A stretch of DNA of 64,000 nt, taken from assembly GCF_000221045.1 (NCBI RefSeq), contig NC_015856.1:1178001-1242000 (forward strand), in the 5' to 3' direction. The notes below the pieces were generated by a model. That model was not told the origin of the DNA. It did not search any database and worked only from the letters and a program-made list of their open reading frames with translations. Made by a program: the position numbers and the translations under genes. Within the stretch, counting starts at the first letter, position 1. Every line of letters starts with the position of its first letter. The DNA comes from Collimonas fungivorans Ter331. GTDB taxonomy: Bacteria; Pseudomonadota; Gammaproteobacteria; Burkholderiales; Burkholderiaceae_D. Of this stretch, positions 1 to 64,000 are shown piece by piece.

Positions 1-315
1 AGCGCGGCGCATGCCTTAACCGCGATCCTGCCCGACGGCACAAGCGTTTCTGCCGTGCCTGGCACGGTGACATCGAACGCCGAGGATACGATTTGTACCG
101 GCAATCTGACCGTTAAAAAGAACCTGACCGTCAACGGCTTCGCGGCCCTTAATGCTGGCATGAACGTCAAGGCCGGCAAGGGTGGGGGTGCCGCAGCCAT
201 GGTGGAAGGTGTCATGCAAGCCACGGTCGACGTGATCGCCAAAGCGGTCAGTTTGATTGGTCATAAGCACGGCGGCGTGAAGCAGGGCAACGATGAATCG
301 GACGTGCCTAAATGA
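1..315 (+). CDS. V: baseplate spike protein gpV, C-terminal part (cut by window start)
   Basis: The reading frame is open from base 1, so the N-terminus is off-window. In P2-like phages gpV trimerises into the needle at the centre of the baseplate. The visible part reads like the end of that spike: a short repetitive beta-type stretch (GNLTVKKNLTVNG) followed near the C-terminus by an HKHGG motif; in the P2 spike an HxH motif from three chains binds an iron ion at the tip. It is followed by gpW with an ATGA overlap and opens the P2 tail gene order, which supports the call more than the sequence alone. Confidence 0.8.
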   Translation, partial: SAAHALTAILPDGTSVSAVPGTVTSNAEDTICTGNLTVKKNLTVNGFAALNAGMNVKAGKGGGAAAMVEGVMQATVDVIAKAVSLIGHKHGGVKQGNDESDVPK

Positions 316-656
316 CCGGCATGAACGCAAGCAATGGTCGCGCTATGTCCGGCCTGGCACATATTCGGCAATCGCTGGCCGATATCCTGACGACGCCTAT
401 CGGCAGCCGTGTCATGCGTCGAGCCTACGGGTCCGAAGTGCCTGAGTTGATCGATCAGCCCTTGAACGGTGCCACCGTGCTGCGCATCTATGCGGCTACC
501 GCGCACGCCGTCATGTTGTGGGAACCCCGCATTGCGTTGACTGGCGTGCAGCTTGAACGCGGCCAGGCCGGGCAAGCTTTGCTGATCCTGGATGGCGTGA
601 CGAATGAGCAGAGTATCCAATTGGCCGTGCCGGTGGGTTCTGGAGTCAGTGCATGA
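312..656 (+). CDS. W: baseplate wedge protein gpW (gp25-like)
   Basis: A 114-aa protein, close to the 115 aa of P2 gpW. The segment SLADILTTPIGSRVMRRAYG is the conserved start of the GPW/gp25 family, which forms part of the baseplate wedge and starts sheath assembly. The start overlaps the gpV stop (ATGA), and its own stop overlaps the gpJ start the same way, so V-W-J-I are likely translationally coupled. Confidence 0.9.
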   Translation: MTGMNASNGRAMSGLAHIRQSLADILTTPIGSRVMRRAYGSEVPELIDQPLNGATVLRIYAATAHAVMLWEPRIALTGVQLERGQAGQALLILDGVTNEQSIQLAVPVGSGVSA

Positions 657-1543
657 GCGCCGCTATTGATTTATCGCGCCTGCCCGCTCCCAATGTGATC
701 GAGCCGCTGGACTTCGAAACGATTCTGGCCGAGCAACTGGCAGATCTGCAAGAGCGAGATACAAGCTACGTCGGTTTGGTGGAATCCGATCCCGCAATGA
801 AAATATTGCAGGTCACCGCCTACCGGGAATTAAAGGTGCGCCAGCGTATCAATGAGGCCGCCCGCGCAGTCATGCTGGCCTATGCCATGGACGAGGATCT
901 GGATCATCTGGGCGCGTTGATGGACGTGCCGCGCCTGCAAATCACGTCGGCAAATCCAGATAAAGGCACGGACGCCGTCATGGAGTCCAACGAGGATTAC
1001 CGACGCCGTATCCAGTTAGCACCGCAAGGGCTGTCAGTAGCCGGTCCCGAGGGGGCTTATATTTTCCACGCCTTGAGCGCGGATGGGCGTGTGCGCAATG
1101 CGACAGCGACCAGCCCGTCGCCGGGCCATGTGGTCGTCACGATCTTGTCGCGTGAGGGCGACGGTACAGCTTCGCAGGAACTGATCGATATCGTTACGGC
1201 AAGGTTGTATGAGGATGGCGTGCGCCCGTTGACCGATTTCGTGGAAGTCCGGTCTGCCACGATCGATCGTTATCAAGTCCGTGCGACGCTTTATTCCTTT
1301 GCTGGTCCTGATTCGACTGTGGTTGTGGCCGAAGCGTTGAAGCGTATGCAGCAATATGCCAAGGATGCGCACCAGTTGGGCCGTGTACCGACGCTTTCCG
1401 GCATTGATGCCGCACTTGTCGTCGCGGGTGTCGAGCGCGTGAAGCTGTCTACGCCGAACAGTGATCCGGAAATCTCCAAGCTCCGAGCGCATTACTGTGA
1501 CGATATTGCGCTCGAATACGGTGGTATCTGGGGGCATGCATGA
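653..1543 (+). CDS. J: baseplate assembly protein gpJ
   Basis: 296 aa against 302 in P2 gpJ. Baseplate_J family wedge protein with a typical N-terminus (LPAPNVIEPLDFETILAEQL) and the conserved ESDPAMKILQVTAYRE segment near residues 43-60. It starts inside the gpW stop codon and ends inside the gpI start, in the P2 order W-J-I. No disruption is visible. In the virion it sits at the edge of the baseplate and links the central hub to the fibres. Confidence 0.92.
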   Translation: MSAAIDLSRLPAPNVIEPLDFETILAEQLADLQERDTSYVGLVESDPAMKILQVTAYRELKVRQRINEAARAVMLAYAMDEDLDHLGALMDVPRLQITSANPDKGTDAVMESNEDYRRRIQLAPQGLSVAGPEGAYIFHALSADGRVRNATATSPSPGHVVVTILSREGDGTASQELIDIVTARLYEDGVRPLTDFVEVRSATIDRYQVRATLYSFAGPDSTVVVAEALKRMQQYAKDAHQLGRVPTLSGIDAALVVAGVERVKLSTPNSDPEISKLRAHYCDDIALEYGGIWGHA

Positions 1544-2094
1544 GCAAGCCCGTCAGATCATTATTACCCCCAAATTCTACGCCCCAGGAGCGGGCGCTGG
1601 AAGCGTCCACAGCGCGGATTTCGAATGTGACGGTGCCATTGCGCACGCTCTATCAACCAAACGTGATCCCAGTCGATCAACTGCCCTGGTTGGCTTGGCA
1701 ATTGTCGCTTGAGAGCTGGAAATCATACTGGAGCGAAGAAGTACGCCGGGCCCGAGTACGTAACGCAATGACGATCCACCGCCAAAAGGGGACCGCTAAG
1801 TCGGTGAAAGACGTAGTCGCCGCTTTCGGTGGATCCATCCTGCTGCGCGAGTGGTGGCAAAAAGCGCCGATGGGTGAGCCCCATACCTTTGACCTGGTCA
1901 TGACACTGAGCGGTGCCGGCGGCCAATCCGCAACCGCTGAATTCGTTGACGATGTGATCGCCGAGGTGAACCGCACTAAGCCCGTGCGTAGCCACTTTAC
2001 TTTTACCCAGGGTATCGATACCAGCGGTGCGATTGCCGTGGTCGCTGGAGCGAGCCCCGTTATCTATGCCCGTTTGAATCTGACAGAAGCCTAA
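1540..2094 (+). CDS. I: baseplate/tail protein gpI
   Basis: 184 aa (P2 gpI has 176). The core VDQLPWLAWQLSLESWKSYW followed by RNAMTIHRQKGTAKSVKDVV is characteristic of the P2 gpI family, the outer baseplate protein on which the tail fibre is mounted. ATGA overlap with gpJ; four bases separate it from the fibre gene. Confidence 0.92.
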   Translation: MSKPVRSLLPPNSTPQERALEASTARISNVTVPLRTLYQPNVIPVDQLPWLAWQLSLESWKSYWSEEVRRARVRNAMTIHRQKGTAKSVKDVVAAFGGSILLREWWQKAPMGEPHTFDLVMTLSGAGGQSATAEFVDDVIAEVNRTKPVRSHFTFTQGIDTSGAIAVVAGASPVIYARLNLTEA

Positions 2095-2098
2095 CCCT

Positions 2099-4351
2099 AT
2101 GCCTGGACTCCAAATTATCACCACCAAGGCTGGACGCGCCGCCCTGGTCAATGCCGAACACAACGGCACCGCGCCGCTCAAGATTGCAGAAATTGGCTTT
2201 ACTGCTGCAGTTTTTACGGCCAATGAAGACATGACCACATTGCCAAGCGAGATCAAGCGCTTGAAGACTATTTCAGGGGAGGTTGTCGCTGCCGATACGA
2301 TCCACGTCACTATTCGTGACGATGGCACCGACACCTATACCGTGCGCGGCATCGGCTACTGGCTAAGCAATGGCGTCTTGTTGGGCATATACAGCCAGCC
2401 GGACCCGATATTGCAGAAGTCCGCACAGGCTATGGTTCTGTTGCAGGCTGACGTGATTTTTGCCACCATCAAGGCGGCATCGTTGACTTTCGGCGATGCC
2501 AATTTTACGAATCCACCGGCAACGGTGGATCGCCAGGGCGTGGTCGAACTGGCCACGCCTGACGAAACCGTAGCCGGAAAAGATGCTGTGCGTGCAGTGA
2601 CACCCGCCGGCCTGACTCCTGCGATGGCGAAAGTCATCGACAATCACAGGGCGGCTCCGGATCCACATCCAGGCTACCTGACGCCAGAGCGAGCCAACGC
2701 GCTGTATTTCCGCAAGCTGCCGGCTATCACCAGCAGTGACACCGACTGCGACACATTGCTGGAAACGGGGGTGCGCGATGTTCTTGTCGCGAATGATCGC
2801 GGCATCATAGCCGCTACACATCTCCCTGTGGGCGGTGATGGCTTTGGCACGCTGATCACAGTAAACGGTGGCAATTTCATTCGCCAGGTGTACACCGAGG
2901 GCGGCACCATCCAAAGAACCTGGGAGCGTACGGGCTTCGCCGGCGCGACGCCGCCATTCGATGCCCGTAAATGGAAGCTTCTGTGGGATTCGGTCACCTT
3001 TGACCCAGCACGATATCTGCCTCTTAGTGGCGGTAGCGTCTCCGGGGTGCTCAACGTATATGGCTCCACGGGTGTAATTGGGGACGAATCTGGAGGCAGA
3101 CCAACCATAGAGGTCATTTCGGATGGCGATGGCAACGCCGCCTACATGACGTTTCATCGTCGGGGTAAACACGCGGTGCATTTCGGGCTGGACGTCAATA
3201 ACCAACTCAGTGTCGGCGGTTGGTCGATGGGTTCAAATTCCTACAAGTTATGGCACGCGGGAAATTTCAACCCCGCCGATAAGCAAACTGAACTCGGTTA
3301 TACACCCGTACAGCAAGGTACCGGCGTCGATCAGTTGAAAAACGTTGTCAAGATCGGATGGACAAAAGGTGACAGATTGAAGGCCACCGTCGATCTTACC
3401 GATCAAGGCGAATTCGTCTTTCAGCCTGGGCTTGATGCCACTCTTAAAAAGTATCTTGCACTTGCTGGCGGCTCAGTCTTTGGGACCCTCTCTGTCGTTG
3501 GTTCTACTGGTGCAATTGGGGTTCAAAGTGGGAGTCGACCAACGATTGAAGTCAAATCGGCAGGCGGTGCTGGTGACGCCGCCTATATGACGTTTCATCG
3601 CCCTGACAATTTCGCGGTGCATTTCGGTCTGGATGTCAATAACAACCTCAGCGTCGGCGGCTATTCGATGGGCGCGGTGTCTTACAAGCTATGGCACGCG
3701 GGTAATTTCGACCCGACGTCGAAACAAAACCTACTTGGCTTTATGCCTGTACAGCAGGGTGGCGGCGTTGGGCAGTTGAATAACACGGTTCGCATGGGTT
3801 GGTCAGCTAGTAATGCCTTGAAGGTAACCGTAGACACCACCGATCAAGGCTATGTTGTTTTCGGGGACAGACTAATCCGTTTGAACTGGAAAGGTTTTGG
3901 CGGTCAACCGTCATGGCTGTTGGGTGGCAACATGAACGACGACGTCAACGTCTACAACCCCTCCAACTTCAGCGTCAATTATGCGAACAGCGCCGGGTAT
4001 GCCGGTTCCGCTGGTAATGCCGACAAGGTCGCCAACGTCCCGATGCGCTTCCAAGAAAATCCGGGGGAACAGCCTTACTACCTCTACGGCGTCGTAGCGG
4101 GTCGAACAGAATTGACGCTGTACAACCGCACGTCGCTTGCGGTTGGCTCATGTATGTCAGCTGTGTATGCCAATCAACTATCGGGTCAAGGCTTGGGCTA
4201 TGGCGGTATCGGTGGTTACGTTTTGAACAAAAACAAAAGCGGCACCGGATTGGCCGGTGCATGGGAGCAGCGCGGGCAATCGTATGACTACGGCTCGGGC
4301 GCTATCGAGGGTAACGAATCAAGCACAGTGTTATGGCAACGGGTGGCGTAA
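2099..4351 (+). CDS. tail fibre protein (gpH-like) with tandem internal duplication
   Basis: A 750-aa receptor-binding fibre. Residues 1-140 match the conserved N-terminal attachment domain of P2-type fibres (MPGLQIITTKAGRAALVNAE...), which binds the baseplate. A short fibre repeat follows (VDRQGVVELATPDETVAGKD, about residue 148). Residues 306-451 and 452-597 are two copies of one 146-residue unit, each containing YMTFHR, AVHFGLDVNN, LSVGG and SYKLWHAGNF; 'LWHAGNF' is a common phage-fibre shaft motif. The C-terminus is Gly-rich and probably host-specific. The next gene is the fibre assembly chaperone. Confidence 0.88.
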   Translation: MPGLQIITTKAGRAALVNAEHNGTAPLKIAEIGFTAAVFTANEDMTTLPSEIKRLKTISGEVVAADTIHVTIRDDGTDTYTVRGIGYWLSNGVLLGIYSQPDPILQKSAQAMVLLQADVIFATIKAASLTFGDANFTNPPATVDRQGVVELATPDETVAGKDAVRAVTPAGLTPAMAKVIDNHRAAPDPHPGYLTPERANALYFRKLPAITSSDTDCDTLLETGVRDVLVANDRGIIAATHLPVGGDGFGTLITVNGGNFIRQVYTEGGTIQRTWERTGFAGATPPFDARKWKLLWDSVTFDPARYLPLSGGSVSGVLNVYGSTGVIGDESGGRPTIEVISDGDGNAAYMTFHRRGKHAVHFGLDVNNQLSVGGWSMGSNSYKLWHAGNFNPADKQTELGYTPVQQGTGVDQLKNVVKIGWTKGDRLKATVDLTDQGEFVFQPGLDATLKKYLALAGGSVFGTLSVVGSTGAIGVQSGSRPTIEVKSAGGAGDAAYMTFHRPDNFAVHFGLDVNNNLSVGGYSMGAVSYKLWHAGNFDPTSKQNLLGFMPVQQGGGVGQLNNTVRMGWSASNALKVTVDTTDQGYVVFGDRLIRLNWKGFGGQPSWLLGGNMNDDVNVYNPSNFSVNYANSAGYAGSAGNADKVANVPMRFQENPGEQPYYLYGVVAGRTELTLYNRTSLAVGSCMSAVYANQLSGQGLGYGGIGGYVLNKNKSGTGLAGAWEQRGQSYDYGSGAIEGNESSTVLWQRVA

Positions 4352-4947
4352 TGGCAAAGATGAAAAAACAGGTGGTCAAGACTCCAGCAAGTGAAACCGT
4401 CAAAGATGTGATGAGTGAGACAGAACTGCCGATCATCATCGACCCAGCGCCGATTCCAGCGCCGCCGACGATCGTCCTGCCAGAATCGCCGGCACTGGAG
4501 AACCCACCTGAGCCAGCGAACCCGTTTGCCTATTCGGATATCAAGGACATCGTCCGGTTGCCGATGGGTTTTCAATGCCTGGTGAAATTTGAATGCCAGG
4601 ACAGCTACCTGACGTTTCTGGCTACCGCCGACGATGTCGAGCCGCACGGACGTGCCATTTATACCGCATGCGAGTCCGGTCAACTGGGCGATGCGCCGCA
4701 TTATTTTCCGACCGATGCTGAACTGTTGGAGGCCGTGCAGGAGCGTGCCAGCCGCGAGCTGCGTCGCGCCAACAGCGAAGTGACCAAGTACCAGGATCGC
4801 GTCGATATTGACGACGCCAGCGACGTCGATTTCGCCATGTTACGCGTCTGGAAAACCTACCGCGTCGGCCTCAATCGCTTGCCGGAGCAAGCGAATTATC
4901 CGAACCGTATCACCTGGCCGGTCGCACCCGACGCCACGGCTCTTTAA
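4351..4947 (+). CDS. tail fibre assembly chaperone-like protein
   Basis: About 198 aa from the ATG that overlaps the fibre stop (TAATG); an in-frame ATG at 4333 would add six residues but has no better ribosome site. The C-terminus (VWKTYRVGLNRLPEQANYP followed by ITWP) is the signature of the tail-fibre assembly family (P2 gpG and relatives), which helps the fibre trimerise. The first ~70 residues are unusual: a charged start, then a Pro-rich stretch (PIIIDPAPIPAPPTIVLPES) that looks like a linker. Position after the fibre gene agrees with the P2 order H-G. Confidence 0.75.
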   Translation: MAKMKKQVVKTPASETVKDVMSETELPIIIDPAPIPAPPTIVLPESPALENPPEPANPFAYSDIKDIVRLPMGFQCLVKFECQDSYLTFLATADDVEPHGRAIYTACESGQLGDAPHYFPTDAELLEAVQERASRELRRANSEVTKYQDRVDIDDASDVDFAMLRVWKTYRVGLNRLPEQANYPNRITWPVAPDATAL

Positions 4948-4973
4948 TCCATCACCAATCAACAGGAGGCCAA

Positions 4974-6146
4974 ATGGCAACTGATTACCACCATGGCGTG
5001 CGCGTCATCGAAATTAACGAGGGAACACGCCCAATCCGTACCGTCAGCACCGCCGTCATCGGTCTGGTCGCCACCGCCTCGGATGCTGACCCGGCCATCT
5101 TCCCACTGGACACGCCGGTATTGCTGACCAACGTGATCGCCGCCTTGGGTAAGGCGGGGACGAAGGGTACGTTGCGCCGGACGCTGGAAGCCATCGGGGC
5201 GCAAACCAAGCCATTTACGATTGTAGTGCGCGTGGCCGAAGGTGCGGACGAAGCGGAAACCACCTCCAACGTTATTGGCACAACCACCGCCAGCGGCAAA
5301 TATACCGGCATCAAAGCCTTGCTGGCCGCCCAGAGCAAGCTTGGCATCAAGCCCCGCATACTGGGCGCGCCAGGGTTGGACACCAAGGCGGTGACGAACG
5401 CCATGGTGAGCGTCGCACAGCAGCTTCGCGGCTTTGTCTATGCTTCGGCGCACGGTTGCCTGACCAAAGAAGACGCCGTCCTGTATCGCAAGGATTTCGG
5501 ACAGCGCGAGCTGATGCTGATCTGGCCGGATTTCGTTAGTTGGGACGTCGCCACCAATGCCGAGGCCAGCATGCCGGCGGTCGCGTATGCGCTGGGGCTG
5601 CGCGCCAAGATCGACGAGGAAATCGGCTGGCACAAAACGCTTTCGAACATGCCAGTGAACGGCCCGACGGGTATCTCGAGCGACGTGTTCTGGGATCTGC
5701 AGGATCCGGCCACCGACGCCGGCTATCTGAACGGCAAGGAAGTAACGACCTTGATTAACAACGGCGGCTTCCGCTTCTGGGGATCCCGTACTTGCGAAGT
5801 GCCGGAATTTTTCTTTTTCGAGAATTACACGCGCACCGCCCAGGTGCTGGCCGACACCATCGCCGAGGCGCACTTTACCTTTGTTGATAAGCCGTTGCAC
5901 CCGTCCCTGGTCAAGGATCTGCTAGAAAGCATCAATTCCAAGTTCCGTGAATTGAAGGCCCAGGGTTACATCATCGACGGCAGCGCCTGGTATGACGAGG
6001 CGTTCAACAGCAAGGAGACATTGAAGGCCGGCAAGCTGGCAATCGATTACGACTACACGCCGGTCCCGCCGCTGGAAAACCTCGTATTCCAGCAACGGAT
6101 CACCGACCGCTACCTGGCCGATTTCGCCAGCCGCATAAACGCCTGA
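4974..6146 (+). CDS. FI: contractile tail sheath protein gpFI
   Basis: 390 aa (P2 FI 396). It starts 5 bases after a perfect AGGAGG site at 4964-4969, the strongest ribosome site in the tail cluster, as expected for a protein needed in many copies. The N-terminus YHHGVRVIEINEGTRPIRTV and the downstream blocks (ASAHGCLTKEDA, PSDVFWDLQD-like SSDVFWDLQD) are typical of P2 sheath proteins. It polymerises around the tube and contracts on infection. The gene begins the FI-FII-E-T-U-D group. Confidence 0.93.
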   Translation: MATDYHHGVRVIEINEGTRPIRTVSTAVIGLVATASDADPAIFPLDTPVLLTNVIAALGKAGTKGTLRRTLEAIGAQTKPFTIVVRVAEGADEAETTSNVIGTTTASGKYTGIKALLAAQSKLGIKPRILGAPGLDTKAVTNAMVSVAQQLRGFVYASAHGCLTKEDAVLYRKDFGQRELMLIWPDFVSWDVATNAEASMPAVAYALGLRAKIDEEIGWHKTLSNMPVNGPTGISSDVFWDLQDPATDAGYLNGKEVTTLINNGGFRFWGSRTCEVPEFFFFENYTRTAQVLADTIAEAHFTFVDKPLHPSLVKDLLESINSKFRELKAQGYIIDGSAWYDEAFNSKETLKAGKLAIDYDYTPVPPLENLVFQQRITDRYLADFASRINA

Positions 6147-6165
6147 TTCAACGAGTTATCACTGC

Positions 6166-6187
6166 GGTCCCTGCCTCGGTAGGGACC
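6166..6187 (+). other. intergenic stem-loop between FI and FII
   Basis: GGTCCCT (6166-6172) pairs with AGGGACC (6181-6187) around an 8-base loop, just after the sheath stop. No U-run follows, so it is more likely an mRNA-stabilising hairpin or weak attenuator that adjusts sheath/tube output than a full terminator. Confidence 0.5.
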
Positions 6188-6212
6188 ATTTATCACCAGT
6201 ACGGAGAACATC

Positions 6213-6722
6213 ATGGGCTTACCCCGCAAACTTAAAGACTTCAATTTGTTCAACGATGGCGCTTCCTACATGGGTATGGTGCCGGAACTGACCTTACCCA
6301 AGCTGACCCGCAAGATGGAAGAATACCGCGCCGCCGGCATGACCGGCCCGGTTAAGGTCGATTTTGGCAGCGAGGCGATCAATCTGGAATGGACTGCCGG
6401 CGGCTTGCTGGAAGATGCGCTCAAGCAGTACGGTGCCACGAGCCACAACGCCGTGCAATTGCGCTTTGCCGGCGCTTACCAGAACGATGACGACGGTATC
6501 ACCTCGGCGGTGGAAGTCGTCGTGCGCGGCCGGCATCAAGAAATCGATATGGGCAGCGCCAAGCAGGCCACAGACACCAACCACAAGTACAACACCACTT
6601 GTAGCTACTACAAGCTGTCCGTTGATGGCGTCGTATTGATCGAGCTGGATTTCATGGGCGGCATCGAGAAGGTAGGCGGGGTTGATCGCAATGCCGACAT
6701 CCGCAAAGCCATCGGCCTTTAA
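6213..6722 (+). CDS. FII: major tail tube protein gpFII
   Basis: 169 aa (P2 FII 172). The start MGLPRKLKDFNLFNDGASYMG is diagnostic of the P2 tube family, and a GGAGA ribosome site lies just upstream. It forms the rigid inner tube inside the sheath. A stem-loop separates it from FI. Confidence 0.93.
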   Translation: MGLPRKLKDFNLFNDGASYMGMVPELTLPKLTRKMEEYRAAGMTGPVKVDFGSEAINLEWTAGGLLEDALKQYGATSHNAVQLRFAGAYQNDDDGITSAVEVVVRGRHQEIDMGSAKQATDTNHKYNTTCSYYKLSVDGVVLIELDFMGGIEKVGGVDRNADIRKAIGL

Positions 6723-6785
6723 ACCGGATCCAGTATCACCGCTTTCGCATTACCGCATTTACCCCTAAATTAAAGGAATACCAGC

Positions 6786-7127
6786 ATGAACAAAAACACA
6801 GACACCACCAACTCCGTAGCCATCATTGGTGCCGGCACCTACAAAACCGTGGTTCTGGATGAGCCGCTGACCCGAGGCGCGTCCCAGATCACCGAAGTGC
6901 AGATCCGCAAACCAAAGTCGGGTGAGTTGCGTGGCGTATCACTGATTGAGCTGGGGCAAATGGACGTGTCCGCCCTGCAGCGCGTTTTGCCGCGTATCAC
7001 GAGCCCGATTCTGACCACCCAGGATGTCGCCAATCTGGATCCGGCCGACCTGGTGTCCATCGGTGCCGAGGTCGCCTATTTTTTGGTGAAGAAAGCGGAT
7101 CGTCAGGAGGTCTCCCCGACTGTGTAG
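6786..7127 (+). CDS. E: tail assembly protein gpE
   Basis: 113 aa, preceded by AAAGGA. Core ITEVQIRKPKSGELRGVSLIELGQ is typical of the P2 gpE family, tail assembly chaperones that hold the tape measure. The 0-frame product ends at TAG 7125-7127. A TTTTTTG slippery heptamer at 7079-7085 lies before the stop in the correct phase for a -1 shift, giving the gpE+E' fusion annotated separately. Confidence 0.9.
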   Translation: MNKNTDTTNSVAIIGAGTYKTVVLDEPLTRGASQITEVQIRKPKSGELRGVSLIELGQMDVSALQRVLPRITSPILTTQDVANLDPADLVSIGAEVAYFLVKKADRQEVSPTV

Positions 7128-7252
7128 AAAATCCCATGGCAGACATTGCCGCGGTGTTCCACTGGCCGCCGCAGGCAATGGATGACCTGGAAATCACGGA
7201 TCTGATGGCCTGGCGCGAACGCGCTAGGGTACGAAGCGGCGCGGCAGAGTGA
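6786..7252 (+). CDS. E+E': gpE+E' fusion by programmed -1 frameshift
   Basis: Slipping back one base at T-TTT-TTG (7079-7085; 0-frame codons TAT TTT TTG) continues translation as ...GEESGSSGG and then the whole gpE' domain MADIAAVFHWPPQAMDDLEI followed by TDLMAWRERARVRSG, ending at TGA 7250-7252. This is the same arrangement and heptamer class known for P2 E/E'. The E' frame also has an ATG at 7136, but no good ribosome site, so the fusion is the more likely product. Frameshifting itself is inferred. Confidence 0.85.
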
Positions 7253-7262
7253 GAGTGAAACA

Positions 7263-10196
7263 ATGAGCGACAAAGAATTACGGTTACAGGTGGTGTTTGC
7301 GGCATTGGACAAGCTCACCGCGCCCATGAAGAAAATTGTCAATGAATCGACGGTGTTGGGCAAAGCCATCAAGGCGACCGATGCCCGGCTCCAGGAGCTG
7401 CACGCGCAACAAAAGAAGGTCGGCCAGTTCCAGGATCTGAAAAGCGGCTTAAAAGCGACAGGCCTGGAGTTACGTAACGCGCAGCAGAACGCTAAGGCGA
7501 TAGGTAGCCAATTGGCGTCCCTGTGCGCGCAGGCAACGCCTGCGGCCGACGCCATCAAAAAACTAGGGGTGGAACAGCGCAAAGCCGACGCCGTAGTGAA
7601 AAAGCTCAGTGATACCTATCGCGCGAATCTGGAACGAAACCGAGAAATGCGGGCGTCGCTCCTGGAGAGCGGTATCAGCACGAAACGACTCGGTGAGGCG
7701 CAAGCCTGGCTGAAAGGCACCATTGCGCTAACCAACGTCGAATTGTCGAGCCAGCAAAAGCGTCTGGCCGGACTCGGTGCGCAACAGCAGGCATATCAGC
7801 AGCGCGTCACCAAAGCACAGGACCACGCCGGCAAAGCACGCAATGTTGCCGGACATTTGGCGACTGCTGGCATCGGTGCCACGGTGGCCGGCGGCGTCAT
7901 TGGTGCGCCTATCGTCAAGGGCGTCCAGGAAGCCAAGCACTATCAAACCGAGACCGCGCGAGTGCGCGCCCTGGGGCTCGGTGACAAGGCATCCGGCGAG
8001 GCGATTCAGTTTGCCCGCGACATGAAGACCTTCGGCACCAGCCAAAACGAGAATTTGGAGCTCATGCGTGACGGCATGACGATCTTTGCCGATGTACACC
8101 ATGCGGAAATGTCTGCCCCGATCCTGGCAAAAATGAAATTTGCCAATCGCGCCATGTTTGGCCAGGAAGGCGGTGCCGAGAACGATCGTATGTTCATGGA
8201 TCTATTGAAGGTCGTGGAAATGCGTGGTGGGGCCAGCAATGAAGCCAGCATGCGCAGTGAAGCGAACTACGTGCAGCAAGTCATTACCGCAACGGGCGGC
8301 CGCGTTGCACCGGAACATTGGAAGCAATTCATCCAGCGTGGCGGCGTCGCTGCGAAGGTGCTGGACGATAAGGCGTTCTATTATCAGCAGGAGCCTTTGA
8401 TACAAGAGATGGGCGGGGCAACTGCCGGCGTCGGCTTGCAAAGCGCCTACCAGAATCTGTACCAGGGCAAGACCACAGCGCGCGCAGGAAAGTTCGCCGA
8501 AAGCCTCGGGCTGCTTGATCCATCTAAAGTGATGTACAACAAAATCGGCGACCTAAAAGGCTTTATGCCTGGCGCGCTCAAGAGTGGCGACCAATTCACG
8601 TCGAACCCATTGGAATGGCTGGAAAAGACACTGTTGCCGGCGCTGGCGAAAAAGGGGATCACCAAGGAAAAAGAAGTCATCGATTCGTTGGGGACACTAT
8701 TTTCCAATCGCACCGCGGCTAACTACTATGCGCAGATGTACAAGCAACGCGATCAGATCCATAAGAACATCAAACTCAATACGGGTGCCGATAATGTCGA
8801 TAGCCTGGAAGCCAAGGCGCGCAACACTGCCGGCGGCCGGGAAATGGAAGCCGGAGCCAAGCTATCCGATCTAAAACTGGTCATGGGTGAAAAGATCCTC
8901 CCGCTGTACACGGACGCCCTGATTGTGGCGACCAAGGCGCTAAAGGGCTTGAGCGAGTTCATGGAGAGAAATCCGGCCATGGCCAAGGCGATGATCGTCG
9001 GCTTTAGCGTGATCGCCGGCCTGCTGGTGGTGCTTGGCCCGTTGATGCTGGGCATTGCCGCCTTGATTGGCCCCTACGCCATCCTGCATGTCATGTTCGC
9101 CAAGATGGGCGTTGCCGGCGGCGTGCTCATGCCAATCCTGCGCGGTATTGCCATTGGCTTTACGGCGCTCGGCAAGGCTGTATTTTTGGCCGGCCGGCTC
9201 ATGTTGACGAATCCCATCGTGCTCATCATCACTGCTATAGCTCTGGCCGCCTATCTTATCTACAAACATTGGGAGCCGATCAAGGCCTGGTTTTCTGCGT
9301 TGTGGTCCGGCATCACCACGATGGTGTCGGCGGCAGTACAGTCGATCACCGATTTTCTGATGAACTGGACGATTGTGGGCTTTGTCGCGGATCACTGGAA
9401 CGATATCAAAGCGATTACGGTGGCGATCTGGGCGCTGATTAAAGGTGGCATCAGCAACGCGGCCCAGGGCATTATGGATTTCTTGATGAGTTGGCCCGTT
9501 GTTGCTGTCATCGCCAGGCATTGGGACAGTATTAGTGCCGGCGCGGCCACCGCGTGGCAATGGATCAAGGACAGGGCGGTGGGGGCAGGCCAGGGTATCG
9601 CCGATTTTTTCATGAATTGGTCGCTCCTGGGCATCATCGTCAGGAACTGGGACAGCGTCACTACGTTTATGTCTGGCCTGGTGGGTAGATTTACGGCGCT
9701 CGGCGGCAACATGATGGACGGCTTAAGCACCGGCTTCATGGACGGCCTGCATAAGCTAAAGAATGCGGTGAACAGCGTCGGCGAGAGTGCGATTGGTTGG
9801 TTTAAAGAAAAGCTCGGCATCCATAGCCCCAGCCGCGCTTTCGCGGAGCTAGGCGACTATACGATGCAGGGGCTGGCTATCGGACTTCAGCGCAGCGAGG
9901 ATGGCCCGGTTGGGCAGGTTGGTAGCCTTGCCAAGCGGTTAACGCAGCTTGGCGCTGGCATCGCCATCGGTGCGGCGACAATGCCGGCCATGGCCTTTGA
10001 TACGCGTCCACCAATTGCGCCGCGTGCCGCCGGCAGCAGTGCGGCTGTCCAGGGCGACACCATCCAGATCATCATCCAGCCGGCCGCCGGTATGGATGCC
10101 CAGGCCATCGCCCGCGCCGTCGCGCAGGAACTAGATAAACGCGACCGGCAAAAGGCGGCACGCCGCCGCTCCGGTCTGTCTGACTATCACGAATAA
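7263..10196 (+). CDS. T: tail tape measure protein gpT
   Basis: 977 aa (P2 T 815); its length sets tail length. The N-terminus is charged and helical (to ~residue 190), then comes the conserved GxxGATVAGGVIGAPIVKGV block. Hydrophobic stretches lie near residues 572-606 and 651-667. Residues 669-710, 711-752 and 753-794 are three exactly 42-residue repeats of the form HWxxI...DFLMNW...VA. GIHSPSRAFAELGDYTMQGL near residue 857 is the conserved tape-measure C-terminal motif. It directly follows the E/E' chaperone genes. Confidence 0.92.
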   Translation: MSDKELRLQVVFAALDKLTAPMKKIVNESTVLGKAIKATDARLQELHAQQKKVGQFQDLKSGLKATGLELRNAQQNAKAIGSQLASLCAQATPAADAIKKLGVEQRKADAVVKKLSDTYRANLERNREMRASLLESGISTKRLGEAQAWLKGTIALTNVELSSQQKRLAGLGAQQQAYQQRVTKAQDHAGKARNVAGHLATAGIGATVAGGVIGAPIVKGVQEAKHYQTETARVRALGLGDKASGEAIQFARDMKTFGTSQNENLELMRDGMTIFADVHHAEMSAPILAKMKFANRAMFGQEGGAENDRMFMDLLKVVEMRGGASNEASMRSEANYVQQVITATGGRVAPEHWKQFIQRGGVAAKVLDDKAFYYQQEPLIQEMGGATAGVGLQSAYQNLYQGKTTARAGKFAESLGLLDPSKVMYNKIGDLKGFMPGALKSGDQFTSNPLEWLEKTLLPALAKKGITKEKEVIDSLGTLFSNRTAANYYAQMYKQRDQIHKNIKLNTGADNVDSLEAKARNTAGGREMEAGAKLSDLKLVMGEKILPLYTDALIVATKALKGLSEFMERNPAMAKAMIVGFSVIAGLLVVLGPLMLGIAALIGPYAILHVMFAKMGVAGGVLMPILRGIAIGFTALGKAVFLAGRLMLTNPIVLIITAIALAAYLIYKHWEPIKAWFSALWSGITTMVSAAVQSITDFLMNWTIVGFVADHWNDIKAITVAIWALIKGGISNAAQGIMDFLMSWPVVAVIARHWDSISAGAATAWQWIKDRAVGAGQGIADFFMNWSLLGIIVRNWDSVTTFMSGLVGRFTALGGNMMDGLSTGFMDGLHKLKNAVNSVGESAIGWFKEKLGIHSPSRAFAELGDYTMQGLAIGLQRSEDGPVGQVGSLAKRLTQLGAGIAIGAATMPAMAFDTRPPIAPRAAGSSAAVQGDTIQIIIQPAAGMDAQAIARAVAQELDKRDRQKAARRRSGLSDYHE

Positions 10197-10207
10197 GGAA
10201 TACTGAA

Positions 10208-10765
10208 ATGATGATGGCCTTGGGAATGTTCGTCTTTAGCCTGCCCACACTGGCGTACCAGGATCTACAGCGTCAGACCGAATGGAAGCATCCGAGCTCG
10301 GCGCGCGTCGGTACTCGTGATGCCCACCAGTACACGGGCAAGGGCGACGACACAATTACGCTGACGGGGTGGATTGCGCCGGAGTTGACCGGCAGTCTCT
10401 ATTCATTGGATGCGCTGCGCTTGATGGCCGACACGGGCAAGTCGTGGATTCTAATTCAAGGCACCGGCCGGATCTATGGATCGTTTGTGATCACCAGTAT
10501 GACCGAGGGGCGCACGGTGCTGGCAAAGAACGGGGACGCCGGGCGCGTCGATTTTGCGGTGACGTTGAAACGTACCGATGAATCCGTGCTGACTATGGCC
10601 AGCGGACTCATGGGCATGGCAGGCGGCCTCATGGGAAAGTTAGGTGACATCGGAAGCATCAAGAGCATGCTCAGTCTGGATGCCATTGGTAAGAGCCTGA
10701 AAGATACTGTTACCAGCCAATTAACGGTAGGTAATATCGTTAAAGTCGTCAAAGGGAAATTTTAA
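10208..10765 (+). CDS. U: tail protein gpU
   Basis: 185 aa; starts at the first of three consecutive ATG/ATG/ATG-type codons after AAGGAA. MFVFSLPTLAYQDLQRQTEW and the following HPSSARVG are characteristic of P2 gpU, the tail-tip completion protein. The C-terminal tail, rich in Gly/Met (ASGLMGMAGGLMGKLGDIGS), is longer than in P2. Its stop overlaps the gpD start (TAATG). Confidence 0.9.
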   Translation: MMMALGMFVFSLPTLAYQDLQRQTEWKHPSSARVGTRDAHQYTGKGDDTITLTGWIAPELTGSLYSLDALRLMADTGKSWILIQGTGRIYGSFVITSMTEGRTVLAKNGDAGRVDFAVTLKRTDESVLTMASGLMGMAGGLMGKLGDIGSIKSMLSLDAIGKSLKDTVTSQLTVGNIVKVVKGKF

Positions 10766-12054
10766 TGACCTACCCGACACCGGCTTTTAAAATTACTCTG
10801 GATGACCAGGATATTACCGCCAAGTTTGCGCCGCGCCTGGTCAGTTTGTCGCTGAGTGAATGTCGCGGCGAAGAAAGCGACCAGCTCGATATCACTTTGA
10901 CCGACGCTGACGGGAAACTGGCAATTCCCCGGCGTGGCGCGCGGATCAATGTTCAAATCGGCTGGACCGATTCGGGCCTGGTCGATAAGGGGATTTTCAC
11001 GGTTGATGAGGTCGAACATAGCGGCGTACCGGATCTGCTGACTCTACGTGCGCGTACGGCCAACCTGATTGATACTTTCCGGCAGATAAACGAGTACAGC
11101 TTTAGCAATACTACGGTCGGCGGCATCATCGAGGCGATCGCCTTCCGCCAGCAGTTACAGGCGGGCGTATCTGAGGCGTTGCGTAACATCCAGGTCAAGC
11201 ACATGGACCAGACCCGCGAAAGCGACGCGGCATTCCTGCGGCGGCTCGGGAAGAGATACGATGCGGCCGCCACGGTCAAGAATGACATGTTGATTTTCAT
11301 GCCGGCCGGCCGCAGCAAGACCCCGTCAGGCAAGGATCTGCCGACGATACAGATCACGCGCCGACTAGGTGACAGCCATCGCTTCCACACCGCCGAGCGG
11401 GATAGCTATACTGGCGTGCGCGCGTTTTGGCATGACGTGAATCACGGCGGCTTACGCCGCAGTGTGGTCGCAGGCATACCTGGTAACACCAAGCGCCTAC
11501 GAACAACCTATACCACCGAGTTCGATGCGCGCACCGTAGCTGTCGCCGAATGGCAGCGGATCCAGCGCGGCCAGGCCACATTCGAAATGTCGCTTGCCCT
11601 GGGCAACCCGGCCTTGATACCACAGTCGCCAGTCAACGTCTCAGGCTTCAAGGCAGAAATCGATAGCATGGACTGGCTTGCAGCCAAGGTTACACACAAT
11701 ATTAGTGACGGCGGCTTTACGTCACGTATCGAACTGGAAACGCGCGCAGAGGAAGTGGAAATTGAACGCGAGGATGAAGTAGATCGGGATCCGGGAATAA
11801 CGGGGGTGATTGCCAAGTGGCGCGACCTGGTCACTAAAAAGTCGGGCCAGGAACTGGAGCCAACAACCGGGGCGCGCAAACACAAGAAGTCACTGGCGGG
11901 AGCTAACGCCAATCCCAAGACCTTGCCGCGCATTTATGCCAGTCGCCAAACGGCACAACACGCGGCAAAGAGTGAGTGGGCAAAAATAACCGAGCGTCGC
12001 AACGTTATTAAGGAAAACAACGCAGACGATAAGTTGGATAGTTCAGTCGTATAG
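10765..12054 (+). CDS. D: baseplate hub / late control protein gpD
   Basis: 429 aa (P2 D 387). Phage late control D family, structurally the gp27-like hub that carries the gpV spike. Recognisable blocks are GARINVQIGW, FTVDEVEHSGVPDLLTLRA and VKHMDQTRESDAAFLRRLGKRYDA. The extra C-terminal ~60 residues are highly charged. It is the last gene of the rightward tail operon and converges on the leftward accessory genes; no clear terminator is seen in the 57-bp gap. Confidence 0.9.
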   Translation: MTYPTPAFKITLDDQDITAKFAPRLVSLSLSECRGEESDQLDITLTDADGKLAIPRRGARINVQIGWTDSGLVDKGIFTVDEVEHSGVPDLLTLRARTANLIDTFRQINEYSFSNTTVGGIIEAIAFRQQLQAGVSEALRNIQVKHMDQTRESDAAFLRRLGKRYDAAATVKNDMLIFMPAGRSKTPSGKDLPTIQITRRLGDSHRFHTAERDSYTGVRAFWHDVNHGGLRRSVVAGIPGNTKRLRTTYTTEFDARTVAVAEWQRIQRGQATFEMSLALGNPALIPQSPVNVSGFKAEIDSMDWLAAKVTHNISDGGFTSRIELETRAEEVEIEREDEVDRDPGITGVIAKWRDLVTKKSGQELEPTTGARKHKKSLAGANANPKTLPRIYASRQTAQHAAKSEWAKITERRNVIKENNADDKLDSSVV

Positions 12055-12111
12055 GTGGCGACTACACGTCATAGTTGTTTCTTCTAACTGATCTATGTCA
12101 CATGTACGAAA

Positions 12112-13386
12112 TTATGCTGCAGTTGACCATGAGAACAACCCACTGAAATCATCAGACCATAGAGAGCTATCCTTTTTCGGGAAGTAGTATGCCAATCCGT
12201 TCGTTTTAACCACTCCTGGCTCGGCCTGAAGCAATTGATTTTCGCTGAGAAAACCGACGCCGACTACATGGTCACGATTGGCTCCGTTCAAAAATTCACT
12301 GACGCGAATATTTAACGCCGTCGCATACTGTGACTTGTCGTTATCTTGATTTGCAAGTGAACGAAGTTGATCAGAACTTATTCCTTGTAATCCAGTTAGG
12401 AACATTCCGCCTCTGCTTTTGGAAAATTGTCGCTTTGCCGAATCGCTCAATGTGTCGAATACTGCTTTTAAGAACGTGTCGTCGGCCGCGCTTTCAACAA
12501 CTATTGCAAGTGCGCCGCCAGCTTCGGTCCCGATTAATATGGCTTGACGATTTGTCGTCTCGGTTATTTCATCTATGATCGTTCTTAAATTTTTTGGAAG
12601 GGATGCCGAATTGGAACCCTTCAATACATTCGTGTCAAATTCATTAATTTTGATGCTCGAACCGTCTTGAAAAATCGCACTTTTTTTTAGAAAAATGTGC
12701 TCACCAACTTTTTTAGCCAGCCCCATTCGATCGCTATATTTGGTCGGCAGTCTTCTTGGTACGGTTAGTACAACCGAAAGTCCAATAGAAAGGCTGCTTT
12801 TGACGCTTTCGAGATGAGGCATTACCAGATGGTAGAAATCAAGCGCTTCTCGCTTATGAATCTTTCTTCCTTTATCTTCCGATATAGATTTGCACTCGAC
12901 CTCTAATCCATGCGGACCGAGGCCGTTAACAAGCAGATCAAAGGTGCCTATATTTGTCATTTCCGGCCACGCTATCGACAGCCCTCGATTCACGAAGTGT
13001 GTAGCCGCGCTGAGCTCCAAACGCAAGCCACGCATGTCGTCAGGATTCCTGAACGCTCCGTGAATTCGACGCTTGAATTGCTCTGCGAGATTAGTTGGTG
13101 ATGCCTTAATGATGCCCATCGCTTGGGCGGCAAAGCTCGCGGCTGGATAGATGGCATGATTGTTCATCTTCCATGGACCAGAATTATCGCCTACTAATTC
13201 TCGAATGCTTTCAAGTTGGAAAGCTATAGAGTTTTCTCGATTAATGTGGTCGTTGAGTAATTCATTTCCTTTTATATCTTGTTGGAGTTGTATTACTCGG
13301 CTTTTCCAATGTTTGTCACCAACGAAGTTGGAGAACTCCTCATAAATTTCTGGGATCTGTCCGGTCTGTATTTCGGTCAAAATCAT
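12112..13386 (-). CDS. putative PD-(D/E)XK-type nuclease, prophage cargo
   Basis: 424 aa; no close family recognised. Residues 120-170 carry a plausible PD-(D/E)XK core: helix with E124 (LRLELSAATHFVNRG), then D150 (NIGTFDLLVNG) and E164-x-K166 (GLEVECKSISED). The spacing fits restriction-type and DNA-repair nucleases. The rest has no obvious helicase or transmembrane segment. Base composition is visibly AT-richer than the tail genes, and the gene runs against them, so it looks like cargo. It starts 10 bp after the preceding unknown gene. A role in phage defence is inference; degenerate nuclease or host-takeover roles are also possible. Confidence 0.6.
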   Translation of the reverse strand: MILTEIQTGQIPEIYEEFSNFVGDKHWKSRVIQLQQDIKGNELLNDHINRENSIAFQLESIRELVGDNSGPWKMNNHAIYPAASFAAQAMGIIKASPTNLAEQFKRRIHGAFRNPDDMRGLRLELSAATHFVNRGLSIAWPEMTNIGTFDLLVNGLGPHGLEVECKSISEDKGRKIHKREALDFYHLVMPHLESVKSSLSIGLSVVLTVPRRLPTKYSDRMGLAKKVGEHIFLKKSAIFQDGSSIKINEFDTNVLKGSNSASLPKNLRTIIDEITETTNRQAILIGTEAGGALAIVVESAADDTFLKAVFDTLSDSAKRQFSKSRGGMFLTGLQGISSDQLRSLANQDNDKSQYATALNIRVSEFLNGANRDHVVGVGFLSENQLLQAEPGVVKTNGLAYYFPKKDSSLWSDDFSGLFSWSTAA

Positions 13387-13396
13387 GGAATTTCAT

Positions 13397-13930
13397 TCAT
13401 TTGGTGTTTGTCGAAGAGGCTATTTGTTTGGCATACAGCGCACGTAGAAAATTGATTTCTGCTTTACGATGTTGCCACCCCACCAGAGTGCCGCAGGGGA
13501 ACAGCTCGTCCTTTGAATCAATCGCTATGAAATCGGGAAATGTAGAATTAGGCCTGTGCTTGTTTTCGTCATTGGTCATAATGACGGTTTCGTCGCGTTC
13601 AAGGAAGAATGCAAAGAATTCTTCCAAGGGCATTGGCTCAGTACAGTCGAAATAAAGTACCGAGGCTGTGCTAGCGCGATCCTGCTTATGCCCTCTCTGT
13701 AGTTGACGCGGAGGACGCTTAAAATCGTGGTCGGAAAATACTTGTAGCGCAGCCGGCGTTATGCCGATGACGCGCCATGACCAAGGGCGCGCACCCATCA
13801 ACCCAGTAAGCATTCGTGTCGCGTCTGCCTTAGTAAATGCGTGCTGACACGCCTTGAATGCTTTGAATTGTGCAACGTAGATCGAGTGAAGTGCGGCACG
13901 CAGTTCTTTATCGGTGTGAATGGCATGCAT
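13397..13930 (-). CDS. unknown 178-aa prophage protein
   Basis: Start chosen at MHAIHTDKELRAALHSIY because a G-rich ribosome site (AGGGGG) precedes it and the residues upstream in the open frame (to 14152) overlap the real small membrane gene. No family recognised. Notable stretches are PWSWRVIGITPAALQVFSDHDF, KLQRGHKQDR-like RQLQRGHKQDRAST, PLEEFFAFFLERDETVIMT and ELFPCGTLVGWQHRKAEINF. The His/Arg/Asp-rich middle could be an active site, but nothing proves it. It lies between the membrane protein and the nuclease-like gene, probably in one leftward transcript with them. Confidence 0.6.
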   Translation of the reverse strand: MHAIHTDKELRAALHSIYVAQFKAFKACQHAFTKADATRMLTGLMGARPWSWRVIGITPAALQVFSDHDFKRPPRQLQRGHKQDRASTASVLYFDCTEPMPLEEFFAFFLERDETVIMTNDENKHRPNSTFPDFIAIDSKDELFPCGTLVGWQHRKAEINFLRALYAKQIASSTNTK

Positions 13931-13955
13931 ATCAACCCCCTTTTCCGAATGTGGT

Positions 13956-14288
13956 TTAGTGGAGACGTTTCCATCCAATTTCATGCCAGTACGATGGCGC
14001 TTCACTGCTTGCATGAATGCACTCAAAAATCTCTCCAGAAACCATTCTCGTCGCGCTGCCAACTGAGTAATGTTTGCCGTCCAAGTAGCAATAGTTAGGT
14101 ATCGTTGATGATACCGCGCTCGCATTCGGAATTTGATACAACGACCATCCACAGATAGTCGTCATAGCAATTAGTGCGACGGATAGCTGCTTGTGGAGTT
14201 GAGGTTTTTGATGCACATCACCTATCACAACCTGCGCGATATCACCTTGAAACGCTATGGCTGTCTTTGATCGCCATCTGGCAATCAC
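13956..14288 (-). CDS. small single-pass membrane protein, DUF1496-like C-terminus
   Basis: 110 aa from a GTG start that overlaps the regulator stop (GTGA), so the two are translationally coupled. N-terminus contains GDIAQVVIGDVHQKPQL; residues 34-51 form one hydrophobic segment; the outer part holds a motif YCYLDGKHYSVGSATRM...FECIHA that resembles small Cys-containing periplasmic DUF1496-like domains (CxYxGxxYSxG...C). The N-terminal QVVIGD echoes QVVAGD at the C-terminus of the upstream regulator. Function unknown. Confidence 0.6.
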   Translation of the reverse strand: MIARWRSKTAIAFQGDIAQVVIGDVHQKPQLHKQLSVALIAMTTICGWSLYQIPNASAVSSTIPNYCYLDGKHYSVGSATRMVSGEIFECIHASSEAPSYWHEIGWKRLH

Positions 14289-14731
14289 TCCGGTAATGTT
14301 TTTTTCTTTTTCTTCGGGCCAGAGCCTATCGTCAGCCCGCCATGGATCGTTTGATCTCCCGCGACGACTTGTTCGACCTTACCGGCAAATTTCAAGTTAG
14401 GCGCGGCTTTCATAGGTGTGCCGACAACTTCAAGCATACCGAGCATATTTGCCTTTCCTCGGATATCCAGTCCGCGATAGCCCGCTATTAGCTCTTTTTC
14501 GTCTGCGGCCAACGTTGAAGTCGAGCGCTCACCGGACAAGATGTACAGAACATCTCCACCGATAGCCAAAAGCTTTGCGAGTACATCGCCACCTGGCACG
14601 GCTTGCCCGCGTTCATATTTGCTCCACATATTCTGGCTAATGCCGATATGTACGGTCATTTCTTGCTGTGTAAAACCAAGTCGGTCGCGCTCTTCACGCA
14701 GGCGCACTCCAAAATTATTATTAAAGTTCAT
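14285..14731 (-). CDS. XRE-family repressor-like regulator
   Basis: 148 aa. Residues 8-66 are an HTH_XRE domain (GVRLREERDRLGFTQQEMTVH, then SKYERGQAVPGGDVL). There is no peptidase domain, so it is not a LexA/CI self-cleaving type. Residues 119-136 carry VEQVVAGDQTIHGGLTIG, followed by a PKKKKK tail. Divergent from the early genes across a palindromic operator, the position of a lysogeny repressor. It starts the leftward cargo transcript. No strong ribosome site is visible before ATG 14731. Confidence 0.75.
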   Translation of the reverse strand: MNFNNNFGVRLREERDRLGFTQQEMTVHIGISQNMWSKYERGQAVPGGDVLAKLLAIGGDVLYILSGERSTSTLAADEKELIAGYRGLDIRGKANMLGMLEVVGTPMKAAPNLKFAGKVEQVVAGDQTIHGGLTIGSGPKKKKKTLPE

Positions 14732-14739
14732 AAAAACCG

Positions 14740-14767
14740 TTCACATGTAACACTATAGTGTTATACA
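14740..14767 (+). promoter_or_regulatory. divergent control region: palindromic operator and early promoter
   Basis: AACACTATAGTGTT (14749-14762) is a perfect 14-bp palindrome between the XRE gene and the rightward early genes. It sits inside a possible rightward promoter: TTCACA (14740-14745), 16-bp spacer, TATACA (14762-14767). Repressor binding there would block early transcription. Promoter strength and binding are inferred from sequence only. Confidence 0.6.
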
Positions 14768-14803
14768 ATTGCGCCATCCCTAGCGATTACGAATCATATC
14801 ATC

Positions 14804-15031
14804 ATGACAAAGAAGCCCCCAGCTCGACGCTCTCCTAAATACATTTTGGAAAAGCCCATAGGCATTCGGTTAAAGCCGGATGAAAAGATTCTCGTTGAAA
14901 TCTATGCCTCCCATGAATATCTGTCCCGTGCCGCATTCCTTCGTCGCATTGTTTTGCTCGGTGTGGAGCAGTACGAACAAAAACGTACCGATAACCCGTC
15001 AACAAAAAGGACACCGTTATGCACAAAATAA
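14804..15031 (+). CDS. small ribbon-helix-helix-like DNA-binding protein
   Basis: 75 aa, first gene of the rightward early block. Basic N-terminus (MTKKPPARRSPKYILEKP) followed by IGIRLKPDEKILVEIYASHE and SRAAFLRRIVLLGVEQYE, which looks like a beta-strand then two helices of an RHH fold (Arc/MetJ type). The position, facing the repressor across the operator, suggests a Cro-like role. Family assignment is moderate. Confidence 0.55.
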   Translation: MTKKPPARRSPKYILEKPIGIRLKPDEKILVEIYASHEYLSRAAFLRRIVLLGVEQYEQKRTDNPSTKRTPLCTK

Positions 15032-15084
15032 AGTTTATCTCTACCTGCACCCATCAGCACGCAGTTGTTAGTGGGTGGCAATGA
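15019..15084 (+). CDS. possible 21-aa leader peptide upstream of cII-like gene
   Basis: An ATG at 15019 opens MHKIKFISTCTHQHAVVSGW, ending at TGA 15082-15084, which overlaps the ATG at 15081 of the next gene (ATGA). It overlaps the last codons of the preceding gene. Such tight packing fits translational coupling, but the peptide is short, and there is no homology evidence. Confidence 0.3.
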   Translation: MHKIKFISTCTHQHAVVSGWQ

Positions 15085-15365
15085 TGAAGCGACCAATGCA
15101 AATTGAACAGGCCTTGCGCAGCGCTCTCACCGGCCCGGGTCGGCAGGATGTGCAGCACAAAGTGGGGTGGGACGATTCCCAGGTCAGCCGTTTCCTTAAT
15201 GGTGGCCAGGGCATCGTCATTGACAAAATCGACTCACTGGTTGCCGCTGTTGGATTCGTGATGGTGACCTGCAAATATCTTGATGCCGTATCGACTTTGG
15301 GCGAGGTTGGCATGCATTGCGAGTGCGCTCGGCAAGGTCAGGGCGAATGCTCACGCCGGGTATAG
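15081..15365 (+). CDS. phage CII-like transcriptional activator
   Basis: 94 aa from ATG 15081 (a GTG at 15075 would add two residues). IEQALRSALTGPGRQDVQHKV, GWDDSQVSRFLNGGQGI and DKIDSLVAAVGFV closely follow the lambdoid CII HTH family, with the helix pair DSQVSRFLNG recognising DNA. The C-terminus CECARQGQGECSRRV is a Cys-containing tail seen in beta- and gammaproteobacterial CII-like proteins. Probably regulates the lysogeny/lysis choice or early genes. Confidence 0.8.
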   Translation: MMKRPMQIEQALRSALTGPGRQDVQHKVGWDDSQVSRFLNGGQGIVIDKIDSLVAAVGFVMVTCKYLDAVSTLGEVGMHCECARQGQGECSRRV

Positions 15366-15440
15366 CTGGCAAGCGAGTTGTAGTTTGTTTCAAACCGGCG
15401 TCAGGGGCCGATTGGTGTTTCAGGTAGAGAGATTGTAGAC

Positions 15441-15701
15441 ATGAGAAATATTGGACTGTGCTGTCCCTTTTGTTCCACGCCGCCACGCGCCGTTAAAAGC
15501 CGTGTGCTTTCGTCGTTGATGAAAGAGATCACCTATCAATGCAAAAACCCCGAATGTGGTTATTCCTTCATCGCCAGTTTGGAAATATCACGGACGCTGT
15601 CGGTGTCTTCTATTGCCAAGCCTGAGATCAGGGTCCCACTGTCTCGGCACATTAATTGGTCTGCCATAAATCAGCTGACCTTGAATCTGACAACAGCTTG
15701 A
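15441..15701 (+). CDS. ogr: Ogr/Delta-type zinc-finger late transcription activator
   Basis: 86 aa. Cysteines at 8, 11, 34 and 39 give the C-X2-C-X22-C-X4-C pattern of Ogr/Delta proteins (CPFC...CKNPECGYSF). In P2 and P4 these bind zinc and RNA polymerase alpha to activate the late promoters for capsid and tail genes, so this gene should switch on the tail operon at 1-12054. It lies in the early block rather than beside gpD, as in P2. I could not find a clear TGT-N12-ACA late promoter in the window. Confidence 0.85.
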   Translation: MRNIGLCCPFCSTPPRAVKSRVLSSLMKEITYQCKNPECGYSFIASLEISRTLSVSSIAKPEIRVPLSRHINWSAINQLTLNLTTA

Positions 15702-15834
15702 GGTCCACCAATGAACCACCAACGCATCCTGGCCCCACCGTAATCACGGTCTAAGCCGTTCCCTCCCACGTTGTCTTTTGTCATGCCTGCTATCAGGCGT
15801 GCTGGTTTCGCACATTCAAAAATAAGGAAATCAC

Positions 15835-16029
15835 ATGAAGCCCTTTGTTGCTAAACAAATGATTCACCCGCTCCCCCGTTTGTCATGCCAGCGCTCTACC
15901 CGTATGCGGCAACTGCGACGCTACGCCGCCATCAAGAAAACCTGCAAGACATTCGGTTCTGGTTTGCTTTGCGGCTTTGTGTTGTTTGCACCTTCGTTTG
16001 CGGTTGGCCTTGGGTGGGTAAAGGGCTAA
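15835..16029 (+). CDS. small basic membrane protein, unknown
   Basis: 64 aa after a good AAGGAA site. Basic N-terminus (RSTRMRQLRRYAAIKKTCK) then one hydrophobic helix (GSGLLCGFVLFAPSFAVGLG). First of a string of very short early genes. No known family. The 133-bp stretch before it (15702-15834) shows only a small GCCTG/CAGGC hairpin. Confidence 0.5.
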   Translation: MKPFVAKQMIHPLPRLSCQRSTRMRQLRRYAAIKKTCKTFGSGLLCGFVLFAPSFAVGLGWVKG

Positions 16030-16033
16030 CGCG

Positions 16034-16201
16034 ATGTCATTTATTCCTACCTTCGCCGAATTGGCCGCACTCATTTTGCGTGAATGGCTGGCCGACTACC
16101 TGGTCGTGCGTGAACAACCTCTATTCAAGGCTGAGTATTGCATGCGGCCGGAAGTCCTAAAGTTCCTCGACATGGCTAACGGCATGGCAGGGGAGTGGTG
16201 A
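16034..16201 (+). CDS. 55-aa prophage protein, unknown
   Basis: Starts four bases after the previous stop and runs MSFIPTFAELAALILREWL...MANGMAGEW; the stop overlaps the next start (ATGA at 16198-16203). Coherent helix-forming sequence and tight coupling support it as a real gene. Residues VLKFLDMANGM resemble a short alpha-helical regulator, but no function is assigned. Confidence 0.55.
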   Translation: MSFIPTFAELAALILREWLADYLVVREQPLFKAEYCMRPEVLKFLDMANGMAGEW

Positions 16202-16362
16202 TGAAGCATCCCGCGGACAAATTCACGGTAGATGCATTCACCAAGTCCGGACCCGGGCGGCCACGGAAGCCCGATGCTAAGACGGCTGCCCAGCGAATGC
16301 GCGAATACCGGAAGCGGAAGAAATTCGATTTCTTAAATTCCGTAACACGTTACGAAAAATAG
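16201..16362 (+). CDS. 53-aa basic protein with AT-hook-like motif
   Basis: Starts in the stop codon of the previous gene. The centre GPGRPRKPDAKTAAQRMREY contains a GRPRK core like an AT-hook, followed by a basic helix (RMREYRKRKKF). Probably a small nucleic-acid-binding phage protein; similar 'GPGRPxK...AAERMRxYRxR' peptides are common in prophages. Two bases separate it from the next gene. Confidence 0.55.
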   Translation: MKHPADKFTVDAFTKSGPGRPRKPDAKTAAQRMREYRKRKKFDFLNSVTRYEK

Positions 16363-16364
16363 CC

Positions 16365-16637
16365 ATGAGCATTCCAGAAATCAGCCAGGCCGATTTACAG
16401 CGGGTGCATGCAGCGATGCATATCACCGTGCCACTAGATCAGGCATCGCCAATGCTGCTCACCACCCTGGCGGTAGTGGCGCATTGCTGGCTTAAAAAGC
16501 AAGAACGAAAACAATTCCCTATGGAGCCCGAGAAAACGCCACAGCGGGCTCGTAGACATACTAGAACGTATGACCTGCCGGACGAGCAGCAACTATCCAT
16601 CGATTTAAAACGCCGCGCATCTGGTGACTTTGACTGA
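16365..16637 (+). CDS. 90-aa prophage protein, unknown
   Basis: MSIPEISQADLQRVHAAMHI start; mostly helical, with a basic middle (TPQRARRHTRTYDLPDEQQL). Five bases before the primase-helicase, so likely in the same replication operon. Not recognised. Confidence 0.5.
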   Translation: MSIPEISQADLQRVHAAMHITVPLDQASPMLLTTLAVVAHCWLKKQERKQFPMEPEKTPQRARRHTRTYDLPDEQQLSIDLKRRASGDFD

Positions 16638-16642
16638 CCAAT

Positions 16643-19315
16643 ATGAATCCATCCTTACACGCCGACATTCTTAACCGTTTGTCTGAATTCAATTTTAAGC
16701 AAGAAAAAAAGGGCTATCTGCGCGGCGGCACCTGCCCGCAGTGCCAGAAAAAAGAGCTGTACATCAACGCCGACAACCCCTGGGTGCTGCGTTGTGGTCG
16801 CCTGAATAACTGCGGCTGGGAAGGCCACGTCAAAGAGCTGTATCCGGATCTGTTTGACGACTGGAGCAAGCGCTATCAGACGCCCGAGACAACCAATCCG
16901 CAAGCCGCCGCTGATGCCTATATGCAGCATGGCCGGGGCTTCGAACTGGCGCGCGTCCAGGGCTTGTACCGGCAAGAGAGCTATTTCGACAAGGAACTGA
17001 ATATCGGTAGCGCCTCCGTCCGTTTCGCGGTCGCTGACGGCTACTGGGAGCGGCTGATCGATAAGCCGCATCGCTTCGGCAAGAAAAAGGCGCGCTTTAG
17101 CTTTGGATCTAGCTATCACGGTAAATTCTGGTCGCATCCGTCGCATAGCTTGCAGGCGGTGACGGAGATCTGGATTGTAGAGGGCATCTTTGATGCTATC
17201 GCCCTTGAGCATCACGGCATCGCGGCGGTGTCGATCATGAGCTGCAATAACTACCCGTTGCAATCGTTGCAGGATCTCCGCGACGCGCGAGGAAATCAGG
17301 ATTGTTGTCTGGTGTGGGCGCTAGATGGCGACGCCGCCGGCCGCAGCTTTACGACAAAGCATATAGAACGGGCGCGGGCCGCTGGCTGGAAATGCAGCGC
17401 TGCGCAGATCCCGCAAAACGGCAAAGCAAAGCTGGATTGGAATGATCTACATCAGCGCGACAAGCTGATGGAGCCGGATATTGAAAATTACCGCTATCAC
17501 GGTGCGTTGTTGGTTGCCGGCAGCGCTAGCGACAAAGCTTTGCTGATCTACGGCAAAGAGGGGAAGACGGAGTTCGATTTCGAGTTCCGGAATCGCCTCT
17601 ACTGGTTCGACCTAGATCTGGCTGCCTATAACAAGGAAATGGAGCATCTTGATAGCGAGGGCTCGACCACCATCCTGTCCGAGGCCGGCAAGCGCGAGAA
17701 GGCGCTATTTGCGGCACACACGATACGTCCGATCGCTAACTGCAACCCGGTGGCGCTGTACTACCAGAAAAACGAGATTACGGACGAAGCCTGGTATTAC
17801 TTCCGGGTGGATTTTCCGCATGATGGCGCATCGATCAAGAACACGTTTACCAGTTCGCAGATATCCAGCTCAGCCGAGTTCAAAAAGCGCCTGTTAGGTA
17901 TCGCTCCTGGTGCGATGTTCAGTGGCAGCAGCTCGATGCTGGACCGCATCATGGAGCGCGACCTATTTCACATTAAGCGCGTCGAAACCATCGACTACAT
18001 CGGCTACAGCAAGGATTACGGTTGCTACGTCCTGGACAACGTCGCCATTAAGGACGGCACACTGTATGACGTCAATGGCGAGGATTTTTACGACCTGGGA
18101 CGAATCGCGGTCAAGTCGTTGAATCGCTCTGTGTCCTTGACCATTAACCGGGATCCGGACGGCTATACGACAGAATGGGTGAATTTGCTCTGGAAGGCAT
18201 TCGGCGCAAAGGGCATGGTCGCGCTCACCTTTTGGTTCGGTTCGTTGTTCGCCGAGCAGATCCGCGCGACACAGAGCTCATACCCATTCCTGGAAGTGGT
18301 TGGCAAGGCGGGTGCCGGCAAATCAACGTTGATCGAGTTTCTTTGGAAGCTGTTCGGCCGCAACGGCTATGAGGGGTTCGACCCGAGCAAATCCAGCCTG
18401 GCGGCCCGCGCCCGTAATTTTTCTCAGGTATCCGGGTTGCCGGTGGTGCTAATTGAGTCCGACCGGGAGCGTATGGACGGCGAAAAGAGCCATGTTAAAT
18501 CGTTCGATTGGGACGAGCTCAAGACCGCTTACAACGGACGATCAACCCGGGCGCGCGGCATGAATACCGGCGGTAATGAGACCTACGAGCCGCCGTTTCG
18601 TGGTGCCATCGTGATTTCGCAGAATAACCCGGTCAACGCATCCGAGGCGATCTTGTCGCGGATCGTCCACTTGTATTTCGATTTGACAACACAGACGCCG
18701 GAATCCGGCGAAGCGGCCGACGCCTTGAAGTTCATGCCGGCAGAAAAGGTATCCGGATTCATCCTGGCCGCCACCAAGCGCGAAAAGAAAATCATGGAAA
18801 CCGTGGCCGAGCGCACGGCGGTCTATTTAAAAGAGCTACGCATGCGTCCAGAGGTCAAGATGCCGCGCTTGGTCGAAACACACGCACAGATGCTGGCGCT
18901 GACCGACGCCCTGGGGCTGGTCATCAAACTGACGCCAGAACAGCAAGGGGCGATGCGTGAGCAAATCATCACCATGGCCGGAGAGCGTCAACAGGTCATT
19001 AATGACGACCATACCCTGGTGCAGGAGTTTTGGGAGGCATTCGACTACCTGGATAGCAACGACATGCACCGCCTGAACCATTCCCGCGACCCGCAATTGA
19101 TTGCCGTCAATCTGAATCACTTTGTCCAGATAGCCGCCGAGCGCCGTCAGCAAATCCCGGTCATTGGCGACCTAAAGAAAGTATTGCGCACCAGCCGCCG
19201 CCGCAAGTTCGTTGATGTGCGGGTGGTTAATAGTCAGATCCGCGCCAGAGATAACGCCATAGGCAGTACCGCCATGAAGTGCTGGGTATTTCAAAACGAC
19301 AAGCCAGGTAACTAA
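16643..19315 (+). CDS. phage toprim primase-helicase
   Basis: 890 aa, three modules. Residues 31-57: zinc ribbon with C31, C34, C51 and C57 (CPQC...CGRLNNC). Residues ~174-235: toprim fold with WIVEGIFDAIAL and VWALDGDAAGRS, the acidic residues that bind metal. Residues 554-562: Walker A GKAGAGKST in a superfamily-3-like or P4-alpha-like helicase, with Walker B VVLIESDRE near 600. Such fused proteins start and unwind phage DNA replication, replacing P2 gpA-type initiation. Whether it primes at a specific origin is unknown; no origin was identified. Confidence 0.85.
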   Translation: MNPSLHADILNRLSEFNFKQEKKGYLRGGTCPQCQKKELYINADNPWVLRCGRLNNCGWEGHVKELYPDLFDDWSKRYQTPETTNPQAAADAYMQHGRGFELARVQGLYRQESYFDKELNIGSASVRFAVADGYWERLIDKPHRFGKKKARFSFGSSYHGKFWSHPSHSLQAVTEIWIVEGIFDAIALEHHGIAAVSIMSCNNYPLQSLQDLRDARGNQDCCLVWALDGDAAGRSFTTKHIERARAAGWKCSAAQIPQNGKAKLDWNDLHQRDKLMEPDIENYRYHGALLVAGSASDKALLIYGKEGKTEFDFEFRNRLYWFDLDLAAYNKEMEHLDSEGSTTILSEAGKREKALFAAHTIRPIANCNPVALYYQKNEITDEAWYYFRVDFPHDGASIKNTFTSSQISSSAEFKKRLLGIAPGAMFSGSSSMLDRIMERDLFHIKRVETIDYIGYSKDYGCYVLDNVAIKDGTLYDVNGEDFYDLGRIAVKSLNRSVSLTINRDPDGYTTEWVNLLWKAFGAKGMVALTFWFGSLFAEQIRATQSSYPFLEVVGKAGAGKSTLIEFLWKLFGRNGYEGFDPSKSSLAARARNFSQVSGLPVVLIESDRERMDGEKSHVKSFDWDELKTAYNGRSTRARGMNTGGNETYEPPFRGAIVISQNNPVNASEAILSRIVHLYFDLTTQTPESGEAADALKFMPAEKVSGFILAATKREKKIMETVAERTAVYLKELRMRPEVKMPRLVETHAQMLALTDALGLVIKLTPEQQGAMREQIITMAGERQQVINDDHTLVQEFWEAFDYLDSNDMHRLNHSRDPQLIAVNLNHFVQIAAERRQQIPVIGDLKKVLRTSRRRKFVDVRVVNSQIRARDNAIGSTAMKCWVFQNDKPGN

Positions 19316-19333
19316 TCGGGGGAGGATATAAAT

Positions 19334-19426
19334 ATGAAAAAATCCGAGAATGAACACCGAAGGCAGGTGTGCAGCGTCACGTCCTTGTATGCGGCTTTCA
19401 GAAAGGAAATCCATGTCAGAACATGA
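19334..19426 (+). CDS. possible 30-aa leader peptide before xis
   Basis: MKKSENEHRRQVCSVTSLYA... from ATG 19334 after a strong GGAGGA site (19321-19326), ending at TGA 19424-19426, overlapping the excisionase start at 19413. The good ribosome site suggests it is translated, perhaps to control excisionase synthesis. No homology known to me. Confidence 0.35.
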   Translation: MKKSENEHRRQVCSVTSLYAAFRKEIHVRT

Positions 19427-19796
19427 CAAGGTCAACGCGCAACAAGTCGCAGTAATATTGGGGGTATCAATCAGACAAGTATATGATCTAGCTGCACCGG
19501 CGGGGCCAATACCTTGTTATAGGCTGGGCCGCCGGATTATTTTTAACCGTTCCGATATCAATGGATACCTGGAGTCATGCCGATTTATAGAGATAAAGCG
19601 CGAGGTTGTTTCGTCTTTGAATTCGACCGCCGCCTTGCGGGGCAACGTGTCCGCACTAGAAAGCACCTTCCGAAAACTTGGAATAAATCCCAGGCGGATG
19701 CCTTTGAGCGGCAAGAGTCGGCCAAGCTCTACGCTCTCGCAACAAGCATCGAACGTGCTGAACATACAATCGAGGAAGCCGTCGACGTCTACATAA
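19413..19796 (+). CDS. AlpA/Xis-like excisionase
   Basis: Start at MSEHDKVNAQQVAVILGVSI because AAAGGA precedes it; the upstream in-frame ATG (19350) has none. Residues 7-57 are a helix-turn-helix of the MerR/AlpA excisionase type (QQVAVILGVSIRQVYDLA, then GRRIIFNRSDINGYLES). Residues beyond ~60 overlap the integrase gene in another frame for 220 bp and are Ser/Thr-rich, so the tail may be unselected. It likely directs excision with the integrase. Confidence 0.65.
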   Translation: MSEHDKVNAQQVAVILGVSIRQVYDLAAPAGPIPCYRLGRRIIFNRSDINGYLESCRFIEIKREVVSSLNSTAALRGNVSALESTFRKLGINPRRMPLSGKSRPSSTLSQQASNVLNIQSRKPSTST

Positions 19797-20578
19797 AGGA
19801 ACGAACGCCACATTTGAAAAGTGGTGCCAATGTGGAGCGGGAATTGGGGCAGATGTTCTTCGCATATCAGGGGCGTCCGATTACTGCGCTTGCGGAGGCC
19901 TGCAAGTTTTACATTGCGAAGGCGGGCAGGGCAGACGAGACCAACGACAAACCCTTGGCACCGGCCACGTTGCGTAATCGGGTTCGGTATCTGACATCCG
20001 CCTGCCGGTATGCCTGGAAATATCACAACATGGGCGAACATGATCCAGCCGAACGCGTTATCTCTCCAGTGGTTCGAAACGAACGCAGATTTTTTATTGA
20101 TAGAAAGGTGATGCTCCAACTCTGCCGAGTCTGTAAGCATCGAGCAACGCGCGCCGCGATCCGGATCGCCTTTTATAGTGGCATGCGTATGAACGAAATC
20201 ATCATTGCCGAACGAACGGAGTCTGCCTTTGTGTTGGCCGACACGAAGAACGGTGAGCCTAGGATTGTTCCGATGCATCGCAAGTTACGCGGGTGTGCAA
20301 ACATCATGCTTCCGGACCAGAGTCGTATTTCAAAGCATTTTCGCGATGCGAGGAACGAGCTTGGTATGGCTTGGCTGCATTTTCACGATCTGCGACACAG
20401 TGCGGCAAGTGCAATGATTAACGAGGGCGTCGATCTATATACGGTTGGCGCGGTTCTTGGGCACAAATCGTCCGCCAGTACTCAGCGTTACGCGCACCTG
20501 GCAACGGAGTCTTTAAGGTCGGCAATTGACAGAATTGGTCAAAAAAATCCCCACCAAAAGAAAATGCGGGTTGCATGA
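19577..20578 (+). CDS. int: tyrosine recombinase (prophage integrase)
   Basis: 333 aa. N-terminal DNA-binding part, core-binding helices (TIEEAVDVYIKERTPHLK), then a C-terminal catalytic domain with R204 (GMRMNEI), H270 and R273 (HDLRHSA), H296 (LGHKSS) and Y305 (QRYAHL): a complete R-H-R-H-Y set, so probably active. It points at the tRNA 25 bp away, as integrases do next to their attachment site. Confidence 0.93.
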   Translation: MPIYRDKARGCFVFEFDRRLAGQRVRTRKHLPKTWNKSQADAFERQESAKLYALATSIERAEHTIEEAVDVYIKERTPHLKSGANVERELGQMFFAYQGRPITALAEACKFYIAKAGRADETNDKPLAPATLRNRVRYLTSACRYAWKYHNMGEHDPAERVISPVVRNERRFFIDRKVMLQLCRVCKHRATRAAIRIAFYSGMRMNEIIIAERTESAFVLADTKNGEPRIVPMHRKLRGCANIMLPDQSRISKHFRDARNELGMAWLHFHDLRHSAASAMINEGVDLYTVGAVLGHKSSASTQRYAHLATESLRSAIDRIGQKNPHQKKMRVA

Positions 20579-20597
20579 AATCTCACGCAACCCGCAT
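20564..20597 (-). terminator. rho-independent terminator at prophage/tRNA junction
   Basis: A perfect 11-bp stem (ATGCGGGTTGC 20564-20574 with GCAACCCGCAT 20587-20597) and 12-base loop. Read leftward it is followed by TTTTCTTTT, so it ends the tRNA transcript; it also covers the int stop codon and may serve int weakly. Confidence 0.75.
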
Positions 20598-20603
20598 CAG
20601 TCT

Positions 20604-20682
<79 letters not shown>

Positions 20683-20698
20683 AATTAATCGATCCCGT

Positions 20699-20728
20699 AT
20701 TATAGAAAAATACCTGGACGAAAGGTAA
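20699..20728 (-). promoter_or_regulatory. promoter for tRNA-Ile2
   Basis: On the minus strand TTACCT (20723-20728), 18-bp spacer and TATAAT (20699-20704), about 17 bp before the tRNA 5' end. Perfect -10 box. Confidence 0.6.
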
Positions 20729-20778
20729 GCGAATTATCGTGAATCATTCAAAAAACACCGAATGATCCACGAATAATC

Positions 20779-23274
20779 TTAATTACCTTCGAGGAAGCTC
20801 TTCAGCTTGTCGGAGCGGGAAGGGTGGCGCAGCTTGCGCAGCGCTTTGGCTTCTATTTGACGGATCCGCTCACGCGTGACGTCAAACTGCTTGCCGACTT
20901 CTTCCAGGGTATGGTCGGTCGACATCTCGATGCCGAAACGCATCCGCAATACCTTCGCTTCGCGCGGGGTCAGCGAATCGAGGATGTCCTTCACCACGCC
21001 GCGCATCGATGCATGCAAGGCAGCGTCGGCCGGGGCCAGGGTGTTGTTGTCCTCGATGAAATCGCCCAGGTGCGAATCGTCGTCGTCGCCTATCGGCGTT
21101 TCCATCGAAATCGGCTCTTTGGCGATCTTCATGATCTTGCGGATCTTGTCTTCCGGCATTTCCATCTTGATCGCCAGCGTCGCCGGATCCGGCTCTGCGC
21201 CTGTCTCTTGCAAGATCTGGCGCGAGATGCGGTTCATCTTGTTGATCGTTTCGATCATGTGCACCGGGATACGGATGGTGCGCGCCTGGTCGGCGATCGA
21301 ACGAGTAATGGCCTGGCGGATCCACCATGTCGCATAGGTCGAGAATTTATAGCCGCGACGGTATTCGAACTTGTCGACCGCTTTCATCAGACCGATATTG
21401 CCTTCCTGGATCAGGTCCAGGAACTGCAAACCGCGGTTGGTGTATTTTTTCGCGATCGAGATCACCAGCCGCAAGTTGGCTTCGGTCATTTCACGCTTGG
21501 CCATGCGGGCTTTTTTCTCGCCCGCGCCCATCTTCTTGTTGATGCCGCGCAGATCCGGCAGCGGCAGCACGACGCGCGCCTGCAAGTCGATCAGGCGTTG
21601 CTGCAGTTCTTTCACGGCAGGCACGTTACGGCTCAGTACGGTGCTATAGGCATGGTTGCCGCTGACTTCGCCGTCGACCCAGTCGAGATTGGTTTCGTTG
21701 CCTGGGAATACCTTGATGAAATGCGGGCGCGGCATGCCGCACTTGTTGACCGCGACATCGAGGATCTGGCGTTCGATCTGGCGCACTTCATCGACCTGGC
21801 CGCGCAGGGTGTCGCACAATTTTTCGACGACCTTGGCGGTAAAGCGGATTCCCAGCAATTCGTTGGAGATGATCTCTTGCGCCTTGACGTAAGGCTTGGA
21901 GTTGTAGCCTTCTTTTTCGAAAGCCTTGCGCATCTTGTCGAACTGGGTCGAAATGGTCTCGAACTTGCCGAGCGCATCGCGCTTCAGCTGTTCCAGCTGT
22001 TCCGCCGAGAAGCCGGCCGCGCCCGAAGTCGAGCTGGCGTCGTCTTCTTCCGCGTCTTCTTCTTCCTCTTCTTCCTCGTCGTCGCTGTCTTCGTCGGCGG
22101 CAGTAGCTGCTGCGCTGGCGGTGGCCGCTTCGTCAGTCTGGTTAGGGTCAACCAGGCCATCGACGATTTCATCGATCTTGATTTCGTCCTTGCCGATCTT
22201 GTCCGCCGCCAGCAGGATTTCTGCGATGGTGGTCGGGCAGGCGGAAATCGCCTGGATCATGTCTTTCAAGCCGTCTTCGATACGCTTGGCGATCTCGATT
22301 TCGCCTTCGCGCGTCAGCAGCTCGACCGAGCCCATTTCACGCATGTACATGCGGACCGGGTCGGTGGTGCGGCCGAAATCCGAATCGACGGTAGACAGCG
22401 CGGCTTCCGCCGCAGCTTCGGCGTCGTCGTCGCTGGCGACGGTGGCGACGTTATCCGACAGCAGCAGCGTTTCCGCGTCTGGCGCCTGTTCGTAGACGGC
22501 GATCCCCATGTCGCTGAAAGTACCGATGATGCCTTCGATGGCTTCCGGATCGATAATGTTTTCAGGCAGGTGATCGTTGATTTCGGAGAAAGTCAGGAAG
22601 CCGCGCTCCTTGCCCATCTTGATCAGGGTCTTGAGCTTCTGGCGGCGCGCTTCGAGTTCTTCTTCGCTGGCTTCGGTATCGGACGAGAAGGCGTCTTTCA
22701 GCAATGCCTTTTCCTTGGCTTTGCGATCTTTCGCCTTGGCCTTGTCGACCGCTTTCAGTTCGGCGCGTTCGACAGCATTGAGCGCCGCGACCTCGTCGTT
22801 TTCCGGCTGGAATTCTTTTGGCTTGCGGCCACGACGTCCGGGCACCTTGACCGACGGCAGGATGTAGCCGGAAGTATCAATCGCCGCCAGTGTTGCGGCA
22901 TCCGTGGTTTGACTTACGCCTGATCCGATCATCACGCTGACATCGGCTTTAACTGGGGCCGGCGCTGCATTTTTGGATGATTTGACGACTTTGAGTTGTG
23001 GTTTCTTGATTGTCACAGGGGCTTTCGATTTCACAGATACTGGTTTTGCAACAGTTCTTGATGCTTTCGTGGTCGTTGCAGTTGCTTTAGAAACTACTTT
23101 CTTGCTAACGGGCTTCGCCGGCGCTTTGGATGAAGCTGCCGTCTTTTTAACGGGGGACTTCGAACTTGAGGATGAGGTGCTTACATTGGCCTTGGCCGCA
23201 GCCGGCTTTTTTACGGAAAGTGTCAGGGATTTTGCTGGTCTCTTCATTGCATTCGCCATGGAATCAAATACCAA
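20779..23274 (-). CDS. rpoD: primary sigma factor RpoD (sigma-70)
   Basis: 831 aa, far longer than the 613 aa of E. coli. Residues ~1-125 are a Lys/Ala/Ser/Pro-rich, H1-like extension ([20 protein letters not shown]). Region 1.1 follows at ~200-270, an acidic EEEEEE-type stretch in the non-conserved region near 400, then regions 2-4: [11 protein letters not shown]-like [40 protein letters not shown] (-10 melting) and [20 protein letters not shown] (-35 HTH). It lies downstream of dnaG in the macromolecular synthesis block and has its own promoter upstream. An in-frame ATG five codons in is an alternative start. Confidence 0.97.
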
Positions 23275-23613
23275 TTGGTTACACTGATTTGCGCGCTGCA
23301 GCTGCCTGTACTCTGTCCGTTTGAATGTTGATAAGCTTAAATCGCTGACAGAATCACTTGAGCGCCTGCTTTTATTGCTACCTTTACTGCATCCTTGCTG
23401 TTTTCCTCACCACGTTCTTGCCCGTCTAAATCAATCTGGTGCTACTATCAATTCAAGCCCAATTCGCAAGGCCTAATTCGGCTGAGCCTAAGGCGTTGAA
23501 TCTAAAGCCTTTAATTATAGCATATGGAGGGCCTTTCCTCCAATGAGGACGGCTCTGCAACGTCGTCCGATTTGCCTGTTTTGCGCCGATTTATCTATAT
23601 TTCAAGTAATTTC
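23275..23613 (-). promoter_or_regulatory. rpoD upstream region with strong promoter
   Basis: This 339-bp gene-free stretch holds a leftward promoter: TTGGAG (23538-23543), 18-bp spacer, and extended TGCTATAAT with TATAAT at 23514-23519. The spacer contains a perfect hairpin TGGAGG/CCTCCA (23525-23542). The remaining ~240 bases form a long rpoD 5' leader in which I see no further recognised element. Confidence 0.6.
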
Positions 23614-25410
23614 TTAGCGCGAATTCATTTCGGCCTCAGCCTCGCGCCGCAACTGTTCTTGTTTTTGCATCAATTCCCGATAGCGGTTGCGCGCATCGTC
23701 ATTGCCAAGTCCGGTCGCCGCCAGCTGGTCGAGCTCCTCTTTCAATGTCTTCATTTTAGTCTGACGAATTGCGCCCGCCAGTTCTAATCGCGCCGCTTCC
23801 GTTTCGGATTCCGATTCTGCTGCAATTTCTGCAATCAATGATTCAAAATCCTCGCCGCCTTCCCGCAGATGCTCGGCCAATGTTGCAAAATTGGCTTGTT
23901 CGCCCATTGCATGGCTGGCAGTGATCAGGCGCGCCAGCATTTCCGCCCGGTCCGGTGCGAAATGCGCCACGGCGTCCAGCGCGGCGTCGTCCAGTTCCGA
24001 GGCGAACGCCGGGTGGGCGACCAGCAGGCGGATGATCTGCCGTTCCAGCCCGACCGGCGGCGGCCGGTTGCTGCGCGGCGGTGCGCGGCGCGCGCTGGCG
24101 ATCGGCTTGGCCAGTTCAAACAAGGACTCGATCTCGTTAGGCGTCGATTGCGTCAGCTGCGCCAAGCCGCGCACGATCTGCAGCCGCAGCGACGATGGCG
24201 GCATCAGTTGCATTAAGGGCTTGGCATCGTATTGCGCCCGCGCACGTCCTTCGGAGGTGCTCAAATCGGCTTCGGCCGTGACCTCGTTCAGCAAGAATTG
24301 CGATAACGGCATGGCGTCATGGATCTGGCGCTCGAATGCCTCTGCTCCCATTTCCCGCACAAAGCTGTCCGGATCGTGTTCCTGCGGCAGGAACAGGAAT
24401 TTGATGACCTTATTGTCGGTAGCGTGGGGCAGGCAGGCGTCCAGCGCGCGCCGTGCAGCTTTGCGGCCGGCGCGATCGCCGTCGAAACTGAAGACGACAT
24501 GATCGGTCTGGCGCAGCAATTTGTGCACATGGGTCGGCGTGCAGGCAGTTCCCAGCGTGGCCACTGCCTGCGGGAATCCCAGTTGCGCCAATGCCACCAC
24601 GTCCATATAACCTTCGGTCACCAGCACGTAACCAGCATCGCGGATCGCCTGGCGCGCTTCGAACAGCCCATACAGCTCGCTACCCTTCTGAAATAGGGGT
24701 GTTTCCGGCGAATTCAAGTACTTGGGCTCGCCGCTGTCCAGTACGCGGCCGCCAAAACCGATGACCTGGCCTTTGGTATTGCGTATCGGAAACATGATGC
24801 GGTCGCGGAAACGATCGTAGCGTTTGCGATTGTTGCCTTCCTCATCCGTGCGGTCGATCACCAGGCCGGATTCGACCAGGGCGGTGGCTTCATAGTCGGG
24901 AAATACCTGGCGCAGGCTGTCCCAGTTGTCGGGCGAATAGCCTAATCCGAATTTGGCGGCGACTTCGCCTGTCAGGCCGCGGCGTTTCAGGTAGTCGACT
25001 GCGTTTGGAGCGCTGCGCAGATGCTGGCGGTAAAAGTCGCAGGCGGCGCTCATGGCATCCGACAAGGCCATGCTCTTGGCCTGGTATTCGGCCCGTTGCG
25101 CCGGCGGGATCTTGTCGTCGTTGTCCGGCACCGTCATGCCGACGCCTTGCGCCAGGTCTTTCACCGCCTCGACAAAACCGAGGCCGGAGTATTCGATCAG
25201 GAAGCCGATCGCAGTGCCGTGCGCGCCGCAGCCAAAGCAGTGGTAAAACTGCTTGGTCGGGCTGACCGTGAAGCTGGGCGATTTTTCGTTATGGAAAGGG
25301 CATAAGCCCATCAGATTGGCGCCGCCTTTTTTCAGCTGCACGTACTTGCCCACCACGTCGACGATGTCGACGCGGTTGAGCAGGTCCTGGATAAAGGATT
25401 GTGGAATCAC
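23614..25410 (-). CDS. dnaG: DNA primase DnaG
   Basis: 598 aa. Residues 38-62: CHC2 zinc finger (CPFHNEKSPSFTVSPTKQFY, then HCFGC). Residues ~155-230: RNA-polymerase-like core (YDRFRDRIMFPI, GFGGRVLD). Toprim at ~260-340: LVTEGYMDVVALAQLG and VVFSFDGDRAGRKAA. The C-terminal third is the helicase-interacting domain. It makes primers for DnaB-driven replication. Start is the first Met (MIPQSFIQDLLNRVDIVDVV), the standard family N-terminus. Confidence 0.97.
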   Translation of the reverse strand: MIPQSFIQDLLNRVDIVDVVGKYVQLKKGGANLMGLCPFHNEKSPSFTVSPTKQFYHCFGCGAHGTAIGFLIEYSGLGFVEAVKDLAQGVGMTVPDNDDKIPPAQRAEYQAKSMALSDAMSAACDFYRQHLRSAPNAVDYLKRRGLTGEVAAKFGLGYSPDNWDSLRQVFPDYEATALVESGLVIDRTDEEGNNRKRYDRFRDRIMFPIRNTKGQVIGFGGRVLDSGEPKYLNSPETPLFQKGSELYGLFEARQAIRDAGYVLVTEGYMDVVALAQLGFPQAVATLGTACTPTHVHKLLRQTDHVVFSFDGDRAGRKAARRALDACLPHATDNKVIKFLFLPQEHDPDSFVREMGAEAFERQIHDAMPLSQFLLNEVTAEADLSTSEGRARAQYDAKPLMQLMPPSSLRLQIVRGLAQLTQSTPNEIESLFELAKPIASARRAPPRSNRPPPVGLERQIIRLLVAHPAFASELDDAALDAVAHFAPDRAEMLARLITASHAMGEQANFATLAEHLREGGEDFESLIAEIAAESESETEAARLELAGAIRQTKMKTLKEELDQLAATGLGNDDARNRYRELMQKQEQLRREAEAEMNSR

Positions 25411-25453
25411 GTGGATTCGACGGCAGGCGGCGCTTTATTGGACAATCGGGCAA

Positions 25454-25903
25454 TCAGGCTTTGCTCAGCGCAGCTTTCACCAGCCCTGAAACCGCCGTCA
25501 TGTCGGCACGGCCGGCGAGCTTAGGTTTCAGTATGGCCATGACCTTGCCCATGTCTTGCGGGCCGCTGGCGCCGCTGGCGGCAACGGCGGCCGCCAGTTC
25601 AGCCTGGATTTCCGCATCCGTCAGACCGGCCGGCATGTAGGCGGAGAGAATAAGCAGCTCCGCTTTTTCTATGTCGGCCAGATCCTGGCGGCCGCCGGCT
25701 TCAAACTGGCTGATGGAATCTTTGCGCTGCTTGATCATCTTTTCGATGATGGCCAGCACGTGGGCATCGCCCAGTTCAATGCGTTCGTCCACTTCTTTTT
25801 GCTTGATTGCCGCGGTGATCAGGCGGATGGCGCCGAGTTTCGCAGTTTCTTTGGCGCGCATCGCCGCCTTCATGTCTTCGGTGATCTGTTCTTTCAAGCC
25901 CAT
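25454..25903 (-). CDS. GatB/YqeY domain protein
   Basis: 149 aa from MGLKEQITEDMKAAMRAKET, chosen because GGAGAA lies just upstream and it matches the family start; the open frame extends further but is not conserved. All-helical YqeY family, related to the tail domain of GatB and possibly involved in tRNA-dependent amidation; function not settled. It sits between rpsU and dnaG, a usual place in betaproteobacteria. Confidence 0.88.
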   Translation of the reverse strand: MGLKEQITEDMKAAMRAKETAKLGAIRLITAAIKQKEVDERIELGDAHVLAIIEKMIKQRKDSISQFEAGGRQDLADIEKAELLILSAYMPAGLTDAEIQAELAAAVAASGASGPQDMGKVMAILKPKLAGRADMTAVSGLVKAALSKA

Positions 25904-25995
25904 GCGGTTCTCCATTCGGTGGTGTTTTTCATCTGAAATCGGAAAAACAAAAATGATGGTGCGACCGTGCGACGCTACCGGTGCGAAAAACGGCA

Positions 25996-26028
25996 AAACC
26001 CGCTGCGGAGCAACACCGGAGCGGGTTT
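25996..26028 (-). terminator. terminator after rpsU
   Basis: Leftward hairpin: AAACCCGCT (rc of 26020-26028) with AGCGGGTTT (rc of 25996-26004), followed by TGCCGTTTTT. It lies between rpsU and yqeY and would lower read-through from the abundant rpsU mRNA to yqeY-dnaG. Confidence 0.7.
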
Positions 26029-26080
26029 GTAACGCAATTCAGTCAGCCGCACTAAGTGCGATGAAGAATTAGTGCAAATA

Positions 26081-26293
26081 TTAGTACAGTTTTTTCGGCA
26101 ATTGCTGGCTGCGAATGCGTTTGTAATGACGTTTCACAGCAGCTGCCAGCTTGCGCTTGCGCTCAGCAGTTGGCTTTTCGTAAAATTCACGTGCACGCAA
26201 CTCAGTCAGCAGACCTGTTTTTTCAATAGTGCGCTTGAAGCGACGCATCGCAACTTCGAAGGGCTCATTTTCTTTAAGACGAATTGTGGTCAT
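26081..26293 (-). CDS. rpsU: 30S ribosomal protein bS21
   Basis: 70 aa, complete: [20 protein letters not shown] and the basic helix [20 protein letters not shown]. bS21 helps the small subunit bind mRNA during initiation. First gene of the leftward rpsU-yqeY-dnaG-rpoD block. Confidence 0.98.
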
Positions 26294-26417
26294 GTAAATT
26301 CAAACCAAGTTTGTATAGGGAAGAACGAGAGTATAGCTGGGAAAATGGATAAATGGAAGTGTTATCCCAGACTGCCGTCTAAACATTGCCGTTTATTTGC
26401 AACATTCCTGCATGTAT

Positions 26418-27290
26418 CTAAGCTTTTGAAAGATTGCGATCCCGGAACATTGCCAGCGCGACACCGGCGATAGCGCCAATGATGAGGCCGCTCAGCAGGA
26501 GTATCGTAAGTTTTGGAAAAAACGGCCGTTCCGGTACAAAAATAGCGTCAACTATTTTTGTAGGGAAAGTATCAGTCTTGGTGCGCAAGTCTACTAACGT
26601 CGAGTGTTCGGTGGTCAGCCCCCGTATTAACTCCTCTTGCTTGGCCAACAAGTTAATGGCTACTACGCTTGGTTCAAATTTAGCGCCGGCCGATGTCATT
26701 GCCGCACTTTTGAGACTTGTCTCCAGTCGCGTTTTTTCGGCTATGGCTTGAGTCATTTGAAGGGCATTAACTTCAAGCCGGTTATCCAGATTTTTTATCA
26801 TTGGCGCCAAAAGCAGCTCATGTGCATGAATCAGGGCCTGTAGTGCTGCAGTTAAGGAGGTTTTTGCCTCTTCTTGGGAAAAACCATCAACATTCACATC
26901 GACGAAATCGGTGGTTTTCCCCGGGGTCGCTTTAAGGGTCGCACGGAAAAGACGCGCGCGCCGATCACTGTTTTCATTCAAAGGAAGACCGGCGGCCTTT
27001 AATGCCTCGTCTTGCAGTTGGCGCTGCTTAAAGCGTTCAGCCGCTTGTGCCGTAGGTTCGATCAAAGTCGTTGGGCTCATTGGCAACTGACCAACCTGCA
27101 AGGTCGCTGATGCCTGCCATTTTGCCGGCAATGTCATCCAAAGGGCAGTCGCCACCAGCATGCCCACAACTATGCATACCGCCAGCATGATCCAATGGCG
27201 TTTTGCACTGTTCCAGATTGCTGAAAAATCAATTAATTCAACGTCTTCAGCCTGGGTAGAACTTGTGGTATTTGAGAAATTATTGGACAT
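26418..27290 (-). CDS. Wzz-like chain-length determinant family protein
   Basis: 290 aa with the Wzz/PCP layout: short cytoplasmic N-terminus (DVELIDFSAIWNSAKRH), TM1 ~33-53, a periplasmic helical domain, a Pro-rich VPERPFFPKLTI segment and TM2 ~258-282. Such proteins set polysaccharide chain length with a Wzx/Wzy system, but no polysaccharide polymerase genes are nearby. It lacks the tyrosine kinase domain. The AT-rich coding and flanks differ from neighbouring genes, so it may be acquired. Substrate unknown. Confidence 0.75.
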   Translation of the reverse strand: MSNNFSNTTSSTQAEDVELIDFSAIWNSAKRHWIMLAVCIVVGMLVATALWMTLPAKWQASATLQVGQLPMSPTTLIEPTAQAAERFKQRQLQDEALKAAGLPLNENSDRRARLFRATLKATPGKTTDFVDVNVDGFSQEEAKTSLTAALQALIHAHELLLAPMIKNLDNRLEVNALQMTQAIAEKTRLETSLKSAAMTSAGAKFEPSVVAINLLAKQEELIRGLTTEHSTLVDLRTKTDTFPTKIVDAIFVPERPFFPKLTILLLSGLIIGAIAGVALAMFRDRNLSKA

Positions 27291-27368
27291 AAAAAAGTTT
27301 ATTTAATTTATACGTTATTTATTTGGTGCATATTACCGCGACTGGACAATTGTTGTTCAATTTTCTTG

Positions 27369-28565
27369 CTAAATAGCAAATCCTGTCGCGGTTGCCGACG
27401 CCCAGGCCCATTGGAAATTGTAGCCGCCAAGCCAACCGGTGACATCAACTGCCTCACCGATAAAATACAGGCCGGTTGTCCGGTTGGACATCATGCTCTG
27501 CTGTGATAGTTCCCTGGTATCAATGCCGCCAAGCGTCACTTCGGCTTTGCGATAGCCTTCCGACCCATTTGGCTGGATCGCCCAGCGGTTGACGGCGTTG
27601 CCGAGTTCTCGCAGCACCCGGTCCGGGGTGTCTGCCAGGCGGGCGGCCGGGTCAAGCCGGTTGGCTTCGATGATGCCGTGCGCCAGCCGGGCCGGCAGCC
27701 ATTGTGCGAATAGGTTGCCCAGGTTTTTCTTGATGGACGTTTTGCCGTCAAGCAGTGTCTGGGTGACATCAATATCAGGCAAAAGATTCAACTGCAGGGA
27801 CGCACCGCTCTTCCAGAAGCTGGAAATCTGCAGGATTGCCGGCCCCGATAGGCCGCGGTGGGTGAACAGCAGGTCTTCCTTGAATTCGCCGCGGTTCTTC
27901 TTGTCGCCGGTTTCCACTTCCACCGGCAAGGCAATCCCGGCCAGCGGCAGGAACGGCTGCCAGGCGGCGGCGTCGAAGGTCAGCGGCACCAGGCCCGGCT
28001 GCGGTTCGATCATGCGCATGCCGAACTGGCGGGCGATGCGGTAGGCAAAGTCGGTGGCGCCGATTTTCGGGATCGACAGGCCGCCGGTGGCGATGACGAC
28101 ATTGCTTGCCAATATTTCCCCGGCGCTGCTGTCGATCCGGAACAGGTCGCCGCTCTTGCCTATGTCAGCTACGCTGCAAGGCATGCGCCAGCTGACGTTG
28201 CCGAGCTCGCACTCGGCTTTCAGCATGGCGATGATCTGCTCCGAGGAGTCGTCGCAAAACAGCTGTCCCTTGTGTTTTTCGTGATAAGCGATACGGTAGC
28301 GTTTCACCAGGCTGAGGAAATCCTGCGGGGTGTAGCGCGACAGGGCGCTTTTGCAGAAATGCGGATTCTGCGACAGGAAATTCTGCGGGCCGGCGTTGAT
28401 ATTGGTGAAGTTGCAGCGGCCGCCGCCTGAAATGCGGATTTTTTCCGCCAGCTTGGTCGCGTGATCGATCAGGACAACCTTTTTCCCGCGTTGACCAGCC
28501 ACCGCGGCGCACATCATGCCCGCAGCGCCGGCGCCGATGACGGCGACATCAAATTGTTTTTGCAT
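27369..28565 (-). CDS. YhiN/HI0933-family FAD-dependent oxidoreductase
   Basis: 398 aa. N-terminal dinucleotide fold VAVIGAGAAGMMCAAVAGQR; RISGGGRCNFTN is the family hallmark; VVIATGGLSIPKIGATDFAY precedes the second FAD contact. C-terminal GGYNFQWAWASATATGFAI is also conserved. Cytoplasmic flavoprotein; substrate unknown. Preceded by the ybdK-type gene on the same strand 27 bp away. Confidence 0.9.
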   Translation of the reverse strand: MQKQFDVAVIGAGAAGMMCAAVAGQRGKKVVLIDHATKLAEKIRISGGGRCNFTNINAGPQNFLSQNPHFCKSALSRYTPQDFLSLVKRYRIAYHEKHKGQLFCDDSSEQIIAMLKAECELGNVSWRMPCSVADIGKSGDLFRIDSSAGEILASNVVIATGGLSIPKIGATDFAYRIARQFGMRMIEPQPGLVPLTFDAAAWQPFLPLAGIALPVEVETGDKKNRGEFKEDLLFTHRGLSGPAILQISSFWKSGASLQLNLLPDIDVTQTLLDGKTSIKKNLGNLFAQWLPARLAHGIIEANRLDPAARLADTPDRVLRELGNAVNRWAIQPNGSEGYRKAEVTLGGIDTRELSQQSMMSNRTTGLYFIGEAVDVTGWLGGYNFQWAWASATATGFAI

Positions 28566-28592
28566 CGATCTTTAGTAATTGGAAATTGAAAA

Positions 28593-29798
28593 CTATTGGA
28601 AGTACGGTGGCGGCTCCTGCCCCATCCACAGTTCCGAAGACAGCCGCATCATGTCATTGAGCGAACCGCGCTCGGTAAACGTCTGCCGCAGCCAGGCGGC
28701 ATCGCTAAGGCGATCTTCGGCCAGATGCCGCAAGCGCTTGATGGTCAGTTGCTCGGCTTCGTTCTGAGTATACCGCTGTAAATCCTGCAGGTGGTCCAGC
28801 AGATGCTGGTAGATAGGCAGTTTCGACGAGGTGGCCGGGGTGCTGCCGTGCAACGCCATGGAGCCGTTCAGGCCGTAGCGGCTGGCTTCGAAGCGGTTGT
28901 ACTGGTACAGCAGGTAAAAGTCGTTGGTGATGACAAACGGTCTTTCGGTCAGGATCCAGCGCGCCAGCAATTGCGCGTAGCACCCCAGGTGCGCAGCATG
29001 TTCGATCGTCAGGGGCGTGTCGCAGACGCGGATTTCCACGGTGCCGTATTCCGGCTTGGGCCGGATGTCCCAGTAAAAATCCTTCATGCTGGCGACGATT
29101 CCCATGCGCAGCAGTTCATCGTAATACGATTCGAAATCGCTCCAGCGAGTCAGCGTGGGTGCGGTTCCCGACAATGGAAACGCGCGCACCACGTTGCTGC
29201 GCGAGGATTCGAACCTGGTGTCCGCGCCTTGATAAAACGGCGAGGCGGCCGACAGTGCAATGAAATGCGGCACAAAACGCGAGAACGCGTGGGTCAGGTA
29301 GAGGGCGTCGTCGCCGTTCGGCACGCCGATATGGATATGCTGGCCGAAAACGGTGAAGGTCTTGGCCAGGTAGCCGTATTTTTCATGCAGGTGAAAGAAG
29401 CGTTCGCTAGGCGTGATCCGTTGTTCGTTCCAGTGCTGGAAAGGATGGGCGCCGCCGCCGGAGACGTCGATGTTCAGGTATTGCGCTCCGCGGTTCAGCG
29501 CGGCGCGCAAGCCTTTCAGCTCCTCGATCAGGTGATCGACCCGGGTGTGCACGTCGGAATTCAATTCGATCATGCCCTGCGTCATTTCCAGCTTGATCTG
29601 TTTTTGCAGGTCGCGCGGTTCGATCCAGGTCAGCAGGTCAACCGCATCGCTGGCCAGGTTGTAGTTGCGGCGGTTCACCAGCTGCAGTTCCAGTTCGATG
29701 CCCATCGTAAACGGGGTGGAACTGGTAAACGGCAGGATCTCCGCCGCCGCAGCGCCCGCACCGGCTTGTGCACTGTTGTCTTGGGTATTTTCGCTCAT
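28593..29798 (-). CDS. YbdK-type carboxylate-amine ligase (glutamate-cysteine ligase 2 family)
   Basis: 401 aa from MSENTQDNSAQAGAG, with AAGGATG upstream; the open frame begins ten codons earlier but would overlap the antiporter stop. FTMGIELELQLVNRRNYNLA is the family N-terminus; HIHIGVPNGDDALYLTHAFS and PKPEYGTVEIRVCDTPLTIE are conserved. YbdK enzymes have weak gamma-glutamylcysteine synthetase activity; in betaproteobacteria the physiological role is uncertain. Ends YFQ at the C-terminus. Confidence 0.88.
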   Translation of the reverse strand: MSENTQDNSAQAGAGAAAAEILPFTSSTPFTMGIELELQLVNRRNYNLASDAVDLLTWIEPRDLQKQIKLEMTQGMIELNSDVHTRVDHLIEELKGLRAALNRGAQYLNIDVSGGGAHPFQHWNEQRITPSERFFHLHEKYGYLAKTFTVFGQHIHIGVPNGDDALYLTHAFSRFVPHFIALSAASPFYQGADTRFESSRSNVVRAFPLSGTAPTLTRWSDFESYYDELLRMGIVASMKDFYWDIRPKPEYGTVEIRVCDTPLTIEHAAHLGCYAQLLARWILTERPFVITNDFYLLYQYNRFEASRYGLNGSMALHGSTPATSSKLPIYQHLLDHLQDLQRYTQNEAEQLTIKRLRHLAEDRLSDAAWLRQTFTERGSLNDMMRLSSELWMGQEPPPYFQ

Positions 29799-29802
29799 AG
29801 CA

Positions 29803-31017
29803 TCATCCTTGTTCGCGTCCGCTCTCACCTGATTTGATCAGGGCAAACTGGGTTGCTATCGGCCCCAGCAGTTCAAGGACGATCAGGCAGCCGGCCAGCA
29901 ATGGCAGGACTTCAGCGGTGGTGTTGGGGTAGAGATAGGCGGTGGTTTGCATCAATCCCAGTCCGGCCTCGGTCATGGGCAAGGTTCCCAGGGTGATCAG
30001 CGCCGCCTGTTTCCATTTCATCTTGGCAAAGTGCGCAAACGAAAAGACGCCGCAGGCCATGGCCAGAAAACGCGCCGCGATGAGTACCGCGACCGAGGCG
30101 CCGACCATCGACAGGTCGGACAAGCGGATCGAAGCGCCTATCGTGACAAACAGCATCACGATGAACAGCTCGTTGGCGACGCCGAACTCCAGTTCCATCA
30201 GATCGTACTGGTGGTCAAGATTCTTCGACATGATGGCGAAGATCAGCATGGTGAGCAGTATCGGCAGCTGCAGTGCATGCGCGGCGCCGATCGCCAGGGT
30301 GATGACGGCGATCACCAGCACAAACTGGCGGCTCGGCTGGCGGCCGAGCAGGCGCGCCAACGGGATCATCAGGCGATAGGTAAGATACGCCAGCACCAGC
30401 GAACCGCACAGCGAATACAGGGTATGTGCCAGCAGCGTGCTGAAGGGCGTGGCGCTTTCATGGGCGACGACGGGCAGCAGAGCATACGCCGCCAACAGGG
30501 CGACAAAATTGTTCAGCGCCGTCATGGCAGCCAGGCGGCGCGTCACCTGGCCTTCCGCCTGCAGTTCGCGCACCACCACCATGACCACGGCCGGCGCGGT
30601 AGCGATGGCCAGCACGCCGCCCAGCAATGCCGGCACGCGCGCAGTGCCAAACCAGATCAAGGCGCCGCTGACGAAGGTGAAACATAATACGGCGCTGAGG
30701 ACAACCGTCGCCAGCAGCCATTTTTCGCGGCGCAGCCAGCCGATGTCGACGTAGCGGCCTAGCTGGTATACCACCAGCGCCATCGCCATATCGGCAAAGA
30801 TATTCGCCAGCTTGAGCACGTCGCCTGACAACAGGTCGAGTCCGCCCACGCCAAGCAGGAAACCGACTATCAGATAACCGGTGATGCGTGGAAACCAGGG
30901 GTTTTTCGTTACTATATGGCCGCCCACTAGCCCGAACAGCAGCAAGCTGCCGAACAGTAACAGCGCATTCCATTGGATGGGCTGTGCTAGCGCAAAGGGC
31001 GGAAGAGTCCAATCCAT
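29803..31017 (-). CDS. CPA2-type Na+/H+ or K+/H+ antiporter
   Basis: 404 aa, about 11-12 hydrophobic segments, Na_H_Exchanger fold: PWFPRITGYLIVGFLLGVGG, then LAIATAPAVVMVVVREL (core helix with Thr-Ala-Pro-Ala) and LFVTIGASIRLSDLSMVGA. No TrkA regulatory domain, so it is the membrane part only. Ion specificity cannot be told from sequence. Four bases before the YbdK gene, probably co-transcribed. The 275-bp stretch beyond it (31018-31292) shows no gene. Confidence 0.85.
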   Translation of the reverse strand: MDWTLPPFALAQPIQWNALLLFGSLLLFGLVGGHIVTKNPWFPRITGYLIVGFLLGVGGLDLLSGDVLKLANIFADMAMALVVYQLGRYVDIGWLRREKWLLATVVLSAVLCFTFVSGALIWFGTARVPALLGGVLAIATAPAVVMVVVRELQAEGQVTRRLAAMTALNNFVALLAAYALLPVVAHESATPFSTLLAHTLYSLCGSLVLAYLTYRLMIPLARLLGRQPSRQFVLVIAVITLAIGAAHALQLPILLTMLIFAIMSKNLDHQYDLMELEFGVANELFIVMLFVTIGASIRLSDLSMVGASVAVLIAARFLAMACGVFSFAHFAKMKWKQAALITLGTLPMTEAGLGLMQTTAYLYPNTTAEVLPLLAGCLIVLELLGPIATQFALIKSGESGREQG

Positions 31018-31292
31018 GGATCCTCCAGAAAGTTAGTCTTGCAGCAAAAAACAAGCTGGACAAGATGCCGTACAGGCAGATGAATGGGTAATGCTGAAAT
31101 ACGTGACTTGCTGCGCACTCTCCTTGATTATATTTGTGTTGCGCTATCGGATCTGCTTAAGGTCTTGCCTAAGGATAGGGTGCAATTCCCTATGGCAATG
31201 TTTTGACGACTGCCACATAGTACATGCATCCGGCTTTTAACTTGAATCAGTCTGGTTTGTTCACTGCCGCAAAAATTAGTTCCATTAGGAAA

Positions 31293-32318
31293 TTACGGTT
31301 GCTTATCGACAGCGGCAGGATTGTATTGCAGATGCAGGGCTCGGCAAACCGCCAGGCACTGTTCGACTTGTTCGGCTATCGGCTTTGGAACCAGCTCTTT
31401 TTGCGCCAGCGCCTGCCGTATCCAGCTTGCGGTGGTGGCGGCGTCGCGTTGCTCGGGCAGGGTAGGCGGGGTAGACATATTGTCGGCGATACTTTGTTTC
31501 TCCACCAGCGTGGTTTGCTCGCCACCGTGCAGCCAGTCGATTTTTTGCGCCTTCCTGGCGTTGGCCACCGTTTCGCCTTCCGTGCCGCGCATCAAAAACA
31601 CGTCGCCGCGTTCAGCCGCGGCGGCGGTCGTGAAATAGGCCGTCAGCATGGTCAGATACTCGGGATGCGTGTATGAGCTCAGGCGCAAGGCCGGCGCCAC
31701 AAACGGCTGCATGATCTTGACCAGGGTGTGGGTGGAGTTGCGCACCCCGAGAATCCGCCGCATGGCGAGCAGTCTTGCCATTTTGGGAGCAAGGGCATCG
31801 ATCGGCATGAAGGCCGGCAAGCGCTGCGTGAAACATTGCTGCGCCTGTTCGATGCTGTTGCAGGCCGGCTGGCCCAGCGCCTGGAAAATTTCGGCGCTGG
31901 TGATGCGGCCCGGGTCTGTCGACACCCCGTGCAGCAATACCGGTACGCCTTCGCGCGCCAGCAGCATGGCCAGCAACGGCGTCAGGTTGGCCATGTGGCG
32001 CGCGCCGTTGTAGCTGGGGATGACAACCGGTGCGTAGGCCCAGGAACTGTTGCCGGCATTGTCGGGCAGCGGTATTTGTGTAAACGACGCTTCCGCCGCC
32101 TGCAGGAAACCGTCGATTTCTTCTACCGATTCACCCTTGATGCGCATCGCCAGCAGGATGCCCCCCATTTCCAGGTCGGAAACGCGGCCGTCCAGCATGG
32201 CGGCATATAAGTCGTGGGCATCGTTGCGTGACAGGCTGCGTGCGCCGTCCTTCCCGCGCCCGATCTCCTTGATGAAGCGGGCAGCTGGGAACGGTTCGCT
32301 AGGCGGAAAATTATTCAT
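31293..32318 (-). CDS. ybiB: DNA-binding protein YbiB (TrpD2 family)
   Basis: 341 aa. Glycosyltransferase family 3-like fold (anthranilate phosphoribosyltransferase relative): FIKEIGRGKDGARSLSRNDA at the start, then GGILLAMRIKGES and VIPSYNGARHMANLTPLLAM. E. coli YbiB of this family binds nucleic acids and is LexA-linked. It lacks clear anthranilate site residues, so it is not TrpD. Divergent from the sigma factor gene. Confidence 0.85.
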   Translation of the reverse strand: MNNFPPSEPFPAARFIKEIGRGKDGARSLSRNDAHDLYAAMLDGRVSDLEMGGILLAMRIKGESVEEIDGFLQAAEASFTQIPLPDNAGNSSWAYAPVVIPSYNGARHMANLTPLLAMLLAREGVPVLLHGVSTDPGRITSAEIFQALGQPACNSIEQAQQCFTQRLPAFMPIDALAPKMARLLAMRRILGVRNSTHTLVKIMQPFVAPALRLSSYTHPEYLTMLTAYFTTAAAAERGDVFLMRGTEGETVANARKAQKIDWLHGGEQTTLVEKQSIADNMSTPPTLPEQRDAATTASWIRQALAQKELVPKPIAEQVEQCLAVCRALHLQYNPAAVDKQP

Positions 32319-32489
32319 TTGTGGATATTATCGATCTGAGTTTGCAAGCAAGGGATGAGGTGGGCTTATCCGCAGCGATTTTACTTTACCAGCCTTAGTC
32401 CTTGGTCATCGGGTAAAATCGTCGCCAATCGACCAGCTCGTCCACCGGATTGGCTGAGCCTGTCCTTGTTTTTTCTTATCTGGGTTTAT

Positions 32490-33056
32490 ATGGCATTTGA
32501 TCCTGGCCAGCTCGAAACACTGCGGCCGCAGCTGATACGGTTCGCTGCGCTGCAGTTGCGCAATGACGCCCTGGCCGAAGATGCTGTCTCGGAAACTATA
32601 CTTGCGGTGCTGGAGCATCCTGACCGTTTCCAGGAACAGTCCTCGTTCAAGACCTATGTCATCGGCATCCTCAAGCACAAATTGCTGGACCAGCTGCGGC
32701 GCGGCAAGCGCGAAGTGCAGCTGAATATCGACGAAGATGCGGACCGCAGCGACGCCGACATGATCGACGCCTTGTTCACGTCGAAAGGACATGCGGTAGA
32801 AGCCGCGCCCAGCTGGGGCAATCCCGACCAGGCGCTGGAGCGCAAGGAGTTTTTCGATATCCTGCAATTATGCATCGACAAGCTGCCTGCCAAAACTGGG
32901 CGCATTTTCATGATGCGGGAATGGCTGGAACTGGATACGGAGGCGATTTGCAAGGAACTGGAAATTACCGCCGCCAATGCCTGGGTGCTGCTGTACCGGG
33001 CGCGCGCCCGGTTGCGCGAATGTTTGCAGCTAAACTGGTTCGGCACGCAGGCTTGA
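32490..33056 (+). CDS. RNA polymerase sigma factor, ECF-like
   Basis: 188 aa from MAFDPGQLETLRPQLIRFAA; the open frame starts 45 codons earlier, but that part is hydrophobic filler. Region 2: ALAEDAVSETILAVLEHPDR and SFKTYVIGILKHKLLDQLRR. Region 4: KLPAKTGRIFMMREWLELDT and ITAANAWVLLYRARARLREC. The acidic linker between them resembles group-4 sigma factors that control zinc anti-sigma systems. The partner anti-sigma gene is 114 bp downstream. Confidence 0.87.
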   Translation: MAFDPGQLETLRPQLIRFAALQLRNDALAEDAVSETILAVLEHPDRFQEQSSFKTYVIGILKHKLLDQLRRGKREVQLNIDEDADRSDADMIDALFTSKGHAVEAAPSWGNPDQALERKEFFDILQLCIDKLPAKTGRIFMMREWLELDTEAICKELEITAANAWVLLYRARARLRECLQLNWFGTQA

Positions 33057-33170
33057 ATCAGCGGCTTTCATACACAATGTAAGATAATTCCAGTTTTATT
33101 GTAAGTATTGCATCCGTGATGCGACTAACCATGAATACCGAAATATCCGCCCAGCCAGTTACTTTATTTT

Positions 33171-33362
33171 ATGCCATATAAGCGCCTGATCCCACATTGC
33201 CGCGATACCCAGCAACTCCTGTCGCAGGCGCAGGACAGCAATCTGCCGCCGCTGACCCGGGCGCGGGTGCGTGTGCACCTGTGGACCTGCACGGCTTGCA
33301 CCCGGTTTTCGCAGCAGCTGGCTTTCATGCGGCAGGCGATGCAGCAGCTGGGCAAGGATTAA
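33171..33362 (+). CDS. zinc-finger anti-sigma factor
   Basis: 63 aa with an HxxxCxxC zinc motif: H10-C11 early and H36-x3-C-x2-C (HLWTCTAC), the zf-HC2 pattern. Short soluble ZAS proteins bind and inhibit ECF sigma factors and release them on redox or zinc change. Placed directly after the sigma gene. Signal not known. Confidence 0.8.
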   Translation: MPYKRLIPHCRDTQQLLSQAQDSNLPPLTRARVRVHLWTCTACTRFSQQLAFMRQAMQQLGKD

Positions 33363-33428
33363 CCTCTGGCTGCAAAAAAAGGAGGGCTTTCCTTTACAAT
33401 GCGCCATTCCTTACCTATTGCCCTACCC

Positions 33429-34460
33429 ATGATTGTTCTCGGCGTTGAATCTTCCTGTGACGAAACCGGCCTCGCGCTCTACGATACCGAGCGCGGCTTG
33501 CTGGCGCACGCCCTCTATTCGCAAGTGGCGATGCATGAACAATACGGCGGCGTGGTGCCGGAGCTGGCTTCGCGCGACCATATCCGGCGCGCCATTCCTT
33601 TACTGCAACAGGTATTGGCTGAAAGCGGCATCGCGCGGCAAGACATCGACGCCATCGCCTATACCCAGGGACCGGGGCTGGCGGGAGCGCTGCTGGTAGG
33701 CGCGTCGGTTGCCTGCGGCCTCGGTCTGGCGCTGGACAAGCCGATGCTGGGTGTGCATCACCTGGAAGGACATTTGTTGTCGCCGCTGCTGGCCAGCGAT
33801 CCCCCCAGCTTTCCGTTTGTCGCCTTGCTGGTGTCGGGTGGCCATACCCAGCTGATGCGGGTCGACGGCGTCGGCCAATACAGTTTGCTGGGCGAAACGC
33901 TGGACGACGCCGCCGGCGAAGCGTTCGACAAATCGGCCAAGCTGCTTGGACTCGGTTATCCCGGCGGACCGGCGATTTCGCGCCTGGCCGAATTCGGCGA
34001 CCCTTCGGTATACCAGTTGCCGCGGCCCATGCTGCATTCGAAAAACCTGGATTTCAGCTTCTCTGGCCTGAAAACGGCAGTGTTGACCCTTGTCAAAAAG
34101 CATACGACCAATATCTGCGAACAAGACAAGGCCAATATCGCCCGCGCCTTCGTCGATGCGCTGGTTGAGGTGCTGCTGGCTAAATGCCTGGCTGCGCTGA
34201 AACAGACCGGCCTCAAGCGCCTGGTGATCGCCGGCGGAGTAGGCGCCAACCAGCAATTGCGTAGCGCCCTCAATGCGGCGGCGGAGAAGCGGCGCTTCAG
34301 GGTGTATTACCCGGAACTGGAGTTTTGCACCGATAATGGCGCCATGATTGCCTTTGCCGGCGCGATGCGCTTGCAAATCAATCCGCAGGCGGCGCAGCGT
34401 AGCTATGCGTTCAATGTACGGCCGCGCTGGCCGCTGAATGAAGTAGAGCTCATTTCATAA
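33429..34460 (+). CDS. tsaD: tRNA N6-adenosine threonylcarbamoyltransferase TsaD
   Basis: 343 aa from [20 protein letters not shown], the normal family start (an ATG ten codons earlier is less likely). H110/H111/H115 ([10 protein letters not shown]) bind the active-site metal; [14 protein letters not shown] and [20 protein letters not shown] are signature motifs. Makes t6A37 on ANN-reading tRNAs with TsaB, TsaE and TsaC. The last residues (ELIS and stop) are encoded within the 26-bp end of the palindromic element that follows. Confidence 0.97.
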
Positions 34461-34712
34461 ATATTCGTGAGTGCGAACGCGGCTATTTGGGAGGTAGTGC
34501 AAGGCGCGTCGCGCAGCCAAGGGTGGGTTCCCTTGGCAAGCGGCGCAACGCAGCAATACGCCCAAATAGCCCGTTCCCGAAGGGTTCTTGCCAGAAGAGG
34601 CGCTGGCCGCGTTGCACTCCTTGCCGATAGCACCGCTATCGGACGCGTCGCGCGCCTTGCCAGCGCCTCTTCTGGCAAGAACGCATCTCACGAATATTTA
34701 TGAAATGAGCTC
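34446..34712. repeat. 267-bp nested palindromic element (MITE-like)
   Basis: Outer perfect 26-bp inverted repeats at 34446-34471 (begins GAGCTCATTTCATAA) and 34687-34712. Inside: IR 34481-34491/34561-34571 (GGCTATTTGGG) holding a hairpin GCCAAGGG/CCCTTGGC (34516-34523/34530-34537); and a perfect 24-bp IR 34584-34607/34659-34682 (starts GTTCTTGCCAGAAG) holding CCGATAGC/GCTATCGG (34624-34631/34635-34642). No protein of its own. It may be a non-autonomous mobile element or a structured RNA. It overlaps the tsaD stop. Confidence 0.7.
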
Positions 34713-34973
34713 TGGGTATCTGAGCAAATTCCCGGCTAGGCGTATAATGCGCGACTGTGGTACAAAACATGTCGGCAATGATGTCAAAGTGGTAACCCGG
34801 CTTGCAGTGCCTGTTATGGCACTTCCACAATCATTTGGTTCGCATGGTGGCGCTGTGGCTTGCCTTGGCAAGCACTGGTCGTCAGCAATGGGCCGACACG
34901 AAATTCACGATTCAATTGAGAGCAAATAGTGCCTTTGTTTGAGTGCATCCTGCACCAAAGGCCGCCAACTACC
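34713..34973 (+). promoter_or_regulatory. rhlE promoter and structured 5' leader
   Basis: A perfect TATAAT at 34743-34748 lies some 225 bases before the helicase start. The leader holds hairpins AGTGCC/GGCACT (34806-34811/34818-34823) and GCTTGCC/GGCAAGC (34858-34864/34867-34873). A weak -35 only. Cold-inducible helicases often have long structured leaders, but regulation here is inference. Confidence 0.45.
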
Positions 34974-36494
34974 ATGTCCGATATTCAACCTGAGATTCAG
35001 TCCGAGATTCAGTCTGAGATGCAAGCTGATCCAGCAGTGCCAACCACACCCACCGTCCGTTTCGCAGATTTCGGGCTGTCCCCGGATATCCTGCGGGCAT
35101 TGAACGATCAGGGTTATGTCCATCCCACGCCGATCCAGGCGGAAGCCATCCCGGTGGTGCTGCAGGGACGCGACGTGATGGGGGCGGCGCAAACGGGAAC
35201 CGGCAAGACAGCCGGTTTTTCCTTGCCTATCATCCAGCTGCTGCTGGCGCATGCCAATACCAGCGCCTCGCCGGCGCGGCATCCGGTGCGCGCCCTGATC
35301 CTGACGCCGACGCGTGAACTGGCCGACCAGGTCGCGGAAAACGTCAAAGCCTATTGTCGGCATACCCCCCTGCGTTCGACCGTGGTGTTCGGCGGCGTCG
35401 ATATCGCGCCGCAAACCGCAGCCTTGCGTTCCGGCATCGAGATCGTGATTGCGACGCCGGGCCGCCTGCTGGACCACGTGCAGCAAAAGACCCTGAACCT
35501 GTCGCAGACGCAAATCCTGGTGATGGACGAAGCCGACCGCATGCTGGACATGGGTTTCCTGCCAGACCTGCAGCGCATCATCAACCTGTTGCCGAAAGAG
35601 CGGCAGAACCTGATGTTCTCCGCCACGTTCTCGGGCGAGATCAAGAAGCTGGCGGCGACTTTCCTCAAGAACCCGGTGACGATCGAAGTGGCGCGCAGCA
35701 ACGCCACCGCCGACAACGTGACGCAGACCATGTACCACGTCAATGAGCAGACCAAGGCTGAGGCGGTGTCGTACATCATCCGCGAACGCAACCTGAAGCA
35801 GGTCATCGTTTTCTCGAATACCAAGATCGGCGCATCGAAACTGGCCCGTCACCTGGAAAACGAAGGCGTCAACGCCTCGGCGATCCATGGCGACAAGACG
35901 CAAAATGAGCGCATGGCGGCGCTGGAAGCATTCAAGCGGGGCGAAATCGAAGTGCTGGTGGCAACTGACGTCGCCGCGCGCGGCCTGGATATCGCCGAAC
36001 TGCCGTGCGTGATCAATTTTGATTTGCCGTACAACGCAGAAGACTATGTGCACCGTATCGGCCGCACCGGCCGCGCCGGCGCTTCCGGCGATGCGATTTC
36101 CCTATATGCCGACAAGGACGAACGCTTGCTGGTCGACATCGAAAAGATGATCAAGTACAAGTTCGTGCGCGCCGAGCTGACCGGATTTGTCGCCAAGCCC
36201 GCAAGCGCCGAACGCGAGCGTTCTTCCGGACGCGGCGCCGATGCGCGCAACGGCCGTGGCGAACGTGGCGAGGGGCGCGCCCCTGCGTCCGACCGCAGCA
36301 CGCAGCATACACGCAGCGCCTACACTTCGACGCCGACTTCGCGCAAGGAAAAGGTCGATCCGTGGTTCCTCAAGCCTTACGAACCGACGCTGGCAGCCGA
36401 GGTGGACACCTCCAGCGTAGCGCCGGCAGGCGGCTCGATCAAGCCGTCGAAGGTGAAGCTGGCCGCCTTGCTGGGCGGACTGCCAAAGAACTGA
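34974..36494 (+). CDS. rhlE: DEAD-box RNA helicase, RhlE type
   Basis: 506 aa from MSDIQPEIQSEIQSEMQADP; a GTG 15 codons earlier is possible. Q motif FADFGLSPDILRALNDQGYV; motif I AAQTGTGKT; DEAD in VMDEADRMLDMGF; SAT in FSATFSG; motif VI HRIGRTGRAG. The C-terminus is a basic, Arg/Gly/Ser-rich tail (RGADARNGRGERGEGRAP) that likely binds RNA. N-terminus has a short EIQS repeat. RhlE-like helicases remodel ribosomal or mRNA structure. Confidence 0.93.
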   Translation: MSDIQPEIQSEIQSEMQADPAVPTTPTVRFADFGLSPDILRALNDQGYVHPTPIQAEAIPVVLQGRDVMGAAQTGTGKTAGFSLPIIQLLLAHANTSASPARHPVRALILTPTRELADQVAENVKAYCRHTPLRSTVVFGGVDIAPQTAALRSGIEIVIATPGRLLDHVQQKTLNLSQTQILVMDEADRMLDMGFLPDLQRIINLLPKERQNLMFSATFSGEIKKLAATFLKNPVTIEVARSNATADNVTQTMYHVNEQTKAEAVSYIIRERNLKQVIVFSNTKIGASKLARHLENEGVNASAIHGDKTQNERMAALEAFKRGEIEVLVATDVAARGLDIAELPCVINFDLPYNAEDYVHRIGRTGRAGASGDAISLYADKDERLLVDIEKMIKYKFVRAELTGFVAKPASAERERSSGRGADARNGRGERGEGRAPASDRSTQHTRSAYTSTPTSRKEKVDPWFLKPYEPTLAAEVDTSSVAPAGGSIKPSKVKLAALLGGLPKN

Positions 36495-37388
36495 TCAACC
36501 GCGGCGGTTCGTTTCCAGATTCGCCCAGGCAGTGGTAGCCAGCGGCCAGAATGCCGCTACGCTGTCGACCTGTCCGATATCCAGGCCCAGGAACCATGCC
36601 GCCTTGCTGAGCGCGTGCAGCGGTTGCTTGAGGTCGATAGCTTGCGCGCCGTTCTGCTTGGACAGTTTTTCACCGTCAGCGTTGGTGATCACCGGAACAT
36701 GCAGGTATTGCGGCGTCGCCAGTTTCAACTGGCGCTGCAGGTAAATCTGGCGCGCGGTCGAGTCCAGCAAGTCCGCGCCTCGCACCACGTGGGTAACACC
36801 CTGGTCGGCATCGTCGACCACCACGGCCAGCTGGTAAGCCCAGAAACCATCCGCCCGCTTCAGCACAAAATCCCCGACTTCTATCGCCAGGTGCTGCTGT
36901 ACGCGGCCCAGCCAGCGATCGTCAAAAATAATCAGTTCATCGACATGCCCTGGATCCGGTACGCGCAGGCGGTAAGCGCGGGCCGGCTTGCCGACCGGCA
37001 GGCCGGTGCGGCAGGTGCCGGGATAAACCGCGGCGCCGTCGGCAGCCACGCAGATGCGGGAATCGACGATTTCGCGGCGGGTGCAGCCGCAAGGGTAGGC
37101 CAGCCGCCCGAGGCAATCGAAGGCAGCTTCATAGAGCGCGGTGCGGCGGCTTTGAAACACCACCTCGCCATCCCAGTGCATGCCGAGCAGGTCCAGGTCG
37201 GCCAGGATGGATTCTGCCGCACCCGCTGCGGTACGCGCTTCGTCCACGTCTTCCATGCGCAGCAGCCAGCGTCCACGGTTGGCCTTGGCGTCGAGATAAC
37301 TGGCCATCGCCGCCACCAGCGATCCGGCATGCAGAGGTCCGGTGGGCGAGGGGGCGAAGCGGCCGATGTAGCTTGCTTGATTAGACAT
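36495..37388 (-). CDS. gluQRS: glutamyl-Q tRNA(Asp) synthetase
   Basis: 297 aa from [20 protein letters not shown] (an ATG five codons earlier is also possible). The shortened GluRS core contains [15 protein letters not shown] (HIGH equivalent), a zinc site [10 protein letters not shown]...C and KLSKQNGA (KMSKS equivalent); the anticodon-binding domain is missing, as expected. Charges queuosine on tRNA-Asp with Glu. The start lies within the end of the LysR gene (8-bp overlap). Confidence 0.95.
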
Positions 37389-38334
37389 TGCTGATCGATT
37401 CATGATGATGCGGCGCCGGCGAGCCGAGCAGGGTGTGCTGGACCACGGGTTCGCTGAGTTGCGTGATGAACCATTTAAGGGATTTTCCCACGACTGGCGT
37501 GCGCCAGGCGATTTGCGTCTTGTCGATGGGTTTGGCCTCGATGGTTTGCTTTTCGATCAATGCGCCTGAGGCAAAATAAGGGGCGGCCAGCCAGCGCGGC
37601 AAATGGCCGCAGCCGAGGCCGCGGAGCTGGGCCTGCAGCTTGGCAGCGATGGAAGGCACGGTCAGAATGTCCTGTCCGCTCAACAAGCCTGAAGTAATGC
37701 CGGGCAAGCTGCGGCCGGTGTCGCCGACGGCCACCGCCCGGTATTGCTGTATCAGGCTGGCGGTGAGCGGTTCCGGCGCATTCGCCAGCGGGTGGCCGGG
37801 AGCGACTGCGAAAGCCCATTCAATCATGCCCAGCTGGCGGGTCTGGAAGCCGCCGCTCATGCGGATGCTGTCCGGGCCGCCGTGCGGCGCGCCGATCGCC
37901 AGGTCGGCGCGATCCGACAACAAGGCTTCCCACACGCCCGACAATGTCTCATGCGAAATGCGCAGCCGGGTGCCGGCATTTTCACGATCGAAAGCCTCGA
38001 TCAGCGGCAGCAGGCTGTCGAACGGGATGATGCTGTCGAGGACGATGCGCAGTTCCACTTCCCAGCCGGTCGCCGCGCGCTTGACGCGCCGTTCCAGTTC
38101 TTGCGCCGCCAGCAGCAGGTGCCGGCCCTCGGTCAGCAGCTCCTGGCCGGCGCTGGTCAGCTTGGCGCGATGGCCGCGGCGGTCGAACAGCAGCACGTCC
38201 AGGTCCTCTTCCAGCTTGCGCACGCTGTAGGTGAGCGCCGACGGCACCCGATCCAGTTCGACCGCCGCCGCAGCAAAGCTGCCTTTGCGAGCAATCGCAT
38301 CGAGAACTTGCAAAGCTTCCAGGGTCAGGTTCAT
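37381..38334 (-). CDS. LysR-family transcriptional regulator
   Basis: 317 aa. N-terminal w[23 protein letters not shown] plus [20 protein letters not shown] and [19 protein letters not shown]-terminal effector-binding domain ([20 protein letters not shown]). Divergent from a flavodoxin-fold gene, with a TCATTCA-N7-TGAATGA site between them, so it likely controls that gene and itself. Its effector is unknown. The closest recognised relatives are LysR regulators of small redox proteins such as those that control wrbA-like or azoreductase genes. Confidence 0.9.
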
Positions 38335-38708
38335 TGCTGCGTGACGAGTAGATGTATGTTGTTAAAATTTCATTCAGATAATTTGAATGATATATCGGAA
38401 TTTAGCATCTGTCTTCTGCCCTTTCCCAAGGCTATAGTGCCAAGTAATCCAGTGGATTCATATAGCGCATTCCTATAGTGAAATAAATTTTCGAATATAT
38501 CAGGTCGCACTCCACCTCAATGCAGGCTAGCTATGATGGCTTGACTGTGGATTCTGTTTTTCGTTCGTCGCTGTTCGTCGCTTATTGTGAGCCACGACAA
38601 GGCAGCGGACCTGATTATTGCTGTCTTATTATTGCTGTTTATGCTGTCTGACATTGTGTTGCTTGTTATTTATTTTCAATCGGATTCTTACGCCAAAAGG
38701 GCATTGCC
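38335..38708. promoter_or_regulatory. divergent control region with LysR-type box
   Basis: This 374-bp gene-free stretch holds a symmetric site TCATTCA-gataatt-TGAATGA at 38370-38390, of the T-N11-A type bound by LysR proteins, close to the regulator start. The rest is AT-rich, with short direct repeats (TTCGTCGCT twice near 38570), and ends in an AAAAGGG ribosome site before 38709. No gene seen. Confidence 0.6.
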
Positions 38709-39284
38709 ATGACTAAAGTTGCTATTGTTTATCACTCCGGCTACGGCCATACCAAAAAACAGGCAGAAGCCGTGCATGCCGGGGTGCTGCGGGCGGAGGG
38801 CGCTACGCCTGAACTGATCGCCATTGACGCCGAAGGCAATCTCGGCGACGCAGCCTGGGCATCGCTGGAAGCGGCCGACGCCATCATCTTCGGCACGCCG
38901 ACATACATGGGCACCGTTTCCTGGCAGTTCAAGAAGTTTGCCGATACTTCGTCGAAGCAATGGTTTGGCCAGAAATGGAAGGACAAGGTGGCTGCCGGTT
39001 TTACCAATTCGGCGACGATGAATGGCGACAAGGGCACCACCATGAGCTATCTGATCACATTTGCGATGCAGCACAGCATGGTCTGGGTCGGCACGGGTTT
39101 GATGCCGGCGAACAGCAAGGCTGCACAGCGTAACGATGTAAACTTCGTCGGCGGCTTCTCCGGCGCCCTGGCGCAGAGCCCGTCGGATTCTTCGCCGGAA
39201 GAAGGTCCTGCGGCAGGCGATCTTGAAACCGCCAAGCAGTTTGGCAAGCGTGTTGCCGAGACCGCGCAGAAATTCAAGAAGTAA
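38709..39284 (+). CDS. flavodoxin-fold NAD(P)H oxidoreductase, WrbA-like
   Basis: 191 aa. FMN-binding loop IVYHSGYGHTKKQAEAV; second loop FGTPTYMGTVSWQFKKFADT; third GFTNSATMNGDKGTT. Closely resembles flavodoxin family proteins of the WrbA/NQO class that reduce quinones in two-electron steps; not long enough or motif-matched to be called wrbA outright. Probably controlled by the divergent LysR protein. A strong terminator follows. Confidence 0.85.
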   Translation: MTKVAIVYHSGYGHTKKQAEAVHAGVLRAEGATPELIAIDAEGNLGDAAWASLEAADAIIFGTPTYMGTVSWQFKKFADTSSKQWFGQKWKDKVAAGFTNSATMNGDKGTTMSYLITFAMQHSMVWVGTGLMPANSKAAQRNDVNFVGGFSGALAQSPSDSSPEEGPAAGDLETAKQFGKRVAETAQKFKK

Positions 39285-39324
39285 GTGTCTTGCAGGAGGG
39301 CGAACCAAGTTCGCCCCAGAAAGT

Positions 39325-39359
39325 AAAAAAGCCCGCTTGCAATCCAAGCGGGCTTTTTT
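39325..39359. terminator. bidirectional terminator
   Basis: AAAAAA, stem GCCCGCTTG (39331-39339), loop CAATC, stem CAAGCGGGC (39345-39353), then TTTTTT. Serves the flavodoxin gene rightward and trhO leftward, as the A-run gives a U-run on the other strand. Confidence 0.92.
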
Positions 39360-39379
39360 GCTGGTCCAGGCCGTTGCGT

Positions 39380-40258
39380 TTAGTACGCGCCGCTGGCTTC
39401 TGTTGGCGCCGCTACGGCTTCCGGCTGGCAATGCGGGCAGGATTTGCCGGCCACGTATTGCGGCGACAGCTGCTGGCGCGGCGTTACCACGGCGCGGCAA
39501 GCGTAGCATTGCACGGTGGCGGTTTCCTGCAGTTGCGGATTGAGCGCGGTGCGATAGTCGAACACGAAACAGTCACCGTCGTAATGAGCGCCGCCGCATT
39601 CTTCGAAATACTTGAGGATTCCGCCTTCCAGCTGGTAGACGCTGTCGTAGCCGATATTCTGCATGTGGATTGCAGCCTTCTCGCAGCGGATGCCGCCGGT
39701 ACAGAAAGTGACAACGGTCTTGTCGGCCAGTTCGTCCTTGTGCGCAGCGATCACCGCCGGGAATTCGCTGAATTTCTCGATGCGGTAATCAATCGTGTTT
39801 TCAAAGGTGCCGACGTCGACTTCAAATGCGTTGCGTGTATCCAGCATGACCACCGGCCGGCCGTTGTCGTCGTAACCCTGGTCCAGCCAGCGCTTTAGCG
39901 TCTGCGCCTGCACCGCCGGGGCGCGGCCCAGTTCCGGCTTGATCAAAGGGTGTTTCATCGTGATGATTTCCGCCTTCAGCTTGACCAGCATGCGGGTGAA
40001 AGGCTGTTTTTCGGAATAACTTTCCTTCACTTCCAGGTCCGCGAAGCGCTCGTCTGCGCGCAGCCAGGCCAGGAACTGGTCGATTTGCTCGCGCATGCCG
40101 GCCAGGAACAGGTTGATTCCCTCCGGAGTAAGCAAAATCGTGCCTTTTAGTTGCAATTGTTTGCAAATTGCAAGAAATTCCGGACGCTTTTGCTCTGCGT
40201 CTATGAAAGTGATGAATTTATAGGCCGCGATATTGACGTAAGGATGGCTGGACTGCAT
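39380..40258 (-). CDS. trhO: tRNA uridine-34 hydroxylase TrhO (YceA)
   Basis: 292 aa from [20 protein letters not shown]; the open frame continues upstream only as a shadow of dnaE. N-terminal ferredoxin-like domain ([20 protein letters not shown]), then a rhodanese domain with [20 protein letters not shown] and the active-site Cys in [20 protein letters not shown]. The C-terminus has CYACRAV...CPHC, an extra zinc-like cluster. Puts ho5U on wobble U34. Divergent from dnaE. Confidence 0.93.
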
Positions 40259-40363
40259 GATGTATTTCTCGGTAAGTCGTTGATTTATCAGTATTATAAA
40301 CGCCGGCCGCAGGAATGCCCAATTTTGCCCTTGGAGGCAGGGCCTCAGGGTAAAATACCGGCC

Positions 40364-43300
40364 ATGACGACACCGCAATTTATCCATCTCCGCCTCCATT
40401 CCGAGTATTCCATTGTCGACGGCCTGGTACGCATCGACGATGTCGTGAAAGCCGCTGCCGGCGACAAGCAGGCAGCACTTGGCATCTCCGACCTCGCCAA
40501 CCTGTTCGGCATGGTCAAATTCTATAAGGCTGCGCGCGGCAAGGGCATCAAGCCGATCATCGGCTGCGATGTCTGGATCACCAATGACGACGACCGCGAC
40601 AAGCCGTCGCGCTTGCTGCTGCTGGTCAAGAACCGCCGCGGTTATTTGCAGCTGTGTGAACTGTTGTCCCGGGCCTGGCTGGAAAACCTGCATCGCGGCC
40701 GCGCGGAAATCCGCGCCGAATGGCTGGCCGAACTGACGCAACAGAATGGCGGCAACGGGCTGATTGCCTTGTCTGGCGCCCATTTCGGCGACATCGGCAT
40801 TGCCATTGACAATGGCAATACAGGATTGGCGGAGCGTTGCATCGAGCGGTGGGCGGCGATTTTCCCGGACAATTTCTATGTCGAGATCCAGCGCGCCGAC
40901 CAGCCCAACATGGAAGCACATGTGCGCCAGGCGGTGGCGCTGGCTGCCAAATTCGGCGTGCCAGTGGTGGCTACCCATCCGATCCAGTTCCTGGATAAAG
41001 AAGAATTCATTGCGCATGAAGCGCGCACCTGTATCGCCGAAGGCGAAATGCTGGCCAATGCGCGCCGCGTGCGCCGTTTCAACGACCAGCAATCGTTCAA
41101 GACCCAGGCCGAAATGGCCGAGCTGTTCGCCGACATGCCGGCCGCGCTGCAAAACTCCATTGAAATCGCCAAGCGCTGCAACCTGACGCTGCAATTGGGC
41201 AAGCCGCAATTGCCGGATTTCCCGACGCCGGACGGCATGACCATTGGCGATTTCCTGATACAGCAATCGCAGGAAGGCCTGGAGCTGCGCCTGCTGCATT
41301 TGTTCCCGGATCAAGCGAAGCGCGAACAGCAGCGCCAGCGCTACCAGGACCGGCTGAAATTCGAAACCGACACCATCATCAAGATGGGTTTCCCCGGCTA
41401 CTTCCTGATCGTTGCCGAGTTTATCCGCTGGGCCAAGCAGAATGGCGTTCCGGTCGGACCGGGACGGGGTTCGGGGGCCGGTTCGCTGGTCGCATATTCA
41501 CTGCAGATCACTGACCTCGATCCGCTCAAATACAATCTGCTGTTCGAACGTTTCCTGAATCCTGAGCGCGTATCGATGCCCGACTTCGATATCGACTTTT
41601 GCCAGGAAGGGCGCGACCGCGTCATCCAGCACGTCAAGGATTTGTACGGCAAGGATGCGGTATCGCAGATTGCCACCTTCGGCACCATGGCGGCGAAGGG
41701 CGCGATCCGCGACGTCGGCCGGGTGCTTGATTTTGGCTACAATTTTTGCGACGGCATCTCCAAGCTGATTCCGTTCAAGCCGGGCAAGCACGTCACGATT
41801 GCCGACGCCATCCAGGAAGAGCCGATGCTGGCCGAACGCCTGGAGAACGAGGAAGAGGTCAAGCAGCTGCTCAACCTGGCGCAGCAAGTCGAAGGCATCG
41901 CGCGCAACATCGGCATGCATGCCGGCGGCGTGCTGATCGCACCCGGCAAGCTGACCGATTTCTGCCCGCTGTATACACAGGGCGGCGATGCCGGCGTGGT
42001 GTCGCAGTACGATAAAGACGACGTCGAAGCCGTCGGCCTGGTCAAGTTCGACTTTTTGGGTTTGACCACGCTGACGATCCTTGATCGCGCGGTGCGCTAC
42101 ATCAAGCAGCTCGATCCGGCCATGGCCGACTTCAGCCTGGAAAAACTGCCGCTCAACGACCGGCCATCGTATGAATTGCTGACCGCCGCTAAAACAGTGG
42201 CCGTGTTCCAGCTTGAAAGCCGCGGCATGCAAGGCATGCTGAAAGATGCGCGGCCCGACCGCTTCGAAGACATTATCGCGCTGGTGGCGTTGTACCGGCC
42301 GGGTCCGATGGACCTGATCCCCGATTTCTGCAAACGCAAGCACGGCGAACGCTTCGACTATCCCGACCCGCGTACTGAAGGCATCTTGTCGGAAACCTAT
42401 GGCATCATGGTGTATCAGGAGCAGGTGATGCAGATGGCGCAGGTGGTCGGCGGTTACTCGCTCGGCGGCGCGGATTTGCTGCGGCGGGCGATGGGTAAGA
42501 AAAAAGCGGAAGAGATGGCGGAGCATCGCCAGATTTTCCGCGACGGCGCCGCCAAGGACGGTTTGACCGAAGCCAAGGCCGATGAGATTTTCGACTTGAT
42601 GGAAAAGTTCGCGGGCTACGGCTTCAACAAGTCGCATGCCGCCGCTTACGCGTTGCTGTCTTATCACACCGCTTACCTGAAAGCACATCACCCCGCCGCG
42701 TTCATGGCAGCCAACTTGTCGCTGGCGATGGACGACACGGAAAAGATCAAGATCCTGGTGGAAGATTCGCTGGTGGTGTGCAAGCTGACCTTGCTGCCGC
42801 CGGACATCAATCTGTCGGATTACCGTTTCACGCCGGAAGGCGAGCCGGGCAAGAAGGCGACGTTCATCCGTTACGGCCTCGGTGCGGTAAAAGGTTCGGG
42901 ACAGAACGCGATTGAAGCCATCATCGCCGCCCGCCAGGAAAAACCTTTCGTCGACCTGTTCGATTTCTGCCTGCGGGTGGACAAGCGCCAGATCAACCGC
43001 CGCACCATCGAGTCGCTGATACGCGCCGGTGCATTCGATTGTTTCAAGGTCGACCGCGGGATCCTGCTGGCTTCGGTGCCGCGCGCGATGGAAGCTGCTG
43101 ACCAGAAACTGGCATCTGCCAACCAGGTGAGCCTGTTTGGCGGCGACGACAGCGATCTTGAAGCGCCGATCGAATACGTGCAGGCGGCGCCATGGACCGA
43201 CAAGCAAAAACTGACGGAAGAAAAAAGCGCGCTTGGCTTCTATCTGTCAGGCCATCTGTTCCATGCCTATGCCGCCGAAGCGCGCCGCTTCGCGCGCACT

Positions 43301-43831
43301 CCGCTCGGCAGCCTGGAACCGTCGCGCGAACCGCGCGTCCTGGCGGGCATCATCTCCGGCTTGCGGGCGCAAATGACGCAGCGTGGAAAAATGATGATCG
43401 TGACGCTGGACGACGGCAGCGCGACTGTCGACGTCACTGTCTATAACGAACAGTTTGAACCGAACAAGGCGTTTTTCAAGGAAGACGAATTCCTGGTGGT
43501 GCATGGCAAGGTTTCGGAAGATCGTTTCAACGGCGGTTTGCGGGTGTCGGCGGAGAAGGTGATGGATATTGCCACTGCACGGATTCAGTACGGCCGTCAG
43601 ATCGTGTTGTCCCTGTCCTCGCCGGCGCAGAAAATCGATGCGACGCAGCTGAAGGACATGCTGTCCTCGCATCGTTCCGGCAACGGTTTGCCGATGACGC
43701 TGCGCTACACCGGCGACGGCGTAGCTTGCGAAATACTGCTGGGCGATGAATGGAGAGTGTCTCCCAGTGATGGCTTGCAGTTGGCCCTCGTAGAAAAAGT
43801 CGGGAAAGAAGCGGTCGCAGTGGAGTACTAA
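40364..43831 (+). CDS. dnaE: DNA polymerase III alpha subunit DnaE
   Basis: 1155 aa from [20 protein letters not shown]; the upstream open frame is not conserved and overlaps trhO. PHP domain at the start ([16 protein letters not shown]); polymerase core with [20 protein letters not shown] and [16 protein letters not shown] (catalytic aspartates), and [17 protein letters not shown]; the OB domain near the end ([20 protein letters not shown]). Replicative polymerase; clear DnaE1 by length and motifs. Confidence 0.98.
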
Positions 43832-43951
43832 GGCGCCGCTTGCCGCGTTTTGCCGATTGGCTCCGCATCCTCATATTACTTAACTCTACTTTCGGAGAAA
43901 AAATTCTCTCATGATAGTAAAGTGCAAAAAGAACTTAAAGCAGACTGACTT

Positions 43952-45709
43952 ATGAGCGCATTCTCCTATACAACCATTTTCAAGCGCCTTGCGCTATTGC
44001 ATCGGCCATACAAAAAGAGATTGACCCTGGGTCTGCTTGGAATGGTTGTGACTGCGGCAACCGAGCCGCTGGTGGCTTACATCTTCAAAATCCTGCTGGA
44101 TAACGGTTTTGTGCAAAAACCTACCTTTCCGCTGTGGCTGGTGCCGATAGCCGTGATTGGCGCATTCGTCGCCCGCGGCGCCTCGACATTTTTGACAACC
44201 TACATGACCAACTGGGTGTCTACCCGCGTACTGACGACATTGCGGCAGCAAATGTTCAATCGCATCTTGAACGTGTCGATTGATTTCCACGCCACCCATA
44301 CCGTGGGGCGCGTAATCAATTCGATCATGTTCGAGGTACAGCAAATCATAGAAATGATCAGCAAGCTGTTTACGTCGATCGTGCGTTGCGTGCTGACAGT
44401 TGCCGGTTTGTTGGGCTACATGCTGTTCATCAGCTGGAAATTGACGATTGTGGCCCTGGTGCTGATGCCGTTGATGATGCTGGTGGTGCGCACTACCGCC
44501 AAGCGCCTGAAAAAGCTGAATAAGGATTCGCTCGACGTCAACGCCCAGTTGACCCAGGTAATCGAAGAAACCGCGCGCGCCCAGCAGGTCATCAAAGTGT
44601 TTGGCGGTGAGACTTACGAGAGGCAGCGCTTCGCGGAATCGGCCGAACATATACGTCATTACAGCATGCGCATGACCAGCACCTTTGCCGCCACCGTGCC
44701 GGTCACGCAAATCATGATGGCTTGTGCGATGTCGGCAATGATCACGATGGGGCTGGTGCAGGCAAGTCACGGCCAGCTGACCGCAGGCGATTTCGTGTCA
44801 TTCCTGGCGGCGATGATCGCCCTGCAAGTCCCTCTCAAACAGCTGGCCGAAGTGAACGGCCCGCTGCAGCGCGGCATGGCCGCGGCAGAAGCGGTGTTTA
44901 AGCTGATCGATAGTCCGATCGAACGCACCGGCGGCATACAGCTGGACAAACGCGCAAACGGGAAAATCGAATTTTCCAACGTCGGTTTTTCATATCCGGG
45001 CCAGGAAAAGCCAGCGTTAAAAGGCATCAACCTGAGCGTCAAGCCTGGTGAAACCATCGCCTTCGTGGGCATGTCGGGCGGCGGAAAATCGACCCTGGTG
45101 AACTTGATTCCCGGATTTTATTCGACGACTGAGGGCCGCATCCTGCTGGATGACTTGCCTATCGAGGACATATCCTTGAATAGCCTGCGGGCCCAGATAG
45201 CCATGGTCAGCCAGAATGTTGTGCTGTTCAACGATACTATCGCTGCCAATATCGCCTATGGCGACAGCGCGCCAGACCGGGTACGGATTGAAGCCGCCGC
45301 CAAGGCCGCTTATCTGGCCGAGATGATCGCTGCTTTGCCTGACGGTTACGAAACGCAGATCGGCGACAACGGTTCACGCCTGTCCGGCGGCCAGCGCCAG
45401 CGGCTGGCAATGGCGCGCGCTATCTACAAGGACGCTCCTATCCTGATCCTGGATGAAGCGACTTCGGCGCTGGACACCGAGTCGGAACGGGCAGTGCAGG
45501 CAGCGCTCGATCAGCTGATGCAGGGCCGCACCACCTTCGTGATTGCGCACAGGCTCTCGACTATCGAGCGCGCCAGCCGCATTGTGGTGCTCTCGAACGG
45601 CAGCATTGTTGAAATCGGTAGCCACGATGAATTGCTGAGCAAGCGGGGCGCATACGCAAATTTATATCATCTCCAGTTTTCCAAGGACGCGGTGAATGTA
45701 GAGATGTAA
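43952..45709 (+). CDS. msbA: lipid A export ABC transporter MsbA
   Basis: 585 aa: six-TM exporter domain (LGMVVTAATEPLVAYIFKIL onward), then ATPase with Walker A GMSGGGKSTLVN, Q loop AMVSQNVVLFND, signature LSGGQRQRLAMA, Walker B ILILDEATSALDT and H loop. Flips lipid A-core across the inner membrane. Followed by LPS glycosyltransferase-like genes, in agreement. Confidence 0.93.
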   Translation: MSAFSYTTIFKRLALLHRPYKKRLTLGLLGMVVTAATEPLVAYIFKILLDNGFVQKPTFPLWLVPIAVIGAFVARGASTFLTTYMTNWVSTRVLTTLRQQMFNRILNVSIDFHATHTVGRVINSIMFEVQQIIEMISKLFTSIVRCVLTVAGLLGYMLFISWKLTIVALVLMPLMMLVVRTTAKRLKKLNKDSLDVNAQLTQVIEETARAQQVIKVFGGETYERQRFAESAEHIRHYSMRMTSTFAATVPVTQIMMACAMSAMITMGLVQASHGQLTAGDFVSFLAAMIALQVPLKQLAEVNGPLQRGMAAAEAVFKLIDSPIERTGGIQLDKRANGKIEFSNVGFSYPGQEKPALKGINLSVKPGETIAFVGMSGGGKSTLVNLIPGFYSTTEGRILLDDLPIEDISLNSLRAQIAMVSQNVVLFNDTIAANIAYGDSAPDRVRIEAAAKAAYLAEMIAALPDGYETQIGDNGSRLSGGQRQRLAMARAIYKDAPILILDEATSALDTESERAVQAALDQLMQGRTTFVIAHRLSTIERASRIVVLSNGSIVEIGSHDELLSKRGAYANLYHLQFSKDAVNVEM

Positions 45710-45714
45710 TGTGT

Positions 45715-45743
45715 GCGGTCTCAGGCTGATTGCCTGAGACCGC
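45715..45743 (+). terminator. strong stem-loop after msbA
   Basis: A perfect 12-bp GC-rich stem, GCGGTCTCAGGC and GCCTGAGACCGC, with a 5-base loop, just after msbA. There is no U-run, so termination may be partial (attenuator or mRNA end protection). Confidence 0.5.
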
Positions 45744-45795
45744 CGGTCTGCTCCCGCTGAAAATATCGTCTGAGAAAAAATCACAAGAAAATCCC

Positions 45796-46920
45796 ATGAC
45801 AGCACAACTCGTTCCGGCCGAAATATTAAAGAAAACAGATAAAATCCTGTTCATCGCCCATCTTGCCCTCGGCGATTTCACTTATCTGCAAAATTGTTTC
45901 CAAGCCTTTGCGCAAGCCTACCCGCATATCAAGATCCATATATGGGTGGATGAAGTGCGCCGCACCAAGAACACCGCAGCATGGCCCTTCCTGAAGAAAT
46001 ATGCCTTGTATGATTGGCTGGCGGAATGTCCTTTTGTCGCCAAGATCTACCGGCAGACCTATAGTCCCGCGCTGTTTGAAGAATCAATCGTAGAGGCGCA
46101 AAAACAGCAATACCCGCTGGTGGTGTCGCTGTCGACCTTGAGGCCGCCGATGTATGCGACGCTGGCGCGCCAGATCAGTCCGCAAGGTTTTGTAGCCGGA
46201 ATGAAAAAACCGGCCGGCATCCTCGCGCTGCATAAACGCCTGGCTTACCGCAAACTGGATGCCGCTTTTGATCCTGACCGCGTGGCGCAGCGGGGAGTGC
46301 ATATCAGCGAGGTATATGCGGCCTGGTTCCATCGTTTGTTCGGCATGGACAGCGCAGCAACGTCACGCCAGCCTTTCGTACGCATCCCGGATCAATGGAG
46401 CCGGTATGCGCAGGAACAGCTGAAGCTGTGGGGTTTTGAGCGCGACCGCCGACAATCCGCCAATCCGGCCAAGCTGGTTTTCATCAATCCCTACGCCAAG
46501 ACCCGCAAGCGTTGCTGGCCGCTGGAACGGGTGGTCGAACTGGTGGCGGCGATAAGAGCGCAAGACAGCTGGAAAGACACCCGTTTTATCGTCAACGTGG
46601 TGCCGGAAGAAATGGCGCAAGCCAGGACATTCTTCGACGGCCACGCGGTTGAGCGCTTGCAGCTGTTCAGCGCGCAGGAGAATTTTTTCCAGCTGCCGGC
46701 AATGCTGCGCGAGTGCGACCTGATCATCTCGGTTGAAACCGCGGTAATGCACTTGGCGAACGCAGTGCAAGTGCCGGTGATTGCGTTGATGCGCCAGAAA
46801 AATCCGGAGTGGGCGCCGATCGATAAGGAGAATAGCATCGTGATCACCACTGCAAACCGCCGAGACTGGGTGAAAGCGATTACGGTGGCTCAGGTGATCG
46901 CGGTTCTTAATCAGAAATAG
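45796..46920 (+). CDS. glycosyltransferase family 9 protein
   Basis: 374 aa from MTAQLVPAEILKKTDKILFI (the open frame begins 22 codons earlier, poorly conserved). LFIAHLALGDFTYLQNCFQA at the start and the C-terminal LPAMLRECDLIISVETAVMH plus LANAVQVPVIALMRQKNPEW are the GT9 (heptosyltransferase-like) pattern, with the donor-binding TxVMHLA site. LPS core assembly in the cytoplasm is likely. Its 3' end overlaps the next, convergent GT9 gene by 14 bp. Confidence 0.85.
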   Translation: MTAQLVPAEILKKTDKILFIAHLALGDFTYLQNCFQAFAQAYPHIKIHIWVDEVRRTKNTAAWPFLKKYALYDWLAECPFVAKIYRQTYSPALFEESIVEAQKQQYPLVVSLSTLRPPMYATLARQISPQGFVAGMKKPAGILALHKRLAYRKLDAAFDPDRVAQRGVHISEVYAAWFHRLFGMDSAATSRQPFVRIPDQWSRYAQEQLKLWGFERDRRQSANPAKLVFINPYAKTRKRCWPLERVVELVAAIRAQDSWKDTRFIVNVVPEEMAQARTFFDGHAVERLQLFSAQENFFQLPAMLRECDLIISVETAVMHLANAVQVPVIALMRQKNPEWAPIDKENSIVITTANRRDWVKAITVAQVIAVLNQK

Positions 46921-47974
46921 CGGAAATAGCCAGGCTGGAGAATTTTTCCGCCAACGCTTCTTGCCGCCATCGCAAAACGATCTCGGCGACACTTTCAGGG
47001 GTGATGTTTTCCATGCAGGCGCAAGTCGCGGCCTTGCTATCCTTGCAACCGGCGCAGCTGATCGGCAGGGACAGGGCTTGCGCCCGTTTTCCCAGCGGCG
47101 CCCAGCGCCCCGGATGCATCGGGCGCGTCGGCGGAAACAAGCCGAGCGTGCGCTGGCCCAGGGCGGCAGAGATATGGAGCGGACCGGTGCCGCTTGCAAT
47201 CAAGCCGTCGGCGGCGTTAATCAGCGAGCTGAGCTGGTCTAAGGTGTACTTGCCGCACAGGTTGCCTACATTCTGCAATTCCAGCAATTCCTCGGCGTGC
47301 TCGGCTAGCCACTGTCCTTCGGCGGCACTGCCGGTCAGCCACAGATGGGTATCCGGGTATTGGCTCAACTGCCGGGCAAGCGTCGCGTAGTGCTTGATGG
47401 GCCACTCGCGCCCATGGCCGTTCGATTTTGTATGAAGGATCAGATTGAAGCGATATGGCTGGAGCAGCTGGTTTATTTCAGGATTCTGCGGGACGTCGAA
47501 ATCGTACAGGGCTGAAATGACAGGCAGTTCGGGGATCGTGTCAAAGCCGAACGGGCGCAGGAATTCAAAATTGAATTGCGCTTCATGATGCTCGGAATTC
47601 CCTTTCTTGAATCGTACCCGGCGGTTGCAATACAGCATCTGGTACAGCTTATGGCGCGCGTTGCCGATACGGTTGCGGATGCGGGCTTTGAACGCTATGA
47701 CCGCAAGGCGTTTGTTCGGCTGCGCCAATATGATGGTATCGACGTTAGCGTGAGCGAAATACGCGGAAGGATCCAGCAGGAAACTTTCCAGTTCCACTAC
47801 CTCATCTATGCTCCGGCATTGCTTGACGACCGGTGCGGCATAAGCCCGGCACAGAAAACTGATTTTCAGGGCCGGATATTGCTGCTTCAGAAAAGCGGCG
47901 ATGGGTAATGTCAGGATGACGTCGCCGATATTATCGGTGCGGCATATCAAGAGATGAGAGCTGGTTATTGCCAT
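46907..47974 (-). CDS. glycosyltransferase family 9 (heptosyltransferase-like)
   Basis: 355 aa. N-terminal LLICRTDNIGDVILTLPIAA is the classic GT9 start; the C-terminal LINAADGLIASGTGPLHISA with ALGQRTLGLFPPTRPMHPGR is the ADP-heptose donor site pattern. CAGCKDSKAATCACMENITP adds a Cys cluster seen in some family members. LPS core role likely. It is convergent with the preceding GT9 gene. Confidence 0.9.
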   Translation of the reverse strand: MAITSSHLLICRTDNIGDVILTLPIAAFLKQQYPALKISFLCRAYAAPVVKQCRSIDEVVELESFLLDPSAYFAHANVDTIILAQPNKRLAVIAFKARIRNRIGNARHKLYQMLYCNRRVRFKKGNSEHHEAQFNFEFLRPFGFDTIPELPVISALYDFDVPQNPEINQLLQPYRFNLILHTKSNGHGREWPIKHYATLARQLSQYPDTHLWLTGSAAEGQWLAEHAEELLELQNVGNLCGKYTLDQLSSLINAADGLIASGTGPLHISAALGQRTLGLFPPTRPMHPGRWAPLGKRAQALSLPISCAGCKDSKAATCACMENITPESVAEIVLRWRQEALAEKFSSLAISAISD

Positions 47975-48077
47975 TGTTGGATCGGTTAAGGCTATGTAAA
48001 CGATGAGTTGCAGAAATTATAACCGGCCGCCTGGATGGCCGGTGAGGTTCTCACTTTTTGTTACTTTTCGCACATAT

Positions 48078-49043
48078 TTACCTGGCGGAAAGGTATTTCA
48101 TGTACCACCTGAAACTGTCCAGCACTTGGCCGCGTTTCATCAGGAAACGGGAATACATCCTCATTTCTTTATAGTTCCTTGGCGCCGGGTCAAGCGCCAG
48201 GTCGGCCCAGGGGGAGAGCGCCTGGTATTTCACGAACAAGGCCGTGGAAGCATGCAAACACCAGTCGTTCCAGGGTTTCACCGCGCCGGCGAAATGGATG
48301 AAGACTACTGCGCCGATATCGCGCATCTGGCGTTTGTCCTTTTCCAGGTCATGGATCAGGTCGTAGAGGAAATTCCATTTCCTGTCGATGTAGCGGATCT
48401 TTCCTTCCAGGACCACGTTGAGCGCATCCTGGTCGGGGAATCTGTATTCCTTGCCGTTTTCCAGGATGGCGAGAATGGTCTTCTCGGTGATTTCCTGCGT
48501 CATCCAGTTCTCGACATGCATGTACATCACACCGGAATTGAAATATTTTTGCGACGATAACTGCAAGGCCGCGCAGCGCCTGCGGGTGGTCTCATCGGCA
48601 TCGGGCACGACAATCGCCGCGCTGTCGCCGAAATCCATGTCTCGCAGCTCGGCCATGCTGCCGACGCACAGGATATCCGCATCCAGGTAAAGCACCTTGT
48701 CGCACATGCCGCGTAAGGTCGATGGAATCAGCAGGCGTGTGAAGATGGTGGGCGAATAGTAGGAGAACTGCGAGATGTGCGCGAACGGTTTGAATACCTC
48801 CGGATCGATGATGTGCACGTGCGTCTTGAGCTGGTACATCTGCTCCAGCTGCTTGAAGCGCTTGCGGTTGTCTTCGGACAGCGCAAAGGCAAACACATGG
48901 AAGGTGAACGTCACGCCGGGGCTGTTGGCGATGATGGAGGCGATCGTCGCTCCCATGCTGCGGCAATAATGGTCGTCGACGCAGAAGGCGATGTGGAAAG
49001 AATCGTCGGCGGTAGCAGGAGAAGTCGGTGAAGGGTTATTCAT
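48078..49043 (-). CDS. glycosyltransferase family 8 (LPS hexosyltransferase-like)
   Basis: 321 aa. FHIAFCVDDHYCRSMGATIA at the start, then VLYLDADILCVGSMAELRDM with the DxD metal site, SQKYFNSGVMYMHVENW and FPDQDALNVVLEGKIRYIDR: the GT8 signature of WaaI/WaaJ/WaaO-type galactosyl- or glucosyltransferases. C-terminal basic region typical of the family. Seven bases before rng; it may share that leftward transcript. Confidence 0.92.
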   Translation of the reverse strand: MNNPSPTSPATADDSFHIAFCVDDHYCRSMGATIASIIANSPGVTFTFHVFAFALSEDNRKRFKQLEQMYQLKTHVHIIDPEVFKPFAHISQFSYYSPTIFTRLLIPSTLRGMCDKVLYLDADILCVGSMAELRDMDFGDSAAIVVPDADETTRRRCAALQLSSQKYFNSGVMYMHVENWMTQEITEKTILAILENGKEYRFPDQDALNVVLEGKIRYIDRKWNFLYDLIHDLEKDKRQMRDIGAVVFIHFAGAVKPWNDWCLHASTALFVKYQALSPWADLALDPAPRNYKEMRMYSRFLMKRGQVLDSFRWYMKYLSAR

Positions 49044-49050
49044 GTAAACC

Positions 49051-50514
49051 TTACATAAGGATGATGTCGTACTGCTCCTGCGGATAAACCGTTTCCACCT
49101 GCAGGGAAATCGGTTTACGGATGAAGTCGCCCAGCATCGCCAGATGCTGGGATTCTTCTTCGAGGAACATGTCGACCACCACCTGCGACGCCAGGATGCG
49201 GAATTCGCGCGGGTTGAACTGCTTGGCTTCGCGCAAGACTTCGCGCAGGATTTCGTAACAGATGGTGCGCGCGGTCTTGACCTGGCCCTTGCCGTTGCAG
49301 GCGGGGCAGGGTTCGCACAAGATGTGCGCCAGCGATTCGCGGGTGCGCTTGCGGGTCATTTCCACCAGGCCCAGCGCGGAAAACTCCGATACCGATTTTT
49401 TTGTGCGGTCGCGCAGCAGGGCTTTGTGCAGTTCGGCCAGCACGGCGCTCTTGTGCTCGCCATTCTCCATGTCGATGAAATCGAGGATGATGATGCCGCC
49501 CAGGTTGCGCAGCCTGAGCTGGCGCGCGATAGCGTGTGCCGCTTCCAGGTTGGTCTTGAAAATCGTGTCGTCGAAATTGCGGCCGTTGACGAAGCTTCCA
49601 GTGTTGACGTCGATGGTGGTCATGGCTTCGGTCTGGTCGACGATCAGGTAGCCGCCGGACTTGAGCGGCACGCGCCGGCTCAGAGCTTCCTGGATTTCTT
49701 CTTCTACGCCGTACAGGTCGAACAAGGGCCGTTCGCCGGTGTAATGCGTCAGCCGCGCGGTGACGGACGGCGTATAGGTGGCGGCGAACTCCTGCAGTTT
49801 CTGGAAATTCTCGCGCGAGTCGACCTGGATGGTGGTGGTTTCGTCGTTGACGAAATCGCGCAGCACGCGCTGCGCCAGGCTCAGGTCCTGGTGCAGCAAG
49901 GTCGGCGCCGGTTTGCTTTTCGCCAGCTGGGTAATGGATGACCAGGTCTTGCGCAGATATTCGATGTCCATCTGCAGGTCGGCCTCGGAAGCATCTTCGG
50001 CCATGGTGCGGATGATGAAACCGCCTTTTTCCTCGGGCGGCAGCAGCTTTTGCACCTTGTCTTTCAGCAGTTCGCGCTCGGCTTCGTTTTCAATCCGCTG
50101 CGAAATGCCGATATGGCGGTCTTGCGGCAGGTACACCAGCATGCGGCCGGCGATCGAAATCTGGGTTGAGAGCCTAGCCCCCTTGGTGCCGATCGGATCT
50201 TTCACCACTTGCACGGTCAGCGACTGGCCGTCGAACAGCATTTTTTCAATCGGCGTCTGCTGGGCGGCCTGGCCGTCGTGGGCACGGGTTTCCCAGATGT
50301 CGGCGACGTGCAGGAAGGCCGCGCGCTCCAGTCCGATATCGATGAATGCCGATTGCATGCCGGGCAGCACCCGGACCACTTTGCCCAGATAGATATTGCC
50401 GGCCAGGCCGCGCGACAAGGTGCGCTCGATGTGCAGTTCCTGCACCGCGCCCTGGAAAATCAGGGCGACACGGGTTTCCTGGGGGGTGATGTTGACGAGG
50501 ATGTCTTCGCTCAT
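49051..50514 (-). CDS. rng: ribonuclease G
   Basis: 487 aa, RNase E/G family without the RNase E C-terminal scaffold. S1 domain in the first ~130 residues (GNIYLGKVVRVLPGMQSAFI), DNase-I-like core with catalytic Asp in VDVNTG-like TTIDVNTGSFVNGRNFDDTI and LGGIIILDFIDMENGEHK; zinc link CEPCPACNGKG. Processes 16S rRNA 5' end and some mRNAs. Maf overlaps its start by four bases (ATGA). Confidence 0.96.
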   Translation of the reverse strand: MSEDILVNITPQETRVALIFQGAVQELHIERTLSRGLAGNIYLGKVVRVLPGMQSAFIDIGLERAAFLHVADIWETRAHDGQAAQQTPIEKMLFDGQSLTVQVVKDPIGTKGARLSTQISIAGRMLVYLPQDRHIGISQRIENEAERELLKDKVQKLLPPEEKGGFIIRTMAEDASEADLQMDIEYLRKTWSSITQLAKSKPAPTLLHQDLSLAQRVLRDFVNDETTTIQVDSRENFQKLQEFAATYTPSVTARLTHYTGERPLFDLYGVEEEIQEALSRRVPLKSGGYLIVDQTEAMTTIDVNTGSFVNGRNFDDTIFKTNLEAAHAIARQLRLRNLGGIIILDFIDMENGEHKSAVLAELHKALLRDRTKKSVSEFSALGLVEMTRKRTRESLAHILCEPCPACNGKGQVKTARTICYEILREVLREAKQFNPREFRILASQVVVDMFLEEESQHLAMLGDFIRKPISLQVETVYPQEQYDIILM

Positions 50515-51131
50515 AAAATGCGGATGCCTGCCTGTTGTAATAGTTGCGCGGTTTCAAAAAGAGGCAAGCCCATGATGCCTGAATGGCTGCCGCGTATGCT
50601 TTCGATGAAAATCGCCGCCGGTCCCTGGATGCCGTAAGCGCCGGCCTTGTCGTAAGGCTCGCTGGTGTCGCAGTAGGCTTCGATCATGGCCTCGGTCAGC
50701 TCCTGGAATAAGACATCCGAAACCTGCGTGAGTTGCCAGGATTGTTCGCCATGGATGACGGCGATGCTGGTAAGGACCTGGTGGCTGCGTCCCGACAAGC
50801 GCCGCAGCATGGCGCCGGCTTCGGCTTTATCGGCCGGCTTGCCAAGAATCTGGCCGTCGATCGTGACCGTGGTGTCGGCGGCCAGGATAGGCCGCACCGG
50901 CAGGCTGCGCCAAACCATCATCTGCTGCGCGGCGCGGGCTTTTTCCATGGTCACCCGGGCGACATAGGCCTGCGGCGCTTCATGCGGCAAGACTTCCTCG
51001 CTGACGTCGGGGCCGCGCGGCGTCTGGTCGCGCAGCAAGAGCAATTCGAATGCGACGCCGATCTGCCGCAGCAGCTCCCGCCGGCGCGGGCTTTTTGAGG
51101 CAAGGTAGATTTTCTGGTAAGGATTTTTCAT
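50511..51131 (-). CDS. Maf-family nucleoside triphosphate pyrophosphatase
   Basis: 206 aa: YLASKSPRRRELLRQIGVAF (SxxRR substrate motif), ILAADTTVTIDGQILGKPAD (catalytic Asp region) and YDKAGAYGIQGPAAIFIESI (YAIQG-like). dTTP/UTP pyrophosphatase of the YhdE subgroup, by the SxxRR and QG motifs. Translationally coupled to rng. Confidence 0.92.
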   Translation of the reverse strand: MKNPYQKIYLASKSPRRRELLRQIGVAFELLLLRDQTPRGPDVSEEVLPHEAPQAYVARVTMEKARAAQQMMVWRSLPVRPILAADTTVTIDGQILGKPADKAEAGAMLRRLSGRSHQVLTSIAVIHGEQSWQLTQVSDVLFQELTEAMIEAYCDTSEPYDKAGAYGIQGPAAIFIESIRGSHSGIMGLPLFETAQLLQQAGIRIL

Positions 51132-51267
51132 TGCTGGCGGCTGCGGCGGATGCGTCGTCTGATAATTCCAGCGATTATTGCAGAGTTAGCTGCGGATTGG
51201 GGGCATATCGAGGACTTATTGGGGTGCAATTATCGAGGGGAAAATTCGGGGGCAAATTCGGGAACAA

Positions 51268-51738
51268 TCAAACCCGGTGATACGGATGATTCTGGGTAAT
51301 CGACCAGGCCCGGTAGAGCTGTTCCGCCAGCAGCACCCTGACCATGCCGTGCGGCAGCGTCAGGCTGGAAATGCGCAGCAGGCTGTCGGCGCCGGCCTTG
51401 AATTCGGGATCGAGGCCGTCGGCGCCGCCGATGATGAAGGCGACATCGCGCCCGTCGCGCTGCCATTGGGTCAGCTGCTGCGATAACTGGACGCTGGTGA
51501 GGTCTTTGCCGCGCTCGTCGAGGGCGACGATGCGCACGCCTTTCGGCAGCACCGCTTCGATCCGGCTGCGTTCCAGCGCCATGGCGGTTTCCGCGGTCTT
51601 GCTGCCGGAACGTTCGACCGGCTTGATTTCCTTGAGGACGATGCGGCAGTCCGGCGGCATGCGTTTCGCATACTCGCCGAATCCGCTTTCTATCCATGCC
51701 GGCATTTTATGGCCGACCGCAGCGATGATGAGCTGCAT
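51268..51738 (-). CDS. rlmH: 23S rRNA (pseudouridine1915-N3)-methyltransferase RlmH
   Basis: 156 aa, standard size. [20 protein letters not shown] at the start; [20 protein letters not shown] is the SAM-binding knot; [20 protein letters not shown] is the conserved end. SPOUT fold, acts on the 70S ribosome. Next to rsfS, the usual order. Confidence 0.96.
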
Positions 51739-51763
51739 GGGGGGAGGCTAGGGATGCAGCAGC

Positions 51764-52390
51764 TTATTCAGCTGCTTTTTTGGCCGGAGCACGCTTGACG
51801 GCAGGCTTCTTGGCCGGGGCCTTTTTTGGCGCTGCTGTCTTTTTCGGCGGGATCGAGCTCTTCGACGGCGCTACCTTGATGGTTTTGCCGACTGCCTTCT
51901 TGGCGCCGTCAGTCTTGACCGGTTTCTTGCGCGCAGGAGCCTTCTTCGGTGTTTCGTCTTCCGCCTTCAATGCTTGCGAAGTAGTCAGGTGGCGCGAAAC
52001 CTTCTTCGGCGCTGCTTCTTCAGCTGCCGTCTGGGTGGAAAGCCGTTTGGCAGCGCCGAACTTGACTTCCTTATCGCCCCAGATTTCTTCCAGGCGGTAA
52101 TAAGCGCGGATCGCCGGCTGCATGATGTGGACCACCATATCGCCCATGTCGACCAGCACCCATTCGCCGGTGTCTTCACCTTCGACGCTGAGGATGGTGC
52201 CGCCGTTTTCCTTGACCTTGTCGCGCACCGAGGCGGCCAGCGCCTTGGTCTGGCGGTTGGAGGTGCCGGAAGCAATCGCGATTCGGTCGAACAGGCCGGT
52301 CAGGTGGACCGTGTCGTAGACGCGGATGTCTTGGGCTTTGACGTCTTCGAGTGCATCGATGACGAGACTTTGTAGTTTTTTGATATCCAT
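51764..52390 (-). CDS. rsfS: ribosomal silencing factor RsfS with basic tail
   Basis: 208 aa, nearly twice the ~105-aa core. Residues 1-110 are RsfS (KKLQSLVIDALEDVKAQDIR, WVLVDMGDMVVHIMQPAIRA, YYRLEEIWGD). Residues ~115-208 form a Lys/Ala/Pro-rich tail (KPAVKRAPAKKAAE at the end) like histone H1. RsfS binds uL14 and blocks subunit joining in starvation; the tail may help RNA binding. Adjacent to nadD, the usual partner. Confidence 0.93.
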   Translation of the reverse strand: MDIKKLQSLVIDALEDVKAQDIRVYDTVHLTGLFDRIAIASGTSNRQTKALAASVRDKVKENGGTILSVEGEDTGEWVLVDMGDMVVHIMQPAIRAYYRLEEIWGDKEVKFGAAKRLSTQTAAEEAAPKKVSRHLTTSQALKAEDETPKKAPARKKPVKTDGAKKAVGKTIKVAPSKSSIPPKKTAAPKKAPAKKPAVKRAPAKKAAE

Positions 52391-53080
52391 TTAATTCTTA
52401 TAGAGATGATGTTGTTCAATATAGTCCAGTACTGCTGCCGGGACCAGCGTGTCGGGTCGTTTTGCATTGTGCAGCGCGGCACGAATTTCCGTTGCCGAAA
52501 TGTCTACAGCCAGGTTTTTCGCCAGGTAAGTCAAACCGTGCGCGCTCTGGCGAATCTGTTCCGGGGTAGCAGCGCGGCGTGTGAATTCGCGCGTGACCTC
52601 GGCTGGAACCTGCGATTCGTCCATGGCAAACCCGGGCCGCGAAGCAACGCCCAGATGGGCATAGTCAAACAGGCGGTCCCAGCCTTGCCAGGTGTTCAAG
52701 TGCTGCAGCTGGTCGGCCCCCATCAGGAACACGATGGACGCCTGCGGCCCCAGTTCCGCCCGCAAGGCTTGCAGCGTATCTATCGTATACGTCGCGGTTT
52801 GCCGCCGGATTTCCTGTTGGTCGATGACCAGGGGCACGCTTTGCTGGCTGAATGCGCGCTCCACCATCGCCACCCGCTGTTCCGGCGTGGCTTCCAGTCC
52901 ATGTTTCTGCCACGGGTTGCCGGCAGGAATCACCCGCAATTCGTCCGGCGCCAACAAGGTCACAAAGTACTTCGCCAGCGCGACATGGCCATTATGGACC
53001 GGATCGAAACTGCCGCCGAGCACTGCAATGCATGGCCTGGGACGAGAAATCTGGCTAGATGTCATAGGAGAGCTGCCCAT
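52391..53080 (-). CDS. nadD: nicotinate-nucleotide adenylyltransferase
   Basis: 229 aa from the ATG that overlaps the hemF stop (TGATG); a GTG three codons earlier is less likely. IAVLGGSFDPVHNGHVALAK contains the nucleotide-binding GSFDPxHxGH; VFLMGADQLQHLNTWQGWDR and DISATEIRAALHNAKR (SxTxxR) complete it. Makes deamido-NAD in NAD synthesis. Confidence 0.95.
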   Translation of the reverse strand: MGSSPMTSSQISRPRPCIAVLGGSFDPVHNGHVALAKYFVTLLAPDELRVIPAGNPWQKHGLEATPEQRVAMVERAFSQQSVPLVIDQQEIRRQTATYTIDTLQALRAELGPQASIVFLMGADQLQHLNTWQGWDRLFDYAHLGVASRPGFAMDESQVPAEVTREFTRRAATPEQIRQSAHGLTYLAKNLAVDISATEIRAALHNAKRPDTLVPAAVLDYIEQHHLYKN

Positions 53081-54012
53081 CACACCCACTCGCGATGGAT
53101 CAGAAAATCGGTGTACAGCCTGGCTTCAGGGCTTCCTGCCGCCGGTTGCCAGTTATAACGCCACTTGACCACGGGCGGCATCGACATCAGGATGGACTCG
53201 GTGCGCCCTCCGGATTGCAGACCGAACAAAGTGCCGCGATCATACACTAAATTGAACTCGACATAACGGCCGCGGCGATATGCCTGGAAATCGCGCTCGG
53301 TTTCGCCGTAGGGAATATCCTTGCGCCGTGCCAGGATCGGGGCATATGCCGGGATGAAGGCATTGCCGACGCTTTGCATCATGGCGAAGCTCTGTTCGAA
53401 GCCAAGCTGGTTGAAATCGTCGAAAAAAATGCCGCCGACCCCGCGCGGTTCCTTGCGGTGCTTCAGGTAGAAGTAGTCGTCGCACCATTGCTTGAAGCGC
53501 GGGTACAGTTTCGGCTCGGCGCCGTCGTCGAAAGGGGCCAGGGCATCACGGCAGCCTCGGTGGAAATGCTCGACGTCTTCCGTAAAACCGTAATACGGCG
53601 TCAGGTCGATGCCGCCGCCGAACCACCAGACCGGTTCCTGGCCTTCTGCGCTGGCGATGAAGAAGCGCACGTTCATGTGGACGGTAGGGGCAAACGGGTT
53701 GCGCGGATGCATCACCAGCGACACGCCCATCGCTTCCCACTGGCGGCCGGCCAGCTCGGGACGGTTGGCGGCCGCCGACGGCGGCAGGCTCTTGCCCATT
53801 ACGTGCGAGAAACCGACGCCGCCGCGCTCCAGCACATTGCCTTCTTCGATGATGCGCGAGTTGCCGCCGCCGCCCTCGGCGCGCTGCCACTGGTCGCTGC
53901 CGAACGGCTTGCCGTCGATCTGCTCCAGCGCTGCGACGATGCGCGCCTGCAGGTCGAGCAGATAGGATTTGACGGCGCTGGCCGGATTGCCGGCTGTGAT
54001 GTTTGAGCTCAT
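53080..54012 (-). CDS. hemF: oxygen-dependent coproporphyrinogen III oxidase
   Basis: 310 aa from ATG 54012 ([20 protein letters not shown]); the longer frame would start with TTG at 54045. Blocks [55 protein letters not shown] and [20 protein letters not shown]-like [20 protein letters not shown] are signatures. Converts coproporphyrinogen III in aerobic heme synthesis. Overlaps nadD by one base. Confidence 0.96.
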
Positions 54013-54045
54013 CGTGGGGTGATGTAGTGGATCTTGTTTAGTCAA

Positions 54046-54094
54046 TTGGGGCCAGGGTTGTCCGTCCTTGCCTGACGAAAACCGCTGGCCCCAA
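54046..54094 (-). terminator. stem-loop between purD and hemF
   Basis: TTGGGGCCAG (54046-54055) pairs with CTGGCCCCAA (54085-54094) around a 29-base loop, in the gap after purD. No U-run, so it is either a weak terminator or a leader structure. Confidence 0.4.
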
Positions 54095-54129
54095 CTGGAT
54101 ATTCCAAAAAATGCTAGCCGGCCGCCCGA

Positions 54130-55404
54130 TCAGGCATGCTTCTTCAATGCCCGCCAGCCGATGTCGCGGCGGAACTGCGCGCCGTCGAAATGAATCGCGT
54201 CAATCACGTTGTAGGCTTGCTTCTGCGCCATCTTGACGCTGTCGCCCAGACCCACCACGCACAGCACGCGGCCGCCGGCAGTGGTCAGGCGCTCGCCGTT
54301 CAGGGTGGTGCCGGCGTGGAAGGTCACGGTGTCGACTGTCTCGGCGGGAATCCCGGTAATCAGGTCGTCCTTGCGCGGAGCGTCGGGATAACCGGCCGCG
54401 GCCATCACCACGCCGAGCGCAGTGCGGCGGTCCCACTCGAGCTCGATCGTGTCCAGCGTGCCGTTGACGGCGTGTTCCATCACTGTCAGCAGGTCGGTCT
54501 TGAGACGCGCCATGATAGGCTGGGTTTCCGGATCGCCCATGCGGCAGTTGAACTCCAGTGTCTTTGGATTGCCCTTGTCGTCGATCATCAGGCCGGCATA
54601 CAGGAAGCCGCTGAACGGAATGCCGTCCTTGGCCATGCCTTGCACGGTGGGTGTGATGATTTCGCGCATGACGCGGGCGTGCAGCGCCGGCGTCACGATA
54701 GGCGCCGGCGAATAAGCACCCATGCCGCCGGTGTTCGGGCCCTGGTCGTCATCCTTGAGGCGTTTGTGGTCCTGGCTGGTGGCCAGCGGCAAGATGTTCT
54801 TGCCGTCGACCATGACGATGAAGCTGGCTTCCTCGCCGGCCAGGAATTCTTCGATCACCACGCGCGCGCCGGCGTCGCCGAGGCGATTATCGGACAGCAT
54901 CATGTCGACCGCGCCGTGCGCTTCTTCGACGGTCATGGCGACTACCACGCCCTTGCCGGCAGCCAGGCCGTCGGCCTTGATGACGATAGGAGCGCCTTTC
55001 TGGTCGATGTACTGGTGGGCGGCGCCGACGTCCGAGAAGGTCTGGTATTCAGCGGTCGGGATGTGGTGCCGCTGCATGAACGACTTGGCGAAATCCTTGG
55101 AGCTTTCCAGCTGCGCCGCTTCCCGCGTCGGTCCGAAAATCTTCAGGCCGCGATTGCGGAAAATATTCACGATGCCGGCCGCCAGCGGGGTTTCCGGGCC
55201 GACCACGGTGAGCGCGACATGTTCGCGCTCGACAAAATCGGCCAGCGCGGCCGGATCGGTGATGTTGATGTTTTCCAGGCGCTGGTCGAGCGCCGTGCCG
55301 CCGTTGCCGGGCGCCACGAAGACGGTCTGGATACGCGGTGATTGGGCGATTTTCCACGCCAGGGCATGCTCACGGCCGCCAGAGCCCACTACGAGAATTT
55401 TCAT
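54130..55404 (-). CDS. purD: phosphoribosylamine-glycine ligase
   Basis: 424 aa, complete. MKILVVGSGGREHALAWKIA at the start; ATP-grasp centre with FAKSFMQRHHIPTAEY and VIKADGLAAGKGVVVAMTVE; NTGGMGAYSPAPIVTP is the substrate signature. Second step of purine synthesis. Eighteen bases after the YebC gene. Confidence 0.97.
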   Translation of the reverse strand: MKILVVGSGGREHALAWKIAQSPRIQTVFVAPGNGGTALDQRLENINITDPAALADFVEREHVALTVVGPETPLAAGIVNIFRNRGLKIFGPTREAAQLESSKDFAKSFMQRHHIPTAEYQTFSDVGAAHQYIDQKGAPIVIKADGLAAGKGVVVAMTVEEAHGAVDMMLSDNRLGDAGARVVIEEFLAGEEASFIVMVDGKNILPLATSQDHKRLKDDDQGPNTGGMGAYSPAPIVTPALHARVMREIITPTVQGMAKDGIPFSGFLYAGLMIDDKGNPKTLEFNCRMGDPETQPIMARLKTDLLTVMEHAVNGTLDTIELEWDRRTALGVVMAAAGYPDAPRKDDLITGIPAETVDTVTFHAGTTLNGERLTTAGGRVLCVVGLGDSVKMAQKQAYNVIDAIHFDGAQFRRDIGWRALKKHA

Positions 55405-55422
55405 AAGGTTATAACGTCCGCG

Positions 55423-56148
55423 TCAGTCTTCGATTACTGCGTTGCTGTAGATTTCTTGCACGTCGTCCAGGTTTTCCAGGGCGTCGAGCAGCTTTTGCAT
55501 CTTGATCGCATCGTCGCCGGCGAACACGGTTTCGGTCGCCGGCTTCATGATGATTTCCGCCATCTCGGCCTTGAAGCCGGATTTTTCCAGCGCTCCCTTG
55601 AGCGCGGCAAAATCATGCGGTGCGGAAATAACTTCAATGCCGCCTTCGTCGTCGGTGATGACGTCCTCGGCGCCGGCTTCCAGCGCGGCTTCCATCAGGG
55701 CGTCCTCATTGGTGCCCGGTGCGAACAGCAGCTGGCCGCAATGCTTGAACATGAAAGCCACGGAACCTTCGGTGCCCATGTTGCCGCCGAACTTGGAAAA
55801 CGCGTGACGCACTTCGGCCACGGTGCGGATTCTGTTGTCAGTCATGCAATCGACAATGATGGCGGCGCCGTTGATGCCGTAGCCTTCATAGCGCACTTCT
55901 TCATAGTTGACGCCTTCCAGGCCGCCGCTGCCGCGCTGGATGGCGCGGGTTACGTTATCCTTCGGCATATTGGCGTCGGATGCCTTGTCAACCGCCAGCC
56001 GCAGGCGCGGGTTGGCGTCGATGTCGCCGCCGCCCATGCGGGCCGCAACCGTGATTTCCTTGATCAGGCGAGTCCAGATTTTTCCGCGCTTGGCATCGGT
56101 GGCGGCCTTCTTGTGCTTAATATTGGCCCATTTGCTGTGTCCAGCCAT
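55423..56148 (-). CDS. YebC/PmpR-family protein
   Basis: 241 aa. [20 protein letters not shown] is the family start; three-domain TACO1-type protein with [20 protein letters not shown] and [20 protein letters not shown]. YebC family members act at the ribosome on poly-proline stalls or as transcription regulators; both roles have been proposed. Immediately upstream of purD. Confidence 0.95.
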
Positions 56149-56250
56149 GATGGTTCTTTCTTGCTTGAGTTAGCTATAATCAAAGCGCAATTTTACCATA
56201 TTGCACTTTCTTGAAATCCATTGAAATCCACTTAAAACGTCTGCCAAACC

Positions 56251-57753
56251 ATGTCAAATCCCCTCCTGATTGCCAAAAACGCCCAGCACGACCTGGCGCT
56301 CCTGCCTGCGCTGGTGAATCGCCATGGCTGCATCACCGGCGCCACCGGCACCGGCAAGACCGTGACCCTGCAGGTGATTGCGCAAGCGCTGTCGGACAGC
56401 GGCGTGCCGGTTTTCATGGCGGACGTCAAGGGCGACCTGTCCGGCATGGCCAAGGCCGGCGCGGCGTCGGACAAGCTCAAGCAACGGCTGCAGACACTCG
56501 GCATGGCCGAACCGAAATGGGCCGCTACGCCTGTGACTTTCTGGGATGTGTACGGCGTGCAGGGGCATCCGGTGCGGGCCACCATCTCCGACATGGGGCC
56601 GTTGCTGCTGGCGCGCATGCTCAACCTCAACGATACGCAGCAGGGCGTGTTGCAGCTGGTGTTCAAGATTGCCGACGACAATGGCTTGCTGCTGCTGGAC
56701 CTGAAGGATTTGCGGGCGATGCTGCAGCATGTCGGCGATAACGCCGCCAGCTTCCAGACCGAATACGGCAATATTTCCGCCGCCAGCATCGGCGCCATCC
56801 AGCGCGGCTTGATCGGCATCGGCGAGCAGGGCGGGGAGCAATTCTTCGGCGAGCCGATGCTCAACATCGACGACCTGATCCAGACCGACGGCAACGGCAA
56901 GGGTGTGGTGAACATCCTGGCGGCCGACAAGCTGATGAACGCGCCGCGCCTGTATTCGACCTTCCTGCTGTGGATGCTGTCGGAACTGTTCGAGCGCCTG
57001 CCGGAAGTCGGCGACCTGGAGAAACCGAAGCTGGTGTTTTTCTTCGACGAAGCCCATTTACTGTTCAGCGAAGCGCCCAAGCCCTTGCTGCAAAAGATCG
57101 AGCAGGTGGTGCGCCTGATCCGCTCCAAGGGAGTCGGCGTGTTCTTCGTCACGCAAAATCCGCTGGATATCCCTGACACCGTGCTTGGCCAGCTGGGCAA
57201 CCGTGTACAGCATGCGCTGCGGGCGTACACACCGCGCGACCAGAAGGCAGTGCAGGCCGCCGCCGATACCTTCCGCGCCAATCCTGAATTGAATACCGCG
57301 CAGATCATCAGTGAACTCGGCGTCGGCGAGGCGCTGGTGTCTTTCCTCGACGAGAAGGGGCGGCCGAACATCGTCGAGCGCGCCTTCATCCTGCCGCCGG
57401 CCTCGCAGATCGGGCCGGTCAGCGACGACGAACGCAAGCAGCTGATTGCAGCGTCGATCGTCGCCGGCGTCTATGAAACCGCGGTCGATCGCGAATCCGC
57501 GTATGAAAAGCTGAAAGGGCGCGTTGCCGCCGCTCCGGCTGGCAAGGACGGCGCCGATGCCGCTGCGGACGCTGCAGGCAGCGCCGGCGGCAGCTCGTGG
57601 GGCAGCGTGCTGGGCGGGCTACTCGGCGGCGGCTCAGGGCGCAAGGACAGCGTGGTGCAGGCGGTGGTCAAATCCGCTGCGCGCACCATCGGATCGCAGG
57701 TCGGGCGCGAACTGATACGCGGCGTGCTGGGATCTTTGCTGAAAAAGAAGTAA
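56251..57753 (+). CDS. HerA-like helicase domain ATPase (DUF853)
   Basis: 500 aa. Walker [21 protein letters not shown] near residue 31-48 and Walker [21 protein letters not shown] near 265-285, with an arginine in [20 protein letters not shown]: the FtsK/HerA ATPase core of DUF853. Gly-rich and basic C-terminus ([20 protein letters not shown]). Widespread but poorly understood; likely a hexameric DNA or protein motor. Divergent from the yebC gene. Confidence 0.9.
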
Positions 57754-57883
57754 AAAAATAAGCGAGATTCGCCATCACCAACGATCGCGTTTTCAGGCAA
57801 CGGCAGGAGACCGCATTTTTCCTATCCATTGCCTTAGCAACGCGATCTTCACATACCCATTACAATTCAATCACGGGCAAGCA

Positions 57884-58795
57884 ATGAGCGGTAAGTTACA
57901 GCCTGGCAGTCGCCAGATTTTTCTTGGCGGCTTGGCAATTGCAGTTGCCGGTGCCATCCTGTTTTCTGCCAAGGCCATCGTCGCCAAGCTGATCTATCGC
58001 TATCCGGTCGATGCCGTATTGCTGATTACGTTTCGCATGCTGTTCGCCTTACCCCTGTTTGCCGCAGTGGCTTTGTGGAAGGCGCGCAGCGAAGCGCCGC
58101 TGTCGAACCAGGACCGGATGCGGATCGTGGTGCTGGGATTGATTGGGTATTACCTGTCGAGTTTTCTTGATTTCCTCGGCTTGCAGTATATTTCCGCCGG
58201 ACTGGAGCGCCTGATTCTGTTCTTGACGCCCTCGTTCGTGCTGTTGATGTCGTTCCTGTTTTATCGGCGCCGGGTTACCTGGCTGGAGTGGGCGGCCCTG
58301 CTGATTTCTTACCTGGGCACGGTGCTGGTGTTCCTGCACGATGTGCGCCTGGGCGGATCGAATGTCGGCCTGGGCAGTGCGCTGGTGCTGGGAGCGGCAA
58401 TCAGCTATGCGCTGTACCTGATGCTCTCCGGAGAACTGGTGAGCCGGGTCGGGGCGATGCGGCTGGTGGCGTATGCAATGTGCGTATCGTGCGCGGCATG
58501 CATCGTGCAGTTCCTGCTGTTGCGGCCGTGGCCGATCCTGTTGCAGCAGCCGGCGGCCGTGTATGGTTTGTCGGTCATCAATGCCGTGTTCTGCACTGTG
58601 CTGCCGGTATTCTTGACCATGGTCGCAGTGGCGCGCATCGGTCCTGCGACTGCGGCGCAGGCCGGCATGGTAGGGCCGGTCTCCACCCTGTTTCTGGGGG
58701 CATTGATTTTGGCGGAACCGGTGACGGCGATTCAGCTGACCGGTACCGGACTGGTGTTGGCGGGTATTTATCTGATTTCGAAAAAGAAATCATAG
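57884..58795 (+). CDS. EamA-family (DMT) transporter
   Basis: 303 aa with ten hydrophobic segments in two EamA repeats: GAILFSAKAIVAKLIYRYPV near the N-terminus and AQAGMVGPVSTLFLGALILA near the C-terminus. Exports metabolites or amino acids; substrate unknown. Confidence 0.85.
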   Translation: MSGKLQPGSRQIFLGGLAIAVAGAILFSAKAIVAKLIYRYPVDAVLLITFRMLFALPLFAAVALWKARSEAPLSNQDRMRIVVLGLIGYYLSSFLDFLGLQYISAGLERLILFLTPSFVLLMSFLFYRRRVTWLEWAALLISYLGTVLVFLHDVRLGGSNVGLGSALVLGAAISYALYLMLSGELVSRVGAMRLVAYAMCVSCAACIVQFLLLRPWPILLQQPAAVYGLSVINAVFCTVLPVFLTMVAVARIGPATAAQAGMVGPVSTLFLGALILAEPVTAIQLTGTGLVLAGIYLISKKKS

Positions 58796-58863
58796 GGATT
58801 GAAAACAGTAATAACAATTAAAAAAGCGGCAGTTTGGCGCAATATTTGGAGGTGAAAGCAATC

Positions 58864-59838
58864 ATGGTAAAAGCAATCAGGATGTCGCGGACCGGTGGCC
58901 CGGAAGTGATGGAATATGTCGACGTCGAAGTCGGTGACCCGGGACCGGGCGAAGTGCGGATACGGCATGTCGCCTGCGGTCTGAATTTTATCGACGTCTA
59001 TTTTCGCAGCGGCCTGTATCCTCAGCCCTTGCCGGGCGGACTGGGACAGGAAGCCGCCGGCGTGATCGAAGCGGTCGGCGCCGGCGTGCAGTATGTCAAG
59101 GTGGGCGACCGGGTGTCGTACGCCACCCGTCCCAATGGCGCTTATTCCGAGGCACGCGTGATGCCTGCCGCGTTCCTGGTCAAATTGCCTGATTCCATCA
59201 GTTTCGATACCGCCGCCGCGATGACTCTGCAGGGCTTGACGGTGCAGTACCTGTTCCGCCGCACCTTTCCTTTACGCGGCGGCGAAACCATCTTGTTCCA
59301 TGCCGCTGCCGGCGGCGTCGGCCTGATCGCCAGCCAGTGGGCCAGGGCGCTGGGCGTGACCATGATAGGCACAGTCAGTTCGGACGAAAAAGCGGCGCTG
59401 GCGAAAGCGGCGGGCTGCGCCCATGTGATCAATTACAAGACCGAGAATTTCGTCGAGCGGGTACGTGAAATCACCGGCGGCAAGGGCGTGCCGGTGGTCT
59501 ACGATTCGATCGGCAAGGACACTTTCATCGGTTCGCTGGACAGCCTGGCGCCGCTTGGCACCATGGTCAGTTTCGGCAATGCTTCCGGCGCGGTGCCGCC
59601 GTTCAGCCTGAACGAACTGGCGTCGCGCGGCTCGCTGACCATTACCCGGCCTTCGCTGCCGAGCTATATCGCCAGCCGCGCCGACCTCGATGCCGCGGCG
59701 GCCGACCTGTTCCAGATGGTCGACAGCAAAAAGGTCACGATTGAAATCAACCAGCGTTATGCCCTGAAAGACGTGGCGCAGGCGCATATCGACCTGGAGT
59801 CGCGCAAGACCACCGGCTCCACCATCCTGATCCCCTGA
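58864..59838 (+). CDS. NADPH:quinone oxidoreductase (Qor-like)
   Basis: 324 aa from ATG 58864, ten bases after GGAGGT; the open frame starts ten codons earlier. Medium-chain reductase without the zinc site: GLNFIDVYFRSGLYPQPLPG and FHAAAGGVGLIASQWARALG, the NADPH-binding AxxGGVG loop. Probably reduces quinones in one-electron steps. Confidence 0.92.
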   Translation: MVKAIRMSRTGGPEVMEYVDVEVGDPGPGEVRIRHVACGLNFIDVYFRSGLYPQPLPGGLGQEAAGVIEAVGAGVQYVKVGDRVSYATRPNGAYSEARVMPAAFLVKLPDSISFDTAAAMTLQGLTVQYLFRRTFPLRGGETILFHAAAGGVGLIASQWARALGVTMIGTVSSDEKAALAKAAGCAHVINYKTENFVERVREITGGKGVPVVYDSIGKDTFIGSLDSLAPLGTMVSFGNASGAVPPFSLNELASRGSLTITRPSLPSYIASRADLDAAAADLFQMVDSKKVTIEINQRYALKDVAQAHIDLESRKTTGSTILIP

Positions 59839-59845
59839 GGCATGC

Positions 59846-60019
59846 ATGAATGATCCTTTGGAACAGCGGCCGGATGTGCAGAATCCGATGAATCATCCGG
59901 AAGAGCAGCCCAGCGGCAGCGAGGGTTCACCCAAGTTCGGCCGCCTGCTGATCGTGCTGGTGCTGGCGGTCATCCTGATCGGTTTCATCACGTTTGCCAG
60001 CGAATGGTTTTATAGCTGA
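59846..60019 (+). CDS. 57-aa single-pass membrane protein
   Basis: MNDPLEQRPDVQNPMNHPEE, an acidic head, then one hydrophobic helix (LLIVLVLAVILIGFITFASE) and WFYS at the end. Seven bases after the oxidoreductase stop and ahead of a strong terminator, so it is probably the last gene of that operon. Function unknown. Confidence 0.65.
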   Translation: MNDPLEQRPDVQNPMNHPEEQPSGSEGSPKFGRLLIVLVLAVILIGFITFASEWFYS

Positions 60020-60034
60020 CCCGGCATCCGATAA

Positions 60035-60072
60035 AAAACGGCCTGTGGTCCCTGGGGAGCACAGGCCGTTTT
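60035..60072. terminator. bidirectional terminator
   Basis: AAAACGGCCTGTG (60035-60047) pairs with CACAGGCCGTTTT (60060-60072) around a 12-base loop; A/T flanks on both sides. Serves the oxidoreductase operon and the convergent lipoprotein gene. Confidence 0.85.
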
Positions 60073-60099
60073 GCCGTTTTTCCGTAAACCTGCAGGCTT

Positions 60100-60732
60100 T
60101 TATTTCTGGTCTTCGACTTTCAGTTCAACCTGGTGCGGCACGCCGCTCTTTCCCGGGAAATCGGTGAATGCGCTGCGCACCAGGTAGGGCATCACGGCCG
60201 GCAAGGAATTCATCTTGCCTTCGCTGGTGACCGTGACGTCATACAGTTTCTGGCCGCCGGCGGCGCGCGTGATAGCAATGTTCAGGCGGCGCTGGAACAG
60301 CTGGAAGTTGTATTCGCGCTGGCCCACCACTTGCGGTGCGTACCAGAACGGATCGTAGAACGGGCTGTAGAAGCCTGGGCGGCCCCAGCCGTAAGGTCCG
60401 TAAGGGCCGTACCACATGGGGTCCGCCACCACCGGCTCGACCACATGGACGTCGCGCGCGGCAATGCCGTAATTGAGCGCGACCTTCAGTTGCGGCGAGC
60501 CGCCGTCGGCCTGCACAAATCCCAGGCGTTGCAGTTCGGTCCGCACCAGGTTCTCGTAATTGCGGTATTCCAGGTCGTTCTCATGTGCCGCCGTATGTTC
60601 GAACACATAGGATTTGTTCGGCAAATCGGCCGGCCATTCGTTGAAAGCGGTGACGTCGCTGCGGATGACCGTGGCACAACCGCCCAGCAGCAATGTGAAT
60701 GCGGCCAAACAGAGAGTGATGATGCGTTTCAT
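60100..60732 (-). CDS. DUF4136-like lipoprotein
   Basis: 210 aa with a signal peptide ending in lipobox LLGGC (MKRIITLCLAAFTLLLGGCA), then VTAFNEWPADLPNKSYVFEH, and a Gly/Tyr/Pro-rich centre (WYGPYGPYGWGRPGFYSPFY). The DUF4136 pattern suits a small outer-membrane-linked lipoprotein. Function unknown. Confidence 0.8.
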   Translation of the reverse strand: MKRIITLCLAAFTLLLGGCATVIRSDVTAFNEWPADLPNKSYVFEHTAAHENDLEYRNYENLVRTELQRLGFVQADGGSPQLKVALNYGIAARDVHVVEPVVADPMWYGPYGPYGWGRPGFYSPFYDPFWYAPQVVGQREYNFQLFQRRLNIAITRAAGGQKLYDVTVTSEGKMNSLPAVMPYLVRSAFTDFPGKSGVPHQVELKVEDQK

Positions 60733-61182
60733 TGTGATTCCTCTTGGTGGGGGATTGCAGGCCGCTCCAGTAGCTTGCCTGTTTGGCAGTACCTGGCGCC
60801 GGCAGCTGGACTGTCACCATTCTAGCCAAGTCTTCATAGTGCTGCTCTATCGCTTGTCGCTGCCCGTCAGCGGAAGAGCAGGGTTTGCAGGCTGGCGCAT
60901 CAAAATGGTGCATTTATGCTAATTTTAAACGAATTCCACCAATGGGGGCTTATTTGCAATTTGCTATCGGTAACTTGCTCATGGACTGGCAATCCGCTGC
61001 AAATTGCATGATGCTTTGCGCTTTGATTGGTAGAATCACAGTCTGCCCCAATTATTGAGACTGACCAGCCACGTTATTAAGCAGGCCGCCAAGCGATCCT
61101 TGGCAGACCGGCTTAGTTGCCGACTGTAGTTACCAACCATAGTTATCAACCGTCGTTATCAACCGTCACTCCACACCATCCT
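60733..61182. promoter_or_regulatory. lipoprotein/pepN intergenic region with 13-bp tandem repeat
   Basis: A 450-bp gene-free stretch. It holds an inverted pair TGCAATTTGC/GCAAATTGCA (60955-60964/60999-61008), possibly an operator, and four tandem 13-bp units at 61115-61166 (AGTTACCAACCAT-like) just before the pepN ATG. The remainder shows no clear promoter to me. Confidence 0.5.
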
Positions 61183-63894
61183 ATGCGCACAGACACCTCC
61201 GCCACGCCAACTACCGTTCTTCGTAAGGATTACACCGTTCCCGCCTTCCTGGTCGACACCGTCGACATGGGCTTCGACCTTGATCCGGCAGCCACTCGTA
61301 TCGCCACCCGCATCACGATGCGGCGCAATCCGGCCAGCGGCAGCAAGGAAATCGTCCTGTTCGGCGAAGAGCTGGAACTGGTGCAACTGCGCCTCAACGG
61401 CAAACAATTGAAACCTGGCCAGTACCAGCTGGAGGCCGGCAAGCTGCGCATTGCCTCGGCGCCGGCCAAGGTGGTGTTGGAAATCGAAACGCTGACCAGC
61501 CCGGAAAAAAATACTTCGCTGATGGGTTTGTACGTATCCAACGGCAATTTCTTCACCCAGTGCGAAGCGGAAGGTTTCCGCAAGATCACCTATTTCCCCG
61601 ACCGTCCCGACGTGATGGCCAAATACACCGTCATGCTGCGCGCCGACAAGAAGAAATATCCGGTGCTGCTGTCGAACGGCAACCTGATCGAAGAAGGCGA
61701 CCTGGCGGATGGCCGCCACTACGCCAAGTGGGAAGACCCGTTCAAGAAACCGTCCTACCTGTTCGCGCTGGTGGCCGGCAATCTGGTTTGCCAGGAACAA
61801 AAATACACGCTGAAATCCGGCCGCGAAGTCTTGCTGCAGGTATGGGTCGAAGACGGCAACCTGGACAAGACCCAGCACGCCATGGATTCGCTGATCAACA
61901 GCATCCGCTGGGATGAGGAGCGCTTCGGCCTGGAGCTCGACCTGGACCGCTTCATGATCGTCGCCGTCGGCGATTTCAACATGGGCGCGATGGAAAACAA
62001 GGGCCTGAACATATTCAACACCAAGTACGTCCTGGCCAATCCGCGCATCGCTACCGATGTCGACTACGCCAATATCGAAGCAGTGGTCGGCCACGAATAT
62101 TTCCATAACTGGACCGGCAACCGCGTCACCTGCCGCGACTGGTTCCAGCTGTCGCTGAAAGAAGGGCTGACCGTATTCCGCGACCAGGAGTTTTCGGCGG
62201 ACATGGTCGGCACCGACAGCGGCCGCGCCGTCAAGCGCATCGACGACGTGCGCGTCTTGCGCCAGGCCCAGTTTCCCGAAGATGCGGGTCCGATGGCGCA
62301 CTCGGTGCGGCCCGACTCCTATGTTGAAATCAACAATTTCTACACCGTCACGATTTATGAAAAAGGCGCCGAAGTGGTGCGCATGTATCAGACCCTGTTC
62401 GGCCGCGACGGTTTCCGCAAAGGCATGGACCTGTACTTCGAACGGCATGACGGACAAGCGGTCGAGTGCGACGATTTCCGCGCCGCGATGGTGGACGCCA
62501 ACGGCCGCGACCTGAGCCAGTTCGAGCGCTGGTATAGCCAGGCCGGCACGCCGCGGGTGCGAGTGCAGAGCAAGTACGACTCCGCCAAGAAAACCTACGA
62601 ACTGACGCTGACGCAGACTTGCGCGCCGACACCGGGCCAGGCCAAGAAACTGCCGTTCCACATTCCGGTTGCAGTCGGCCTGCTCGACAGCAAGGGCAAG
62701 GACATGCCGCTGCGTTTGCAGGCGGACGGCAAAGGCAAAGCCAATACTGAGACAACCCGCGTGCTGGAGCTGACCAAAGCCGAGCAGACCTTCCGTTTCG
62801 TCGAAGTCGCCGAACAGCCGGTGCCGTCCATCCTGCGCAATTTTTCAGCGCCGGTGGTGCTGGACGTCGAATACAGCGATGCCGAGCTGGCTTTCCTGCT
62901 GGCGCATGACAGCGACCCGTTCAATCGCTGGGAAGCCGGCCAGCGCCTCGCTACGCGCAGCTTGCTGGTGCTGACCGCGGCAGTCCAGGATGCATCGCAA
63001 GCGGGCCATGTGGTGGCGCTGCAAGACGTCCTGAACAACGCCGCCTCCAACAGCGGCGCCCTGGGCGAGGCATTCGGCCTGATACTCAACGATGCAGCGC
63101 TCGACGCCGCTTTCCGCGAGCTGGCCCTGACGCTGCCGTCGGAAACACTGCTGGCCGAGCAGACCGAGGTGATCGACCCGCAGGCAATCCACACATCGCG
63201 CCAGTACCTGCGCGGCAAACTGGGGCAGGCGCTCAAGGACGATCTGCTGGCGGCCTACCACGCCAACCAGACTCCGGGTGCATACAGCCCGGATGCGGAA
63301 GCGTCCGGCAAACGCGCGTTGAAGAACGTCGCCTTGTCGTACCTGATCCAGGCCGACGACGAAGCTGCGCACGCACTGGCGCAGCAACAATACGACAACG
63401 CCAATAACATGACCGACCGCCTGGCCGCGCTGGTCGCTCTGACCAACAGCAGCGCGCCGGGCAAGGCCGCCGCCCTGGAAAAATTCTACGAGGATTTCGC
63501 GCAGGAGGCGCTGGTCATCGACAAATGGTTCGCCTTGCAAGCCACGGCCTACACTGCCGATGTCGCGGCGATCCGCGCCTTGTCGGAACATCCGGCGTTC
63601 ACGCTGAAAAACCCGAATCGCGCACGCAGCCTGATTTTCAGTTTCTGCAGCGGCAATCCGGTGAACTTCCACGCGGTCGACGGCAGCGGCTACGAATTCT
63701 GGGCAGATCAGGTGATCGCCCTCAACGGCGTCAACCCGCAAGTGGCGGCACGCCTGGCGCGCAGCCTGGACCGCTGGCGCAAATATGCGCCGGCGCTGCA
63801 GGAAAAAATGCGCGCGGCCTTGCAGCGTGTCGCGGCGGCGCCTGACCTATCGAAGGACGTACTGGAAGTCATCGGCAAGGCACTCGCCAATTGA
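61183..63894 (+). CDS. pepN: aminopeptidase N (M1 family)
   Basis: 903 aa from MRTDTSATPTTVLRKDYTVP; a TTG 22 codons earlier is unlikely. GAMEN at 268-272 binds the substrate N-terminus; H304-E305-x-x-H308 (HEYFHNWTGNRVT) and E327 bind zinc. The C-terminal half is the helical domain of the PepN/DUF3458 type. Releases N-terminal residues in the cytoplasm. Likely followed by fbp. Confidence 0.95.
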   Translation: MRTDTSATPTTVLRKDYTVPAFLVDTVDMGFDLDPAATRIATRITMRRNPASGSKEIVLFGEELELVQLRLNGKQLKPGQYQLEAGKLRIASAPAKVVLEIETLTSPEKNTSLMGLYVSNGNFFTQCEAEGFRKITYFPDRPDVMAKYTVMLRADKKKYPVLLSNGNLIEEGDLADGRHYAKWEDPFKKPSYLFALVAGNLVCQEQKYTLKSGREVLLQVWVEDGNLDKTQHAMDSLINSIRWDEERFGLELDLDRFMIVAVGDFNMGAMENKGLNIFNTKYVLANPRIATDVDYANIEAVVGHEYFHNWTGNRVTCRDWFQLSLKEGLTVFRDQEFSADMVGTDSGRAVKRIDDVRVLRQAQFPEDAGPMAHSVRPDSYVEINNFYTVTIYEKGAEVVRMYQTLFGRDGFRKGMDLYFERHDGQAVECDDFRAAMVDANGRDLSQFERWYSQAGTPRVRVQSKYDSAKKTYELTLTQTCAPTPGQAKKLPFHIPVAVGLLDSKGKDMPLRLQADGKGKANTETTRVLELTKAEQTFRFVEVAEQPVPSILRNFSAPVVLDVEYSDAELAFLLAHDSDPFNRWEAGQRLATRSLLVLTAAVQDASQAGHVVALQDVLNNAASNSGALGEAFGLILNDAALDAAFRELALTLPSETLLAEQTEVIDPQAIHTSRQYLRGKLGQALKDDLLAAYHANQTPGAYSPDAEASGKRALKNVALSYLIQADDEAAHALAQQQYDNANNMTDRLAALVALTNSSAPGKAAALEKFYEDFAQEALVIDKWFALQATAYTADVAAIRALSEHPAFTLKNPNRARSLIFSFCSGNPVNFHAVDGSGYEFWADQVIALNGVNPQVAARLARSLDRWRKYAPALQEKMRAALQRVAAAPDLSKDVLEVIGKALAN

Positions 63895-63969
63895 TTTTTG
63901 CAATTTCACTGCCGACGGCGGGTTTGCTCCCGCCATCGACGGTGAAAGCCACAACCAAGAAAGAGCAAT

Positions 63970-64000
63970 ATGAAACGTATTAGTCTTACCCAGCATCTGA
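63970..64000 (+). CDS. fbp: fructose-1,6-bisphosphatase, first codons only (cut by window end)
   Basis: ATG 63970 opens MKRISLTQHL, which matches the usual Fbp N-terminus in Oxalobacteraceae, and pepN-fbp adjacency is common there. AAGAAAGA precedes it. Only ten codons are visible, so this rests on a short match plus context. Confidence 0.5.
   Translation, partial: MKRISLTQHL

What the first reader, a model, noticed from the sequence alone, without database searches (positions are those of the whole stretch)
12112..14731. AT-rich cargo block in a P2-like prophage with a PD-(D/E)XK-like nuclease
Four genes run opposite to the tail operon between gpD and the early genes, with visibly lower GC. 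The last one has E124, D150 and E164-x-K166 in the spacing of PD-(D/E)XK nucleases; another is a 178-aa unknown; the first is an XRE regulator. P2-like phages are known to carry anti-phage genes in variable loci. Together the nuclease, unknown partner and membrane protein could be a superinfection-exclusion or abortive system under the repressor's control.
Basis: partly seen in the sequence, partly recalled or inferred. Interest (0 to 1): 0.7.

Follow-up and report, generated by a model that had tools for sequence, protein, structure and literature searches.

The report
Prophage cargo nuclease in defence hotspot
A dormant virus in a bacterium carries, at a spot where related viruses swap anti-virus genes, an undescribed nuclease-like protein that probably helps keep other viruses or plasmids out, beside a repressor and a small membrane-type protein that share an unexplained matching tag.

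Summary
In detail: four minus-strand genes at 12112-14731, GC 44-50% against 57% for the tail genes, with E124, D150 and E164-x-K166 in the 424-aa protein. The four residues are invariant in 34 of 34 aligned rows (ExK partly selected by the search) and in a 13-row set reaching down to 16% identity. The core profile matches the Mrr catalytic domain (hhalign 88.6%) and the predicted topology fits; no solved structure matched significantly. It is very probably a PD-(D/E)XK nuclease of an uncatalogued family, found on plasmids, chromosomes and another phage.

The four genes are not one system. Repressor and membrane-type protein recur in related prophages; nuclease and 178-aa protein are cargo, absent from 80 gpD-related viral loci and nine same-genus regions, and not found together in 49 other nuclease loci. 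The gpD-repressor interval varies from 80 to 7062 bp and holds defence genes. A stand-alone exclusion nuclease is most likely; activity is untested.

Unexpected: repressor tail and membrane-protein head share a 13-residue motif that matches better within than between phages (p about 4e-5).

The parts
14285..14731 (-). XRE-type repressor, 148 aa; C-terminal tail carries the shared motif (FAGKVEQVVAGDQ)
   Evidence: Pfam HTH_31/HTH_19/HTH_3 over cut-off; homologues at this place in 51 of 80 gpD-related viral loci
13956..14288 (-). 110-aa probable membrane protein, GTG start, N-terminal shared motif (FQGDIAQVVIGDV)
   Evidence: phrog_6521 E 6e-6; hydropathy maximum 1.47 at 35-53; relatives in 19 of 80 gpD-related loci and in 6 of 9 same-genus regions
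13397..13930 (-). 178-aa cargo protein of unknown function, conserved RGH..(D/N)R and N.H
   Evidence: No family or structure match; relatives on 2 plasmid records and in 5 of 398 other genomes of the order; alignment of 4
12112..13386 (-). 424-aa PD-(D/E)XK-type nuclease, cargo; catalytic residues E124, D150, E164, K166
   Evidence: Alignments, model pLDDT 88, pTM 0.86, hhalign to Mrr_cat 88.6%
10765..12054 (+). gpD-like tail gene, left border of the variable interval
   Evidence: Relatives in viral contigs and in 6 other same-genus genomes
14804..15031 (+). Arc-like regulator, first rightward gene beyond the repressor
   Evidence: phrog_3431 E 3.1e-7
15441..15701 (+). Ogr/Delta-like late activator, marks the P2-like type
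   Evidence: Pfam Ogr_Delta E 1.3e-15

Best explanation
The 424-aa protein is a PD-(D/E)XK nuclease of an uncatalogued family, carried as cargo in the gpD-repressor interval of a P2-like prophage. Because it lies downstream of the repressor in a tight run of genes, it is probably made in the lysogen, where it most likely cuts incoming phage or plasmid DNA and so protects host and prophage. It needs no fixed partner. The 178-aa gene is a second, independent cargo gene; the repressor and the membrane-type protein are the phage's own immunity module. Shown: gene order, conservation, profile match, variable site, no recurring partner. Inferred: expression in the lysogen, nuclease activity, exclusion function.
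For: Invariant E124/D150/E164/K166, including 16-19% identical relatives found without the motif pattern. Core profile to Mrr_cat 88.6%, E 2.6e-6, catalytic residues superposed, while the N- and C-terminal parts of the same protein give at most 0.25%. Predicted order helix-strand-strand-strand-helix-strand around these residues. No partner in 49 other loci. Site variable, 80-7062 bp in 51 loci; G406 has 144 bp there with early genes 87-99% identical. Cargo in relatives includes GmrSD, HEPN, AbiTii, putAbiC, MmeI and PtuA/AriA-type proteins.
Against: No significant Foldseek match of the full model (PDB, BFVD) or of the core model (PDB); the core folded alone was poor (pTM 0.49). NERD, another family of the superfamily, did not match, though Mrr and NERD also hardly match each other (8.2%). 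No PADLOC model hits the family (34 rows: two chance-level hits). Many relatives sit among ordinary genes, and the defence-gene counts have no random control. Activity and expression unmeasured.
Confidence: 0.6

Rival explanations
1. The nuclease is a toxin-like effector that acts on the host's own nucleic acid after infection (abortive infection), with the 178-aa protein as its trigger or antidote.
For: The two genes are 10 nt apart, and abortive-type genes (putAbiC, AbiTii, HEPN) occur at the same site in relatives.
Against: The 178-aa protein is in none of 49 other nuclease loci, so it is not a required partner; no other neighbour family recurs in more than 5 of 47 loci.
Confidence: 0.15
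2. The nuclease serves the element itself, in DNA processing or recombination, or decays in place as a passenger.
For: The family rides on plasmids, in islands beside integrases and in phages; some PD-(D/E)XK enzymes are resolvases or homing enzymes (general knowledge), and the non-significant top hit of the core model is the homing enzyme I-Ssp6803I (E 3).
Against: It is absent from related prophages (80 viral loci, nine same-genus regions), which evidently do without it, and the active site is kept in divergent relatives.
Confidence: 0.13
3. The four genes form one exclusion system under the repressor.
For: They lie in one operon-like run, all of lower GC than the phage.
Against: Repressor and membrane-type protein recur without the nuclease in related prophages, and the nuclease recurs without them.
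Confidence: 0.07

Closest known systems
Mrr-type restriction nucleases (Pfam PF04471, Mrr_cat)
   Same: Catalytic core: Glu in the first helix, Asp, then E/Q-x-K, aligned residue on residue
   Different: No Pfam Mrr_cat match in single-protein scans; long N- and C-terminal parts unmatched by the Mrr profile
Defence hotspots of E. coli P2-like phages (Rousset et al. 2022, PMC9122126, passages read)
   Same: Small variable locus between two conserved phage genes, with defence genes
   Different: There between gpA and gpQ, or cI and int in Vibrio; here between gpD and the repressor
Morons of Burkholderia phages (PMC2920897, passages read)
   Same: Cargo of different GC between conserved phage genes, hotspots noted, endonucleases among the cargo
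   Different: This nuclease family and this interval are not named in the passages seen
Bacterial amyloid signalling motifs, BASS (PMC12261475, passages read)
   Same: A short shared motif in two proteins encoded side by side
   Different: BASS link NLR receptors to effectors; here one partner is a phage repressor. No BASS model was run and amyloid formation is unknown
Membrane-bound nuclease that cleaves phage DNA during injection (PMC13190303, search listing only)
   Same: A nuclease acting directly on incoming phage DNA, the mode proposed here
   Different: Only title and first lines of the abstract seen; no sequence comparison made

Membership tests
PD-(D/E)XK nuclease superfamily | Conserved Asp and (E/D/Q)-x-Lys, usually with a Glu in the preceding helix | tested here: met
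   Invariant in 9/9, 34/34 and 13/13 rows; the 34-row set was found by a pattern holding ECK
PD-(D/E)XK nuclease superfamily | Helix-strand-strand-strand-helix-strand core carrying these residues | tested here: inconclusive
   Order present in the full model but no significant Foldseek match
PD-(D/E)XK nuclease superfamily | Profile similarity to a known member with catalytic residues aligned | tested here: met
   Mrr_cat 88.6%, E 2.6e-6 with A3 rows; 74% with A2 rows, 44% full length; NERD at most 2.3%
PD-(D/E)XK nuclease superfamily | Metal-dependent nuclease activity | not testable with these tools
   Needs purified protein
Mrr family (PF04471) | Match to the Mrr_cat model over its cut-off | tested here: not met
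   0 Pfam families for the protein at E 1; Mrr_cat not among hits of 9 relatives
Catalogued anti-phage systems (PADLOC-DB 2.0.0) | Match to a PADLOC protein model | tested here: not met
   None for the protein; among 34 rows only one row each at E 0.024 and 0.027
P2-like defence hotspot | Variable cargo between two conserved phage genes, including known defence genes | tested here: met
   Gap 80-7062 bp in 51 loci, cargo changing; defence families in 106 scanned cargo ORFs
P2-like defence hotspot | Position between gpA and gpQ as described in E. coli | tested here: not met
   Lies between gpD and the repressor; described position from PMC9122126
Bacterial amyloid signalling pair (BASS) | Receptor is an NLR protein | tested here: not met
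   The partner is a 148-aa XRE repressor
Bacterial amyloid signalling pair (BASS) | Motif able to form amyloid, matching a BASS family model | not tested
   No such model or assay here

The most novel reading that the evidence does not exclude
The repressor and the membrane-type protein form a partner-specific pair: a motif of about 13 residues at the end of the repressor binds the same motif at the start of the membrane protein, by strand or amyloid-like stacking. The lysogeny repressor would be tethered to, or released from, the membrane, linking immunity or prophage induction to events at the cell envelope, such as arrival of another phage. The cargo genes in the same operon would then be set by a membrane-sensing switch. 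Such an envelope-coupled repressor would be a new kind of lysogeny control.
Probability: 0.2. Interest if true: 0.75.

Novelty: new member of a known kind. Interest (0 to 1): 0.5.

Why it matters
It shows a cargo hotspot at a position (gpD-repressor) that the P2-like hotspot passages read here do not describe, and an uncatalogued nuclease family with an invariant active site, a ready candidate for a single-gene defence test. The motif shared by repressor and membrane-type protein, if it mediates binding, would be a new way to couple lysogeny control to the membrane.

Tried and rejected
Family scans gave nothing significant for the nuclease, the 178-aa protein or (outside PHROGs) the membrane-type protein. 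PDB sequence searches with A1, A3, A4 and A8 gave nothing meaningful. Foldseek of the full model (PDB, BFVD) and of the core model (PDB) gave no significant match; folding the core alone lost strands. NERD was tried as a second superfamily profile and failed. Phage-record searches with the nuclease, the 178-aa protein and 9 kb of DNA around the block found nothing. A first scan of genome contigs with the single protein found no relative; the alignment found 35 loci. A strict regular expression missed the motif; reading the tails showed it.

Rejected: a four-gene system (no co-occurrence); recent DNA duplication as cause of the shared motif (identical residues use identical codons in 22 of 65 cases over 9 pairs); a fixed phage block (variable site).

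Rows dropped: A2 left out 3 of 35 genome-contig loci (L030, L033, L038). A1 used 7 of 16 plasmid hits plus L002. The 49 other nuclease loci include near-duplicates (L002/L043, L005/L042). The Mrr profile used 16 of 20 matches, the NERD profile 15 of 29. The neighbour scan used 130 proteins of 36 loci; near-duplicate loci and proteins over 1000 aa left out. The cargo scan used 106 of 141 ORFs; five loci and ORFs under 110 aa left out. The family scans by alignment list only the first 25 families (of 166, 82, 242 and 49). The motif test used 12 pairs, then 10 and 9; L127 (shifted register), L055, L082, L209, L210 and loci repeating a pair were left out, and the register was set by hand. Threshold 12 was my choice, and the window is not in that table. 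One 108-bp gpD fragment of G405 was not fetched; L238 shows no repressor.

Full report
What is there. The window is 1178001-1242000 of a single-contig 5,186,898-base genome. From recall of the genome size I take it to be Collimonas fungivorans Ter331; the tools give only kinship labels. Between gpD (10765-12054) and the rightward early genes lie four leftward genes in a tight run: XRE repressor, 110-aa membrane-type protein, 178-aa unknown, 424-aa protein. GC falls from 57.1% in the tail genes to 44-50%, and GC3 from 65-71% to 43-51%. No minus-strand promoter- or terminator-like site was found in 11900-15100; this weak scan also missed any promoter for the repressor, so it only fails to contradict one operon.

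The 424-aa protein. No curated library knows it. Relatives: none in 50,697 phage records, 16 plasmid records, 35 loci in genome contigs, one other viral contig, L053, 2 of 398 other genomes of the order, one of them weak at E 0.008 with stops, and 3 of 397 others of the phylum. E124, D150, E164 and K166 are invariant in 9 of 9 and 34 of 34 rows. The 34 carry a bias: their loci were found by a pattern that includes ECK. The less biased set is A3, which holds plasmid relatives found by tblastn, three of them at 16-19% identity: only seven columns are invariant in 13 rows, and four of them are these residues.

Fold. AlphaFold2 gave pLDDT 88, pTM 0.86. The elements read helix 115-133 (E124), strand 137-139, strand 151-154 (D150 just before it), strand 161-168 (E164, K166), helix 178-198, strand 202-209, the order expected of a PD-(D/E)XK core (general knowledge). 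Foldseek found no significant match in PDB or BFVD; among weak BFVD hits with short, tight alignments one is named PD(D/E)XK endonuclease (E 0.53, probability 0.66). The core folded alone was poor (pTM 0.49); its best PDB hit was the homing enzyme I-Ssp6803I at E 3, not significant. Profile comparison was clearer: core (A3 rows) against Mrr_cat, built from 16 sequences, gave 88.6% and E 2.6e-6 for the single comparison, with the catalytic residues superposed. With A2 rows it gave 74%, full length 44%; NERD at most 2.3%; the N- and C-terminal parts of the protein at most 0.25%; Mrr against NERD itself only 8.2%. I conclude a PD-(D/E)XK nuclease, related to but not a member of Mrr.

No partner. 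In 49 other loci of this family (some near-duplicates, 8 under 8 kb) the 178-aa, membrane-type and repressor proteins were not found. The commonest neighbour family is in 5 of 47 loci and reads like a tyrosine integrase (my reading). Among 130 neighbours of 36 loci, PADLOC and Pfam list AbiEii (2), LmuB (2), mad3 (2), PDC-S06, PDC-S39, PD-Lambda-3_B, PhdYefM (3) and phage integrase (3), without a random control and with only the first 25 families shown. Many other neighbours are housekeeping genes; in two Methylomonas loci (L019, L037) the gene lies between PfkB-type and UbiA-type neighbours. L053 lies in a phage with terminase- and portal-like genes (my reading).

The site. Of 80 gpD-related viral loci (capped list), 51 show the repressor; the gap from gpD is 80-7062 bp and its content changes. 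Neither the nuclease nor the 178-aa gene is in any of the 80, some of which end before the repressor. Among 106 of 141 cargo ORFs: PtuA, PDC-M01A and AriA models (3 each, probably the same ATPases), GmrSD_N (2), two HEPN families (2 each), putAbiC (2), RelA_SpoT (2), protein kinase (2), AbiTii (1) and MmeI (1), again without a random control. Within the genus, gpD matched in 7 of 15 genomes, own included. Nine regions were read; neither gene is in them. The clearest is G406: phrog_20051 protein 98.9%, replication protein 93.8%, Ogr 87% identical, but 144 bp between gpD and a different repressor.

The 178-aa protein. Five of 398 other genomes of the order (two of them at E above 1e-3) and two plasmid records carry relatives. 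Four rows share RGH..(D/N)R and N.H. No structure or family match. Function unknown; I treat it as separate cargo.

Repressor and membrane-type protein. The repressor tail (FAGKVEQVVAGDQ) and the membrane protein's start (FQGDIAQVVIGDV) are alike, and so are the pairs in other prophages. Cognate pairs score higher than re-dealt pairs: 12 pairs, 0 of 50,000 permutations; 10 dereplicated, p 4e-5; 9 without the window, p 1.4e-4. Still, the cognate partner ranks first in only 4 of 10 rows. A matrix built from repressor tails only, run over 10,227 ORFs of the gpD loci and nine same-genus regions (counts), puts in its ten top non-repressor places proteins of the gpD-repressor interval, about seven distinct ones; the next score, 17.7, is a chance ORF. 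Repressors have the motif in 25 of 26 loci with the membrane-type protein and in 17 of 33 without it (Fisher p 1.3e-4; by distinct strings 14 of 15 and 4 of 16), uncorrected for kinship. So the motif also persists without the partner. Identical residues use the same codon in 22 of 65 cases, so it is not a fresh DNA copy. The register was set by hand and kinship can inflate these numbers. A binding pair is the natural guess; it is not shown.

Literature. Rousset et al. 2022 (PMC9122126, passages) describe P2-like hotspots between gpA and gpQ and, in Vibrio, between cI and int. PMC2920897 (passages) describes moron hotspots in Burkholderia phages. PMC12261475 (passages) describes BASS motifs. 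PMC13190303, a membrane-bound nuclease that cuts phage DNA at injection, was seen only in a listing. In the listings I saw no title or abstract opening describing this nuclease, the gpD-repressor interval as a defence hotspot, or the shared motif; that covers open-licence papers and the listed rows only.

Verdict. Observation confirmed; nuclease reading supported; the four-gene system not. The likeliest function is a stand-alone exclusion nuclease in a variable site.

Noticed in passing
window 14285-14731 and 13956-14288; L062, L066, L068, L086, L206-L208, L211, L212, L214, L218, L219, L239: Repressor tail and membrane-protein head share a 13-residue motif that matches better within than between phages.
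   Followed up: partly
L239:2762-3142 (same-genus genome G409): A 126-aa ORF joins the membrane-protein type motif at its start to a repressor-like C-terminal half with its own tail motif.
   Followed up: no
L057, L059, L071, L072, L084 (repressor 3' ends): The membrane-protein reading frame begins inside the repressor gene's 3' end in another frame; in L084 the repressor frame runs into residues like the membrane protein's.
   Followed up: no
L062:13296-13976, L066:11937-12638, L086:11265-11945: Longer relatives of the 110-aa protein (226-233 aa) hold an extra middle part between motif and C-terminal part.
   Followed up: partly
L019 and L037 (two Methylomonas genomes): The nuclease gene sits at the same chromosomal place, between PfkB-type and UbiA-type genes; M. 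fluvii holds a second, 38% identical copy elsewhere, L049.
   Followed up: partly
window 20604-20682: tRNA-Met gene (CAT anticodon) on the minus strand beyond the replication genes; whether it is the attachment site was not examined.
   Followed up: no
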